A stretch of DNA of 51,720 bases from Runella sp. CRIBMP (GTDB taxonomy: Bacteria > Bacteroidota > Bacteroidia > Cytophagales > Spirosomataceae), in the NCBI RefSeq assembly GCF_009905605.1, contig NZ_JAAAKZ010000029.1, forward strand, positions 1-51,720, written 5' to 3'. Shown one piece after another: positions 1 to 51,720 of the stretch. A program made the translations under genes and the position numbers. The notes under the pieces are model-generated. The model searched no databases. It was not told the origin of the DNA and worked only from the letters and a program-made list of their open reading frames with translations. Each line of letters begins with the position of its first letter. Position 1 is the stretch's first letter.

Positions 1-830
1 GCAATGGTGGCTACCGAGCAGTTGTCGGTGCTCCCGTTGTTTACATCAGCGGCGGCGATGGTGACAGTTCCCGCGGCGTTGAGCTGCACGGTGATGTTTT
101 TAGCGATGGCCGTGGGGTTGATTACATCAACTGCGGTACCCACTGTGACAAGTAAAGAGCTTGATTCTGCACCTTGGCTATCTTTTACTTTAACATGATA
201 ATCACCTGCGGTTAATCCATTGAATACATTATTTGAGTTTGTGGTATAGGTTGTTCCATTGTTTATGCTATACTCATACGGGCCTGTACCGCCAGAAGCT
301 GAAACTGTAATTGAGCCATTGTTTCCACCCAAACAACTAACATTGGTTATTTGGGTGGTAAAGGTAACAGGAGAAGTAACGGTGACGGGAATACAGGTAG
401 TTGCGATAACGTTTGTTCCGTTCATTGCCTGTATTACAATTATCCTTGAGCCAGTAGAGCCTGTGTAAGTAACGTTGGTGTTGATAGTAGCTGTTGTATT
501 TGTTAGCGAAGCGGTAAGCGTAGATAAAATATCGGGTACAAGTGTATTGCTGCAAGTAGCTGATGATAAAGCATGTCCAATTCTAAATGCTGTGATTGCA
601 TTAGAACCATTGCCAGCTCTGTAAGTAAAGTTGAGTGCTACTGGGATTCCAGCTGTGAAACTGCTAGGAGTAGCTGAAGGAGCGGGATAACCGGTAGGGT
701 TAGAACTCGGACTTTGGAAAGCGTTATTCTGCGCCAGCGAAACACCCGAGATGCCCGTACAGAACAGCAGTAATAACAAAGTAAATCGAATGATAGGTAT
801 TCGATTTAGAAAAAATAAAAGTTTTTGCAT
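1..830 (-). CDS. Secreted SprB-repeat surface protein, N-terminal part (3' end outside window)
   Basis: The reading frame is open from the ATG at 830 to the window edge, giving about 276 residues. It begins with a signal peptide (positively charged start, hydrophobic LLLLLFCTG stretch, cleavage near SLAQ). Around residues 160-205 there is a SprB-type repeat: VSCLGGNNGSI, then SGGTGPYEYSINNG, then NGLTAGDYHVKVKD. After it comes the start of an HYR-like segment (NPTAIAKNITVQLNAAG, then DNCS). Such modules occur in very large adhesins of gliding Bacteroidota that are exported by the type IX secretion system. The sorting domain expected at the far end would lie outside the window, so T9SS export is inferred. 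The gene is probably much longer than the part seen. Confidence 0.85.
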   Translation of the reverse strand, partial: MQKLLFFLNRIPIIRFTLLLLLFCTGISGVSLAQNNAFQSPSSNPTGYPAPSATPSSFTAGIPVALNFTYRAGNGSNAITAFRIGHALSSATCSNTLVPDILSTLTASLTNTTATINTNVTYTGSTGSRIIVIQAMNGTNVIATTCIPVTVTSPVTFTTQITNVSCLGGNNGSITVSASGGTGPYEYSINNGTTYTTNSNNVFNGLTAGDYHVKVKDSQGAESSSLLVTVGTAVDVINPTAIAKNITVQLNAAGTVTIAAADVNNGSTDNCSVATI

Positions 831-1257
831 AAGATGTAAGCAGTTGAGACAAAGTAAAGATTTGATATGTTTGACTGTCTTTAAGGTATATATATACGCG
901 ACAGGCATTTTTGCAAAGTAATAATATATATAGTGCATGTTCAATAGTCATTTTAACTATTCGTAGTAGAGTTTTATTAAAAAAACACCTTTAAATGTGC
1001 CAAAAACACAAAATTCGATGGATGTGTTTATATGTAAGTCTAAGTATTAAGTAGTCTTTTATCGGGCTAAAAAATGTGTGTTTTCTCCAAAAAATAAGCA
1101 TTTAAAAAATATCCATAAATGACATCCTAAATGTGAGTCAAAAGCTTTCTAAGCTATCAACGGAGATTGCTGTGTACTAGCAGATGATTACTGCACGGAG
1201 GAGTCGAAATGCAGATTCTTGTGGTAGGTAAAAGAAGAAGGCTGAAAAAAGAAAATA
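831..1257. other. Intergenic region upstream of the surface protein
   Basis: About 430 AT-rich bases between two minus-strand genes. It should hold the promoter of the surface protein. I found no convincing TTTG / TAnnTTTG pair, no RNA gene and no ORF with coding character. Confidence 0.5.
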
Positions 1258-1734
1258 TTAGGCCAAAAATGCCGCCACGGCATAGCCAATCATGACCAAA
1301 CACAGGACCACTTTCATGAATATACCCGTGACAAACCCCAGAAAAGAGCCGAGTGCAGCTTTGAGGGCTTTATTGAATTCCATTCCTGCCATGAGTTCGC
1401 CGATGAGAGCCCCCAAAAAAGCGCCTAAAAATATGCCTAACGCGGGAATTACAAAGAACCCAAGTAAAAGACCAAGGGTGGAGCCCCAAGCGCCGTAGCT
1501 AGTACCGCCAAATTTTTTAACTCCCCAAATGGGAACGTAGTAATCCAATACCGTAACCGCTAAAGTGATGAAACCGAGGCTATAAAGTGTAATTTGCCCA
1601 AAGTCAGCGTAACTGCTAAAGTGTAGGCACAAAAGCCCGACAAAACTCAACGGTGGGCCAGGCAACGGTAGCACCGCTCCCGCCAAGCCCACCAATAATC
1701 CCGCACAGCCTAAAACAAGCAGTAAAATATCCAT
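1258..1734 (-). CDS. DUF456 domain membrane protein
   Basis: A 158-residue, almost entirely hydrophobic protein with about four to five membrane segments. Near the N-terminus it has the LPGPP motif (residues about 24-28) characteristic of DUF456, and glycine-rich helices further on (GSTLGLLLGFF, GAFLGALIGELMAG). Length and composition match the family over its whole length. The function of DUF456 proteins is unknown and the neighbours give no hint. The ATG at 1734 is used; the region to the next gene (2022) is a divergent promoter space. Confidence 0.85.
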   Translation of the reverse strand: MDILLLVLGCAGLLVGLAGAVLPLPGPPLSFVGLLCLHFSSYADFGQITLYSLGFITLAVTVLDYYVPIWGVKKFGGTSYGAWGSTLGLLLGFFVIPALGIFLGAFLGALIGELMAGMEFNKALKAALGSFLGFVTGIFMKVVLCLVMIGYAVAAFLA

Positions 1735-2021
1735 AGCGCCAAGGTATCCGATTGAAATTAAAAGAGAATCGACCGACTTTTGAAAATCTAACGGTTAAAT
1801 AACACAAAAAAGGGTCATGAATCGTATCTTTGCCCACTAATTTTTGGGTAAAAGAGTTTTTGCGGAATTAGGCAATCATAAATTTCACTCATAAGTAAGA
1901 AAGATTGCCTGATTGATATGAGTTTTAAACTTAAGAAAAATTGCAATAGTTTGATTATAAGTGATTTGTGTTGATATTTTTACATTTTTCATTCTACATT
2001 TTAAATTTTACAGTTACTTAA

Positions 2022-3233
2022 ATGTCAAAAGTCTTAATTATTGGAGCAGGGGGTGTGGGAGGCGTAGTGGCGCATAAGTGTGCCATGAACTCTCAGGTAT
2101 TTACCGACATCCTGTTGGCGAGCCGCACAAAGTCAAAATGTGATAAAATTGCCCAAGATATTCAGGAAATGCACGGGGTAACCATCAAAACGGCGTCGGT
2201 CGATGCCGATATTGTGGCGGAGTTGGTGGTGCTCATCAAGTCGTTTCAGCCCAAATTGGTGATCAACGTGGCATTGCCTTACCAAGATTTAACCATCATG
2301 GATGCCTGCCTCGAAACGGGCGTTCATTACATGGATACCGCCAATTATGAGCCCAAAGATGTCGCAAAATTTGAATATAGCTGGCAGTGGGCCTATCAGG
2401 AGCGTTTCAAAGAAGCGGGTTTGATGGCCTTGTTGGGTTGTGGCTTCGACCCGGGCGTTACGCAGGTATTTACGGCTTTTGCCAATAAACATCAGTTTGA
2501 TGAGATGCATTATCTCGATATCATCGACTGCAATGCTGGCAACCACGGCAAAGCTTTTGCCACCAATTTTAACCCTGAAATCAACATTCGTGAAATCACC
2601 CAACCAGGTCGGTATTGGGAAAATGGCGCTTGGGTAGAAATTCCTGCCATGAGCATTCACAAAGCCATTGACTATCCGGGCATTGGGCCCAAGGAAAGCT
2701 ACGTGCTCTACCACGAAGAATTGGAATCGTTGGTGAAAAACTTCCCAACCCTCAAACGCGCTCGTTTCTGGATGACTTTCGGTCAGGCGTACCTGACGCA
2801 CTTGGAAGTGCTGCAAAATGTGGGTATGACAAGCATTGCGCCCATCAAATTTCAGGGCATGGATATCGTGCCGTTGGAGTTTTTGAAAGCCGTATTGCCG
2901 CCGCCTGAATCATTGGGTGAGAACTACACAGGACAGACTTCCATCGGTTGCCAAATCAAAGGAATCAAAGACGGACAGGATAAAACCTACTATGTATGGA
3001 ACAACTGCGACCACGCCCAATGCTGGAAAGAGGTGCGGGCGCAGGCCGTTAGCTATACCACGGGTGTGCCGGCCATGATTGGAGCGATGCTGATGCTGAC
3101 CAATGCCGAATGGATGAAAGCGGGTGTTTGGAATTGTGAAGAACTGAACCCCGATCCATTCATGGACCTGCTCAACCAACACGGCCTGCCGTGGAACGAG
3201 CAAATCAACCAGCCGCTTCCGCACGAGTATTAG
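2022..3233 (+). CDS. Carboxynorspermidine synthase (saccharopine dehydrogenase family)
   Basis: A 403-residue NAD(P)-dependent enzyme with an N-terminal Rossmann motif GAGGVGGVVAHKC (residues 8-20) and the family segment ACLETGVHYMDTANYEP. Full-length resemblance is to carboxynorspermidine synthase (CANSDH), which reductively condenses aspartate semialdehyde with a diamine (putrescine or diaminopropane) in the alternative spermidine/norspermidine pathway found in many Bacteroidota. The partner decarboxylase (nspC) is not adjacent. Saccharopine dehydrogenase proper is the alternative name for the fold but fits less well. It is followed by a strong bidirectional terminator. Confidence 0.85.
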   Translation: MSKVLIIGAGGVGGVVAHKCAMNSQVFTDILLASRTKSKCDKIAQDIQEMHGVTIKTASVDADIVAELVVLIKSFQPKLVINVALPYQDLTIMDACLETGVHYMDTANYEPKDVAKFEYSWQWAYQERFKEAGLMALLGCGFDPGVTQVFTAFANKHQFDEMHYLDIIDCNAGNHGKAFATNFNPEINIREITQPGRYWENGAWVEIPAMSIHKAIDYPGIGPKESYVLYHEELESLVKNFPTLKRARFWMTFGQAYLTHLEVLQNVGMTSIAPIKFQGMDIVPLEFLKAVLPPPESLGENYTGQTSIGCQIKGIKDGQDKTYYVWNNCDHAQCWKEVRAQAVSYTTGVPAMIGAMLMLTNAEWMKAGVWNCEELNPDPFMDLLNQHGLPWNEQINQPLPHEY

Positions 3234-3265
3234 ACATTGATTGGTATTTATACTGCCCACAATTT

Positions 3266-3300
3266 AAAAAAGGGTTCACAGCAAGCTGTGAACCCTTTTT
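3266..3300. terminator. Bidirectional rho-independent terminator
   Basis: A perfect 11-bp stem (3272-3282 with 3285-3295, GGGTTCACAGC and its complement, two-base loop) is flanked by A and T runs on both sides. It can end both the plus-strand gene stopping at 3233 and the minus-strand lipoprotein gene stopping at 3325. Confidence 0.9.
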
Positions 3301-3324
3301 AGTGAATCGTTGCGGAGTTATTGA

Positions 3325-4281
3325 TTAAGGATTACAGCCTCCGTTGATGGTTACTGTCTTTGTTACTGAGACTGGAACCGCCGCACTGGCAGCGTTTCCT
3401 TTTACAATACCTGTAAGCGTAATGCTGTGAGTTCCTACGCCGAGGGTTGTTACTACTTCATCCATTTTGGCGCGAATAGCATTTGATGGATCATTGTTGC
3501 CACTGAATGAATCAGTCGTCAAGATTGTGAATGCCCATTGTCCTTCGTAGGGGGTAAGCAGGGAGGTCACTCCGTTTGAGCCTGCATTAGTGGCATAATA
3601 GAAATTTTCTCCGTTTGTGATGGTATTGGCAGGAGCGGCAATTTCAACACCGTCTACAAAGATTTTTAGGTCTTGAACGCGATTGGTGAGACCGTCGTCG
3701 CTCAATAAACTGAAGGAAGCTTTGCTGGGGTGTTGGGTAGAGCTAAGCATCGAAAGCCCAGCAATATAGGCGTTGATGGGCACGGTAGGGTCTACACCTG
3801 GCTGAGTAACGGTAGAAGTCCAGGCAGTTTTAGGTTCGACAAGTGCACCATTAACGGTATAGGTCCATTCCCATTTCCATCCTCTTGTACCGTTAACGGT
3901 CTTTTTGTAAGTGTATCCAGCTAACTGTCCGCCATTGAAGAAGGTACACTTCTGTTGCTGTATTTCGCTGTTTTTGATAGGGTCAGGTGCGGGTTGAGCA
4001 GGAGTAGGTTGTGTAGCACCAGTACCAGTAGTAATGACGGGCCCTGTAACTGTACCATTGGTAAAGTAGGCCTCTGCCGCATCTTTATCAAAATGGTAGG
4101 TTACTTCTTCGGTAATTACATAATTGGCATCTACTTGAAAATCTACGATGATCCCCTGACCCGTTTGGGCACCAGCTTTGGCATTTGAATGGTTGTTTAT
4201 ATCTTCAGTAGGGGTCAGAGATTGTTCTTTACAGGCAATCATGGCCATGATAAAACCTGCGGCAATAAACGCTTTTTTCAT
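3325..4281 (-). CDS. Unrecognised secreted lipoprotein
   Basis: 318 residues. The first 17 residues form a lipoprotein signal (MKKAFIAAGFIMAMIAC; lipobox ending at Cys17) followed by Lys-Glu, so the mature protein should be membrane anchored. A low-complexity Thr/Pro/Ala segment (TGTGATQPTPAQPAP) sits near residue 95, and the rest looks beta-rich, with repeated Thr/Val strands toward the C-terminus. No family is recognised. It stands alone: its 5' side faces a 550-bp AT-rich region and its 3' side shares a terminator with the preceding gene. Confidence 0.75.
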   Translation of the reverse strand: MKKAFIAAGFIMAMIACKEQSLTPTEDINNHSNAKAGAQTGQGIIVDFQVDANYVITEEVTYHFDKDAAEAYFTNGTVTGPVITTGTGATQPTPAQPAPDPIKNSEIQQQKCTFFNGGQLAGYTYKKTVNGTRGWKWEWTYTVNGALVEPKTAWTSTVTQPGVDPTVPINAYIAGLSMLSSTQHPSKASFSLLSDDGLTNRVQDLKIFVDGVEIAAPANTITNGENFYYATNAGSNGVTSLLTPYEGQWAFTILTTDSFSGNNDPSNAIRAKMDEVVTTLGVGTHSITLTGIVKGNAASAAVPVSVTKTVTINGGCNP

Positions 4282-4835
4282 AAATTTGATTGTAAAGGAT
4301 GAGATTAAAAAGTGATTAAAATTTGTGCACTATTAATTGAAATAATGCTTTCCCTATATCTACAAATGTAGGATACTCACCCCTCCCAAACAATAGCTAA
4401 TATGACTATTAAGTATGCCATTTGATAACTTATTTACCTTTAATGGCTAAATATAAGGCTCGTAATAATTTGTTTTTATTCTCTATATTTTGATTAATTT
4501 AAGTATTTTAAATAGTTATAATTATAATTTAACTTATAATTTTTATATTTAAGGGCCGATAGAAAAAGTTTGAAGGAGAATGATAAAAATATCCCTATTT
4601 GATAATTGATGTTTGTGTACTTAATTTGGAGCAATGGTAAAGTGGTTAAATGAAAAACTAGCTTAAGTACTATAATTGAGTATGTCTTTGAGTGCTATTT
4701 TTTGACAGTGTTAATCAGTCTTTTCATAGCAATTATGGGTAGATAGTAGAATCAAGAAATGCTCAGGTGGTTGGTGAATGAGTTGATTCTACTGATGTAC
4801 AAAGAGAGTGCCTAAACCAACTAAAGTAACGTTAA
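4282..4835. other. AT-rich divergent intergenic region
   Basis: About 550 bases between the divergent lipoprotein and LuxR-type regulator genes. The stretch 4470-4550 is almost pure A/T. It must contain both promoters, but I could not place either with confidence. No ORF with coding character or RNA gene is visible. Confidence 0.5.
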
Positions 4836-5618
4836 ATGTTGATTCCAACCGAACCCAAATCTGACGCGGTTCCCCTATTTTTTGAAGAATTACCTAAAGA
4901 GCAGACTCATCAAATCAACTACAAAGAGGTTGTTGAATCGCTGAATTATATTTATGATAGTCTGCTTGAGCCGTGGACTTTTGTGGTGGTTTTGGACCTC
5001 GAGCGGCTTGAAATTCTTTATGCAAACGAAAATTGTCTACAGCTGTTTGGTGAAAGTGGTAAGCCATTAACTTCTCAATACTTACCTTTTGCCTTTTTAA
5101 GGCCCGAAAGTCAGCCCTCATTTAAACGGGTCATTAGCCAATTTCAAAATATGGTTCAGGCGGTGTCTCCAAAACGGCGCAAATTTATAAAAACTCAATG
5201 GGTAGGAATGCGACTCAAGCCACTCAACGGAAAACCTTGGGTGTCTTTTGCCACCCTCATGCCGCTTTCAGCCCGTATCGACGGTACACCCAATGTAGTA
5301 TTGATGATTAACCAGAACATTTCGCACTTATACAACGCTAATTTTGCTTGGTTGCGCCAGTCATGTACACGTGTTTCTCAGTGCAATGCGTATTTTCATT
5401 CTAGCACGGGAGAAGTTTTCAATCACGACATTCTTTCAAAAAGAGAGTTGGAGGTTCTGAAACTGATTGCAAAAGGGTATAACTCACAGCGTATCGCCAC
5501 CGAACTGTCCATCAGTGTCAATACCGTCAGTAATCATCGAAAAAACATGATGGACCGCGTTGGGGTCAGCGATACCACCGCCCTTCTTCAACTTGCCCAA
5601 TGGTGTGACCTTATTTAA
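4836..5618 (+). CDS. PAS-like/LuxR-type transcriptional regulator
   Basis: 260 residues. The N-terminal two thirds resemble a PAS-type sensor: the segment WTFVVVLDLERLEILYANENCLQLFGESG (quoted here in pieces: VVVLDLERLEILYANENC, then LQLFGESG) has typical PAS spacing. Residues about 198-255 form a LuxR/GerE helix-turn-helix (LSKRELEVLKLIAKGYNSQ, then IATELSISVNTVSNHRKNM). No receiver domain and no membrane segment are present, so it should be a cytosolic one-component regulator. It lies 205 bp upstream of the lasso cyclase gene on the same strand and is the obvious candidate regulator of it, which is an inference from position only. Confidence 0.85.
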   Translation: MLIPTEPKSDAVPLFFEELPKEQTHQINYKEVVESLNYIYDSLLEPWTFVVVLDLERLEILYANENCLQLFGESGKPLTSQYLPFAFLRPESQPSFKRVISQFQNMVQAVSPKRRKFIKTQWVGMRLKPLNGKPWVSFATLMPLSARIDGTPNVVLMINQNISHLYNANFAWLRQSCTRVSQCNAYFHSSTGEVFNHDILSKRELEVLKLIAKGYNSQRIATELSISVNTVSNHRKNMMDRVGVSDTTALLQLAQWCDLI

Positions 5619-5734
5619 GCGGCATACACTCGGCCTGCTTTGGAAAGCAGAAATAATAATCATCTGGAGATTTTATTCCTATCCGATTTTTGTGCGACTG
5701 TAATTTTTAATTTATGGGTATATAAAATTATTCC

Positions 5735-5762
5735 TTTGGTGTGAATAAAATACGTATTATTG
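5735..5762 (+). promoter_or_regulatory. Possible promoter of the lasso cyclase gene
   Basis: TTTG at 5735-5738 and TATTATTG at 5755-5762 (seven of eight matches to the Bacteroidota -7 element TAnnTTTG), separated by 16 bases, slightly short of the usual 17-23. About 60 bases to the ATG at 5824. Weak evidence; no start site is known. Confidence 0.3.
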
Positions 5763-5823
5763 TGAAATGAATGAGGTTTTTGTACTTAAATGGTACCTAT
5801 TAGAGGGTATATAGTATTTTTCG

Positions 5824-7923
5824 ATGAATGGTCTTTTGGGGATATTTAAATTTGACGGTTCAGACGTTCGACTTTCGGATGTGGAAATGATGAAACGCTC
5901 ATTAAAGCATCTGGCAGTGGATGGCATGAATATGTACCTCGAAGGACCGGTGGGGATGGTTTCAATGTACCTACACATCTCGCCAGAATCGGTTTATGAG
6001 CGTCAGCCACTGGAAAGTGCACAGGGCAAAATCATCGTTGCTGATGCTCGTATAGATAACCGCGTTCAGTTGCTTGAAGAATTACAAATTCCCGAAGAAA
6101 CTAGAGCCTTTTTTCCTGATAGTGAACTTATTTTAACGGCTTACGAACAATGGGGCGAAGGCTGTGCTGATCGCCTGATTGGTGATTTTGTATTTGTTAT
6201 TTGGGATACTCAGCGAAGCCAGTTGTTCTGTGCTCGCGACCACATAGGAGTGAGGCCCCTGTATTATTATCATTTGCCTGGTAAAGTATTTGCGTTTGCC
6301 TCCGAAATTAAAGGACTTTTGGCGCTTGATTTTGTCCCGCAAGATCTGGATGAACTTAAAATTGCGGCTCATCTTTCAAAGTTGAGTGATTTCAGAAGGT
6401 ACGTAGATGGTACATATTTCCAATCTATCAAGAGTGTTAAGCCTGCGCATTTTCTGACGGTTTCGGCGGAGCAATTTTCTCAGAAATTTTATTGGGATTT
6501 GCGTCTGGAGCGTTTTAGCCACTTAAAAACGGACGAAGACTTCATACAGGAGTTTCGAAAAACGTTTATTGAGTCCGTTAGGTGTCGCACCCGCACCGCA
6601 TTTCCGATTGCGGCCCACCTCAGCGGCGGATTGGATTCCTCCTCGGTGAGTTGTGTGGCTAGGGATATTTTGCGAGCAGAAGGAAAGGAGTTGCATACCT
6701 TTCACATGGATGTAGAACTACCCGAATGTGATGAGAAGCCCTATGCCGAAGCGGTGTTGGCCGAAGGTGGGTTTCGGCATCATTATGTCAAAATAAGTGA
6801 CTTTGATTTTTATGAAACCACTACCGAGGTAGCTTACATGACAGATGCCCCTAGTGCATTTGTGGTAACTCCCCCTGCGCAGGCGGGTTGGATGAAGGGC
6901 TTGCAGAAAGAAGGCTGTCGGGTATTGCTGACGGGCCACGAAGGCGATATTGTGGTGGATTATGGCATGGATGTATTATGGGAACCTCTCAAAAAAGGCC
7001 AATGGGAGGTTTTTGAAAAAAACTTTGATGACTACGCCCAGTACGCCGTTAAGTTCAATTTTTTAAAACGAATCAACGCTTGGTCGCCAGATAAAATCAA
7101 GACTTTTTACAAAGGAATTTTACTAGAATCAGAACTCCGAGATAGCATTGGCCAACGTAAATGGAGCAAAGTAAAAGGCATTTTGACCCGCCGTGGCAAT
7201 TGGAGGTCTCTGCTGGAAGCGGGAAAATTCAGGTTGGAGGTTTGTTGGCCTGCCATTACCGCTCTTGGGCGTTTAAAAGCTGATTCTAATTACACCATTT
7301 TAGGGCCAGCTCTCCAAAAATACACCCTGACTCATCCCGAAGTGAGTCGCCAAATGAAGGGTGCTGAAAATAATGCGGGAATACCAGAACATCTGTTGCC
7401 GCATTTTCAGCAGATTTTTTCGGAGGGAATGACCAAGTTCTGTGACATTTTTGCCCATGTAGGCGCCCACCATGGCTTCAAAGTAGCGCATCCATTTCTA
7501 GATCGTCGGCTCATTGAGCTGTCATTGCTGTTGCCTAGTACGCTCAACTTCAATGAAGGCAAAAGAAGGGGTACGATTCGGGAAGCTATGAAGGGGATAA
7601 TGCCCGAGTCGGTAAGGCTTCGGACGGTAAAAGTCAATTTTGAATCGCTAATTCATGTGACTCTCTTAACTGCAACTCCTTCATTTGAGGAGTATTATAA
7701 AAATGCGGTTGCGCAGTATCCGATTCTTCGTACTTGGATAAACGAGAAAGAATTTCTAAAACGTATAGAAATTTGCAAATCGAACGACTATCCCGAAGAA
7801 TTTAAAAGTAAACTCATTTGGCATCTATTTAGAAGCATATATCTTATCAATTTTTATTCAACTTATAAAAAAAACCCTTATGAAAAAGAAGTATCGCGCA
7901 CCGAAACTGAAAGTAGTTGGTAA
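5824..7923 (+). CDS. Lasso peptide cyclase (asparagine synthetase-like C protein)
   Basis: 699 residues with the asparagine synthetase B layout: an Ntn-type amidotransferase domain (about 1-190; LIGDFVFVIWD, ARDHIGVRPLYYY) and an ATP-pyrophosphatase domain with PP-loop SGGLDSSS at 267-274 and the distal segment HPFLDRRLIELSLLLP. The Cys2 needed for glutamine hydrolysis is absent (the protein starts MNGLLGIF, so Asn is at that place), so it should not make ammonia. Loss of that Cys is known in lasso cyclases of the McjC type, which adenylate an Asp/Glu side chain and form the macrolactam with the peptide N-terminus. The call rests on the lasso precursor encoded at its 3' end, overlapping by 44 bp. 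Ordinary asparagine synthetase is unlikely. Confidence 0.85.
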   Translation: MNGLLGIFKFDGSDVRLSDVEMMKRSLKHLAVDGMNMYLEGPVGMVSMYLHISPESVYERQPLESAQGKIIVADARIDNRVQLLEELQIPEETRAFFPDSELILTAYEQWGEGCADRLIGDFVFVIWDTQRSQLFCARDHIGVRPLYYYHLPGKVFAFASEIKGLLALDFVPQDLDELKIAAHLSKLSDFRRYVDGTYFQSIKSVKPAHFLTVSAEQFSQKFYWDLRLERFSHLKTDEDFIQEFRKTFIESVRCRTRTAFPIAAHLSGGLDSSSVSCVARDILRAEGKELHTFHMDVELPECDEKPYAEAVLAEGGFRHHYVKISDFDFYETTTEVAYMTDAPSAFVVTPPAQAGWMKGLQKEGCRVLLTGHEGDIVVDYGMDVLWEPLKKGQWEVFEKNFDDYAQYAVKFNFLKRINAWSPDKIKTFYKGILLESELRDSIGQRKWSKVKGILTRRGNWRSLLEAGKFRLEVCWPAITALGRLKADSNYTILGPALQKYTLTHPEVSRQMKGAENNAGIPEHLLPHFQQIFSEGMTKFCDIFAHVGAHHGFKVAHPFLDRRLIELSLLLPSTLNFNEGKRRGTIREAMKGIMPESVRLRTVKVNFESLIHVTLLTATPSFEEYYKNAVAQYPILRTWINEKEFLKRIEICKSNDYPEEFKSKLIWHLFRSIYLINFYSTYKKNPYEKEVSRTETESSW

Positions 7924-7999
7924 AGTTGCCACCCTCACCCGCGCTATGGGTAGCGCCGGAGGAGATGCTCAAGCTTCGAAAAACGGAATGGGGGTATAA
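7880..7999 (+). CDS. Lasso peptide precursor (39 residues)
   Basis: A short ORF starting inside the 3' end of the cyclase gene in the +1 frame. The leader reads MKKKYRAPKLKVVGKVATLTR and matches the lasso leader pattern YxxPxLxxxGxxxxxT exactly (Y5, P8, L10, G14, T20). By the rule that the conserved Thr is the penultimate leader residue, cleavage falls after R21, giving the core AMGSAGGDAQASKNGMGV. The only acidic residue in the core, D29, is core position 8, the right place for an eight-residue macrolactam ring; a ten-residue loop and tail remain. Ala at position 1 is less usual than Gly but known. A terminator follows at 8088-8140. The leader and Asp position are seen; that it is made and cyclised is inferred. 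Confidence 0.85.
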   Translation: MKKKYRAPKLKVVGKVATLTRAMGSAGGDAQASKNGMGV

Positions 8000-8062
8000 T
8001 CGATAGAAATGACACGCTTTTAACGATAACTGTTTAAGCATACTCTACTCTACGATAAATAC

Positions 8063-8080
8063 CTGCCTTGAACCAGGCAG
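8063..8080 (+). other. Small hairpin upstream of the terminator
   Basis: CTGCCT (8063-8068) pairs with AGGCAG (8075-8080) across a six-base loop, just before the main terminator of the lasso precursor transcript. It may protect the mRNA 3' end; no function is established. Confidence 0.35.
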
Positions 8081-8087
8081 TAAACTT

Positions 8088-8140
8088 AGGCCAGAGGGAT
8101 ATCCATTAAAATTTGGAATATTCTCTGGCCTATTCTTTTT
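8088..8140 (+). terminator. Terminator after the lasso precursor
   Basis: AGGCCAGAG (8088-8096) pairs with CTCTGGCCT (8123-8131), extended by two G-U pairs and a short inner helix, and is followed by ATTCTTTTT. It closes the cyclase-precursor transcription unit before the convergent ABC transporter gene. Confidence 0.75.
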
Positions 8141-8158
8141 GTGGCTTTCCTTTCTTGA

Positions 8159-9922
8159 TTAAGAAATGACTTCCTTGTACTGCATTCGGTACAGATTGGC
8201 GTAGAACCCGCCCCGCTCTAGCAGTTCGTCGTGGGTTCCTTTTTCCTGAATTTCGCCTTTGTCGAGTACAATGATTTGACTCGCTTTCTGGATAGTGCTC
8301 AACCGGTGCGCAATCACGATAGCAGTACGGCCTTTCATCAGTTTTTCAATGGCATTCTGAATCAACTCTTCCGTTTCGGTATCGACCGATGATGTTGCTT
8401 CGTCCAACACAATGATTTTTGGGTCATGGACCAAGGCCCGAACAAAAGAGATTAATTGACGTTGCCCCACCGAAAGCGTAGCACCGCGCTCCATGACGTT
8501 GTAGTCATAACCATCTGGAAGCCGCTCTATGAACTCATGCGCTCCGACCAACTGCGCTGCCTCGATGATGCGCGCACGACTGATGGACGTATTGCCGAGC
8601 GTAATGTTGTTGTGAATGGTGTCCGAAAATAAAAATACATCTTGTAGCACAACGCCGATATTTTGGCGTAATGCGCCCAATTCGTAGCTGTGAATTTCGG
8701 TGCCATCAACCAAAATCTCACCTTTATTGATGTCATAAAAACGGCTCAGCAAATTAATGACCGACGATTTGCCTGCGCCAGTCGCCCCTACAAAAGCGAT
8801 GGTTTCACCTTCTTTGACATCGAATGAAATATCCTTAAGGACGTATTCTTCTTCGTTATAAGCAAACCAAACGTTTTTGAAAGAGACTTCTCCGCGCAGT
8901 GTTTCGGGGGTATAAGTACCGTTGTTGACCGTGAAATCGTGGCTGTCGAGTAGCTTTAGGATACGGTCGGTGCTTACAATACCCATCTGGAGGGTATTGA
9001 AACGGTCGGCCAACATGCGTATTGGCCTGAAAAACAGGCCAATAAAGATGATGAAGGCGGTTACGGTTCCAAATGAGGCGTTGTAATGCATGATTTCGCG
9101 GGCTCCGTACCACACGACCAAACCCGTTGCGGCGGCGGCAATGACGTCGGCCACGGGATAATAGACCGAATAATACCAGATCGAACGTATGTTGGCGTCG
9201 CGGTGAATGGTATTGATTTTCTTGAATTTACGGTATTCGGTTTTCTCCGCGCTGAAAATCTGCACAATGTTCATCCCCGTAAGGTGCTCTTGCACAAACG
9301 AGTTGAGGTTGGAGACCGCCGTGCGCACTTCATTGAATGAATCCTTGATTTTTTCCTTAAAAATATACGTACTTATGAGCATGAAGGGCACGGTAGCAAG
9401 ACTAATGAGCGACAGACGCCAATCGGTGTAAAACATCACCCCGATGATTAGAATTAACTGCAAAATATCACCCGCCACGGCGGCCATACCGTCGCTAAAT
9501 ACGTCGGAGAGGGTTTCAACGTCGGAGACCGTCCGCGTAACCAAGCGGCCAATGGGCGTATTGTCGAAGAATTTTAGACGCAGACTAAGAATTTTTTCGT
9601 ACAACTGAACCCGAATATCACGGATGATATTTTGCCCCAACCAACCCGCCAAATAGGTATTGGCAAACTGAATCACTGCCTGCACCAACAAAATGCCAAT
9701 CATAATCAAAAGCATGACCACAAGTCCATTGTAATCACCCGTTGCGATTTGATTATCAATGGTATAACGAATCAATAACGGGCTTAATGGCGCTAAGCAT
9801 GCGCTCAGTAAAATGATGGCAATGAGGAAATAAAATTGTTTTTGGTAAGGCTTAATGAAGGTGTAAAGACGGCGAAGGGTGGGCCAGTCAAATATTTTTC
9901 CGCTTTTTTTTTCTTCGTTCAT
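8159..9922 (-). CDS. ABC exporter, fused permease and ATPase
   Basis: 587 residues from the ATG at 9922; a TTG 39 bases upstream would add 13 residues that look non-native. An N-terminal six-helix exporter domain (about 20-330) precedes an ATPase domain with Walker A GATGAGKS (379-386), signature LSVGQ (483-487, Val in place of the usual first Gly), Walker B IIVLDE (503-508) and H-loop His539. It is an MsbA/MdlB-type half transporter that should work as a homodimer. There is no C39 peptidase domain. It is convergent with the lasso precursor and could export the product, as the D protein does in lasso clusters, but this subfamily is also a common housekeeping lipid/drug exporter, so the link is positional only. 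Confidence 0.85.
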   Translation of the reverse strand: MNEEKKSGKIFDWPTLRRLYTFIKPYQKQFYFLIAIILLSACLAPLSPLLIRYTIDNQIATGDYNGLVVMLLIMIGILLVQAVIQFANTYLAGWLGQNIIRDIRVQLYEKILSLRLKFFDNTPIGRLVTRTVSDVETLSDVFSDGMAAVAGDILQLILIIGVMFYTDWRLSLISLATVPFMLISTYIFKEKIKDSFNEVRTAVSNLNSFVQEHLTGMNIVQIFSAEKTEYRKFKKINTIHRDANIRSIWYYSVYYPVADVIAAAATGLVVWYGAREIMHYNASFGTVTAFIIFIGLFFRPIRMLADRFNTLQMGIVSTDRILKLLDSHDFTVNNGTYTPETLRGEVSFKNVWFAYNEEEYVLKDISFDVKEGETIAFVGATGAGKSSVINLLSRFYDINKGEILVDGTEIHSYELGALRQNIGVVLQDVFLFSDTIHNNITLGNTSISRARIIEAAQLVGAHEFIERLPDGYDYNVMERGATLSVGQRQLISFVRALVHDPKIIVLDEATSSVDTETEELIQNAIEKLMKGRTAIVIAHRLSTIQKASQIIVLDKGEIQEKGTHDELLERGGFYANLYRMQYKEVIS

Positions 9923-10191
9923 AATGGCCAATAAGGAGGTTTTGAAATTTGTTAACACCAAAAAAGAAAGGAAAGTTACAAAATACAGGACTTAGCGCCC
10001 AATATGCTGTTATTTTGGGTTTAGGGGACCTCGATGAGCAAAATTATAAAAATATGTGACCGAATGATGGACCTTTACCGTTTACACATTTCTACTTTCT
10101 TTCCTCTTTTATCTACTCCCCAAAATGAATACAATTATTAAATTGAGGCAGATTTAACGAGCGATTTTGGACGCTCCAAGGCACGAAGAAG

Positions 10192-13100
10192 TTGAAAATA
10201 AAACTACTGTTTTTATCTGTTTTTCTGACCGCAGTCATACAGCACTTGATGGCCCAAGTTCTCCCTTATGCCAATGACTGGATTCGTTATGAACAGCCCT
10301 ACTTCAAAATTACGGTAAAGCAAGAAGGGGTATACCGAATCAGTGTTGACCAATTGCGCAAAGCGGGTTTTCCAGTTGCGTCCGCACCAGCAGAACAGTT
10401 GTCCTTATTTTATCGGGGAGAAGAAGTTGCGGTTCGGGTAGCGGGAGTCACTAATGGTAAATTAACGGAAAGTAGTTATGTAGAATTTTTCTCTCAAGCA
10501 AACACTGGAGTTCAGGACAGTCTAGTTTACCGACCTTACTCGGCCCGCCCGCCAACGACGGTGAGCCTTTACAGTGACGAAAACGCCTATTTCTTGACTA
10601 TTGTTCCTAATCATAAAGGTAAACGAATAGAGGAAATTGGGTATCAGGCCAGTGCTGCCGCTCCCGAAGCCTTTCATTTAGAACGAGAGGTAAAACAGTA
10701 CAAAGAGGAATGGTCGTTCAATAATAACAATGGCTTGGTACCTTTTTTACAGCAAAGCTATTACGAAAAAGGCGAAGGATGGACGGGCAAATTGATTCGG
10801 CGCGATTCGTTGGCGCAGGTGATGATTGCGCTCACCAATCGGGTGGCATCGTCTAGTCATCCCATTCAACTCACGGCCTTGCTGAACGGTCGCTATGAAT
10901 CGTTTCATTTGCTCAATGTCTCGGTGGGACAACGCACAATTTCAACCCTTGATTTTTTTGGATTCAATCATCAATCCGTCAATGCCACGGTTGCTGAAAA
11001 TGAGCTTAACGCTGGGGATATGTTTGCGCTCAGAATGAAATCGAATTTGAACAATCAGTACGAGTTCTACTCTCTCACGAAATACGAAGTCGTTTATCCT
11101 CAGCGATTTGAAATGACCGACCGTGCTTCAAAATATTTTTATCTGCTCCCTAATCCTGCCAACCAGTCAACAGTAGCCATTGCAGGGATACCCTCATCGG
11201 TTACCCCGATTTTCTATGATGTAACCCAATCCATGAACCCGCGAGTGCTTGAAAGTAGATGGTCTAACGGGCGTTGGCAGGCCGTTGGGCTGGGCACGGC
11301 ACAATCCCGAACATTGTTTGTAACAACAGTTATTCAATCGGTTGAGTCTTTGAAAAAAGTAAACTTTACCCCTTACCCCACAGAGGTTGATTACGTTATC
11401 GTTACCCATAAAACCCTTGAAAACGCTGCCCAAGCCTATGCCGATTACCGCAAATCTGCCGAAGGAGGAGGTCATCAAGTACTGGTTGCCGATATAGAGC
11501 AACTCTACGATCAATTTAATTATGGTGAGCGCGGGCCATTGAGCATTCGGAACTTCCTCAATTATCAACTCCAGTCGGGCAAAAAAGCCCCTTACTTATT
11601 GCTCATCGGCAATGGGGTGAGTTTTCCTGACGTCCTCAAAACTGGGCAAGACCGTGATTTTGTTCCTACATTCGGCTATCCAGGTTCGGATGTGTTGCTA
11701 TCGGCGGGATTGGGTGGTGTAGACCCAAATACGCCTGCGTTCAGAACGGGTCGTATAAGCGCTTCCACCCCTCAGCAGGTGTTGGCCTATTTGAATAAAG
11801 TAAAGGAATTTGAAAAAGCGCCGCCTGCCCTGAATACAAAAACAATTCTCCACCTGAGTGGCGGCAAATCAGCAGAAGAAATACAACAATTAAAAGGAAT
11901 TTTGGCCGATTTGGAGCCATTTGTGAAAAAATCATCATTGGGCGGCAAGGTGGAAGTATATACAAAGCGCACTACCGAACCCGTAGAGAATCTTTCCATC
12001 GCCGAACAGGTCAACAAGGGGGTGGGAATGGTTACGTTTATGGGGCACGCGTCGCCTACCGTGCCCGACCTCAACATTGGCTATGCCTCCGACCCCACCA
12101 CCCAATTGGCCAATAAAGGTCGGTACCCGTTTATGTATTTCAATGGCTGCGGGGTCGGGAATGTCTTTTATCGGTACGAAACCTTAGCGGCTGATTGGCT
12201 GCTGACGCCCGAAAAAGGCTCAATTGGCGTGCTTTCCAATTCTTTTTGGAGTTATCCTTCCATTTCGGCGCATTACCTGAAAGAACTTTATTCGGCCATG
12301 TTTGACCAAGAAGCAACCTTGGGGAGGCCCATCGGTGAAATTTTGCAGAAAGTGAGTAACACCATTGCCACCACCAAAGAGAACGAATTTGACATTGCCA
12401 ATGTGCATCAACTCATTCTTTTGGGCGACCCAGCGGTGGTGTTATTTAAAATCAATAAACCTGATTATGCCGTTGAAACGAAGGGGATGTTTGTTCAAAG
12501 CCCCAAATCGTTTTCGCAGTCAGATTCGGTGCAGGTGGGCGTTATCATTACCAATGCAGGAAAAGTGGATGAACGGCTAAAAAGTTTTACCATCAAACTT
12601 AGCCTAACAGAAACCAACGGCACGGTTTCCTCCAGAATGTTTTCGGTAAAGGCTCCGACTCAAAAAGACACGCTGTTTTTGGGCATTAAAAAGAACGCTG
12701 GCTTTAGCAATATAAAAGTATTTCTGGATGCGACACAGCAGATTGAAGAATTGAACGAGCAAAACAACGAAGCACAATTGACGTTAAACTGGCCATTGGT
12801 AGAACCGCTCACGCGCTACCCTGCATACACCACAACTGACCGTGTTAATCCTGTCATGGAGGTGACCGTTGATGGTAAAGTGATTCAGAATGGGGCACTT
12901 GTGTCTTCAATGCCTGTTTTTAATGTTTTGCTTTTTGATGATAATCCGTTGGAATTAGACACCAATTTGGTTCAATTATACCTCAAAGCCTGCGACTCCT
13001 GTCCGTTCAAATTACTGACCAATGGGTTATTTGAGTTGAAAACACTTCGAAATCTAGCTGTTCAGTTCAGACCAGGTGTATTGGCGGCTGGGAAGTATGA

Positions 13101-13437
13101 ATTATTGGTGCAGGCAAGGGATGTGAATGGAAATGGAGCGGGAATTCCGTACCGTGTTCAATTCCGCATTGAGGAGGTGCAAGAGCGACTGAACATCGTC
13201 GTAGCACCCAATCCCTCAAGGGGTTATGCTCGATTTATTTACGAGTTGAGCGGATCTGTGGTAGAGGGTGTTTTGACGATTTATTCCGAAGAAGGGAAAA
13301 AAGTCAAGGAGGTAAAATTCGATGCCCAACTGGGTGAAAACGAATTGTACTGGACCGACCCGCCTGCTTCTGGAACATACATATATCGTTGCAGAATTGG
13401 AGAAAAAATAGCAACGGGAAAGTTCATTATTGACTAA
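10192..13437 (+). CDS. C25-family cysteine peptidase, putative T9SS sortase (PorU/PorU2-like)
   Basis: 1081 residues with a signal peptide (cleavage near HLMAQ). A large beta-rich N-terminal region precedes a gingipain-type C25 domain with predicted catalytic His619 (TFMGHAS) and Cys653 (YFNGCGVGN), spaced as in gingipains. Residues about 1000-1081 form a type A T9SS sorting domain (VVAPNPSRG at its start, then SGTYIYRCRIGEKIATGKFIID). PorU is the outer-membrane sortase that cleaves the sorting domain of T9SS cargo and attaches it to the surface. The opening YANDWIRYEQPYFKITV and the lack of an adjacent porV suggest the PorU2 paralogue rather than PorU itself; I cannot settle this by eye. The start is TTG at 10192, the only start placed correctly for the signal peptide. 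Confidence 0.8.
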   Translation: MKIKLLFLSVFLTAVIQHLMAQVLPYANDWIRYEQPYFKITVKQEGVYRISVDQLRKAGFPVASAPAEQLSLFYRGEEVAVRVAGVTNGKLTESSYVEFFSQANTGVQDSLVYRPYSARPPTTVSLYSDENAYFLTIVPNHKGKRIEEIGYQASAAAPEAFHLEREVKQYKEEWSFNNNNGLVPFLQQSYYEKGEGWTGKLIRRDSLAQVMIALTNRVASSSHPIQLTALLNGRYESFHLLNVSVGQRTISTLDFFGFNHQSVNATVAENELNAGDMFALRMKSNLNNQYEFYSLTKYEVVYPQRFEMTDRASKYFYLLPNPANQSTVAIAGIPSSVTPIFYDVTQSMNPRVLESRWSNGRWQAVGLGTAQSRTLFVTTVIQSVESLKKVNFTPYPTEVDYVIVTHKTLENAAQAYADYRKSAEGGGHQVLVADIEQLYDQFNYGERGPLSIRNFLNYQLQSGKKAPYLLLIGNGVSFPDVLKTGQDRDFVPTFGYPGSDVLLSAGLGGVDPNTPAFRTGRISASTPQQVLAYLNKVKEFEKAPPALNTKTILHLSGGKSAEEIQQLKGILADLEPFVKKSSLGGKVEVYTKRTTEPVENLSIAEQVNKGVGMVTFMGHASPTVPDLNIGYASDPTTQLANKGRYPFMYFNGCGVGNVFYRYETLAADWLLTPEKGSIGVLSNSFWSYPSISAHYLKELYSAMFDQEATLGRPIGEILQKVSNTIATTKENEFDIANVHQLILLGDPAVVLFKINKPDYAVETKGMFVQSPKSFSQSDSVQVGVIITNAGKVDERLKSFTIKLSLTETNGTVSSRMFSVKAPTQKDTLFLGIKKNAGFSNIKVFLDATQQIEELNEQNNEAQLTLNWPLVEPLTRYPAYTTTDRVNPVMEVTVDGKVIQNGALVSSMPVFNVLLFDDNPLELDTNLVQLYLKACDSCPFKLLTNGLFELKTLRNLAVQFRPGVLAAGKYELLVQARDVNGNGAGIPYRVQFRIEEVQERLNIVVAPNPSRGYARFIYELSGSVVEGVLTIYSEEGKKVKEVKFDAQLGENELYWTDPPASGTYIYRCRIGEKIATGKFIID

Positions 13438-13448
13438 CGCAGCGGGCG

Positions 13449-14126
13449 TTATTCTTTGCCGTATGCGTTGATTTTTAGGATTTTTTGGTGGCCAAATTCA
13501 ACGATACCTTTCCCTAGGCAATCGGCGTTTTGACAGTATTGTAGGCTGGTACTTTCTTTATAAATCAACCCGACGTTTGGGGCGTAGCGTTCTGTGAAAT
13601 TAACCAAATAAACCAAGCTTGAATCTTTTTGTTGGACAATCTCCAAATTGCTAGAAAACGTGAGTGAATTAATACTAAAGGGCAGATTGGAGAAGCGAGC
13701 TTCACTGGTTTGGGGCGGTAGGGTATTGTATTGGTTTGCGTTCCACGTAAGACCGTCGAAAAGCGGAAAAATCATTTTTAAGATGGGACGATTATTTTCG
13801 ATTTTTACGGCGCGGTCGGGTAGGAGGTAGGCGGTCCACACTGAGTCTAGTGACCAGTTTTGGTCGGCAGTGTTTCTTCTAAAACGGTTGATTTGATATT
13901 GCCCCGTTGTCCCCTTAAGTTCGGAGCCGCAAACTTCTTTCAGAAAATAAGAGATTTTTACAAGGGGCTTGCTCAGCGCATAGGACGTTTCCTGCACTTC
14001 GTACTCTACAAATCGCCCAGTTTCCAAAGGGAAAAAGCGGTAATCAGATTCTTTGGGAATTGGCCCAGAAGAGGTACATCCTACCAACAGCGCCAATCCA
14101 ATAAGTAACCAATAATTTTTTGTCAC
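13449..14126 (-). CDS. Unrecognised lipoprotein
   Basis: 225 residues starting at a GTG codon, with a lipoprotein signal (WLLIGLALLVGC, lipobox Cys17). The mature part begins SDYRFFPLETGRFVEYEV, a pattern seen in many Bacteroidota lipoproteins of unknown function, and is mostly beta strands. It is convergent with the C25 peptidase gene (11-bp gap), with only a weak five-bp hairpin (AACGC/GCGTT) between them. No enzymatic motif is seen. Confidence 0.75.
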   Translation of the reverse strand: MTKNYWLLIGLALLVGCTSSGPIPKESDYRFFPLETGRFVEYEVQETSYALSKPLVKISYFLKEVCGSELKGTTGQYQINRFRRNTADQNWSLDSVWTAYLLPDRAVKIENNRPILKMIFPLFDGLTWNANQYNTLPPQTSEARFSNLPFSINSLTFSSNLEIVQQKDSSLVYLVNFTERYAPNVGLIYKESTSLQYCQNADCLGKGIVEFGHQKILKINAYGKE

Positions 14127-14411
14127 GATTTATAAGGCAGATAACCATTTACCCAAATATAGTATGCAGTTAAATACGCTTTACATTTTGATGAAAATCG
14201 TTCATAAACGGTCGTCATCATAAGAGTAGGTTTGTTGAAATAAATTATTTGAGGAGGAGTTTTAGCTGAAAATGGTAATTTTACGCTTATTAAGGGTGTA
14301 CATTTTATTCATTGACACAAAAAATGAATTTGTCGATCTGAAGTTCAATTCATGGAATCGAGTGAATCGCTTAGATTTACAGTACACGAAAGCAATAAAA
14401 CGTAAGTTGAC

Positions 14412-14693
14412 ATGAATATTGATTTATCGCAAACTTTTAAACTCACACACAATCAAGTATCATCGAGTCTTGATAATGAGACGATTATCCTAAATCACGA
14501 TGCGGGGGTATATTATGAACTTGATGAAGTAGGCACGCTGATTTGGGAGCATTTGCAACAGAAACCCGCCACCGTTGAAGAGTTGAAAAAAGCGGTTTTA
14601 GCCGAATTTGAAATTGATGAAGTCACGTGTGAAAACGATATAAAAACGCTTTTGAAGGAATTAATGAGCGAAAAACTCGTGGAAATAGTTTAG
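14412..14693 (+). CDS. PqqD-family RiPP recognition protein (lasso B1-like)
   Basis: 93 residues with the PqqD/RRE pattern: LDNETIILNHDAGVYYELDE, then GTLIWEHLQQ, then a helical C-terminal half (PATVEELKKAVLAEFEID). PqqD-type RiPP recognition elements bind the leader of a precursor peptide and bring it to the modifying enzyme; in lasso systems with split B proteins this is B1, which hands the leader to the B2 protease. It lies 49 bp upstream of the HPr-kinase-like gene and reads the same way. Its likely client in this window is the precursor at 7880, 6.4 kb away. Other RiPP systems elsewhere in the genome cannot be excluded. Confidence 0.8.
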   Translation: MNIDLSQTFKLTHNQVSSSLDNETIILNHDAGVYYELDEVGTLIWEHLQQKPATVEELKKAVLAEFEIDEVTCENDIKTLLKELMSEKLVEIV

Positions 14694-14742
14694 GAATACT
14701 GGGAGTTTCCTTTTTGTATTTAATTCTTTAATTGATTCCTTG

Positions 14743-15633
14743 ATGCTTTTTCGCGCGTATACATTAACTATTGATTCTGATATTGATCTTCAATTGCCCA
14801 AGGGTGAAGGTAAAGCCGATATTATCATAGAAAAGGCTCGATTTTCTGCGGAAAAGCAATTTCAAACGCAAATTTATCGAAAAGGGGTACGGGCAATATT
14901 TGGTGGTGGAGGCAACGCTACGATGCTAGACTGGGAAGGAATTGCGCGCTTCAAAGCCCTATTAGGAAATCGGTTAGAGTACGAAAAAATGACCAATGAT
15001 GATGGCGTTTTTCGGCTTTTTGCGTTGAGCGAAGCCTTGGGAATGGTGTTGTTTCAACGTAATCTTTTTTTGCTTCATGGAAGCGCCGTCAAAATAGGAG
15101 AGCAGGCAACGATTTTTATCGGGCGGCCAGGAGCGGGCAAATCAACGACGGTGTCGGCGTTTGCGCAGCGGGATTATACAATATTGAGTGATGATTTGAC
15201 CGCCGTTTGGTTCGATGAAAAAGGAAAACCCTACGTACTACCCGCGTTTCCTGAGCTTAAGATTTGGGAAAATACGGTGAATAACTTAGGGTTTGATAAA
15301 ACTCAATTGCAACCCGCTTTTGAGGGGCATAACAAATTTTTGTATCAACAACCGATTGCTAATTTCCCCCGCGAACCCGTGCCGCTTCACAAAATCATTA
15401 TTTTGCAACGGCCTTATTCCAAACAAGTAGGAGTTGTAAAATTAACACAGACGCCCGTGGAGTTATTTCCGCATTTTCCGCTTCCGTCGCGGTTGTTAGA
15501 GGGGGGGGGCTTACAGCGCCATTTTGAAGATTGTATTCGACTCAGAAGAGCCGTTTCTATCGTGAAAGTACCGCGCCCGAAAAACTTTACGTTGCTGAAA
15601 CGGTGGATTGAGCAGTGGCCACTGTCGTTCTAA
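14743..15633 (+). CDS. HPr kinase-like protein (lasso-associated serine kinase type)
   Basis: 296 residues from the ATG at 14743. The segment LLHGSAVKIGEQATIFIGRP leads into the Walker A loop GRPGAGKS (127-134), followed by LSDDLTAVWF, the acidic motif of HprK-type kinases. It lacks the N-terminal HPr-recognition domain of true HprK. Proteins of this type paired with PqqD-like proteins are known from lasso clusters (the paeninodin kinase group), where they phosphorylate the precursor at a C-terminal Ser. The precursor here ends in Val, so the substrate is uncertain. A run of nine G at 15501-15509 lies in the C-terminal third. The stop overlaps the convergent GSCFA gene by three bases. Confidence 0.8.
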   Translation: MLFRAYTLTIDSDIDLQLPKGEGKADIIIEKARFSAEKQFQTQIYRKGVRAIFGGGGNATMLDWEGIARFKALLGNRLEYEKMTNDDGVFRLFALSEALGMVLFQRNLFLLHGSAVKIGEQATIFIGRPGAGKSTTVSAFAQRDYTILSDDLTAVWFDEKGKPYVLPAFPELKIWENTVNNLGFDKTQLQPAFEGHNKFLYQQPIANFPREPVPLHKIIILQRPYSKQVGVVKLTQTPVELFPHFPLPSRLLEGGGLQRHFEDCIRLRRAVSIVKVPRPKNFTLLKRWIEQWPLSF

Positions 15634-16616
15634 TTTTCAAACGCTTGGAGTTGTTTTTCAACAAAGGCGATTTCAGCACCTACCTCCACGTTTATTCTCA
15701 TCTTTTGAAGTTTTTTTAGCAAGTTTTTGAGAAATAGTTTGTGGGCCGCAGAGTTGGGTTGTAGCGGGCGGTGCGCCATTTCTTGCTTTAGTTTCTGCCA
15801 TTCTCTGGCAAATTGTTTCAGGGAATCATCAAAATAGGTTTCTGAAAACCGTTGAAAAATGTATTGCTCCGCAGTTTCGTTGGGGTGAATAAGGTCGGGT
15901 TTATAAAAGCGATAATCGCGCAGGTCATCCAGCAAAAGTTCGTAAGCGGGAAAGTAATGGACATTCTCCACAGTCTCGCTTAGTTCATGACAAGCAACCC
16001 TCAAAATGGATTTACTAACGGCATTGAGCGGGAGGGTGTCGCGGGTGTGCCGTACGGGGCTTACGGTCAAGATAACCGCTATGGAAGGATTTTCTGAACG
16101 GAGTAATGAGCAAATACCCCTGAAATCTTCTACAATGGCTTCTATAGATAAAAGCTCGCGCCTAAACTGTTTGTTGGGCACTTTGTGGCAATTGGCAACG
16201 ATACATTGGGTAGCTATCTGCCGATAAACATACGCTGTTCCGAAGGTAATAATCAACCACTTAGTATTCAAGAGCCACTCCCGTACCCGATGCAACTGAT
16301 GAGTCAACTGCGTAGTAAGGGCTTCTTTAGTGAGAGCCCAGCACGAAGAGTGAAAGTCATAATGAAACCAAATGCCCTGATTTTCAACGTATAAATTTTC
16401 GTCGGGAGGTTGCCGGTTGATAGACTGCCGAAGAAGTTTTATGATGGAAAGCGGGTTAAAAATAGTCCCGAAGGGGTTAGCTAGGGTAGGGACTTTGTTA
16501 TCGACCAATTTTTGTCCAATCACTTCCGCAAAACACGACCCTACCGTCAAAATGGGCGTTTGAAGGATGATTTTTTCGTTACTTTGAGCAAGGGAAATTT
16601 CGGTTCGAAAATGCAC
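15630..16616 (-). CDS. GSCFA domain protein
   Basis: 328 residues starting at GTG (16616). The family motif that gives the name is present near the N-terminus (ILTVGSCFAEVIG). Other conserved parts are NPFGTIFNPLSI, WLIITFGTAYVYR, LTVSPVRHTRDTLP and PDLIHPNETAEQYIF, resembling the catalytic blocks of SGNH/GDSL hydrolases (Ser in GSC, His in the last block). The function is unproven; an esterase/acyl-hydrolase activity is an inference from that resemblance. It is convergent with the kinase gene, so it is probably not in the RiPP operon. Confidence 0.85.
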   Translation of the reverse strand: MHFRTEISLAQSNEKIILQTPILTVGSCFAEVIGQKLVDNKVPTLANPFGTIFNPLSIIKLLRQSINRQPPDENLYVENQGIWFHYDFHSSCWALTKEALTTQLTHQLHRVREWLLNTKWLIITFGTAYVYRQIATQCIVANCHKVPNKQFRRELLSIEAIVEDFRGICSLLRSENPSIAVILTVSPVRHTRDTLPLNAVSKSILRVACHELSETVENVHYFPAYELLLDDLRDYRFYKPDLIHPNETAEQYIFQRFSETYFDDSLKQFAREWQKLKQEMAHRPLQPNSAAHKLFLKNLLKKLQKMRINVEVGAEIAFVEKQLQAFEN

Positions 16617-16651
16617 AGAAAGAGTTGTATAAAGAACGTATGGCGCGGTGA

Positions 16652-17599
16652 TTAGGCAGTTAGTGTCGCTTTTATTTCCTCCACAAATGTGATGGTTACG
16701 CCTGCTATGTCGGCAATTTGAAGTATATCCAAAGAGGTTTTTTTTAACAAATTGGTCACAAAAGCGCGCTCTTTTTCAAGGCGGGCTATTTCCATACCCT
16801 CTTTCAAGCCTTCTTTTATTCCTTCTTTTCTGCCTTCATACAGTCCCTGCCGTTTGGCTCTGTCCAATACAAATTCTTCTAAGCCCATAGTTGTTTGACG
16901 ATTAGCAAGTTGATTTAATGTATTTTCAAATTTAAGAATATAGCGTTCATTATCAAAACGAATATAGAGTTTTAAAAAACGCATTAACGATCTAATTTTT
17001 TCTTTCGAAATAGCTTTACTCAACAGGTGTTTTGCCAGATCGGTCTTTAAGTCAAACAGCTTCTCTTCGTCGAATGTTCCTTTCAACAATGCAGTCTGTA
17101 CGGTCAAAATGGCAATAGCAAAGGGGTTGTTGCTTTGCTGCAATAACTCAGTATCAGCATCTAATACTTTGTAAGAGTTAAATTCATAGTTGATTTTTGT
17201 TCCTAAAAATTCTTGCACAAATGCTGTTGGCCGAAATGACTTATTTTTGTCAGTCAAAATGGCAAAAGCGGTAATGGGTTTGTTGTATTTATCTTTGATA
17301 CGATGATAATATGTAAACATACGCTCGGCGAAATCACGATCCCGAGAGCCTTGCACTTCTATGTGCACTAAAATCCATCCTTCGAGCCCTTCTTTAGTGA
17401 TAACTTTAACCAATTTGTCTACGTATTTGGGTGAAAAATCATTTTCATCGGCGGGAAAAAGCTGTTCAAGCTCTTTATCCAAAAACTCAAACGGACGACT
17501 CATATCAAACAAATCATCAGCATTTGGGAAATGAAAACGAAGAAAATCGTCAAAAATATCTTCCAATAAACCTTTCCATAGTGCATCGTCTCTCTTCAT
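16652..17599 (-). CDS. Rpn-family PD-(D/E)XK nuclease / putative transposase
   Basis: 315 residues. The core carries ILVHIEVQGS with Glu81 and Gln83, the E-x-Q form of the PD-(D/E)XK active site, preceded by Asp61 in the segment KYVDKLVKV. Next come RMFTYYHRIKDKYNKPITAF and a Lys/Glu-Gly repeat (EGRKEGIKEGLKEGMEIA), both typical of Rpn/YhgA-like proteins. E. coli Rpn proteins promote RecA-independent recombination. The protein appears full length. No inverted repeats or target duplication are seen at its ends, so I do not call it a mobile element. Confidence 0.8.
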   Translation of the reverse strand: MKRDDALWKGLLEDIFDDFLRFHFPNADDLFDMSRPFEFLDKELEQLFPADENDFSPKYVDKLVKVITKEGLEGWILVHIEVQGSRDRDFAERMFTYYHRIKDKYNKPITAFAILTDKNKSFRPTAFVQEFLGTKINYEFNSYKVLDADTELLQQSNNPFAIAILTVQTALLKGTFDEEKLFDLKTDLAKHLLSKAISKEKIRSLMRFLKLYIRFDNERYILKFENTLNQLANRQTTMGLEEFVLDRAKRQGLYEGRKEGIKEGLKEGMEIARLEKERAFVTNLLKKTSLDILQIADIAGVTITFVEEIKATLTA

Positions 17600-17701
17600 T
17601 AAATGTCGTTATTTACTTTTTGGAATCATTTTTTATTGTTTTTTGCTCATTTTTGGCATACTTTTCGTTATATCCACAACACTACATTGAGACGGCGGTA
17701 T

Positions 17702-19126
17702 ATGAAATTAAGGACATTGACTACACTTTTATTTATTGAAGTATTTTCTCAACGGGTTTTTGCTCAGGAGTTTATCGGGCAGCATAGCAGCAACTACGCA
17801 GGTATCAACCGGGCAACCTTCAATCCTTCTTCAATCGCGGGGACGCGCTATCGGTACCACATCAATCTGGTGTCTTTTAATGCGACTATCACCAATCGAT
17901 ATTTTAAATATTTTAGGACAGATGCACTTTTTCATCCTTTCAGGAATGCCTACGCCGAAAAAGATATGTATGGAAAAACAAAACTGACTGGTACGCAAAC
18001 ACAAGGCGAAAATATCAATGTAACTGCCGAGCTCAGAACGCCGTCGGGCTACGTGGGTTTGGGGAAAAACAATTGGCTTGTCGTGGGTTTTCAGTCACGT
18101 ATGAGAGGATTTGTGCAAGGGTCAGGGGTTCCGCCTGTGATTTTTGATAGCTATAAAAACCGCCTTGACGATGGCCTTACCAAGGCTTCTACGGGGAGTT
18201 TTAAAGATTTTACGTTTAATCAACACTCTTTTTTTGAAACGGGACTGACCTTTGCAGCCATGCCCATACGCATAGAGGGGCTGATTCGGGTCAAAGTGGG
18301 AGCGACCATCAAACGCCTTTCGGGCGCGAGAAACGTGTACCTTAACCTCAAAAGCGCCAATTATCAAGTTCGTCCGCTCAACCAGGAAGAGTATGTCCTT
18401 GATTTATCGAATGTAAATTACGAATACGGCTACACTCAACCCGTAAAAGCCTTTGGGCTAGGTAGTTTGTTTTCGGCTGATTATGGCTCGGGTACGGCGC
18501 TTGATTTGGGTGCTACGGTAGAATTAGGGCGTATCAGAAACCATTCTCAAGACCGGGCCAATTATATTTTGCGCGTCGGGGCGGCGATTACGGATGCGGG
18601 CAAAATCACGTACCCAAGTACGGGAAAACAATACAGCGGTACGCTCAATAAGCTGACTATCAATCAGGAACAAATTATTGATTTGGGGAATAACTCGGTC
18701 AAAAACCTAGAAACAATCTTGGGGAAGTCTGATTCACGCGACTATGGCTATGAAACACAGCTTCCGCGTACCATCAACATAGATGCTGACGTACAGTTTG
18801 CGAAGTCGTTTTTTGTGAATGCCACTTGGATAAAACCGACCAATACGGGCGTGTTGCCAACGTATATTTTTCAACCTGAGCTATTCTCATTGACCCCGCG
18901 TTTTGAAGGTGAAGATGTGGAGTTTACTCTGCCAGTTACATGGATAAACGGCAATCAAAATCCAACAATTGGGTTTTCGGTGCGTTTCGGGCCTGCCTAT
19001 ATTGGTTTCAGTAATTTTGGAGCGCTCGTCAGCCGAAGCGTACAGCCTCGCGGCACACTTGCCTATTTTGGGGTTCAATTATGGAAGTTGAACGAAAAAG
19101 CCCTCACGAAAAGAAGGAAAAGATAG
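17702..19126 (+). CDS. DUF5723 outer-membrane protein
   Basis: 474 residues from the ATG at 17702, which places a clean signal peptide (MKLRTLTTLLFIEVFSQRVF, cleavage after AQ) at the N-terminus; a longer frame opens at 17603 but adds a Phe/His-rich stretch of no sense. The mature start EFIGQHSSNYAGINRATFNP and alternating aromatic strands through the C-terminus (FRFGPAYIGFSNFGA region) match DUF5723, predicted beta-barrels of Bacteroidota with relatives among PorV/FadL-like porins. Function unknown. It is divergent from the Rpn gene. Confidence 0.75.
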   Translation: MKLRTLTTLLFIEVFSQRVFAQEFIGQHSSNYAGINRATFNPSSIAGTRYRYHINLVSFNATITNRYFKYFRTDALFHPFRNAYAEKDMYGKTKLTGTQTQGENINVTAELRTPSGYVGLGKNNWLVVGFQSRMRGFVQGSGVPPVIFDSYKNRLDDGLTKASTGSFKDFTFNQHSFFETGLTFAAMPIRIEGLIRVKVGATIKRLSGARNVYLNLKSANYQVRPLNQEEYVLDLSNVNYEYGYTQPVKAFGLGSLFSADYGSGTALDLGATVELGRIRNHSQDRANYILRVGAAITDAGKITYPSTGKQYSGTLNKLTINQEQIIDLGNNSVKNLETILGKSDSRDYGYETQLPRTINIDADVQFAKSFFVNATWIKPTNTGVLPTYIFQPELFSLTPRFEGEDVEFTLPVTWINGNQNPTIGFSVRFGPAYIGFSNFGALVSRSVQPRGTLAYFGVQLWKLNEKALTKRRKR

Positions 19127-19152
19127 GAGAGTATCGTACGTTATACCAATCT

Positions 19153-19491
19153 TTAACCTCCTGCTTTTTTTGCTTTGTAGCCTTTGGCTAACAGCCACGT
19201 CAGAATCTTATCTCTGAAATCTCCCTGAATTAAAATTTCGCGGTCTTTGGCTGTGCCGCCCGTGCCGCAGAGGGTTTTGAGCTGTTTGGCCAAATCCTCC
19301 ATGTCGCCCGTTTTTCCCGTCCATCCTTTTATGGCCGTCACTACTTTTCCGCCGCCCTTGCGCTCAAGCCATACTTTAAGTTCTTGCTGGTTGGGCGTGG
19401 GTGTCTCGGCGTCTTCGTCCGAATCGTCGTCGTTATATTGAAAGCTGGGGTCGGTGGAATAAACGATGCCGCTACGTTGCTTTTTTGACAT
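19153..19491 (-). CDS. SUI1/eIF1-like translation factor (YciH family)
   Basis: 112 residues from the ATG at 19491. The C-terminal part LKVWLERKGGGKVVTAIKGW, then LAKQLKTLCGTGGTAKDREI, then IQGDFRDKILTWL is the SUI1 domain (residues about 35-108), preceded by an acidic linker (YNDDDSDEDAE). Bacterial YciH proteins resemble eukaryotic eIF1 and affect start-site fidelity in vitro; their role is otherwise poorly known. An upstream in-frame start would add 17 residues without similarity. Confidence 0.9.
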   Translation of the reverse strand: MSKKQRSGIVYSTDPSFQYNDDDSDEDAETPTPNQQELKVWLERKGGGKVVTAIKGWTGKTGDMEDLAKQLKTLCGTGGTAKDREILIQGDFRDKILTWLLAKGYKAKKAGG

Positions 19492-19667
19492 ACATCTGTT
19501 GTTTGATGCCCCGAAAATGCAGCTTTTTAGACGTTTTCGCAAACATTACGTTTCAAATCATCATTTGAGACGTGTCAAATCATGTTTTGAAGCATGGAAG
19601 GGTTGGCCTTGCTCCACTTTTGCATCATCAATCGCAACGGAGCAATTGACTAACCATCTTACAAACC

Positions 19668-20021
19668 ATGAAAAAGTTACTGTCAGCATTCATCATCACC
19701 TTGGGATTCATCACTACGTCGTGCCGGACGCTCACTTCTACCACCACTATTAAAGCGCAGGACAGTTTTGTATTGGGGAATAACGAACACGGAAAGTTTT
19801 CGGTCAAACTAAAAAATGTATCGGCCAACGAGGTACAACTATGGAAAGCGCCGATTGGCGGTGGGCGACATTCGCCCGTAACCGTAAAACCCAACGAAAC
19901 CATTAAGACAAAACTGAGCAAAAACACCGCGTTGCGCATCGAAAACAAATCCAACGAACAAGTTGCGGTGGAGCTTTTGGTGAAAGGTGATACGGGACTG
20001 TCAATGGGTTACAAAAAGTAA
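19668..20021 (+). CDS. Small lipoprotein
   Basis: 117 residues with a lipoprotein signal (LLSAFIITLGFITTSC, lipobox Cys19). The mature part is a single beta-rich domain with NEHGKFSVKLKNVSANEVQL followed by KPNETIKTKLSKNTALRI. No family was recognised. It lies just upstream of, and co-directional with, the head-GIN protein gene, with a 104-bp gap. Confidence 0.7.
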   Translation: MKKLLSAFIITLGFITTSCRTLTSTTTIKAQDSFVLGNNEHGKFSVKLKNVSANEVQLWKAPIGGGRHSPVTVKPNETIKTKLSKNTALRIENKSNEQVAVELLVKGDTGLSMGYKK

Positions 20022-20125
20022 TCTGACTTCTAAAAACATAACCAGTGTTATGGTAGATTTTTGCACGGTTACAGCCATAAACATCCTTTAATTAACTTAT
20101 TATCAATTGTGTAAAGATAAAAATC

Positions 20126-20806
20126 ATGAAAAAGACAGTGTTTATAAGTATGTTTTTTAGTCTGATGGTCTTATTTGCTCAGGCCCAGCGCGGGCCGTTA
20201 AGAGGCACCGGGAAAGTTGTTCAGAAGAGTTATAACATTCGGGATTTTGACAAGATTAATCTGGAAGATTTGGATGGAAAGATTGAAGTAGAAATTGGGA
20301 AAACGTTCTCGATAAAAATCGAAATTGACGAAAACTTAGAGTCGTTGCTGCATGTCGGTAAAGACGAAAAAGAGGGCGTGTTGACGATTGGTTTGCAAGG
20401 AAATGCCAGCAATAAACTCTACGTGGAAGGTACACGCATAAAAGTGAAGGTGACCATGCCCGAGGCCTCCGTGATTCAGCACCGAGGTAACAGCAATTTG
20501 CACGTGACGGGTATCATAGGGCGGTATTTCAGGTTAGAAAATAGTGGCAATGGTAACGCTATCCTCCAAGGAAACATTGACGAACTCGACATTAAAAAGG
20601 ACGGGAATGGCGATGTTAACGCCCTAAATCTAATTGCCAAAACTGCCAAGGTTAAATCCTACGGCAACGGAAAAGTGGACGTACATGCGCAAATATCGCT
20701 CACGGCGCATGGCTCTGGCAACGGAAATGTAGGTCAGTTTGGGCCTGGCAAAGTAGAACACATTTCTGGAATAATGGGTAATGGTTCTGTTAGGATAAAA
20801 CATTAA
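20126..20806 (+). CDS. Head-GIN domain protein (DUF2807)
   Basis: 226 residues, signal peptide ending near LFAQAQ. The mature protein is a right-handed beta-helix-like domain of DUF2807 type: FDKINLEDLDGKIEVEIGK, VKVTMPEASVIQHRGNSNL, and repeated Gly-Asn turns (GNGNAILQGN, GNGDVNALN, GSGNGNVGQFG). These proteins are called putative autotransporter adhesins by annotation; their function is not known. It is followed by an AraC-type regulator 46 bp downstream. Confidence 0.85.
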   Translation: MKKTVFISMFFSLMVLFAQAQRGPLRGTGKVVQKSYNIRDFDKINLEDLDGKIEVEIGKTFSIKIEIDENLESLLHVGKDEKEGVLTIGLQGNASNKLYVEGTRIKVKVTMPEASVIQHRGNSNLHVTGIIGRYFRLENSGNGNAILQGNIDELDIKKDGNGDVNALNLIAKTAKVKSYGNGKVDVHAQISLTAHGSGNGNVGQFGPGKVEHISGIMGNGSVRIKH

Positions 20807-20851
20807 ACAAACAGTACGCCAAGCAGGTTGTAGAAAAAGCACATTTTCTCT

Positions 20852-21991
20852 ATGTCAATCTATCAAACGCCTTTACAATTCGGCTACTTTTTAGGGTTAC
20901 TATTTGCGGTTTTATTGTGGTTTCGTGGTTGGCAGGAAGAGCGGCTTTCCGACAAATTTTTGGGATGGGTCATGTTCTTTCTCGCCATGGAGATTCAGGA
21001 TTACACGTTTGGTTTTTCGGGAATCAATATCCTTTGGGAAAAATTTGACGGCTTTCCGCGTTATTTTCACCTTGCCTTTGCGCCCACGATTTATTTTTAT
21101 CTAAAAGCCCAAATCAACCGTGATTTTCGGTTCAAAGCCGCCCATTTGTGGCATTACTCGTTTTATGTCGTTTACTTTATGGTTAATTTCGTAGTCTTTG
21201 TGCAGGGAAAAAAGTCGATCGACGCCTTTCGAAGTTCGGAATTGGCGTATTGGTTGGGTTGGCTGGAGAGCATTGCCATTTGGGGTTCGTACATTTATTA
21301 TTTTTATCAATCGCTGCGGCTCTACAAAGAATACCGCCGCTGGGTCGAAACCCAGTTTTCCGATACAGAAACCATCAGTTTTGTGTGGATTCGCAATTTT
21401 ATTTACCTCATCATTGCGGGAGAAGTGTTTAAGCTGAGCTGGTCCATTGCCGATTGGGCCTTGGGCGATTTGCCCTTTGAGCAGGATTGGTGGTGGCATT
21501 TGTTCACGGTGGTAATCATCGCCTATGTGGGCATAAAAGGATACGCCCAGCATCAGCCTATCAAACTCATCTTTAAAGATGATAAAGTGGAGGCCATTGG
21601 ATTATCGTTGGTGGGGGAGACCGCCAACCCGCCCGCTAATCCACCATCTGGGTCGACCAATGATTATTCGGAGTGGAAACCGAAAATTGAGCAGTTGTTT
21701 AAAGAACAAAAGCTGTACCTCGAACCTGAACTTTCGTTGAGCGATTTGGCCACCAAACTCAAAACCAATACTTCGATGCTTTCGGCGGCCATTAATCAAA
21801 ACTTTGGCAAAAACTTCAACGATTTTGTGAATGAATACCGCGTTGAAGAAGTCAAACGCCAACTCAAAAATCCCGCCAACGCGCACTTATCGCTGTTGGG
21901 GGTAGCGATGGAATGCGGCTTCAATTCCAAATCGACTTTCAACCGGGCGTTTAAGAAATTTACGGGGCAATCACCGAAAGAGTTTGTGTAG
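20852..21991 (+). CDS. Membrane-embedded AraC-type transcriptional regulator
   Basis: 379 residues. The first about 235 contain seven hydrophobic segments (YFLGLLFAVLLWFRGW, WHYSFYVVYFMVNFVVFV and others), the last ending near VVIIAYVGIKGYA. A polar Pro-rich linker (TANPPANPPSGSTN) leads to an AraC helix-turn-helix domain at about 293-379 (LSLSDLATKLKTNTSML, then GVAMECGFNSKSTFNRAFKK). This arrangement is common in Bacteroidota and suggests a regulator that senses a signal at the inner membrane. The target is unknown; the head-GIN gene immediately upstream is the nearest candidate. Confidence 0.88.
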   Translation: MSIYQTPLQFGYFLGLLFAVLLWFRGWQEERLSDKFLGWVMFFLAMEIQDYTFGFSGINILWEKFDGFPRYFHLAFAPTIYFYLKAQINRDFRFKAAHLWHYSFYVVYFMVNFVVFVQGKKSIDAFRSSELAYWLGWLESIAIWGSYIYYFYQSLRLYKEYRRWVETQFSDTETISFVWIRNFIYLIIAGEVFKLSWSIADWALGDLPFEQDWWWHLFTVVIIAYVGIKGYAQHQPIKLIFKDDKVEAIGLSLVGETANPPANPPSGSTNDYSEWKPKIEQLFKEQKLYLEPELSLSDLATKLKTNTSMLSAAINQNFGKNFNDFVNEYRVEEVKRQLKNPANAHLSLLGVAMECGFNSKSTFNRAFKKFTGQSPKEFV

Positions 21992-22054
21992 TTGTGGGGG
22001 TGTGAGAACAAAAGACCTCGCGTTTTCGTTAAAAATGCATAACCACTTTTTGTG

Positions 22055-22783
22055 ATGTCTTCAATTCCCGTTATCAAACCTACCAAAATCGGCCAAAAAG
22101 GACTTTGGATAGCCTTCACAGTCCTGTTGTTATGGTTTGGAAGTTTGTTTTTTTTGCTCCATTACCCCCTTGATTTTCGCGACCCGTTGGTGTATGTCTT
22201 TGTGTTGCTACAAATGCACCTTTATACGGGGGTGTTTATCACCGCTCATGATTCCATTCATGGTGTGGTGGCTCCTCATAATAAGCGATTGAACTATGTG
22301 ATAGGCTTTCTAAGTGCCTCATTGTTTGCGTTTAACAATTACAAACAACTCTCGTCCAAGCATCATTTGCATCATCGCCACGCTGCGACCCCCGACGACC
22401 CCGATTATCATGACGGGCATCCCAATTTCTTTTTGTGGTTTTTTGCTTTTGCCAAAGAGTACGTTTCAGTGTTGCAAGTGCTGTTGATGGCGGTGACATA
22501 CAACATTTTGAAACTGTGGTATCCGTGGGAAAATCTGGTGGTTTTTTGGATGATTCCTGCCGTGTTGAGCACCTTTCAACTGTTTTATTTCGGCACCTAT
22601 TTGCCCCATCGCGGCGAGCATCACAATCCACCGCTCAATGCGCGCAGTCAATCGCTTAATCACGTGAAGGCGTTTTTGAGCTGTTATTTTTTTGGCTACC
22701 ATTTGGAGCATCATGCCTATCCGTATTTGCCTTGGTGGCAACTGCCTAAGGCGCGCGAGCGCATGGCAGATGCGGATAAGTAA
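22055..22783 (+). CDS. crtW: Beta-carotene ketolase, CrtW type (fatty acid desaturase superfamily)
   Basis: 242 residues from the ATG at 22055 (a GTG directly before it is also possible). The three histidine clusters of the di-iron desaturase/hydroxylase superfamily are present: HDSIH (65-69), KHHLHHRHA near 104-110, and HLEHH (216-220). The stretch LFYFGTYLPHRGEHH is diagnostic of CrtW, which adds the 4-keto group to beta-ionone rings to make echinenone/canthaxanthin-type pigments. Several membrane helices frame the histidines. No other carotenoid gene is adjacent, so it stands alone here; a fatty-acid desaturase is the less likely alternative. Confidence 0.85.
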   Translation: MSSIPVIKPTKIGQKGLWIAFTVLLLWFGSLFFLLHYPLDFRDPLVYVFVLLQMHLYTGVFITAHDSIHGVVAPHNKRLNYVIGFLSASLFAFNNYKQLSSKHHLHHRHAATPDDPDYHDGHPNFFLWFFAFAKEYVSVLQVLLMAVTYNILKLWYPWENLVVFWMIPAVLSTFQLFYFGTYLPHRGEHHNPPLNARSQSLNHVKAFLSCYFFGYHLEHHAYPYLPWWQLPKARERMADADK

Positions 22784-22849
22784 TACTATATTTGTCACCC
22801 TGAAAAGTGCTGGAATAGGCAAATAATAGACATCTTCAGGGGAATAAGT

Positions 22850-23986
22850 ATGCTGAATCGCATTGTCTTGGTTTTTCAATTCCTACTCATTTGTGCGGTA
22901 GTTTATCTCAAACTTCGCGCAGACTCTGCCTATTTTCTAACCCCCGATTCTCATTTTTATCTTCAGGCGGCTCAAAACTTGCTCAGTGGCAAGGGCTATG
23001 CTATTACTTTTGAAGGAAAAGAAACTTTCTGCGCCATCTGGCCGATTGGCTATTCTGCGCTGATTGCCGGGATGGCTTGGCTGACAACATTTTCTGTAGA
23101 AACCGCTTCTAAAATTGTGAATCTTCTGGCATTAGCGGGGTGCTTTTGGTTGATTCAGCGTCGTTTTCGGGAAAACGCGTGGTTTGTGTCGTTAGGGTTC
23201 TCGGCGTCGTCGTTGATTCAATTGTACACAAATACGTGGTCAGAAACGCTGTTTATTTTATTCGTTTTGGGTTTTTGCGTGTTTTTTTCTCCAACAGAGC
23301 GCGCAAATCAATGGCAAAAAGAAGGTAGCGTGATTTTTGCTGTGGCCGCCTTTTTTACGCGTTATGCTGGTATTTTTTTGCTGATTCCATTGATGCTCCG
23401 CCGTCAATACAAGGCGGTTTTCTATTTTGTGGTATGGATAGTTGGGTATTTATTCTTCAATTTTTACCACACAGATACTTACACGGGTGGACATGGATTT
23501 TGGCCCACGGAGCCTTTCGATCAACGGCTTGGGCGGGGAATGCGCGGCTGGGGGGAGGAAGTATTGTTTTTTGCAATACGTGATTGGGACCTAAAAAATC
23601 TTGGCTTGAGCGATTTGGTCAAGTGGTTTATTTATGGCATTGCCTTGTTGCAATGGGTGCTTATTGGGCTGATTGTGCGGCACGTAATATTGACGAAAAA
23701 GATAAAAATCAATGCGGACAGCATGACTAAGTTCATGCTAAAAGAGCCCTTTTTTATAGTGGCCTTCGCTTATTTGCTTTTTACGATAACCGTTTACCTC
23801 ACAGACTCATCCATCGAAAGTCTATATTTCAGGCGCTTGGCTCCTTCTTCATTGCTGTTTACGTTGGGTATTTTGGCGTGGGTATCTCAACAAAAACAAC
23901 TTTTTGAGCGTACCAAGTGGCTTTTTGTCGCTTTCTTTGCGTTATCAATCATTCATTCATTCCCAAAAATAGGAGTGGGTATTTAG
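22850..23986 (+). CDS. GT-C-like polytopic membrane protein (ArnT/PMT fold)
   Basis: 378 residues with about nine to ten hydrophobic segments. The first periplasmic loop contains LTPDSHFYLQAAQNLLSGKG, the acidic 'PDS/D-x-x-Y' pattern of GT-C glycosyltransferases acting on lipid-phosphate sugars, followed by WPIGYSALIAGMAW. The protein is shorter than ArnT. The donor and acceptor are unknown; a family-39-like glycosyltransferase is a reasonable guess, not a certainty. No operon partner is obvious. Confidence 0.65.
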   Translation: MLNRIVLVFQFLLICAVVYLKLRADSAYFLTPDSHFYLQAAQNLLSGKGYAITFEGKETFCAIWPIGYSALIAGMAWLTTFSVETASKIVNLLALAGCFWLIQRRFRENAWFVSLGFSASSLIQLYTNTWSETLFILFVLGFCVFFSPTERANQWQKEGSVIFAVAAFFTRYAGIFLLIPLMLRRQYKAVFYFVVWIVGYLFFNFYHTDTYTGGHGFWPTEPFDQRLGRGMRGWGEEVLFFAIRDWDLKNLGLSDLVKWFIYGIALLQWVLIGLIVRHVILTKKIKINADSMTKFMLKEPFFIVAFAYLLFTITVYLTDSSIESLYFRRLAPSSLLFTLGILAWVSQQKQLFERTKWLFVAFFALSIIHSFPKIGVGI

Positions 23987-24021
23987 TATTATGATATTTT
24001 CTCACTCCTAACCACTGAAAA

Positions 24022-24684
24022 ATGTCCTCACACCACGTTGTTCGCGAAAAGCAGGAACCAGCCCTTTTGATTGCCAACGGCGAGGGCTGTAGTTTTGAAT
24101 TGATGGGACAATTGCTCGAATGGTCGCCGTTTGTGGTCGTGCTCGACCACGCCATTCATCGGGTATTGGATTTGGGAATAAAGGTAGATGTCTTGTTGGG
24201 TGATTTTGACCACAATGTTGACATTGATGAAATTGCCTCCCGACATTATCCGCTCGAAATTGTCTATGCACCCGACCAAGACAAAACGGACTTGGAAAAA
24301 GGCATTGAATTTTTGATAGAACGGGGATTCCCCGCCGTAAACATTGTGTGGGCAACGGGCCGCCGCGCTGACCATAGCCTGACAAATATGACCAACATTG
24401 TCCGCTACAAAGACCAAATCAAAATCGTGATGCTGGACGATTACTCCAAGATTTTTCCGTTGGTTGGAACCTTTGAAAAATGGTACGTAAAAGGCACGCC
24501 CATTTCGCTCGTGCCCGTCGGATTGGTGGAAGGAATCCAAACGGAAGGCTTAAAATACAACCTTCAAGGAGATTATTTGCGGCTCGGCTATCGGAGTGGC
24601 AACAGCAACGAATCAGCGGAAGATGGGTTTGTGAAAATCTCGGCGAGTGCAGGAGATTTGTTGATTATGGAATGTTGGGATTGA
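24022..24684 (+). CDS. Thiamine pyrophosphokinase
   Basis: 220 residues. GDFD (60-63), the Mg-ATP motif of thiamine pyrophosphokinase, is followed by APDQDKTDLEKGIEFLIERG and ATGRRADHSLTNM, both family signatures. A C-terminal beta-barrel (QTEGLKYNLQGDYLRLGY, then NSNESAEDGFVKISASAGDL) completes the fold. The enzyme transfers pyrophosphate from ATP to thiamine to make the cofactor thiamine diphosphate. No thiamine genes are adjacent, and no THI-box-like structure was noticed upstream. Confidence 0.9.
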   Translation: MSSHHVVREKQEPALLIANGEGCSFELMGQLLEWSPFVVVLDHAIHRVLDLGIKVDVLLGDFDHNVDIDEIASRHYPLEIVYAPDQDKTDLEKGIEFLIERGFPAVNIVWATGRRADHSLTNMTNIVRYKDQIKIVMLDDYSKIFPLVGTFEKWYVKGTPISLVPVGLVEGIQTEGLKYNLQGDYLRLGYRSGNSNESAEDGFVKISASAGDLLIMECWD

Positions 24685-24737
24685 TAGAGTACCGTTACTT
24701 TTACCTTGTCAAACACTGAAGAAAACGAATAAAAAAC

Positions 24738-25844
24738 ATGTCTATAATCACTCGTATTGAAGTCTATAAATTTAATATTGCGCTCCAAGCGCCCGTCACG
24801 ATTGCAATCGGGACGATTGAAGAAGCCCGCAACATTCTAGTCAAAATTTATACCTCAGATGGCCTTTATGGTACAGGGGAAGGTGCCCCATTTTGGATGA
24901 TAGTGGGAGAAACCCAAGCCACTGCGTATGCGGCAGCTTATGATTTGGCCAAATTGCTGATTGGTAAAAATCCGTTGGATATAGAAGGCTGCTTGGCGGC
25001 GATGGACCGGTATCTGAGCGGAAACCCGACCGTAAAAAGTGCCTTTGACATGGCGTTGTATGACTTGGCCGCCAAGTACGCCAATATGCCTCTGTATCAG
25101 TTTTTGGGCGGCACCAATCGTCCGATTGTTACTGATGAAACCATTTACATTGCTCAGCCAGAGGTAATGGCGGCTGATGCCGTTAAAATAAAAGAACGTG
25201 GTGCGGAAGCCATTAAAGTAAAATTAGGAACAAACGCCAAAGATGATATTCGGCGTATTGCCGTCATTCGTGAAGCTATCGGCGACTCCATTCCCCTCCG
25301 TACCGATGCCAATCAGGGGTGGGATTATATCAGCGCGCTTACGGTTTTGAACACGATTGCCGACTGGAATGTGGAGTATTGCGAACAGCCCGTAAAACAT
25401 TGGGACTATGCTCATTTGGCGCGACTGCGACAAAACGCTCGCGTGCCCATTTGTGCCGATGAGTCGTTGTTTTCTCCTCAAGATGCCATCAAATTGGTAA
25501 CCCAACAGGCCGTGGATTTTTTCAACATAAAACTTTCAAAAAGTGGCGGCTTGCGCAATGCAGTGAAAATCAACGCCATTGCCGAAGCGGCGGGCATCAA
25601 GTGTATGATTGGGTGTATGTCGGAGTCACGTTTGGGGATTTCGGCCAATGCCCATTTTGCGTCTGCTTTGCAAAACGTCGTATTTTATGATTTAGATTCT
25701 CCTTTTGAACACGCCCAAAATCCAATATTGGGCGGGATTCATTACCAAAATCATTATCAAGTAATTATTCCAGATTTGCCAGGGCACGGTGCCGAGGTAG
25801 AAGAAGATTTTTTGCGGCGCATGGAGTCGTTTGTCGTGGAATAA
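24738..25844 (+). CDS. Dipeptide epimerase (L-Ala-D/L-Glu epimerase type, enolase superfamily)
   Basis: 368 residues. The full active site of the muconate-lactonising branch is present: KxK at Lys160/Lys162 (EAIKVKLG), metal ligands Asp190 (RTDANQGW), Glu216 (YCEQPV) and Asp241 (CADESLF), and the second catalytic Lys268 (NIKLSKSGG). GCMSES near the C-terminus is typical of dipeptide epimerases, which interconvert L-Ala-L-Glu and L-Ala-D-Glu in peptidoglycan-peptide recycling. The gene is 53 bp downstream of thiamine pyrophosphokinase and convergent with a membrane protein gene (seven-bp gap). Confidence 0.88.
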   Translation: MSIITRIEVYKFNIALQAPVTIAIGTIEEARNILVKIYTSDGLYGTGEGAPFWMIVGETQATAYAAAYDLAKLLIGKNPLDIEGCLAAMDRYLSGNPTVKSAFDMALYDLAAKYANMPLYQFLGGTNRPIVTDETIYIAQPEVMAADAVKIKERGAEAIKVKLGTNAKDDIRRIAVIREAIGDSIPLRTDANQGWDYISALTVLNTIADWNVEYCEQPVKHWDYAHLARLRQNARVPICADESLFSPQDAIKLVTQQAVDFFNIKLSKSGGLRNAVKINAIAEAAGIKCMIGCMSESRLGISANAHFASALQNVVFYDLDSPFEHAQNPILGGIHYQNHYQVIIPDLPGHGAEVEEDFLRRMESFVVE

Positions 25845-25851
25845 TTTAACC

Positions 25852-26424
25852 TTACACGGCTTTGCCAAAACAAAAAACCATAGCGGCCAATGCGTAGTGA
25901 TATACATCGATTGGACTGAAAGGTAGGTGTTGGGTGGCTACTTTGGTAGCGATGCCCAGAATCATCACTCCAATCACAATCCAGATGGCTTTTTGGTATT
26001 TTTGCATAAGTCCGAAAACGGCAATCAACATCACGACAAGCATCGTAAAAGCCTGAACAACGGAGCTGAAAACCTGAAAGGCGGGATAGAGCAGAAAGAT
26101 AAATAAAATAAGTCCGAACGAGAGGGTTGCAATGACGGTAGGGCGGGAGATGGTCTGGCGCATCACTAACCCCCAAATTGCGACTACCACACTCGCTAGT
26201 CCGGCGCTACCAGCCAGTGTTGAGAGGGAGCGATGGGTATCGGTTAATTGTTGAAACCCCAAATAACGGAATACACCAGCACCCGCCGCCAATGATACAG
26301 TTACCAAAAATACGCCCCAGAGGAGTCGATTATGGAAGGGAACATAAGCAAAGAATTTAAAAAAAACGACAATACATACAGTGGCTACGACAGCGTCTGA
26401 AAAGGCGTTGGAGAGTTGAATCAT
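25852..26424 (-). CDS. Polytopic membrane protein of unknown function
   Basis: 190 residues with about six membrane segments and short loops: FSDAVVATVCIVVFFKFFAY, then LLWGVFLVTVSLAAGAGVFR, then others to HYALAAMVFCFG at the C-terminus. Hydrophilic residues are few, but an invariant-looking H-x(n)-D/H pattern (FSPIDVYHYALA) near the end is reminiscent of ceramidase-like membrane hydrolases. I do not recognise the family with certainty. Confidence 0.65.
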   Translation of the reverse strand: MIQLSNAFSDAVVATVCIVVFFKFFAYVPFHNRLLWGVFLVTVSLAAGAGVFRYLGFQQLTDTHRSLSTLAGSAGLASVVVAIWGLVMRQTISRPTVIATLSFGLILFIFLLYPAFQVFSSVVQAFTMLVVMLIAVFGLMQKYQKAIWIVIGVMILGIATKVATQHLPFSPIDVYHYALAAMVFCFGKAV

Positions 26425-26596
26425 TCTTACACAAGAAGTTAAAGGTTAAGAGGCTAACGTTTTATTGGCCATAAATGACCGATGATTAACAGCGATAAAT
26501 GTTTAAAAAAGCCTTAGCAAGGTATCAGTATTTTACCGTTTTAAACAGAAAAATAAGCAATATTTAGGCCTTTAAAAATTTTTCTTTCAGAGGTGC

Positions 26597-26628
26597 TTTT
26601 GTACTTTCTTTATTTCGACCTACTTTTA
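26597..26628 (+). promoter_or_regulatory. Promoter candidate for sucD
   Basis: TTTTG (26597-26601), then 19 bases, then TACTTTTA (26621-26628): a near-consensus Bacteroidota primary-sigma promoter (TTTG / TAnnTTTG, seven of eight in the -7 element). It implies a leader of about 70 bases before the ATG at 26706. Confidence 0.5.
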
Positions 26629-26705
26629 CTGAAAAATTTTTGGCTTCTGTCTTGAATAAAATAAAGTTAATCATTTTGAATCACGCAATTTTATACTAAC
26701 CACCA

Positions 26706-27581
26706 ATGAGCGTATTAGTCAATAAAAACTCAAAGATAATTGTGCAGGGCTTCACAGGCTCCGAAGGTACTTTTCATGCCCAACAAATGATTGAGTACGG
26801 AACAAATGTTGTAGGTGGAGTAACTCCAGGCAAAGGCGGCCAAAGCCACCTCGACCGTCCCGTCTTCAACACCGTTGCTGATGCCGTAAATACCACAGGT
26901 GCCGATGTGTCAATCATTTTTGTACCGCCAGCTTTTGCCGCTGATGCCATCATGGAAGCCGCCGATGCAGGTATCAAAGTAATCGTTTGTATCACAGAGG
27001 GTATTCCGACGAAAGACATGATGTTGGCGAAAGAATACATCTCGACAAAGGACTGCCGTCTCATTGGTCCAAACTGCCCAGGAGTAATGACGGCCGACGA
27101 ATGTAAGGTGGGCATTATGCCTGGTTTTATCTTCAAAAAAGGAACCATCGGCATCGTTTCTAAGTCAGGTACATTGACCTACGAAGCGGTTGATCAATTG
27201 ACAAAAGCAGGTCTTGGCCAAACCACTGCCATTGGTATCGGAGGTGACCCAATCATTGGTACTACTACCAAAGAAGCGGTAGAATTGCTCATGAATGACC
27301 CCGAAACGGAAGGAATCGTGATGATAGGAGAAATCGGAGGAAGCATGGAAGCCGATGCCGCCTATTGGATTAAAGCAAATGGAACTAAACCTGTTGTTGG
27401 TTTTATCGCTGGTCAAACTGCCCCTAAAGGTCGTCGTATGGGCCATGCAGGTGCTATTATTGGTGGTGCTGATGATACGGCTGCGGCTAAGATGCGCATT
27501 ATGAGTGAGTGTGGAATCTTCGTGGTAGAATCACCAGCGTTGATTGGTGAAACAATGTTGAAAGCCTTAGGTCGTAACTAA
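26706..27581 (+). CDS. sucD: Succinate-CoA ligase, alpha subunit
   Basis: 291 residues, the usual length. The CoA-binding N-terminus ([20 protein letters not shown], then GGVTPGKGG), the ligase part with [20 protein letters not shown] and the phosphohistidine loop RRMGHAGAI with His247 are all present. With SucB it makes succinate and ATP/GTP from succinyl-CoA in the TCA cycle. sucB is not adjacent, which is common in this phylum. A strong hairpin follows the gene. Confidence 0.97.
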
Positions 27582-27610
27582 CCGATATTACTGTTATCTT
27601 TTCTAACTTT

Positions 27611-27650
27611 GCAGGCAGTTTGGGTATCCCAAGCTGCCTGCATCTATTTT
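27611..27650 (+). terminator. Terminator after sucD
   Basis: GCAGGCAGTTTGGG (27611-27624) pairs with 27628-27641 over 14 positions (one G-U), with a three-base loop, then ATCTATTTT. It lies between sucD and the DUF4271 gene, whose transcript may therefore start downstream of or just inside this hairpin. Confidence 0.75.
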
Positions 27651-27675
27651 GGGGATTAAAAATGAGTATCGGCCA

Positions 27676-28851
27676 ATGACGAAGAGCGTTGTTCAAAGGT
27701 TCAAATATATTACGTGGCTGCTATTGTTATGCAGCGTTGCTCCCCTTTGGGCAGAAGTAGGGCCAGATAAGCAGTACTTCCTTGTGAAAAATTTGGCGCA
27801 AGATTGGCTTGTGTATGATCAGCGAGAAAAAGAATACGTTCCGTACGTGGCCGAACAGCACGGTAATCAACTGGCACTCAATACACTCTTGGATTTAGAA
27901 AGCAACCTGCATTACGAACTGCTGTTGTACGTTGAAAAAAATAATTATCTGTTTCTGAATGGCTCATTGCAGGAAAACCTCAAGGCAGGAAGCTGGCGAG
28001 TGATGAAAATAGACAGTCTTTATAAAAAATTCAGGCGTCCGCAGTTGATGATTACAATATACGGAACGCCTGGGCAGGCGGGTAAGGTCGTGATTATTGG
28101 TCATCGAAAAGCCGCCGTTGAAAAACTGATTACGATTGAGGAAGAATCGTTTTTGAACCTAAAACCCCGAGAGCAAGCCTCGATTGCCAACTTTTTCATT
28201 TTGGGAATTTTGCTTCTGTTTACCTTTGCCGCTTTTCTGTTCAATACATCTCCCCGGGCTTTTAATCGGATTTATAGCCTTCCCGATTTATTTCAGATGG
28301 ACTTCAGGGATGATTCATTTATGATCAATAAACCCTTTAGCCGAACCAATATTCTTTTTGTGGTTTTGCTTAGTCTGGAATTAGCCTATTTGTATTTGTT
28401 TACGCAGGATAAAGAATATAATCTGTTTTCATCAAAAGAATTATTAGCAACTGGACAGGCGTTTTCTGATACTTGGTTAAATTATTTAAAAATAGCATTT
28501 ATCTGTTTTCTGGGATTTATAGGAAAATATTTTGGTTTGTATATTTTAGGGACTTTGTATCGTTTGGAAGGTGTAGCTAATGTGCATTATTTCAAGGTTT
28601 TACAGTCTTCCTTGTTGTTTTTTTCGGCGCTCATATTGATTGCGTCGGTGGCCTCTTTTTACATTGTTGACTGGTCGCCAATCATCCGTTCGGTACTCAT
28701 TATTCCAGTAATTGTCTTTTATATTTTTCGAGCTATTTTAATCTTCTTTACAATTAGCAACAGCACAACTGTTAAAAATCTATATTTAATTTCGTACCTT
28801 TGCATTGTTGAATTAATCCCCATCATCATCGGGGTAAGGTATGCCCTATAA
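27676..28851 (+). CDS. DUF4271 membrane protein
   Basis: 391 residues from the ATG at 27676, giving a proper signal peptide (WLLLLCSVAPLWAEV); a TTG 27 bases upstream is also in frame. An N-terminal exported domain of about 150 residues is followed by about six membrane helices in the second half (IANFFILGILLLFTFAAFLF, and others), with FNRIYSLPDLFQMDFR between. This is the DUF4271 pattern. The gene sits next to hemD in many Bacteroidota, as it does here (31-bp gap to the chosen hemD start). The function is unknown. Confidence 0.85.
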   Translation: MTKSVVQRFKYITWLLLLCSVAPLWAEVGPDKQYFLVKNLAQDWLVYDQREKEYVPYVAEQHGNQLALNTLLDLESNLHYELLLYVEKNNYLFLNGSLQENLKAGSWRVMKIDSLYKKFRRPQLMITIYGTPGQAGKVVIIGHRKAAVEKLITIEEESFLNLKPREQASIANFFILGILLLFTFAAFLFNTSPRAFNRIYSLPDLFQMDFRDDSFMINKPFSRTNILFVVLLSLELAYLYLFTQDKEYNLFSSKELLATGQAFSDTWLNYLKIAFICFLGFIGKYFGLYILGTLYRLEGVANVHYFKVLQSSLLFFSALILIASVASFYIVDWSPIIRSVLIIPVIVFYIFRAILIFFTISNSTTVKNLYLISYLCIVELIPIIIGVRYAL

Positions 28852-28882
28852 GAAGTGGGGAGAACCCCACCAAACGTCTGAT

Positions 28883-29665
28883 ATGAGCGAAACGATTTTG
28901 ATGCAACAAGACCGGTTGAATAAAGTAGAGAGCATTTTGGTCACCCAAGCTCGGCCAACTGATGAAAAGTCCCCTTATTTTGAGTTAGAGCGCAGATACA
29001 GCGTGAAGGTCGATTTTCGCCCTTTTATCGAAGTTCAGGGTATTTCATTTAAGGATTTTCGTAAGCAACGGATTAACATCATGGAGCATACGGCTATTAT
29101 TTTTACCAGCCGTAATGCCGTAGATAATTTCTTCCGTATTTGTAAGGAAGCTAAGTTGGAAATGCCTGCCGAAATGAAATATTTCTGCGTAACGGAGCAA
29201 ACCGCCAACTATCTTCAAAAGTACATTCAAATACGCAAACGGAAGATTTTTTCAGGTCAAAAAACCGCGGCTGATTTGTTAGATTTAATCAAGAAACACA
29301 AAACCGAAAAGTTTTTGTTTCCTTGTTCTGACAAGCGGCGCAACGACATCCCCGAATTCATGGGTAACTACGAATTACACCTTACTGAGGCCGTAATGTA
29401 CGAAACCGTGTCTTCAGATTTATCGGATTTGACAGAAGTGTTTTATGATGTTATTTGCTTTTTCAGTCCTTCTGGAATTACCTCTCTATTCCATAACTTC
29501 CCTGATTTTAAGCAAAACAAAACCCGGATAGCTGCTTTCGGCCCTACGACCGCAAAGGCAGTGGCGGATGCAGGCTTGATTTTAGACATTGAGGCTCCTA
29601 TGCCCAATGCTCCCTCAATGACTGGGGCGTTGGAAATATATATCAAAAAAGCTAATAATATCTAA
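28883..29665 (+). CDS. hemD: Uroporphyrinogen-III synthase
   Basis: 260 residues from the ATG at 28883. The frame extends up to an ATG at 28841 that would overlap the preceding gene by 11 bases, so the shorter start is preferred but not proven. Family features: ILVTQARPTDEKSPYFELE at the start, IIFTSRNAVDNFFRIC, CFFSPSGITSLFHNF, RIAAFGPTTAKAVADAGL and APMPNAPSMTGALEIYI, the usual HemD order. The enzyme closes hydroxymethylbilane to uroporphyrinogen III in haem synthesis. Confidence 0.92.
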   Translation: MSETILMQQDRLNKVESILVTQARPTDEKSPYFELERRYSVKVDFRPFIEVQGISFKDFRKQRINIMEHTAIIFTSRNAVDNFFRICKEAKLEMPAEMKYFCVTEQTANYLQKYIQIRKRKIFSGQKTAADLLDLIKKHKTEKFLFPCSDKRRNDIPEFMGNYELHLTEAVMYETVSSDLSDLTEVFYDVICFFSPSGITSLFHNFPDFKQNKTRIAAFGPTTAKAVADAGLILDIEAPMPNAPSMTGALEIYIKKANNI

Positions 29666-29743
29666 TTAGAAAGGTTTAGGGCCGTTTTTCTCTGGACAAT
29701 TTGAGCAAAACCGCAACACTTATCTCTTTTTATGCGTTATAGT

Positions 29744-29770
29744 AAGGGTTGGGAAACTAACCCTTTTTTT
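29744..29770 (+). terminator. Terminator after hemD
   Basis: AAGGGTT (29744-29750) pairs with AACCCTT (29759-29765) over an eight-base loop, followed by a T run. It separates hemD from the porP/sprF-gld locus. Confidence 0.75.
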
Positions 29771-29826
29771 ATATCAAATTTTTTTCGCTAATTGTCGTTT
29801 GTATTGAAAATACCGGCGAATTGGAT

Positions 29827-30798
29827 ATGAAATACCCACAACTACTACTATTGAGCATATTAAGTTGGTTTGCCCAATTAAGCTATGTACAGGCGCAGCA
29901 GGATGCTCAGTTTAGCCTGTTCATGCACAATCAATTATATTATAATCCCGCCACGGCAGGAGCCGACGGAACTACCCGATTTCAGTTGTTGAATCGTATT
30001 CAGTGGCAAGGGTATCAGACTACTTCTGGCGACGGCGGTGCTCCTAACACGCTGGTATTTTCAGGAAGTGTTCCACTGAATTTTATAAAAAGTGCCGTTG
30101 GCATTAATTACGTCAATGATCGAATTGGTGCAATGGGTAGTCAGGAAGTCCAGCTTTCGTATGCCTATCGCCTAAATATCAATGAAAATACCTTGGCAAT
30201 CGGTGCGCGGGTAGGGTTTCAAAACAGATACATTGATTTTAGTCGCTTGGTCTCCCGTGAACCAGGTGACCCACTTATCCCAGTCGGACGTTTAGGGGTT
30301 ACCCAGCCTGATATTTCTTTAGGGGTATTTTATGATGCAAGTACTTTTTATGTTGGTGCAAGCGTTAATCACCTAAATCGACCCAAATTTAATTTAGGAG
30401 GAGATACGGGTAATAGTATTTTAGCACCCAATGCCTATTTGACTGCTGGTTATCGTTGGGAACCACTGTATGGATTGGAAATACAGCCCCTTATCCTAGT
30501 TAAAAGCCTGACGGATTTCAACCCTAAAACGTTGTCGGTAGAGGGGGGGGTAATGGCTACTTGGGATGAATGGATTTTTGGCGGAATTACCTACCGTGTA
30601 CAAGAATCCTATAATATTATAGCTGGAATAAATCTGCTTGGCAACAAAGCGCTTCGTTTGGCGGGTGCCGTTGATTTGGTAGGAGGAAGTCGCAGTGTAA
30701 AAGCCCCCGCATCGTATGAAGTAATGCTTTCTTATGCACTCCCAGCGCTTACAAAAGGTAAAAAGACAATTGTACGTACCCCAAGATTTAGGTATTGA
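29827..30798 (+). CDS. PorP/SprF-family T9SS outer-membrane protein
   Basis: 323 residues from the ATG at 29827 (a TTG six bases earlier is in frame). A signal peptide ends near VQAQQ; the mature start DAQFSLFMHNQLYYNPATAG is the hallmark of the PorP/SprF family, followed by a beta-barrel-like pattern to the C-terminal aromatic residue. PorP/SprF proteins are outer-membrane partners of the T9SS. The gene lies 260 bp upstream of gldK in the common order porP-K-L-M-N, so this is likely the core PorP rather than a cargo-specific SprF paralogue. A run of eight G lies at 30543-30550. Confidence 0.92.
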   Translation: MKYPQLLLLSILSWFAQLSYVQAQQDAQFSLFMHNQLYYNPATAGADGTTRFQLLNRIQWQGYQTTSGDGGAPNTLVFSGSVPLNFIKSAVGINYVNDRIGAMGSQEVQLSYAYRLNINENTLAIGARVGFQNRYIDFSRLVSREPGDPLIPVGRLGVTQPDISLGVFYDASTFYVGASVNHLNRPKFNLGGDTGNSILAPNAYLTAGYRWEPLYGLEIQPLILVKSLTDFNPKTLSVEGGVMATWDEWIFGGITYRVQESYNIIAGINLLGNKALRLAGAVDLVGGSRSVKAPASYEVMLSYALPALTKGKKTIVRTPRFRY

Positions 30799-30892
30799 TA
30801 CAGTGAATAATTGGGCGTATTATTAAATAGAATATTATTTTTTTGCCGAATTCAATCTTTGGCAATATTATTGTTGGAAGACCGTTGTACCG

Positions 30893-30927
30893 TTTGATAA
30901 AAAATTAATGGTTTTTTAGTAATTTTG
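30893..30927 (+). promoter_or_regulatory. Promoter candidate for gldK
   Basis: TTTG (30893-30896), 23 bases, then TAATTTTG (30920-30927), an exact match to the -7 element TAnnTTTG. It would give gldK its own transcript with a leader of about 125 bases. Confidence 0.5.
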
Positions 30928-31058
30928 GGGGCTTGTGGGGAATTTTAAAATAAATAAAGCCCTTCTTTGTAGCAGTAAAAGAGAATTTTAAAAAAAACAC
31001 ACAATAAACACATAGAACTTCGTTTCTATACTGAATTTTGAAACTAACGGGAATAACC

Positions 31059-32168
31059 ATGAGCAAGAGGGTATTTTTCGGCTGCGCCACCAAAGGAGCA
31101 TGGATTTTGATGGTAGCGATGATGCTGCAAAGTTGTGGATTTGTCAAAGATAAATTTGGCGGAAAAAACAGCAAAGGAGGAAAAGGGGGCAAAAAAGGAG
31201 CCAAACAGGAAATCGGCGTTCGGAACGGAGAAGTAATTGCAACGGGTCGTAAAGACTATAAGCAGGATACTCCTTTTGGAATGGTACTTATCCCATCGGG
31301 TTCTTTTATGATGGGGCAGGCTGACGAAGATGTTGCCGCTACGCAGGTCAATTTTAACCGCCGAGTAACCATTACTTCGTTTTACATGGATGATACTGAA
31401 GTAACAAACCATGAGTATCGTCAATTTGTCGCATCTCTGATGACTGACTCACTGTCAGTACTGGGAGAAGAAGAAATCATCTCAAAGTACCATCCCGATA
31501 CTACGGTTTGGAAAAAAGATTTTACGTATCACAACGGTGACCCGATGCTTGAATATTACTATTCACATCCAGCCTTTGATACCTATCCTGTCGTTGGGGT
31601 GAGCTGGAAAGCCGCTCGCTATTTCTCAGAATGGCGCTCTAATCTGTACAACGATTACCGAGCAAAAGAAGGTAAATATCGTTCTCCAAAATTCCGCCTG
31701 CCTACCGAAGCCGAATGGGAATGGGCTGCTCGCGGCGGACGTGCATCTGCCAAATATCCTTGGGGTAACCCTTACGTAGCCAATGGCAAAGGTTGCTTCT
31801 TAGCAAACTTTAAACCACAGCGTGGTAATTATGACGCCGATGGATATCCTTACACTGCCCCCGCAAATGCCTACAATGCCAATGATTATGGATTGTATAA
31901 CATGGCAGGTAACGTAGCCGAATGGACCTTGGATGCTTATGCTGATAATGCCACTATTGTAAACTGGGATATGAACCCAATGAATGATAACCCTGACGAA
32001 CCACGTAAGATAGTACGGGGCGGATCATGGAAAGATGTTGCTTACTTCCTTGAAACAGGAACACGCGGTTGGGAATATGAAGACAATAAACGCTCGTTCA
32101 TTGGTTTCCGTTGCGTAGTTGAAAACCTTGCTGGTCGTGCAGCTACTACCCGTGGACGTAAAAGATAA
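31059..32168 (+). CDS. gldK: T9SS ring lipoprotein GldK (PorK)
   Basis: 369 residues from the ATG at 31059; an in-frame TTG at 31038 would lengthen the signal. The lipoprotein signal ends at Cys26 (MMLQSC), then a Gly/Lys-rich linker (NSKGGKGGKKGAKQE). The remainder is a formylglycine-generating-enzyme-like (SUMF1) domain: PFGMVLIPSGSFMMGQADED, DDTEVTNHEYRQF, RLPTEAEWEWAARGG, NMAGNVAEWT, VRGGSWKD, FIGFRCV. GldK/PorK with GldN/PorN forms the periplasmic ring of the T9SS. The position directly before gldL separates it from its paralogue GldJ. Confidence 0.95.
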   Translation: MSKRVFFGCATKGAWILMVAMMLQSCGFVKDKFGGKNSKGGKGGKKGAKQEIGVRNGEVIATGRKDYKQDTPFGMVLIPSGSFMMGQADEDVAATQVNFNRRVTITSFYMDDTEVTNHEYRQFVASLMTDSLSVLGEEEIISKYHPDTTVWKKDFTYHNGDPMLEYYYSHPAFDTYPVVGVSWKAARYFSEWRSNLYNDYRAKEGKYRSPKFRLPTEAEWEWAARGGRASAKYPWGNPYVANGKGCFLANFKPQRGNYDADGYPYTAPANAYNANDYGLYNMAGNVAEWTLDAYADNATIVNWDMNPMNDNPDEPRKIVRGGSWKDVAYFLETGTRGWEYEDNKRSFIGFRCVVENLAGRAATTRGRKR

Positions 32169-32193
32169 TTCGACTTTATTACCTTAAAATATA

Positions 32194-32223
32194 GGGTGCT
32201 GCCCGGCGGCACCCTTCTTTTTT
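32194..32223 (+). terminator. Terminator-like hairpin between gldK and gldL
   Basis: GGGTGCTG (32194-32201) pairs with CGGCACCC (32207-32214), one G-T pair, five-base loop, followed by TTCTTTTTTT. It looks like a complete intrinsic terminator within the gld locus. Confidence 0.75.
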
Positions 32224-32276
32224 ACGACCTTTATTTATTGTAACCGATTCTATTAAACCAATATTTTAATTCTGTT

Positions 32277-33080
32277 ATGGCAGCACAAAAACAAGGTGTT
32301 TTCTGGAGTAAAATAGTCCCTACTGCTTATGCGCTTGGAGCAGCCGTTGTAATCATCGGTGCTTGGGCAAAAATTACCCACATCGAAGGTGGCGGTGAGA
32401 TTTTGACAGTTGGTCTTTTGACCGAAGCTTTCATTTTCGTTTTGTACGCAGTACAAAGCTTTTTATACCCTGCTTCTGAAGAATACGCGTGGGAAAAAGT
32501 ATACCCGGAATTGGCGGACGACGCGGCGCCTGTGCCTTCGCGTAAAGAAGAGAAAAAAGGTGTTGGTTTGACTGCCAACATGGATAAAATGTTAGCCGAA
32601 GCCAACATATCACCAGATATTTTCAATAATCTTGGTAAAGGATTTAAAAACCTGACAGATACAGTATCTAAAATCGGAGATTTGACCGATGCAACTATTG
32701 CGACCAACGATTATGCTAAAAACGTAAAAACTGCATCGGCATCAATCAATGATATGAACAAGTCTTACGGCGTGGCAATCAATGCGATGTCTTCTATGGC
32801 AGATGCAACCAAAGATGCCCAACAATATCGTGAGCAATTCCAAAACATTACCAAAAACATGGGCGCGCTCAATGCCGTATATGAATTGGAATTGCAGGAT
32901 ACAACCAAGCACCTCAAGGCCATGAATGCGTTTTATGGTAACTTGACAAATGCGATGGCTAATATGGCGGATGCAACCAAAGAATCACAGCAGTTTAAGG
33001 CTGAAATGTCAAAATTGACAACCAATATCACGGCCCTGAACAATGTGTACGGTAATATGCTAACCGCAATGCGAGGATAA
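32277..33080 (+). CDS. gldL: T9SS/gliding motor protein GldL (PorL)
   Basis: 267 residues. Two membrane helices near the N-terminus (TAYALGAAVVIIGAWAKI and ILTVGLLTEAFIFVLYAVQS) with Glu in each or beside them, then a long cytoplasmic helical tail. GldL5-GldM2 is the proton-driven motor of the T9SS; the conserved Glu in the second helix (LTEAF) is the expected proton carrier. The tail contains two copies of a 38-residue unit at 169-206 and 225-262 (NAMSSMADATKDAQQ... and NAMANMADATKESQQ...), discussed as a finding. Confidence 0.95.
   Translation: MAAQKQGVFWSKIVPTAYALGAAVVIIGAWAKITHIEGGGEILTVGLLTEAFIFVLYAVQSFLYPASEEYAWEKVYPELADDAAPVPSRKEEKKGVGLTANMDKMLAEANISPDIFNNLGKGFKNLTDTVSKIGDLTDATIATNDYAKNVKTASASINDMNKSYGVAINAMSSMADATKDAQQYREQFQNITKNMGALNAVYELELQDTTKHLKAMNAFYGNLTNAMANMADATKESQQFKAEMSKLTTNITALNNVYGNMLTAMRG
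32781..33062 (+). repeat. Internal duplication in the GldL tail
   Basis: Units starting at 32781 and 32949 (56 codons apart) encode related 38-residue helices: both begin NAM, contain MADATK and end in ALN-VY. They diverge at many codons, so this is an old duplication. Confidence 0.6.
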
Positions 33081-33174
33081 TTTGATGGCGCAGAGTTAAA
33101 ATTCTGAACCCTTAAATACAACTGTCACCCTCGTTAAAATCAATTAAAGTAAGCTAAAATTCAACTATTTAAAA

Positions 33175-34770
33175 ATGGCAGGAGCAAAAGAGACACCCCG
33201 TCAGAAGATGATTGGGATGATGTATCTGGTTTTGACGGCCATGCTGGCTTTGCAAGTAAGTTCGGCATTGTTGGAAAAATTCCAATTGTTGAACAACAGT
33301 ATGGAGGTTGCGTCAAACGCCGCTAACAAAATCAACGCAAGAACTGTTGAAAATATCAGAGATAAAGTCGAAAAGTCTGGAAATAGAGCTTTTGAAGTGG
33401 CGATTGTCAAGCAAGCTGAAGATGTGCGCAAGATAGCAAGTGGGATGATTAGTGAGATTGATGCCATAAAAAGTCAAATAGCAACCGAGGCTGGTGGAGG
33501 TATTGACCCTGAAACAGGAAAAGTTAAAAACCCGAACGAAGAGGATAAGGTAGCTATTTACATGATTGGACCTTCAAAGAATGGTAAAGCGTATGAGCTG
33601 AAAAACAAGCTTAACGGTTTCGTAGAGCAAATGAATAAACTCTCAGGAACTAGTTTTGCACCATTGGCCCTCGACGGTAAAGAAGACCCTCTCGCAAAAC
33701 GCGACAAAGATCAACGTACAAAAGACTTTGCAGAATTAAATTTTGCGCAAACACCCGTTCCGGCGGCATTGGCGGTATTGAGTCAAAAACAATCGGAAAT
33801 TCGTCGTTTAGAAGCGGAAGTACTCGATGCTTTGGCGGCTAAAGTAGGTGCGAAAGACATTAAGTTTGATAAAATTCTGGCAATGATTAGTGCTGAGTCT
33901 AACGTAGTTGTGGCGGGTACTAAGTTCAAAGGAGAGATGTTTATTGCGGCTTCTTCGAGTTCTCTTACGCCACGCATGAGTTTAGGTGGAGCACCATTGC
34001 GGGTACAGGATGGAAAAGGAATCATTGAATTCACGGCTCAAGGTGGTTCGTACGACAAAGATGGTTTGGCTGCCAAAACCCTGTCGGGAGTTATTTCATT
34101 TCCTACGCCGAGCGGTCGTGATACCACGATTTCGATGAAATATGATTATAAAGTTGCTAAGCCAACCTATAATATTGAGTCAGCTTCGATGCCGCCTTTG
34201 TTTTTGGGTTGTAAGAACGTGTTGAGTATTCAAAGCCCGGGCTTAGGACCTTTATGGAATCCAGCTTTTACGGCTGATGGTGCCGAAGTTATCAACAATG
34301 GCAAAGGGAAAGTAATTATTATTCCAAACAATAGAAATGTTAAATTAAATATTTCGAACCAAGGAAACTTGATTGGTACCGAAGGCTTCCGCGTAAACCG
34401 CGTTCCTCGGCCTCGTTTGGAATATTATATCAATGGCGCATTGGTGGATGATAAACGCCCTATTTCGGCCAGTATGGCGCGTAGTATTTCCGTAAAAGCG
34501 ATTGCGGATGAGAGTTTAATCAATTACTCGCCCGAAGATGCAAATTTCCGGGTAGGAAAAATTGAAGTTCGTTTGGCAAGCGGAAACCGTCCAAAAGGTC
34601 AGCCAGTGGTGATTTCGGGGCCAAGTGGCTCAATCAATGCTTTGGCAGCCCAGGCTGCGGCGGGAGATCGTCTTGTAATTGAAGTATCGGGCGTACAGCG
34701 CCGTAATTTCAAAGGAGATGTTCAGGATGCGGGTATAGGCTCTGAAACTCGTACGGTGCCGTTGAATTAA
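33175..34770 (+). CDS. gldM: T9SS/gliding motor protein GldM (PorM)
   Basis: 531 residues, typical length. The N-terminus is MAGAKETPRQKMIGMMYLVL, leading to one membrane helix (IGMMYLVLTAMLALQVSSAL); the rest is periplasmic, ending in beta domains (YNIESASMPPLFLGCKN, VNRVPRPRLEYYINGA). GldM dimers span the periplasm, rotate with the GldL ring and contact the GldK/N ring. The order L-M-N is conserved here with short gaps (94 and 79 bp). Confidence 0.97.
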   Translation: MAGAKETPRQKMIGMMYLVLTAMLALQVSSALLEKFQLLNNSMEVASNAANKINARTVENIRDKVEKSGNRAFEVAIVKQAEDVRKIASGMISEIDAIKSQIATEAGGGIDPETGKVKNPNEEDKVAIYMIGPSKNGKAYELKNKLNGFVEQMNKLSGTSFAPLALDGKEDPLAKRDKDQRTKDFAELNFAQTPVPAALAVLSQKQSEIRRLEAEVLDALAAKVGAKDIKFDKILAMISAESNVVVAGTKFKGEMFIAASSSSLTPRMSLGGAPLRVQDGKGIIEFTAQGGSYDKDGLAAKTLSGVISFPTPSGRDTTISMKYDYKVAKPTYNIESASMPPLFLGCKNVLSIQSPGLGPLWNPAFTADGAEVINNGKGKVIIIPNNRNVKLNISNQGNLIGTEGFRVNRVPRPRLEYYINGALVDDKRPISASMARSISVKAIADESLINYSPEDANFRVGKIEVRLASGNRPKGQPVVISGPSGSINALAAQAAAGDRLVIEVSGVQRRNFKGDVQDAGIGSETRTVPLN

Positions 34771-34849
34771 GAATACTGATTTTCGATTTTGTACTAACAA
34801 GAAACAGATTTCGTTAGTAATAAAGTAATCAAAATAACGCTCAAAGAAA

Positions 34850-35929
34850 ATGAAAAGATGGAGTAGCCTGTTAGGTAGTGCGGCCTTGGTAGCATTGAGC
34901 ATGAGCACTCAAGCCCAAGAGAAAGACACTAAGGGTGTCAATCCGCTGTCAGTGCGCGAGATTAACGATGCTGATGTGATGATGAAACGCACACTGTGGC
35001 GCCGGTTGGATTTGCGGGAAAAGCAAAATCAACCTATGTTTTCAGTAGGCAATGAAATCACAAAGTACATCATGGACGCTGTAAAGGCGGGTCTTTTGGA
35101 GGCGTATGTAGATGCCGATATGACCAAAAAAATGACCAGTACGGATTTCAGCAAAGCGCTTCAAATGCCAAATCAAGGGCAGACATTGACCGAAGATGAA
35201 ATAAAAGCTGGTTTTGGTACTGACAATGCCGCTCAAGGTGGAGATGTTTGGGGAGATGCTGCAAAGAAAGACCCGAAAGCGCCTGCCAAGGCAGATGATG
35301 GTTGGGGAGCTCCAGCGCCCAAAAAAGAAACACAACCCGTAGATGATGGTTGGGGTACGCCAGCACCAAAAAAGAAGACGACTACCAAAGGTAAAAAGGG
35401 GCAAATTGCCAAAGTGCCTGTAAAGCCTCAAGTAGATTCAACCGAAATCAAACGCAAAATGGCGGAAGAAGCCGCCGCAATTGCTGCGGCTGAAGCGCAA
35501 AAAATGGAAGAGAACCAATTCTTTCCTAAGGATATTCCAATCCTAGAAATGAAAGAAGATTGGATTTTTGACCGCAAGCGTTCACGTTTGATTTACGATA
35601 TTCAAACCATTACGCTTGTATTACCATCTGAATTGAATCCTGGAGGAATTGAAAAGCCGATTGCTACTTTTAGATACAAAGACTTGGACAAGCTGTTCCG
35701 TAGCGATCCAAAGAAATTTATCTGGTTCAACGAATACAATACTGCGCAGCACAAAAACTTAGCGGATGCGTTTGATCTTCGTCTGTTCAGTGGTCGTATT
35801 ATCAAAACTTCCAACCCCAAAGACCAAGACCTCATTACCATTTATGGTGGTGAAAAAGAAGCGCTTTGGAAATCTATCCAACTTGAAAATGAGTTGATGG
35901 AGTTAGAGCATGGTTTGTGGGAATATTAA
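34850..35929 (+). CDS. gldN: T9SS ring protein GldN (PorN) with repeat-containing insert
   Basis: 359 residues; signal peptide ending near STQAQ. The N-terminal part (NPLSVREINDADVMMKRTLW, WRRLDLREKQNQPMF) and C-terminal part (PILEMKEDWIFDRKRSRLIY, FRYKDLDKLFR, WFNEYNTAQHKNLADAFDLR) are clear GldN. Between them, residues about 125-215, lies a Lys/Pro/Ala-rich insert with two copies of DDGWGxPAPKK (starting at 149 and 165) and a weaker one before, which is longer than the usual linker. GldN forms the periplasmic ring with GldK. It is followed by a bidirectional terminator. Confidence 0.95.
   Translation: MKRWSSLLGSAALVALSMSTQAQEKDTKGVNPLSVREINDADVMMKRTLWRRLDLREKQNQPMFSVGNEITKYIMDAVKAGLLEAYVDADMTKKMTSTDFSKALQMPNQGQTLTEDEIKAGFGTDNAAQGGDVWGDAAKKDPKAPAKADDGWGAPAPKKETQPVDDGWGTPAPKKKTTTKGKKGQIAKVPVKPQVDSTEIKRKMAEEAAAIAAAEAQKMEENQFFPKDIPILEMKEDWIFDRKRSRLIYDIQTITLVLPSELNPGGIEKPIATFRYKDLDKLFRSDPKKFIWFNEYNTAQHKNLADAFDLRLFSGRIIKTSNPKDQDLITIYGGEKEALWKSIQLENELMELEHGLWEY
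35294..35389 (+). repeat. Two 48-bp tandem repeats in gldN
   Basis: Copies start at 35294 and 35342 with a period of 48 bp; both encode DDGWG-PAPKK followed by a less conserved tail. A degenerate further copy (DVWGDAAKK) lies upstream near 35240. Confidence 0.8.
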
Positions 35930-35950
35930 TGATAACGATTATGGTATCAT

Positions 35951-35982
35951 AAAAAAAGCGGTCACAATGGCCGCTTTTTTTA
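35951..35982. terminator. Bidirectional terminator after gldN
   Basis: AGCGGTCA pairs with TGGCCGCT around a three-base loop (one G-T pair), flanked by seven A upstream and seven T downstream. It can stop gldN (+) and the glycosyltransferase gene (-). Confidence 0.9.
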
Positions 35983-35989
35983 TGCTTTT

Positions 35990-37000
35990 TTAGGAAGGAT
36001 ACTCAACGCTAGCGCCTGTTTCGCGGTGGGTTTTTGGTTCAAGTAAGCGTTTTACCCCCTCTTGCGCAAAGCCGAATCCATAGCCAAAGAGCTGTACAAA
36101 TGCCGCGATAATGCTCAGGAAGCCCACTTCCAGACTTTTTGATTGTCGAGTGGCGTCGATAAGCAGCAGAATGATATAAATTGCTAAAAAAGTAATTCCT
36201 GCCTGAAACAACCAAGGGTGAATCAACCACAATAAGGGAATACTGAGGCAACCAAGGGTAAACAGAAAAGGAAAGGTGTGAACTAATTTGAGTTCATCTG
36301 GATAAAAGCGGGCTATATTGATTCGCGCACGTCCAAAGAAGCGTAGTTGCCGAAAGAAGGCCCCAAACCCAGTGCGCCGTTTGTGATAAATGAATGCTTC
36401 TGGAATCAGGGCTGACTTGAAACCCATTCGGAGGGCGGTGATGCTAAAAATAATATCTTCGCCCATTCGGCTGATTTGAAATCCTCCCGTACGTTCCCAC
36501 ACTTTGCGAGAAATGCCCATATTAAAACTACGAGGATGGAATGTGCCCCCTAAATTACTTTTTTTACCCCTAATGCCGCCCGTCGTAAAGAGCGAAGTCA
36601 TCGAATAACTGATGGCTTTCTGAATAGGAGTGAAACTTGGATGGTCGGTGTCGGGACCGCCGTATAAATCTACGTAATCAGTATTCAATCGGTGGTCAAC
36701 AATGCTCAGATAATTGGGCTCTATTAGTGCATCGGAGTCAAGAATAACAAAATAATCGCCTTGGGCACGTTCAAACCCGTAGTTTCGGGCAAAGCCTTGG
36801 CCGCCATTTTCCTTGTAGAAGTAGTGAATTTCCAGTTGTTGACTAAAGGTTTGAACAACCTCCTCACATTTGATTCGGGAGCCATCTTCAATAATGATGA
36901 CTTCGAAATGGGTAAAAGTTTGTTTTACCAGACACGTCAACAACTCGGTCAGTTCGTCGGGCCGATTATAAACGGGGATAATAATACTGTATTTACGCAT
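35990..37000 (-). CDS. Family 2 glycosyltransferase
   Basis: 336 residues from the ATG at 37000; longer frames upstream overlap the radC promoter space. GT-A fold signatures: YSIIIPVYNRPDELTELL (residues about 4-21), FVILDSDALIEPNY with the DxD-type metal motif, and RMGEDIIFSITALRMGF. About three hydrophobic segments near the C-terminus (FLFTLGCLSIPLLWLI, FLAIYIILLLI, FVQLFGYGFGFAQ) anchor it in the membrane. Acceptor and sugar are unknown. It is divergent from radC with a 64-bp gap. Confidence 0.88.
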   Translation of the reverse strand: MRKYSIIIPVYNRPDELTELLTCLVKQTFTHFEVIIIEDGSRIKCEEVVQTFSQQLEIHYFYKENGGQGFARNYGFERAQGDYFVILDSDALIEPNYLSIVDHRLNTDYVDLYGGPDTDHPSFTPIQKAISYSMTSLFTTGGIRGKKSNLGGTFHPRSFNMGISRKVWERTGGFQISRMGEDIIFSITALRMGFKSALIPEAFIYHKRRTGFGAFFRQLRFFGRARINIARFYPDELKLVHTFPFLFTLGCLSIPLLWLIHPWLFQAGITFLAIYIILLLIDATRQSKSLEVGFLSIIAAFVQLFGYGFGFAQEGVKRLLEPKTHRETGASVEYPS

Positions 37001-37064
37001 GACTCGCTTTGATTTCACTGGCAAGTTAGTATTTTTACCACGAACGACCACCTATGACCTCTTC

Positions 37065-37769
37065 ATGACTGATAACGACTACACTTCATCACGAAAAATA
37101 CTGAGTTGGGCGGAAGAAGACCGCCCTCGCGAAAAATTGCTTTTGAAAGGGAAAGCCGCGCTGACAGATGCCGAATTGATTGCTATTTTGATTGGCTCAG
37201 GCACCGTTGAACTATCGGCGGTAGATTTGGCAAAGGTAATTCTCCAAAAAGCTTCCAATAATCTGAACGAATTGGCCAAGTTGACCACTAAAGATTTAAT
37301 GAAAATCAAGGGGATAGGCGAAGCAAAAGCCATTACGATTATTGCGGCGTTGGAGCTAGGAAGGCGGCGTAAAGAAAGTGAAATTGTGCGAAAACCGCGT
37401 ATTACATGTTCAAAAGACGGGTACGAACAAATTCGGCCTTATTTATTGGATTTACCTCATGAAGAGTTTTGGTTGTTGTTGCTCAATCGGGCCAATGAGG
37501 TCATTCGTCCCGTTCAAATCAGCCAAGGAGGCGTTTCGGGTACGGTAGCCGACCCGAAAATGATATTTAAAGTGGCCGTTGAACATTTGGCCAGTGCCAT
37601 TATTTTGGCACACAATCATCCCTCGGGCAATCTCAAACCTAGTGAGGCTGACAAAGACCTTACACGTCGCCTTACGGCGGCGGGGAAGTTGCTCGAAATC
37701 CCTGTTTTAGACCATATTATCTTTACGGATGGCGGTTACTTGAGTTTTGCCGACGAAGGATTGCTTTAA
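37065..37769 (+). CDS. radC: RadC-family JAMM protein
   Basis: 234 residues from the ATG at 37065. An N-terminal UPF0758/HhH part (KIKGIGEAKAITIIAALELG) precedes the JAMM/MPN+ domain with HNHPSG followed by an acidic residue (PSGNLKPSEADKDLT) and EHLASAIILAH before it. The old name 'DNA repair protein RadC' is not supported by function; the metalloprotease-like motif is intact. Directly downstream, co-directional, is an amino-acid permease. Confidence 0.92.
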   Translation: MTDNDYTSSRKILSWAEEDRPREKLLLKGKAALTDAELIAILIGSGTVELSAVDLAKVILQKASNNLNELAKLTTKDLMKIKGIGEAKAITIIAALELGRRRKESEIVRKPRITCSKDGYEQIRPYLLDLPHEEFWLLLLNRANEVIRPVQISQGGVSGTVADPKMIFKVAVEHLASAIILAHNHPSGNLKPSEADKDLTRRLTAAGKLLEIPVLDHIIFTDGGYLSFADEGLL

Positions 37770-37817
37770 GATGAGATAATTCAATTTCGTAACTACCCAA
37801 CCTTTAGTTTTTAATCC

Positions 37818-39143
37818 ATGTCTCACCAACTTAAAAAACAAATTACGCTCTTCAGCCTGACCATGATTGCGGTAGGGTCGAGCATTGGCTCAGGAATATT
37901 CCGGGCACCTTCTGAAATCGCGGGCTACTTGCCCACCACAGGCTGGATGTTGGGCGTATGGGTAGCGGGAGGGATGGTGGCGTTGTGCGGGGCACTTACT
38001 TTCGCCGAAATTGCTTCTATTTTTCCTAAAGCAGGCGGTTTTTATGTGTTTTTAAAGGAAGCATTTGGCGAGCTTCCTGCATTTTTATACAGTTGGTCCA
38101 TGTTGTTGGTTATCAATACGGGTTCATTGGCGGCGCTCACGTTGGTTTTTACTTCGTACTTGAATGAACTGATTCCCATGCCAGAGAATGTACAACTCGC
38201 AGTGGCTGTTTTCACAATTGGGCTTCTCACCATTATGAATGTGCTGGGCGTAAAATGGGGTGGCGTGTTTGCCTCTGTTTTTACATCAGCCAAATTGGTG
38301 GGCATCGCCGTGGTGGTTATCATTGGTTTTGTGGCAGGAACGTACGCTATAAATATTACAGATTTTACGTGGACCTCCAATACGCAAAATTTACCCCTTG
38401 TATCCTCCTTTGGATTGGCGCTGATTGGGGTTTCTTTTTCGTACGGAGGCTATCAACATGCTACGTTTATTGCGGCCGAAGTCAAAGATGCCAATCGACT
38501 CGTGCCCCGCGCGATGTTGATGGGAATCGGTATCGTATGCTTGGCGTATTTAAGCGTAAATGTTGCCTATTTAAAGCTGTTGCCGATTGAGCAGATTGCG
38601 GCTTCTACGGGCGTGGCTTCAGAAGCCATTTCTACCGTATGGGGATTAGGCGCTAAATTTATCTCGTTTTTGATTGTCTTGTCGGTCTTGGGAACCATTG
38701 GCATTTATATCCTGACCGCGCCGCGTATTTATTTTGCAATGGCGCAGGATGGGTTGTTTTTTAAGCAGTTTGCCGAGATTCATCCCCGTTATCAAACGCC
38801 TTTTTGGGCCATCATTTTTCAGTCTTTCTGGACGATTGTTTTGTTGATTTTCTGGAAAACCTTCTCCAATCTCATCACTTATGTGGTGTTTGTAGACACT
38901 TTCTTTTTCTTCCTCACCGCAGCGGCCATTTTTAAGTTCAGGCAGCGCAAACTAAAACGTAATTACAGCACCCTTGCCTACCCAATTACGCCGTTGATAT
39001 TCATGGCTTTATCGGCTTTTGTTGTGGTTAACACGCTTATTGAAAAGCCTGAACAGGCGCTGGCAGGGCTGTTTTTTCTGGGATTGGGAGGAGTTGCCTA
39101 CGTATATTTTAAATGGAAAAGAGCATTGAACATAAAAAATTAG
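37818..39143 (+). CDS. APC-family amino acid permease
   Basis: 441 residues with about 12 membrane helices. The N-terminal helix has MIAVGSSIGSGIFRAPSEIA, the substrate-backbone-binding Gly motif of the APC superfamily, and GGMVALCGALTFAEIASIFP follows. Substrate unknown; resemblance is to the LAT/SLC7-like branch. It ends two bases before the start of the DinB-like gene, suggesting coupled translation. Confidence 0.88.
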   Translation: MSHQLKKQITLFSLTMIAVGSSIGSGIFRAPSEIAGYLPTTGWMLGVWVAGGMVALCGALTFAEIASIFPKAGGFYVFLKEAFGELPAFLYSWSMLLVINTGSLAALTLVFTSYLNELIPMPENVQLAVAVFTIGLLTIMNVLGVKWGGVFASVFTSAKLVGIAVVVIIGFVAGTYAINITDFTWTSNTQNLPLVSSFGLALIGVSFSYGGYQHATFIAAEVKDANRLVPRAMLMGIGIVCLAYLSVNVAYLKLLPIEQIAASTGVASEAISTVWGLGAKFISFLIVLSVLGTIGIYILTAPRIYFAMAQDGLFFKQFAEIHPRYQTPFWAIIFQSFWTIVLLIFWKTFSNLITYVVFVDTFFFFLTAAAIFKFRQRKLKRNYSTLAYPITPLIFMALSAFVVVNTLIEKPEQALAGLFFLGLGGVAYVYFKWKRALNIKN

Positions 39144-39144
39144 C

Positions 39145-39597
39145 ATGATGATTACACAAACATTGATTTCGCTTTTTGAGCGGGATTTGACCAAACTGAA
39201 AGAAGAGCTTCTTGCTTATCAAAACGAAGAAACAATCTGGAAAACAGAAGCCCAAATTCCCAATTCGGCGGGAAACCTGACCTTGCATTTGATTGGTAAT
39301 TTGAATGCCTTCATTGGGGCCGAGATTGGCAAAACAGGCTATGTGAGAAATCGTCCTTTGGAGTTCAGTGATAAAGACGTACCCCGCCAAAAAATGATTG
39401 CCGCGTTGGATTCAACGATTGAAGTCATTAAAAATGCCTTGTCGACCCTGACCGAGGAGGATTATGCCGCCGAATACCCTTTGGTGGTTTTTAAAGAAAA
39501 AATGTCGACCGAGTATTTTTTAATTCACTTGGCGGTTCATTTGGGCTATCATTTGGGGCAGATTAACTACCATCGCAGATTATTAGATCACATCTAA
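39145..39597 (+). CDS. DinB-like (DUF1572) four-helix protein
   Basis: 150 residues, no signal peptide. Helical bundle with candidate metal-binding histidines in the DinB arrangement: LTLHLIGNLNAFIG early and LIHLAVHLGYHLGQINYHR late. This superfamily includes metal-dependent thiol-transferases (bacillithiol/mycothiol type), but most members are uncharacterised. ATGs at 39145 and 39148 are equally usable. Confidence 0.82.
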   Translation: MMITQTLISLFERDLTKLKEELLAYQNEETIWKTEAQIPNSAGNLTLHLIGNLNAFIGAEIGKTGYVRNRPLEFSDKDVPRQKMIAALDSTIEVIKNALSTLTEEDYAAEYPLVVFKEKMSTEYFLIHLAVHLGYHLGQINYHRRLLDHI

Positions 39598-39839
39598 GCT
39601 AATTTACCAATGAGTAGATTTTTAAAGTTAAAGCTGTGAATTTAAAATCAAGGCTCAAATAGGCACCTATGCTTAATAATAAACTACGTACTAGTCAGTG
39701 AATCAGGGACATGGATAAAATTTGTCAAACTTTCTATTGAATAAAATATTCTTTGCTTAAAAAAAGCGTTTACAAAAAGTAAAAATTGAACGCGTCTAAT
39801 GTATTTTTACATCTTTCCTATAAGAAATTAAACTATCCT

Positions 39840-40475
39840 ATGAACATGAACCGCAGAGAAGCATTGTCGCGGGTGGCCCTTTTGATGGGGGGTACTCTTT
39901 CGGCACCTACTTTAATGGCCTTTGGTGAAGGAGCTGCAATGCCCCAAACCGCAGGAGCTGCTTTTAGCTTTACGCCTGCCCAGCAAGCATTGGTTGCTGA
40001 GGTAGCCGAACATATCATTCCTCGTACTTCGACCCCTGGGGCGAAAGATGCAGGGGTGGGCCCTTTTATTGAGCTGATGTTGAAAGACTGCTACAAAGCG
40101 CAGGAACAACAAAACTTTTTGGATGGATTAGCAGATTTGGATGCTAAAGCCACCAAAGCCCATGGTAAAAAATTCATGGAAACCACTTCTGCCGAGCAAG
40201 TTGCGATTTTGAAACAAGTAGAGAAAGAAACCACTGAATTGATGAAAAGCGCCAATGTTCAGCAGGTGAAAGTGGGAGATAATGTTGACAAAGAAGTAGT
40301 AGATTCCAAAAAACTCAAGGGCACCCCTTTCTGGCGTTTGGCCAAGGAGCTTACACTGTTTGGTTACTTTACTTCGGAGCAAGGAGCTACCAAAGCCCTT
40401 GACTATGTGCCTATTCCGGGCCGTTATGATGGATGTATTCCGTTGAAAAAAGGCCAAAAGGCGTACGCGTTGTAG
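39840..40475 (+). CDS. Gluconate 2-dehydrogenase subunit 3-like protein, Tat-type signal
   Basis: 211 residues from the ATG at 39840; the frame opens earlier at a TTG (39786) without sense. The N-terminus MNRREALSRVALLMGGTLSA carries a twin-arginine-like signal, then FTPAQQALVAEVAEHIIPRT and GAKDAGVGPFIELMLKDCY, the conserved parts of PF13618. These small subunits accompany a GMC-type flavoprotein, often across the membrane by the Tat route. The GMC gene follows 37 bp downstream, so the two probably form one complex. Confidence 0.88.
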   Translation: MNMNRREALSRVALLMGGTLSAPTLMAFGEGAAMPQTAGAAFSFTPAQQALVAEVAEHIIPRTSTPGAKDAGVGPFIELMLKDCYKAQEQQNFLDGLADLDAKATKAHGKKFMETTSAEQVAILKQVEKETTELMKSANVQQVKVGDNVDKEVVDSKKLKGTPFWRLAKELTLFGYFTSEQGATKALDYVPIPGRYDGCIPLKKGQKAYAL

Positions 40476-40512
40476 ATAAATTACGTACAAGAATTAAAAC
40501 AACTAACCTAAG

Positions 40513-42228
40513 ATGTATCTAAATATTGATGCCCAAAAAGAAATGACCTACGATGCCATCGTCGTTGGGTCAGGGATAAGTGGCGGATGGGCGGCCAAAG
40601 AGTTGACTGAGAAAGGTTTACGCGTGCTGTGTCTGGAGCGGGGTCGTGATATAAAACACGTGGAAGGCTACGAAACGGCCATGAAAGCTCCTTGGGAACT
40701 TCCTCACCGTGGCCGACCCGACAATCAGTCGGCGGAAGAATATTGGGCGGGCATCCGGACGGGTTATACGGTCAATGAAGAGCACCGTTACCTTTTTGAA
40801 AACGACAGCCAAAACCCTTACTTGGAGACCCGTCCGTTTGACTGGATTCGGGCATACCATACTGGGGGGCGTTCACTGTTGTGGGGGCGTCAGAGCTACC
40901 GTTGGAATGAAGAAGATTTTATGGCCAATGCCAAAGAAGGAATTTCGATTGATTGGCCCATTCGATATAAAGATCTTGCGCCGTGGTACGATTACGTAGA
41001 GCGTTTTGCGGGTATTAGCGGGTCAAAAGACGGGCTTGATGTGTTGCCTGATGGTCAATTTCAGCCTGCTATGGAGCTAAACTGCCTCGAAAAGCACGTA
41101 AAATCTGAAGTAATGCGGAAAATGGGCCGTACTTTGACGATTGGACGGGTAGCGCACTTGACCAAACCGCAGAGTATTCATACGGCATTGGGTCGGGCGG
41201 CGTGTCAGTACCGCAATATGTGTATGCGTGGCTGTCCGTTTGGGGCGTATTTCAGCACGCAAGCGGCTACTTTGCCAGCGGCGATGAAGACCAAACGGTT
41301 GACTTTGGCCAACAACAAAATCGTGTCGGAAGTATTGTACGATGAGAAGAGAGGCCGGGCTACTGGCGTGCGTACCATCGACCAAAACACCCTAGAAGTG
41401 AAAGATTATTTTGCAAAAATTATCTTCCTCAACGCTTCGGCAATTCCATCGGCTTCTATTTTGATGAATTCTAAGTCAAGCCGTTTTCCAAATGGATTGG
41501 GCAATGATAGTGACCAATTGGGGCGCAACATCATGGACCACCACTTGGGCGTGGGTGCTTCTGGAACCTACGACGGTTTTGAAGATCAATACTATTTTGG
41601 CCGCCGTGCCAACGGGGTGTACATCCCGCGTTATCGCAATTGGGGCAAAGACAAACGCGATTATCTGCGTGGATTTGGTTATCAAGGCGGAGCAAGCCGT
41701 AGCAGCTGGGGACGTGGCGTAGGCATGGAAGGTTTTGGGGCGGCGTTTAAAGAAGAAATGACGGAAGTAGGAGGTTGGAACATGGGAATCGGTGGCTTTG
41801 GTGAAGTTTTGCCAAACGAAAATAACCGCTTTACCCTTCATCCCACCAAGAAAGACAAATGGGGAATGCCGTTGGTGGTGTTTGATGCAGGTTATGGCGA
41901 AAACGAGCGTAAAATGCGGATAGACATGAAAAACGACGCGGCTGAAATGCTCGAAGCAGCAGGTTTTAAGAACATCAATGCGTACGATAATACCAAATCA
42001 AATTTGGGAATCGGTATCCACGAAATGGGTACGGCAAGGATGGGTAAAGACCCCAAAACGTCGGTGTTGAATGCGCATAATCAGGTACATACGTGTAAAA
42101 ATATCTTTATGACCGATGGTGCCGCCATGACTTCGGCGTCTTGTGTAAACCCTTCGTTGACCTACATGGCGCTTACGGCCCGTGCCGCGGCGTTTGCGGT
42201 CGATGAATTGAAAAAGAAGAACCTGTAA
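40513..42228 (+). CDS. GMC-family oxidoreductase
   Basis: 571 residues. FAD-binding motif GSGISGG at 19-25, acidic residue at the end of the second strand (LCLERGRD), HTGGRSLLWGRQSYR, the Cys-rich segment CQYRNMCMRGCPFGAYFSTQ, and the C-terminal GMC site with GIHEMGTARMG and SCVNPSLTYMALTARAA. Full-length member of the glucose-methanol-choline family, probably oxidising a sugar or polyol in the periplasm together with the preceding Tat subunit (inference). No signal peptide of its own is visible, so it would hitchhike. A terminator follows. Confidence 0.92.
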   Translation: MYLNIDAQKEMTYDAIVVGSGISGGWAAKELTEKGLRVLCLERGRDIKHVEGYETAMKAPWELPHRGRPDNQSAEEYWAGIRTGYTVNEEHRYLFENDSQNPYLETRPFDWIRAYHTGGRSLLWGRQSYRWNEEDFMANAKEGISIDWPIRYKDLAPWYDYVERFAGISGSKDGLDVLPDGQFQPAMELNCLEKHVKSEVMRKMGRTLTIGRVAHLTKPQSIHTALGRAACQYRNMCMRGCPFGAYFSTQAATLPAAMKTKRLTLANNKIVSEVLYDEKRGRATGVRTIDQNTLEVKDYFAKIIFLNASAIPSASILMNSKSSRFPNGLGNDSDQLGRNIMDHHLGVGASGTYDGFEDQYYFGRRANGVYIPRYRNWGKDKRDYLRGFGYQGGASRSSWGRGVGMEGFGAAFKEEMTEVGGWNMGIGGFGEVLPNENNRFTLHPTKKDKWGMPLVVFDAGYGENERKMRIDMKNDAAEMLEAAGFKNINAYDNTKSNLGIGIHEMGTARMGKDPKTSVLNAHNQVHTCKNIFMTDGAAMTSASCVNPSLTYMALTARAAAFAVDELKKKNL

Positions 42229-42269
42229 CCAGTCGACAAAGTGCGTTTACAGACGTAGAAATAGTGTGC

Positions 42270-42303
42270 AGGAGGCGGTAGCAACACCGCCTCCTATTTT
42301 TTT
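42270..42303 (+). terminator. Terminator after the GMC gene
   Basis: A perfect ten-bp stem AGGAGGCGGT (42270-42279) with ACCGCCTCCT (42286-42295), six-base loop, then ATTTTTTT. It ends the gluconate-dehydrogenase-like operon. Confidence 0.9.
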
Positions 42304-42305
42304 AG

Positions 42306-42791
42306 CTACGATTTATGGCCGATGCTTTCTAAAATCTTAATCGCTTCCTTCTCGGCTTCCTCATCTTTGTCATCAAATGTAATAGAAATGAAAAAATTGG
42401 TACGGCTTTTTAAGTCAACAATACCCGCAAACATGATGCGGTCGCCATCTTTAAAGCCTTCTACGTAATACCCCGCAAAATCATCATTTTCAAACGTGCC
42501 TTCGTCGTCCACTTCGGTGAGTTTGAGGCTTTTGGCGGCGGCAATTGTGGCGTCGTCAATGTCGGCCGCACTGATGGCTTTTTGGTTCCAGATATACATG
42601 AAAAGTTCCATGCCTTCACCTGCCATTTCAAATTCATTTTTTGTGTCCTTGGTTATTTTGAAATCGTTGGGCACCGTTATTTCGATGTTATAATCATCCC
42701 AATAATAGGTCTTGTCGATATTGGGCGTAAAGGAGGCTAAAGAAAACAGCATCAAAGCAGATGCAAGAAAGAAGCGTAGAGAGTTTTTCAT
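42306..42791 (-). CDS. Small secreted protein of unknown function
   Basis: 161 residues with a signal peptide (MKNSLRFFLASALMLFSLAS) and an acidic mature part: YYWDDYNIEITVPNDFKITK, then a domain with DRIMFAGIVDLKSRTNFFISI. The pattern resembles small PsbP/DUF1795-type folds, but I cannot assign a family. It stands alone; the 312 bases upstream contain the terminator of the next minus-strand gene. Confidence 0.65.
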   Translation of the reverse strand: MKNSLRFFLASALMLFSLASFTPNIDKTYYWDDYNIEITVPNDFKITKDTKNEFEMAGEGMELFMYIWNQKAISAADIDDATIAAAKSLKLTEVDDEGTFENDDFAGYYVEGFKDGDRIMFAGIVDLKSRTNFFISITFDDKDEEAEKEAIKILESIGHKS

Positions 42792-43103
42792 TTGATTAAT
42801 TGATTTGAGTTTAGATAAAGGGTAAAATATAGAAATAAGGCTGATTCGGGATTAATCAAATAGATTATACTCTGTATATCAGAGAATTATAAAAAAAAGT
42901 GTGGAGAAAAACTTATTAAGAGAAGGGTGCGGAAGAATTAGAGGCAAACAGGCCTATTGAATTTGTTAAATTAACTTTTCAACTTGATTATGTCAAGCTG
43001 TTTTACCTAAATAAAATTGAACCGATGCCCAAAGGCGTTTTCCGGTAGCGGTTCAATTTTATGAAAAATGAATCAAAACGGGTATTTCTTAAAATCTTTT
43101 CAG
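42792..43103. other. Intergenic region with a terminator hairpin
   Basis: Between two minus-strand genes. It holds the hairpin at 43011-43062 and AT-rich sequence near 42800-42900 that probably contains the promoter for the gene starting at 42791. No further gene is seen. Confidence 0.5.
43011..43062 (-). terminator. Terminator of the serine hydrolase gene
   Basis: ATAAAATTGAACCG (43011-43024) and its exact complement at 43049-43062 form a 14-bp stem whose A/T-rich base can act as the terminator U tract on the minus strand, just after the stop at 43104. Confidence 0.65.
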
Positions 43104-44753
43104 TTACTTCAATTTTTTCCCTTCGATTTTTTGACCTCCTTGGTATAAAATTAATTTGTCGACCTGGCCGCTTTCGTTTTTAAAGAACTCTACTTGGGCA
43201 TCGACTACTTTAAGAAAAAACTTGGTTTCTGACTCGGCAAAGAGTTCATTTTTGCCCTGACCCGTTGCCTGCGCAAAGAGTTTTTGGCCTTCTTGGGTAA
43301 TGCTAAGAATAAAACCGGGTGCGAGTTGATAATCCCCCGTGTATTTAGCCAAAATCGTTTCGTCTACTTTTTGCTCCATGCGCGTGGGAATCGGTTTGTC
43401 GGTTTTGCTCCAAAGCATGGTCTGTGCTCCCCGTTGACTAGAAATGACCCCCGTAATCATCTGATTGACATCGCGTTGGAAATTGAGAAATGACAAAGAT
43501 GTTTCAAAAAAGAACTTGTCTTTTTCGTAAGGTTTTATGAGAGATTTGGGGCCTCCTGTGCGTTGAGAGTAGAGCTTCCCGTTTTCCAAAGAAATAATCC
43601 GTTGACCTGCTTCGGGGTTTTCATATACGCCTATGTAGCCTTTTAAGGTGTTTTCATCCAGCGCAATTTCTTTGAAATTATAGGGTTTTTCAATGGCCCA
43701 AGCGGCCAATTTGGCGGCAACATTATCGGGTGATTTGGCGGTAGAATTAGAGAAAACGGCCACAAACACATCTTCTTTGGGTAAATAAATCGAACTTGTT
43801 AAAAATCCATTGATACCTCCGCCGTGTTCGATGGTCGCACTTCCTTGAATATCCCCCAAAAACCATCCGTAGCCATAATTGGTCGGTTTGCCATTGGTAA
43901 GCTTATAGGGCGTAAATGCCTTCTCAAGCGTTTCTTTTCGCACCAACTGATAGGCGTGGACGGCTTGGTGCCATTTCCACAAATCTTCGACCGTTGATTG
44001 GATAGAGCCCGCTGCGTAGGGCAATGTCATGCTCATGGGAGAGGCATTCTGAATGCCATCTTTTCCGCGTTCATAACCCGCCGCCCGGTTGGGAATCAAC
44101 TTAGCGTCGTTTCCATAATAAGAATGGGTCATGCCCAGCGGCTTAAAAAATACCTGCTCAACGTAGTCGGGATAGGTTTTGCCCGATACTTTTTCGATGA
44201 TGTACCCGAGTAGAAAAAAGCCCGAGTTGTTGTAGTGCCACTGAGTGCCTGGCGCAAAATCCATGGGCTGGTTCTTGAAAAAATTGATGAGTTCTTCGGG
44301 TTTCATATCCTTCAGAATCACATCACCAAACTCCTTCATGTCGGTGTAACTCTTGATGCCAGAGGTGTGGGTCAACAGGTGCTCAACGGTTATTTTGTGA
44401 CCGTGGGTAGGATAATCGGGAATAAACTTAGTGATTTCATCCTCCAAACTCAGTTTTCCTTGCTCCATCAGTTGCAGAATAGCCACCGCTGTAAACTGTT
44501 TTGTAATGGAGCCGATGCGAAAAACCATCGCGGGTTGCATCGGTACGTTCAACTCTATATTTGCTTGTCCAAATGCTTTTTGGTAGATGATTTTGCCCTT
44601 TTGCGCCACCAGCACCGTTGCTCCTGATTCGGCGGGCTTAAATTGGTCGGTGAGTAGCTTGTCAAATTCTGAGGTAAGGTTTGTGCTTTGGGCAAAAACT
44701 ATCCCAGTGGTGAGGTACCAAATAGAAACAAAGAGGATTCTTAACGTCTTCAT
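43104..44753 (-). CDS. Class C beta-lactamase-type serine hydrolase
   Basis: 549 residues; signal peptide ending near GIVFAQ. Serine-hydrolase motifs of the AmpC/PBP4-like fold: Ser82-x-x-Lys85 (GSITKQ), Tyr174-x-Asn176 (HYNNSG), and His310-Gly-Gly (EHGGGI). A C-terminal extension of about 200 residues is beta-rich (GYIGVYENPEAG, YTGDYQLAPGF: two repeats of a DUF3471-like domain). Substrate unknown; esterase, D-aminopeptidase or peptidase activities occur in the family, and beta-lactam resistance should not be assumed. Confidence 0.9.
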   Translation of the reverse strand: MKTLRILFVSIWYLTTGIVFAQSTNLTSEFDKLLTDQFKPAESGATVLVAQKGKIIYQKAFGQANIELNVPMQPAMVFRIGSITKQFTAVAILQLMEQGKLSLEDEITKFIPDYPTHGHKITVEHLLTHTSGIKSYTDMKEFGDVILKDMKPEELINFFKNQPMDFAPGTQWHYNNSGFFLLGYIIEKVSGKTYPDYVEQVFFKPLGMTHSYYGNDAKLIPNRAAGYERGKDGIQNASPMSMTLPYAAGSIQSTVEDLWKWHQAVHAYQLVRKETLEKAFTPYKLTNGKPTNYGYGWFLGDIQGSATIEHGGGINGFLTSSIYLPKEDVFVAVFSNSTAKSPDNVAAKLAAWAIEKPYNFKEIALDENTLKGYIGVYENPEAGQRIISLENGKLYSQRTGGPKSLIKPYEKDKFFFETSLSFLNFQRDVNQMITGVISSQRGAQTMLWSKTDKPIPTRMEQKVDETILAKYTGDYQLAPGFILSITQEGQKLFAQATGQGKNELFAESETKFFLKVVDAQVEFFKNESGQVDKLILYQGGQKIEGKKLK

Positions 44754-44796
44754 GCAATGATTGTTGGTTGATGGTAAATGTAAATTGGCTGTACTT

Positions 44797-45591
44797 TTAT
44801 TTTTTTCGTATTAGGGTGTATTTAAGCGCTCCGAAATCGGCTAATCCACATTCGTTATTGGATTTGTCAAATTCAACACATTTGATTTGGTGAATAAGCA
44901 AGGTGTCTCCTCGAAATTTGAAGGCCATCCATTCTTTTTGGTCTTCGCTACTGCTCAAACTGACTTGGTCAATCTGCATTCCTGGCCCAATGTAGTCAAT
45001 GGCTGGTTGATAATAACGGTAGTTTTCCAAACCTGTTATTTCACCGTTGTTTTTAAATTCAACTTCTGTGCCGTCAGTCAAACTGTACTTGCCTTTAAAC
45101 AGGATTTCTTCCAGAATGAGCGGATTGTGTTTCTCGTTAGGCTTAGCATAAGGACTGATTTTTACGAAGGTCTTATTGCCGATTGCAATTTTGGAGGGCG
45201 AGATTATTTTGATGTCTTTCAGGGGGCGGGTTAGGCTGTCGACTACTACTTCGTAGAGTTGGTAGGCGTCGTCTTTTTTTAGGACCGTGATTTCTTCACT
45301 GCCCTCGTGAAAATTCCAGACCATCATGGTGGGTAGGAGGGTACTATCTGGTATAACCACAAAAACATCTTCGCTTCCTTCTTGCGATTTTTGGGGCGAT
45401 TGGTGCGTTTTGATGTCGTTAAAATAGGTTTCGCTCAACCAATACCCCGAAAAAGGAAGGGCAACAGAGGTTGTTTTGAAATCTGTGGCAGTGGTGGCGC
45501 CAGAGTCTCCTTGCTGTTCTGATTTTGAACAACTTGTAACTAATATTCCCAATATTCCCAAAACTAGGAGAAGAGAAAAGATTCGTTTCAT
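44797..45591 (-). CDS. Unrecognised lipoprotein
   Basis: 264 residues with a lipoprotein signal (LLLVLGILGILVTSC, lipobox Cys21) and polar mature part starting SKSEQQGDSG. The rest is beta-rich with FSGYWLSETYFNDIKTHQSP early, and KISPYAKPNEKHNPLILEEI and FKGKYSLTDGTEVEFKNNGE later. No family is recognised. It lies 43 bp upstream of the serine hydrolase gene and reads the same way, so the two may be co-transcribed. Confidence 0.72.
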   Translation of the reverse strand: MKRIFSLLLVLGILGILVTSCSKSEQQGDSGATTATDFKTTSVALPFSGYWLSETYFNDIKTHQSPQKSQEGSEDVFVVIPDSTLLPTMMVWNFHEGSEEITVLKKDDAYQLYEVVVDSLTRPLKDIKIISPSKIAIGNKTFVKISPYAKPNEKHNPLILEEILFKGKYSLTDGTEVEFKNNGEITGLENYRYYQPAIDYIGPGMQIDQVSLSSSEDQKEWMAFKFRGDTLLIHQIKCVEFDKSNNECGLADFGALKYTLIRKK

Positions 45592-45701
45592 GATTTGAAG
45601 TAAAGCAATGACAATGCATCAAACTTACTTCGGGTTTTTTATATATCCAATACAACCGTTGGGGACTTATTATTAGGTCCAATACGGAAGCAAAAAAAAT
45701 T

Positions 45702-45735
45702 AAGCACGCGAAAAACAAGGTCTTTCGCGTGGCTT
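45702..45735. other. Hairpin (AAGC-ACGCGAAA / TTTCGCGTGGCTT)
   Basis: Eight paired bases ACGCGAAA/TTTCGCGT extended by AAGC/GGCTT with one bulged base. No T run follows on either strand, so it may be an RNA processing or protein-binding site rather than a terminator. Confidence 0.45.
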
Positions 45736-45762
45736 ACTCACTTAATTTATCTAAAAATTTTT

Positions 45763-45784
45763 ACGCAAAAAGGGACTTTTGCGT
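45763..45784 (-). terminator. Probable terminator after the LytTR regulator
   Basis: ACGCAAAA (45763-45770) pairs with TTTTGCGT (45777-45784), six-base loop. On the minus strand it is followed by AAAAATTTTT, so termination is plausible though the U run is imperfect. The regulator gene stops at 46000. Confidence 0.45.
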
Positions 45785-45999
45785 GGCAATGTTTTTGTCT
45801 CAGTTGAATAGGAAAGACGCCGCAAACGGTCGTAGCGTAGGTTGAAAGGGCATTTTAATAAGGGTGTTAATAATGTGTGTTAGTGCTTCAAAAATGCAAA
45901 AGAATGCAATCGCCCCCAAATGAAAGTGCCTAAATGCCGACTTTGAGTAGCTAAATCGGGTATTTGTGGGGTTGAATAACGGAGTTATTCCAAACCGAA

Positions 46000-46776
46000 T
46001 TATTTTCCAAGCCATTCTTTAAAGCTGGTTACTCGGTCACCGCTCACAAAGATTTCCTGTCGTGGTGGGGGAACAACTTCGACTTTAAGTTTTCCCCCCG
46101 AATACGTATGTACGGTATGAATGGCAGATAGCGCAACCAGAAAAGACCGATTGAGTCGAAAGAAAAGATGCGGGTCGAGAAGTTGTACTAGTCGTTCGAG
46201 GCTATAATCTACGATGAGGCGAATACCATCGTGGGTGGTTAGCAACGTTGCTTTTTCTTCAAACGAAAAATAAGCGATGTCTTGGGTTTTTATGCTGCGA
46301 AGTTTCGAGCCTATTGTAACCATAAAACGGTCTTTGTAGGCTGGGGTTGTTGATTTTTTGAGAATTTGAAGCAGCGCTGATACATTGTTTTCAGTGGGTT
46401 GTAGGGGCTTGTTTTGCCACAATGTCTTGAATTTATCCAACGCAGCGGCCAACTCGTTGGGCTCGATGGGCTTAAGCAAATAATCAATGCTGTTGACCTT
46501 AAATGCTTGAAGCATATAGTCGTCGTAGGCGGTCGTAAAAATAACGGGTATGGTAAGTTGCAGTTCTTCAATGATTCGAAACCCTAAGTCATCTTCTAGG
46601 TGAATATCAAGAAACAGTAAATCGGGCCAATCATATTGGTTTTCTTTAAACCAATGCACCGTTTTGGTGACTGAAGGAAGTTGTGCTAATATTCTAATAC
46701 TAGGGTCGTAGCGGTTGAGTAACGTTTCTAGCCACTGCGCCGTTAATTTTTCATCTTCGATAATCAGGACATTCAT
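46000..46776 (-). CDS. LytTR-family response regulator
   Basis: 258 residues. Receiver domain with Asp57 as phosphoacceptor (LLFLDIHLEDD), acidic pair near the N-terminus (IIEDE) and conserved Lys in YLLKPIEP. Residues about 150-255 form a LytTR DNA-binding domain (DIAYFSFEEKATLLTTHDG, HLFFRLNRSFLVALSAI). It overlaps the sensor kinase gene by four bases, so the two are translated together. Confidence 0.92.
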   Translation of the reverse strand: MNVLIIEDEKLTAQWLETLLNRYDPSIRILAQLPSVTKTVHWFKENQYDWPDLLFLDIHLEDDLGFRIIEELQLTIPVIFTTAYDDYMLQAFKVNSIDYLLKPIEPNELAAALDKFKTLWQNKPLQPTENNVSALLQILKKSTTPAYKDRFMVTIGSKLRSIKTQDIAYFSFEEKATLLTTHDGIRLIVDYSLERLVQLLDPHLFFRLNRSFLVALSAIHTVHTYSGGKLKVEVVPPPRQEIFVSGDRVTSFKEWLGK

Positions 46777-47891
46777 GTCAGAAGCGGAATTTTAACCACA
46801 AAAACAGTCTTCTCATCGTCGACCAAAACGGGATAAGCTGTCAGCAGTTTGTAACGATTAATGATATTTTGTAGCCCTAAACCAGTGGATGTTTCCAGTT
46901 TAGGACGGAGCTGGATGGGATTGCTCACAATTAGATAATTCGATTCGATAAAAATAAAAACTTTGAGGGGAGCCTCGGCTGACATTTGGTTGTGCTTCAC
47001 GGCGTTTTCAATTAATAACTGCAACGTGAGTGGCGCTATGGAATAATGACTTGCGTCGTGTTCTGAGAGGTCGATGCTCACCCGTAGCTTATCGTCAAAA
47101 CGCGTATTTAGTAGAAAGATATAGGTTTTAAGAAAGTCTAGTTCTTTTTTCAAAATGATACGCTCGTGGTCGCTTTGTTCTAAAATATAACGATAGGCTT
47201 TTGATAGTCGACTGATAAATTGGATGGATAAAGCGGGGTCGGTTTCAATCAGCGACGTCAGGATACTGAAATTATTAAACAAAAAGTGTGGGCTTACCTG
47301 ATTTCTCAGAGCCGTAAATTTTGCCTGAGCATTTTCTTTTTCCAAACGTTCAGTTTCGATTTGGATTTCACTCAATTGGTAATAGGCTCTTCGGTTGGAG
47401 GCTAAGTAAAAAGCCGATAAAAGAGCCATGATAGTAAGGCCATTATTTGATTTCTTCTTTTGACTTCTCGTGTATTGAAGCGCCATTGTACTTTGAGAAG
47501 ATCTGTTTTGGGTAAGTCCAAATTGCGTTTCTAAGGCACTCTCGGCAGTGCTCCATAATGTTCGGAAGCCCGTATTATAGACAACAGCCATGGCGCAGGC
47601 AATGACAAACATCGCCAATTGGGCGGGAATTTTAAATTCCATCAAAAAGTCAGTACCAAACCACCCAAATAGTTGTTGCTGAATCCATTCTATAACGCTT
47701 ATCCAAACAAAGAAAAAGAGCACGATGACCGTAATTTCCATCACCCACAATGGAAGTCTTTGGGCCAGCGAAATCTCCTCGAAATCATAAATACTTATGT
47801 ACACCCGCAGCGGCATATAAATAATGGAGATACTTAATGCGAGTTGCCATTTTTGGCGAGTCGTAAGCCGGGCGGAGTGGGGGGTATTCAT
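46773..47891 (-). CDS. LytS/YehU-type sensor histidine kinase
   Basis: 372 residues with about three to four membrane helices (LALSISIIYMPLRVYISI, VIVLFFFVWISVIEWI, LAMFVIACAMAVVYNT, and a hydrophobic stretch near 152-163) and a coiled-coil link. Phosphoacceptor His202 lies in RNQVSPHFLFNNFSIL (PF06580); the ATP-binding domain has LLIENAVKHNQMS and TGLGLQNIINRYKLL. No extracellular sensor domain of size is present, so the signal is probably membrane-derived. It forms a two-component pair with the LytTR regulator and is divergent from the CotH protein gene. Confidence 0.92.
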   Translation of the reverse strand: MNTPHSARLTTRQKWQLALSISIIYMPLRVYISIYDFEEISLAQRLPLWVMEITVIVLFFFVWISVIEWIQQQLFGWFGTDFLMEFKIPAQLAMFVIACAMAVVYNTGFRTLWSTAESALETQFGLTQNRSSQSTMALQYTRSQKKKSNNGLTIMALLSAFYLASNRRAYYQLSEIQIETERLEKENAQAKFTALRNQVSPHFLFNNFSILTSLIETDPALSIQFISRLSKAYRYILEQSDHERIILKKELDFLKTYIFLLNTRFDDKLRVSIDLSEHDASHYSIAPLTLQLLIENAVKHNQMSAEAPLKVFIFIESNYLIVSNPIQLRPKLETSTGLGLQNIINRYKLLTAYPVLVDDEKTVFVVKIPLLT

Positions 47892-48577
47892 TGCCTATAA
47901 AAATAAATTATGAAGCCATGAATACCAAATCAATGCAGCTGAATACTGATTTTGAGTCAATGAATGCCCTGCATCAAGACCTGAGTGTTTTTTTAATGGT
48001 TGTGTGTATGACTAAATAGTAACTACTGGCACTTCTTTTCATTTGCTAAAAGAGGATGTATAAATGCTTAAAAATATCCTCATTATCAGAAGGCGCAGAT
48101 TTCTGTAAAATGGAATGAAAATGAGGCGTAATAGGTATGTCGAATTGAGAATTCAATTTTCAATGTAACTACTTTTAATCGGTCTTGAATCATTATCGAC
48201 CGTTTGATAACTTTTTAGTATATTTTGTAGGCATTTTTGGCTTTGTCTAATGATAAACGTATATCATTGTATTACACAAAAATAAACTGTAAGGTAGCCT
48301 TATACCTAGAGATTACACATAAAAAAACGTTTGGGGATATATTTAAACGGATAAAAAGTAATATCTGTAGCAATACATTATGTTGATTTTCCGAACGCTA
48401 TTTTATAGCCTTTTTGATTTGTAGTTTAGAGAATACTAAACCGTGAATAAGTATTGGTAGAAATCATTTGGGCAACCCAGAAGTGGGTTATAAGGTGTGA
48501 AGAAGAGCTAGTTTTCTACGCAATAGCTTTTGTTTTTAGCTTACATCAAATTTCACCCTACACCGTAATTAAACCCT
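47892..48577. other. Large divergent intergenic region
   Basis: About 690 AT-rich bases between the divergent sensor kinase and CotH-type genes. A TTTG-plus-TATATTTTG combination near 48203-48227 is promoter-like on the plus strand but does not match consensus exactly. A 65-residue ORF (48454-48651) overlaps the CotH gene start in another frame and has no coding character. No RNA gene was seen. Confidence 0.5.
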
Positions 48578-51500
48578 ATGAAAAAATTTATACTTCTTTC
48601 GATTTTTGTGTGCTATTCAGTTTTTTTGTCAGCACAAATCAAAATCAATGAATTGATGGCCTCCAATGCCAGCACCATCACTGATAATGCTGGCGCATAC
48701 TCAGACTGGCTGGAGTTGTACAATCCTACTGCATCTCCTATTGATTTGGCGGGGTATTACATTACCGACAATTTCTCCAATTTGATGAAATTTCGTTTTA
48801 CTATGACTAATGGTCAGGTGGTGGTGCCAGCCAACGGCTACTTAATCATCTGGGCTAGCGGTGAGGTGACACGGGGGGCAAAACACACGAGTTTTTCGCT
48901 TTCCGCGGATGGCGAGGCATTGGCTTTGGTTTTGCCCGATGGGTCAACCATTGTAGACAGCTTGTCGTTTGGGCCGCAGTGGAGGGATATATCTTACGGG
49001 AGAGAACCGAACGGCTCGGCTACTTTTAAGTATTTTTCACCAGCGTCGCCGGGTGCTGTAAATCTTACGGCGAATGCGTATACGGGTTTGGCCGCATCTC
49101 CCGTATTTTCGGCTGAAAGTGGTTTTTACCCAAGTGCTTTTTCATTGACTATCAGTAGCACAGAGCCAGGGAGTACCATCTATTATACCACCGATGGCTC
49201 TGATCCGAGCAGTGGAAATTTGGCAGGGACCAATTACACCTACAAGAATCAATACCCCGAACTGGTAGGCCAAACGGCTGGGCCTAGTTACACAAACACT
49301 TACCGGTCATATCAGTATAATGGTACCCCTATCAGTATCATAAACCGAAATTCACCAGTACTGCCCAATGTAGTCTCCAATATTTCGACTACGATAAAAT
49401 ACAGCTACACTCCGCCGCAGGCCGACTCGGTGTATAAAGGAACGACCGTACGTGCCAGAGTGTATGTGCCAGGGAAATTGCCGAGCGAGATTATCTCAAA
49501 AATTTACTTTTTTACACCTTCAGGATTACCAAAATACACTGTTCCAGTCATATCTATCCAAACCACCCCCAGTCGACTTTTTGATTACACAGACGGAATT
49601 TACGTTGCTGGAAAAGATTTTGTGGATTATAGGAATGGAACTAACATGTCGGGCACTGAAAAGAATTACAATCGCTCGACCGAAATTCCCGTCAATTTTG
49701 AAATATTGGATACCAACGGTGTAAAATTCAGCCAGAATGTAGGCCTACGTATACATGGCTCAGGTTCGAGAGATCTTGATAAAAAAAGCCTGCGATTTTA
49801 TGCCAGTGGCGCTTACGGTGCTCCTGAGTATAATTATCCCCTCGTTCCTACGCTTCCCTTTACCAATTTTAAGCGTTTTATGATGAAAACATCGGGAAAT
49901 GACTACGAAAGAACGTTGTTTAAGGATGCCTCTATATCGCAAATGGCCGAAGGTCTAAATTTTGAAAATCAGCAGTCACGTCCATCTGTGATGTTTATTA
50001 ATGGTGAATATTGGGGGATACATCACATTACAGAGCGCCTCGATGAATACCATTATGCCAATCATTTCAACATTGACGCTGATTCGATAGAGTATTATTC
50101 GGGTTTTAATGAAAACAACGTGCCCGAAATTGAGGATGACTCAGGACACTGGGGAGTTACACTCAATTTTATGAAAAACAATGCAATGTCTAATACCGCA
50201 AACTATAGTTATATAAAGGAACGTGTTGATATTGAGAGTTTTATTGATTATACGGTTATGGAGCTTTATGCTGCTAACTGGGATTGGCCCATTGGGAACA
50301 TTACTTATTGGAGATACAAAACACCTTACTCATCTACCAAACCGAAAGGAAAAGATGGTCGTTGGCGCTGGGCTTTGTACGACACCGATTTGAGTTTTGA
50401 AGAATACAATGAAAACTATTTTACCAAATTTGATAATCCCAATACTGCTGATTATCCTTATAAATACCTCATTGAAAATGCCGAGTTCAAAAACCAATTC
50501 ATTACCCGGTATGCTGATTTGATAAATACCCATTTTCAACCCAACCGCTTGCTGGAAATTATCAACGCCAAAAAAAACGTAATTGATGCAGAGATAAGAG
50601 GGAATATTACCCGTTGGCAGCGTCCTTCAACGTATGCGAATTGGGAGGGTTTTGTAAACCTGATGACAACGTTTGCCTCGCTGCGTCCTCCCATTGTTCG
50701 CGGACATATTCAGAGCCGTTTTAGCCTTAGTGGTCAGTACGACTTGACTGTCAATGTTTCCAACCCTGACCACGGCTATGTGCGGGTCAATACGATTGAT
50801 ATTTTGCCCACAACCGCGGGGGTGAGCGCCTCGCCTTACCCTTGGACGGGTAAATACTTTTATAAATCTGATAACTCTCTTCCAGTGGTGATACGGGCGC
50901 GGGCTAAACCGGGCTATAAGTTTAAACATTGGGTCTACAATGCTACAATATTGACCGACAGCGTGCAGACCATTACTGCTACTTCGGCCCGTAGCTATAC
51001 AGCAGTTTTTGAGTCAGCGATATTGTCAGACAATCCAGTCCCTACGGTCGCATTATTGGAAGCGTGCGGGTATAGCTTCACCGCGTGGGATTCTACCTCG
51101 GCGGCTGGTACTACTCCTGCCAACATGAAATTTGTGTATATGGCGGATGGCGACCCAGGGGTTAGTTCGGCTATTGCTGGTTATACCAATGGTGCCTATA
51201 ATTTGACAAGTTCTACCAGAATAAATGGACGTAATGCTCGAGGGTTTTCATTTATAAATACGGGTGGCGGGAATAATCCTGGGTACCCCGCTACTGGTAC
51301 AGGAGGACAGTTGGGAGGGGCTATTTTGGCTATAAATACGCAAAATAAGGATGAAGTAACTGTTAAGTGGAAGGGGCGGACCCGAGCGATAGGGACAAGA
51401 GAATACGCGATTCGCTTGCAGTATCGTATTGGCGACCAAGTGAATTTTACGGATTTATTGAATGAAAGCAATCAAGTAATAGAATACAATCGAGGAGTGG

Positions 51501-51720
51501 TGGGTGACAGTGCAGTATTTGAAGTGAAATTGCCCGTTTCGTTGCTAAATCAGCCTTATATTCAATTATTGTGGCGCTATTATCGCAAGGCAGGCACTAG
51601 CGGTAGCCGTGACGAATTGGGGGTAGATGACATTATTGTTGAAAGCAAACGGGTGTTGAGCGGAACAACTGCGGCGGGTGTGAGCACGGTGAATGATGGT
51701 GTATTGTTTTCGACGGCGAG
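48578..51720 (+). CDS. LTD / chitobiase-C / CotH-kinase surface protein, 3' end outside window
   Basis: At least 1047 residues with no stop to the window edge. A signal peptide (MKKFILLSIFVCYSVFLSAQ) precedes a lamin-tail (LTD) domain (IKINELMASNA, DWLELYNPTASPIDLAGYYI), a chitobiase/hexosaminidase C-terminal-type domain (PSAFSLTISSTEPGSTIYYT), then a CotH domain (GLRIHGSGSRD, EYHYANHFNIDADSIEY, NWDWPIGNITYWRYK) with the acidic pair Asp602/Asp604 in ALYDTDLSF. The frame ends in GVSTVNDGVLFSTA, which looks like the linker to a T9SS sorting domain just beyond the window. CotH proteins are atypical protein kinases; the role of the exported Bacteroidota forms is unknown. Confidence 0.88.
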   Translation, partial: MKKFILLSIFVCYSVFLSAQIKINELMASNASTITDNAGAYSDWLELYNPTASPIDLAGYYITDNFSNLMKFRFTMTNGQVVVPANGYLIIWASGEVTRGAKHTSFSLSADGEALALVLPDGSTIVDSLSFGPQWRDISYGREPNGSATFKYFSPASPGAVNLTANAYTGLAASPVFSAESGFYPSAFSLTISSTEPGSTIYYTTDGSDPSSGNLAGTNYTYKNQYPELVGQTAGPSYTNTYRSYQYNGTPISIINRNSPVLPNVVSNISTTIKYSYTPPQADSVYKGTTVRARVYVPGKLPSEIISKIYFFTPSGLPKYTVPVISIQTTPSRLFDYTDGIYVAGKDFVDYRNGTNMSGTEKNYNRSTEIPVNFEILDTNGVKFSQNVGLRIHGSGSRDLDKKSLRFYASGAYGAPEYNYPLVPTLPFTNFKRFMMKTSGNDYERTLFKDASISQMAEGLNFENQQSRPSVMFINGEYWGIHHITERLDEYHYANHFNIDADSIEYYSGFNENNVPEIEDDSGHWGVTLNFMKNNAMSNTANYSYIKERVDIESFIDYTVMELYAANWDWPIGNITYWRYKTPYSSTKPKGKDGRWRWALYDTDLSFEEYNENYFTKFDNPNTADYPYKYLIENAEFKNQFITRYADLINTHFQPNRLLEIINAKKNVIDAEIRGNITRWQRPSTYANWEGFVNLMTTFASLRPPIVRGHIQSRFSLSGQYDLTVNVSNPDHGYVRVNTIDILPTTAGVSASPYPWTGKYFYKSDNSLPVVIRARAKPGYKFKHWVYNATILTDSVQTITATSARSYTAVFESAILSDNPVPTVALLEACGYSFTAWDSTSAAGTTPANMKFVYMADGDPGVSSAIAGYTNGAYNLTSSTRINGRNARGFSFINTGGGNNPGYPATGTGGQLGGAILAINTQNKDEVTVKWKGRTRAIGTREYAIRLQYRIGDQVNFTDLLNESNQVIEYNRGVVGDSAVFEVKLPVSLLNQPYIQLLWRYYRKAGTSGSRDELGVDDIIVESKRVLSGTTAAGVSTVNDGVLFSTA

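Follow-up and report, generated by a model that had tools for sequence, protein, structure and literature searches.

The window analysed here is a 51,720-nucleotide stretch of DNA from Runella sp. CRIBMP (genome G000), a member of the Spirosomataceae, and the features that bear on the argument are as follows:

4836-5618, + strand: PAS/LuxR-type regulator upstream of the cyclase gene, a possible regulator of uncertain membership (GerE, 60.9 bits)
5824-7923, + strand: lasso-type macrolactam cyclase (C), AsnB-like, 699 amino acids (PF00733, 122.5 bits; GATase_7, 99.9)
7880-7999, + strand: precursor (A), 39 amino acids, MKKKYRAPKLKVVGKVATLTRAMGSAGGDAQASKNGMGV (ORF listing and leader pattern)
7880-7942, + strand: leader of the precursor, MKKKYRAPKLKVVGKVATLTR, with a YxxPxL recognition motif and Thr at -2, letter-identical in genomes G000, G050 and G123
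7943-7999, + strand: core and stop codon, with a predicted Ala1-Asp8 ring (conservation of Asp8; synonymous differences from G050)
8159-9961: MsbA-like ABC gene, below the MsbA model's cut-off
10192-13437, + strand: C25-family peptidase, neighbour of the cyclase (PF01364, 238.4 bits)
13449-14126, - strand: probable lipoprotein (by eye), about 225 amino acids, paired with the C25 peptidase, without a Pfam family
14412-14693, + strand: B1, a discrete PqqD-like recognition element, 93 amino acids (PF05402, 65.1 bits, over cut-off)
14694-14739, + strand: B1-K junction, 46 nucleotides, the site of B2 in relatives (alignment with G050 and G031)
14740-15633, + strand: HprK-related kinase-like gene (K), 297 amino acids, ATG at 14743 (weak model match and context)

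A sequence-only reading had pointed to an unlisted 39-residue reading frame at 7880-7999 with a complete leader pattern, and this frame is present, matching every fixed position of Y..P.L...G.....T. Its YRAPKL segment and the Thr at -2 agree with the lasso leader consensus ([Y/W]xxPx[L..] and Thr at -2) given in excerpts of PMC13381572 and PMC7549694. The precursor divides into a leader, YRAPKLKVVGKVATLT-R, and a core, AMGSAGGDAQASKNGMGV, that contains Asp8. In lasso peptides the ring acceptor is an Asp or Glu at core position 7-9, and Asp8, the single Asp pointed out earlier, is the only acidic residue of the frame. By chance, the leader pattern arises 0.037 times per dinucleotide-shuffled window (300 shuffles), a figure that drops to 0.007 when an acidic residue is also required at core 7-9, versus one observed occurrence. 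The precursor has no Pfam match, and it falls just under the cut-offs of two NCBIfam models, NF033521 (18.6 bits; cut-off 19) and NF033528, the 'lasso_cyano' precursors (30.0 bits over residues 1-26; cut-off 33; E 3.7e-7); the latter is the best-matching precursor model and leaves the core tail uncovered. Scores below threshold had been named beforehand as speaking against a lasso precursor, and to the letter that is what was found, by 0.4-3 bits. The NF033528 cut-off is exceeded in one of the 121 Spirosomataceae genomes, and not by the window.

Despite both shortfalls, the identity of the precursor is settled by conservation in relatives, and 7880-7999 very probably encodes a lasso peptide precursor. 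In G050, of the same genus, the 39 residues are identical and all eight nucleotide differences are synonymous (none non-synonymous). In a third Runella (G123, a MAG, 83% complete), the leader is unchanged and the core is AMGSAGADSNNLKSGMGV, with Asp8 kept and other core residues changed; the dN/dS of the precursor itself between G000 and G123 is 0.45. The conserved leader that had been expected in relatives with the cyclase is therefore found in both, and the hand-calculated mass of the predicted product agrees with computation ([M+H]+ 1590.70; 2+ 795.854). A simple promoter and terminator scan around the precursor gave no more than in shuffles, and Rfam and tRNA scans of the whole window were empty.

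The precursor begins inside the cyclase gene, overlapping its 3' end by 44 nucleotides. Residue 2 of this AsnB-like protein is Asn instead of the glutaminase Cys, a loss already recognized in the earlier reading, and the ATP motif SGGLDSS is kept. Among NCBIfam models it fits the lasso cyclase model NF033535 best (471.9 bits, 53 bits short of a cut-off of 525 that is reached in none of the 121 family genomes); the AsnB model TIGR01536 gives 232.2 bits (cut-off 267.1). The protein is 91% identical to those of G050 and G123 (dN/dS 0.083 and 0.108, respectively) and is predicted to supply the AsnB-like macrolactam cyclase of a lasso pathway. Three lines of evidence thus support the proposed pairing of a lasso precursor and cyclase, with Asp8 as acceptor: the family models that match best, the selection acting on the precursor, and Asp8 in 21 of the 23 non-Lys1 cores (the window's class) of the family.

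The regulator, whose PAS matches are below cut-off, has the same place in G050, G031 and G123 (where it is cut by the contig end). The idea that the ABC gene is a lasso exporter found no support and was dropped. The gene shares 98% identity with its G050 counterpart (dN/dS 0.018) and 93% with that of G095, and in the 19.5 kb around the latter the leader pattern gives no precursor of the window's kind, so that it behaves as expected of a housekeeping transporter. His619 and Cys653 of the C25 peptidase are invariant in five aligned homologues; its C-terminal tail looks T9SS-like by eye but has no PF18962 match in Pfam, and it has no solved relative by sequence (E 0.001). Among the matches listed, C25 peptidases are recurrent neighbours of lasso cyclases in the family, from which a role may be inferred. 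A lipoprotein homologue lies within 2.5 kb of the cyclase in 31 of 59 cyclase rows (one cyclase being counted twice, as L145 and L197, and several loci ending soon past the cyclase), and in 28 of the 59 a C25 peptidase is also found within 3.5 kb; the window is not counted among them, its lipoprotein lying at a greater distance. G034, G022 and G047 appeared cyclase-free (none at E 1e-40), an idea that was dropped, as each has a shorter Asn_synthase-family protein, of 559-583 amino acids, adjoining a lipoprotein homologue.

The earlier reading took 5824-7999 for the whole system. Its precursor-cyclase pair stands; what it overlooked is that B1 and the kinase-like gene lie at 14412-15633, 6.4 kb from the precursor with other genes between, and that the B2 protease has been lost. 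B1 (67.8 bits with NF033536, lasso_PqqD_Bac; cut-off 80) has TbiB1 as its best-scoring solved chain by sequence (E 5.9e-12) and is predicted to serve as the recognition element of the pathway. K matches TIGR04352 HprK_rel_A with 27.6 bits (cut-off 200) and Hpr_kinase_C with 15.1 (cut-off 33.3), and has no solved relative by sequence (E 0.1); its homologue stands after B1-B2 in relatives. B2 is found between B1 and K in G050 (435 nt) and G031, and G095 has B1-B2-K before GSCFA, the position at which the window has B1-K; no B2 was found in the window, and the junction of G123 is B2-less like the window's. For that reason, cutting of the leader is not attributable to any recognized local protein, and making the predicted product would call for a protease encoded at another place. 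Of the two B2-less cases, G123 is the MAG mentioned above and G000 a draft of 55 contigs (completeness 99.99%).

We rejected the idea that the window's B1-K is a block moved from G050, since K and B1 share 201/297 and 66/93 residues with it versus 82-100% in eight other genes, a B1-B2-K set occupies the corresponding position in G095 (B1 77%, K 75%), and the closest counterparts of the window's B1 and K are those of G123 (84/93 and 212/245).

In G000, a PF13471 search gave a single B2 match, on another contig (C14:44035) in a paeninodin-like cluster. This B2 scores 67.6 bits with the NCBIfam B2 model, above the cut-off of 33. The C14 core has a C-terminal Ser, and its precursor reaches 12.7 bits with the PadeA model (cut-off 27). 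A search with the G050 B2 sequence, which is unable to prove absence, found no further B2 of that kind in G000. Nonetheless, between G000 and G123 the dN/dS is 0.108 for the cyclase, 0.162 for B1 and 0.106 for K, and residue changes in the cyclase unique to one genome (23 in G000, 28 in G050 and 31 in G123) give no sign of faster change in the two lineages that lack a local B2. Cyclase, B1 and kinase are under continuing purifying selection despite the absence of B2.

On balance, this is probably a lasso-type RiPP locus whose leader is cut by the C14 B2 in trans, a reading that we adopt with measured confidence; action of B2 in trans as such appears likely. B1 (14412-14693) would bind the precursor through its YxxPxL leader, cleavage would take place behind Thr-Arg, and an eight-residue ring would be closed by the cyclase (5824-7923) between the amine of Ala1 and the side chain of Asp8. 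K (14740-15633) may phosphorylate the precursor, perhaps at ring Ser4, a candidate site because the core ends in Val and has no C-terminal Ser of the paeninodin type. The C14 cluster would be the most likely source of B2, with the retained B1 presenting the Tyr-type leader to it. We infer trans-action, ring closure, phosphorylation and threading from sequence. Passages of PMC13381572 report that B1-type proteins in Bacillota distinguish WxxP from YxxP leaders, which would explain why the window keeps a B1 of its own. Counting against trans-action, the same passages describe coexisting systems in which cognate precursors and peptidases are discriminated (PMC13381572). Identity is 22% between the two B2 kinds and 26% between the two B1 proteins, so cross-use is not assured.

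The arrangement resembles the paeninodin-type split-B clusters (A, B1, B2, C, K, D), whose anatomy is described in parts of PMC5067487 and PMC9266682, in its YxxPxL-type leader with Thr at -2, discrete B1, AsnB-like cyclase and HprK-like kinase. In paeninodin-like peptides, according to the part of PMC9266682 consulted, the C-terminal Ser is phosphorylated by the cluster kinase; the window differs in lacking this Ser, a local B2 and an assigned exporter, and in the distance of B1-K from the precursor.

Across the 121 genomes, 88 precursor matches of this leader family were found in 39, and B2 is carried by all 39 versus 13 of the 82 genomes without precursors. The A1 profile behind this list was seeded with 20 precursors of the same genomes, themselves from NF033528 or the leader pattern, and the list is therefore not independent; NF033528 alone gives matches in 14 genomes, all 14 with a PF13471 match too. 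P-values were computed ignoring shared ancestry. Measured along the contig as numbered and not round a circle, B2 lies within 10 kb of 11 of the 88 matches and farther off or on another contig for 77; some precursors are near contig ends, so that neighbours may have been missed. Each of the 38 other precursor genomes has a PF13471 match and a B2 more like the G050 one ('Tyr-type', a label coined here), and only in G000 is the sole typed B2 of the C14 kind, which also counts against trans-action. Typing used a home-made profile that found B2 in 44 of 45 loci (not L218).

We regard as unlikely the alternative that a host or accessory peptidase cuts the leader, with the cyclase, B1 and kinase working without B2. 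It is in keeping with the absence of a local B2 and with Arg as the last residue of the leader, and a 2019 study cited in its favour reportedly found pseudomycoidin to be formed when leader and leader peptidase are both absent. In another RiPP family, described in excerpts of PMC13381572, a lasso-like recognition protein is used together with a signal-peptidase-like enzyme; a Pfam scan of seven neighbouring window proteins found no signal peptidase. The linked C25 peptidase is a candidate by neighbourhood only, and its apparent export counts against it. Against this alternative, the presence of B2 in every precursor genome would be hard to explain for a dispensable protease.

It seems rather improbable that the locus is decaying and the product no longer made after the loss of B2. 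B2 is gone from the locus and the genome search gave no other B2 like that of G050, but A, C, B1 and K are all open, C, B1 and K have dN/dS values of 0.11-0.16 between two species with a common B2-less junction, changes are not in excess in the B2-less lineages, and the differences within the core leave Asp8 and the whole leader untouched. Similarly hard to credit is a Tyr-type B2 present in G000 but missed, through an assembly gap or because it is too diverged for PF13471. The draft state of the assembly and the limits of a search by sequence would allow it; completeness, the PF13471 match in all 38 other precursor genomes, each with a G050-kind B2, and the B2-less junction in two species argue against it.

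Linear polyphosphorylated peptide (LPP) systems of Bacillota, as portrayed in excerpts of PMC13381572, share with the window the leader logic, a discrete recognition protein and a kinase, and have a non-B2 peptidase in place of B2, no cyclase, and a leader of the form YxxPxVLxHQxIxFETxxS. The window departs from the LPP pattern in a cyclase that overlaps the precursor and a leader without the HQ-FET part. That the product is not a lasso peptide, being instead a linear or otherwise linked RiPP with lasso-like leader and enzymes, such as an LPP, is very improbable: kinase and recognition protein are known in cyclase-free systems (excerpts of PMC13381572) and sequence alone cannot reveal topology, but the cyclase gene is conserved together with the precursor that it overlaps, Asp8 is kept as neighbouring core residues change, and a cyclase lies within 4 kb of 20 of the 23 non-Lys1 precursors.

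The cores of the family were counted in 87 rows (G004:C1:4876213, without Tyr, was dropped here and is still counted in the 88 and in 27 same-contig rows). Asp7 is found in all 64 Lys1 cores, and a neighbour with a T9SS-type tail accompanies 56 of these 64 versus 1 of the 23 non-Lys1 cores. The sole non-Lys1 case (C19) is doubtful, its G050 counterpart being without a tail. The tail profile was home-made from seven seed tails, including that of the window's C25 peptidase, and matches 101 of 538 ORFs of at least 200 amino acids in precursor loci; when seven neighbours were checked with Pfam, five passed PF18962, one was below cut-off and one had no match. Xanthomonins reportedly have seven-residue rings, the size expected of the Lys1-Asp7 class under the Thr -2 rule; they close the ring on Glu, and the window's own peptide differs in belonging to the eight-residue class.

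Beyond cleavage in trans at this locus, the window may, quite tentatively, be one arm of an unrecognized genome-wide lasso system of the Spirosomataceae, in which one B1-B2-kinase set would serve up to nine scattered precursors. The window's class, mostly Ala/Gly1-Asp8, would have dedicated cyclases, and the Lys1-Asp7 class, found beside T9SS-tail proteins and with a given core recurring at more than one locus of a genome (several in all), would form a surface device with the cyclase-linked C25 peptidase and lipoprotein. In the boldest form of this idea, a sortase-like C25 enzyme would join the peptide to T9SS cargo through the side chain of Lys1, which is left free.

Searches for lasso peptides usually rely on adjacent A, B and C genes. 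Here, a precursor-cyclase pair under selection has lost its protease, and a B2-less arrangement seems common among relatives; since most precursor matches have no B2 nearby, mining that depends on clusters would overlook or misread them. Should B2 work in trans, a single enzyme set would serve many unlinked genes, and leader recognition and specificity could be tested in living cells. The role of many lasso peptides is still a question, and the link between Lys1 cores and neighbours with T9SS-type tails offers a concrete, testable lead to one.

The sequence-only reading had claimed a lasso precursor overlapping a cyclase gene, and it proved right in substance: the top NCBIfam matches of both genes are lasso models, and the leader and ring acceptor are conserved. 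The source genome, Runella sp. CRIBMP (7.13 Mb, 55 contigs, 99.99% completeness), contributes the window as one entire contig (C22). The genes concerned are as follows.

5824-7923, forward strand: AsnB-like macrolactam cyclase (C), 699 aa, overlapping the precursor ORF by 44 nt
7880-7999, forward strand: lasso precursor (A), leader MKKKYRAPKLKVVGKVATLTR, core AMGSAGGDAQASKNGMGV
14412-14693, forward strand: PqqD-like recognition element (B1), best-scoring solved chain TbiB1
14740-15633, forward strand: HprK-related protein (K), weak model scores

The leader pattern is expected by chance 0.037 times per shuffled window, or 0.007 times when the acceptor is also required. Against two lasso NCBIfam models the precursor scores 3 and 0.4 bits too low to pass, and the cyclase misses the lasso cyclase cut-off by 53 bits. 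Since the latter was reached in none of the 121 family (Spirosomataceae) genomes, that model is suggested to be too narrow for this family. The closest named relative, as found with the cyclase (91% identity), is a Runella sp. MAG. The 39-residue precursor is identical in G050, a genome of the same genus, where the 120-nt genes differ by eight bases, all eight synonymous. In another relative, G123, the leader is unchanged in every letter and the ring retains A-M-G-S-A-G-x-D within an altered core (AMGSAGADSNNLKSGMGV); dN/dS between the source genome and G123 is 0.45 over the entire gene, with every amino-acid change within the core. Judged from these sequences, the precursor is a real, selected gene, its leader and acceptor conserved and its tail changing.

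ORF 7880-7999 is a new lasso-type precursor, at a locus that has lost its protease. In the window, B1 and K stand behind a reverse-strand MsbA-like ABC gene, a C25 peptidase and a probable lipoprotein. The order in G050 is C-A-ABC-B1-B2-K-C25-lipoprotein, B2 being the leader peptidase (PF13471), and that in G095 is C25-lipoprotein-C-B1-B2-K-GSCFA, with B1-B2-K at the position of the window's B1-K; G031 shares the scaffold of the window and G050, with a different A-C pair. No B2 lies between B1 and K in the window or in G123, and the two junctions are alike, which argues for a single deletion predating the split of the two species and disfavours an assembly error. A tblastn search of the window with three B2 proteins found no convincing remnant (best E 0.16; nothing at the junction).

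Among Runella relatives (L068, L064 and window 4836-16616), a scaffold of LuxR, ABC, C25, lipoprotein and GSCFA genes is shared, and the A-C pairs and the placement of the B1-K block differ, as if cassettes had been exchanged on it. In several genera (L134, L139, L130 and L072), a nucleotidyltransferase (PF14907) follows B1-B2-K, to be compared with PsmN of pseudomycoidin (PMC9266682); in the window, a reverse-strand GSCFA gene follows the kinase in its place.

The only PF13471 match in the whole source genome is on another contig (C14:44035), inside a K-B2-A-C-x-B1 cluster (L010:5011-9196; also L067 and L083). This cluster is paeninodin-like in anatomy; its leader is of the WxxP type, its core has a C-terminal Ser, and the match of its precursor to the PadeA model is weak, at 12.7 bits against a cut-off of 27. 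The cluster is complete and, by eye, surrounded by probable glycosyltransferase-type genes. Three further precursor-cyclase pairs with the window's leader type lie on contigs C5, C13 and C19; no B1 or B2 was found beside them, PqqD matches in this genome being confined to C14 and C22. The two kinds of B2, that of C14 and the other, are 22% identical, and among the 39 precursor genomes this one alone has the C14 kind as its sole B2. In the simplest account, the C14 B2 would now serve the window's B1 and precursor. The genes of the locus stay constrained after the loss of B2: dN/dS between the source genome and G123 is 0.108 for C, 0.162 for B1 and 0.106 for K (over 245 codons, at a contig end), and lineage-unique changes in C number 23, 28 and 31 in the source genome, G050 and G123, respectively. 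No B2 was found in the 83% complete genome of G123. A second kinase match in G123, 29% identical to the window kinase (much as the C14 kinase is, at 28%), stops 99 bases short of a contig end, and that end is on the side on which B2 comes next in C14.

A precursor profile built from 20 precursors and searched against the 121 family genomes gave 88 rows in 39 genomes. B2 exceeded the Pfam cut-off in all 39 of these, compared with 13 of the remaining 82. A B2 is present within 10 kb of only 11 of the 88 rows; for 27 it is more distant, by up to 4.35 Mb along one contig, and for 50 it lies on a different contig; separation of precursor from B2 is thus the rule in this family, and the enzymes appear to be shared. 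In one genome, G011, there are nine precursor rows to two PF13471 matches.

The cores fall into two classes. Lys is the first residue in 64 of 87, and each of these has Asp7; in the remaining 23, position 1 is Gly (11), Ala (10), Asp (1) or Asn (1), and the acidic residue is Asp8 in 21 cases, Glu9 in one and Asp10 in one. Under the Thr -2 rule, the ring of the Lys1-Asp7 cores would comprise seven residues; cleavage one residue earlier would make it eight. A neighbour with a T9SS-type tail, as called by a home-made profile, lies within 500 nt of 56/64 Lys1 precursors versus 1/23 others (Fisher 5e-13). In the ten genomes that hold both classes, this link fits 34 of 37 rows, and 100,000 within-genome shuffles never reached that figure. 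For 20/23 non-Lys1 precursors there is a cyclase no more than 4 kb away, versus only 22/64 Lys1 precursors. Within genomes, Lys1 cores are more alike than their leaders (means 0.76 and 0.64; 74 pairs); between genomes the relation is reversed (0.40 and 0.51). In G011, five precursors with one same 15-residue core adjoin different T9SS-tail proteins. The window peptide belongs to the Ala1-Asp8 class; it has a cyclase of its own and lacks a T9SS-tail neighbour.

Identical or near-identical Lys1 cores recur at distant loci of one genome (for example L080, L171 and L207 in G011; L069, L076 and L135 in G034), mostly with different T9SS-tail neighbours (none detected at L069) and diverged leaders. 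A subgroup (L079, L199 and L208; cores AAGSFSAD.., AGGSNSAD.. and AGGSFSAD..) had no cyclase found within 4 kb, and is flanked by ORFs of similar size upstream (225-235 aa) and downstream (462-479 aa). Another recurrent arrangement, in three genomes, joins a lasso-type precursor with a C-terminal Cys (cores ATGSGDADGMTGLSVC, AAGSGDADGMTGLSVC and ASGSGDSDGSTQQFPVC) to a YcaO protein (PF02624) and a cyclase.

L013:4126-8132, source genome, contig C19: trio
L066:8171-12177, G050: trio
L217, G011, contig C33: trio, with YcaO at 4637-6682 and cyclase at 6683-8581

The C19 YcaO scores 240 bits against PF02624, and the G011 YcaO and cyclase are 56% and 52% identical to those of C19. An azoline-lasso hybrid is possible.

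Of 59 cyclase rows (one cyclase being counted twice), 31 have a homologue of the window lipoprotein no more than 2.5 kb away, and in 28 a C25 gene is also within 3.5 kb; the pair is somewhat farther from the cyclase in the window, G050, G031 and G123. The His and Cys expected of C25 peptidases do not vary among five aligned homologues. A C25 match is present in each of the 121 genomes; among the matches listed, most genomes have one exceeding 250 bits, and there is another group at about 226-244 bits that includes those of the window and other lasso-linked loci. No Pfam T9SS tail was matched in the window C25 protein, and its export is therefore guessed from how the sequence ends. Given the T9SS link of the Lys1 class, the C25-lipoprotein pair may work at the cell surface.

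In the published cluster descriptions (PMC5067487, PMC9266682, PMC7549694, PMC13381572, PMC12670498), A, B and C are kept together and kinases modify a C-terminal Ser. Core position 1 is commonly Gly (62%) or Ala (16%) (PMC7549694), which makes the Ala1 of the window core unremarkable and would make Lys1 uncommon. In the literature searched, one paper, on a symbiont genome, mentions both lasso peptides and Cytophagales. The same literature yielded no report joining lasso peptides with type IX secretion, and none that brings RiPP precursor peptides together with it. Among the matches listed (titles and abstract starts), none described an unlinked B2 that serves lasso precursors, which does not in itself prove novelty. 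The window locus is part of a system, without an earlier description in the literature searched, that is dispersed and partly T9SS-linked.
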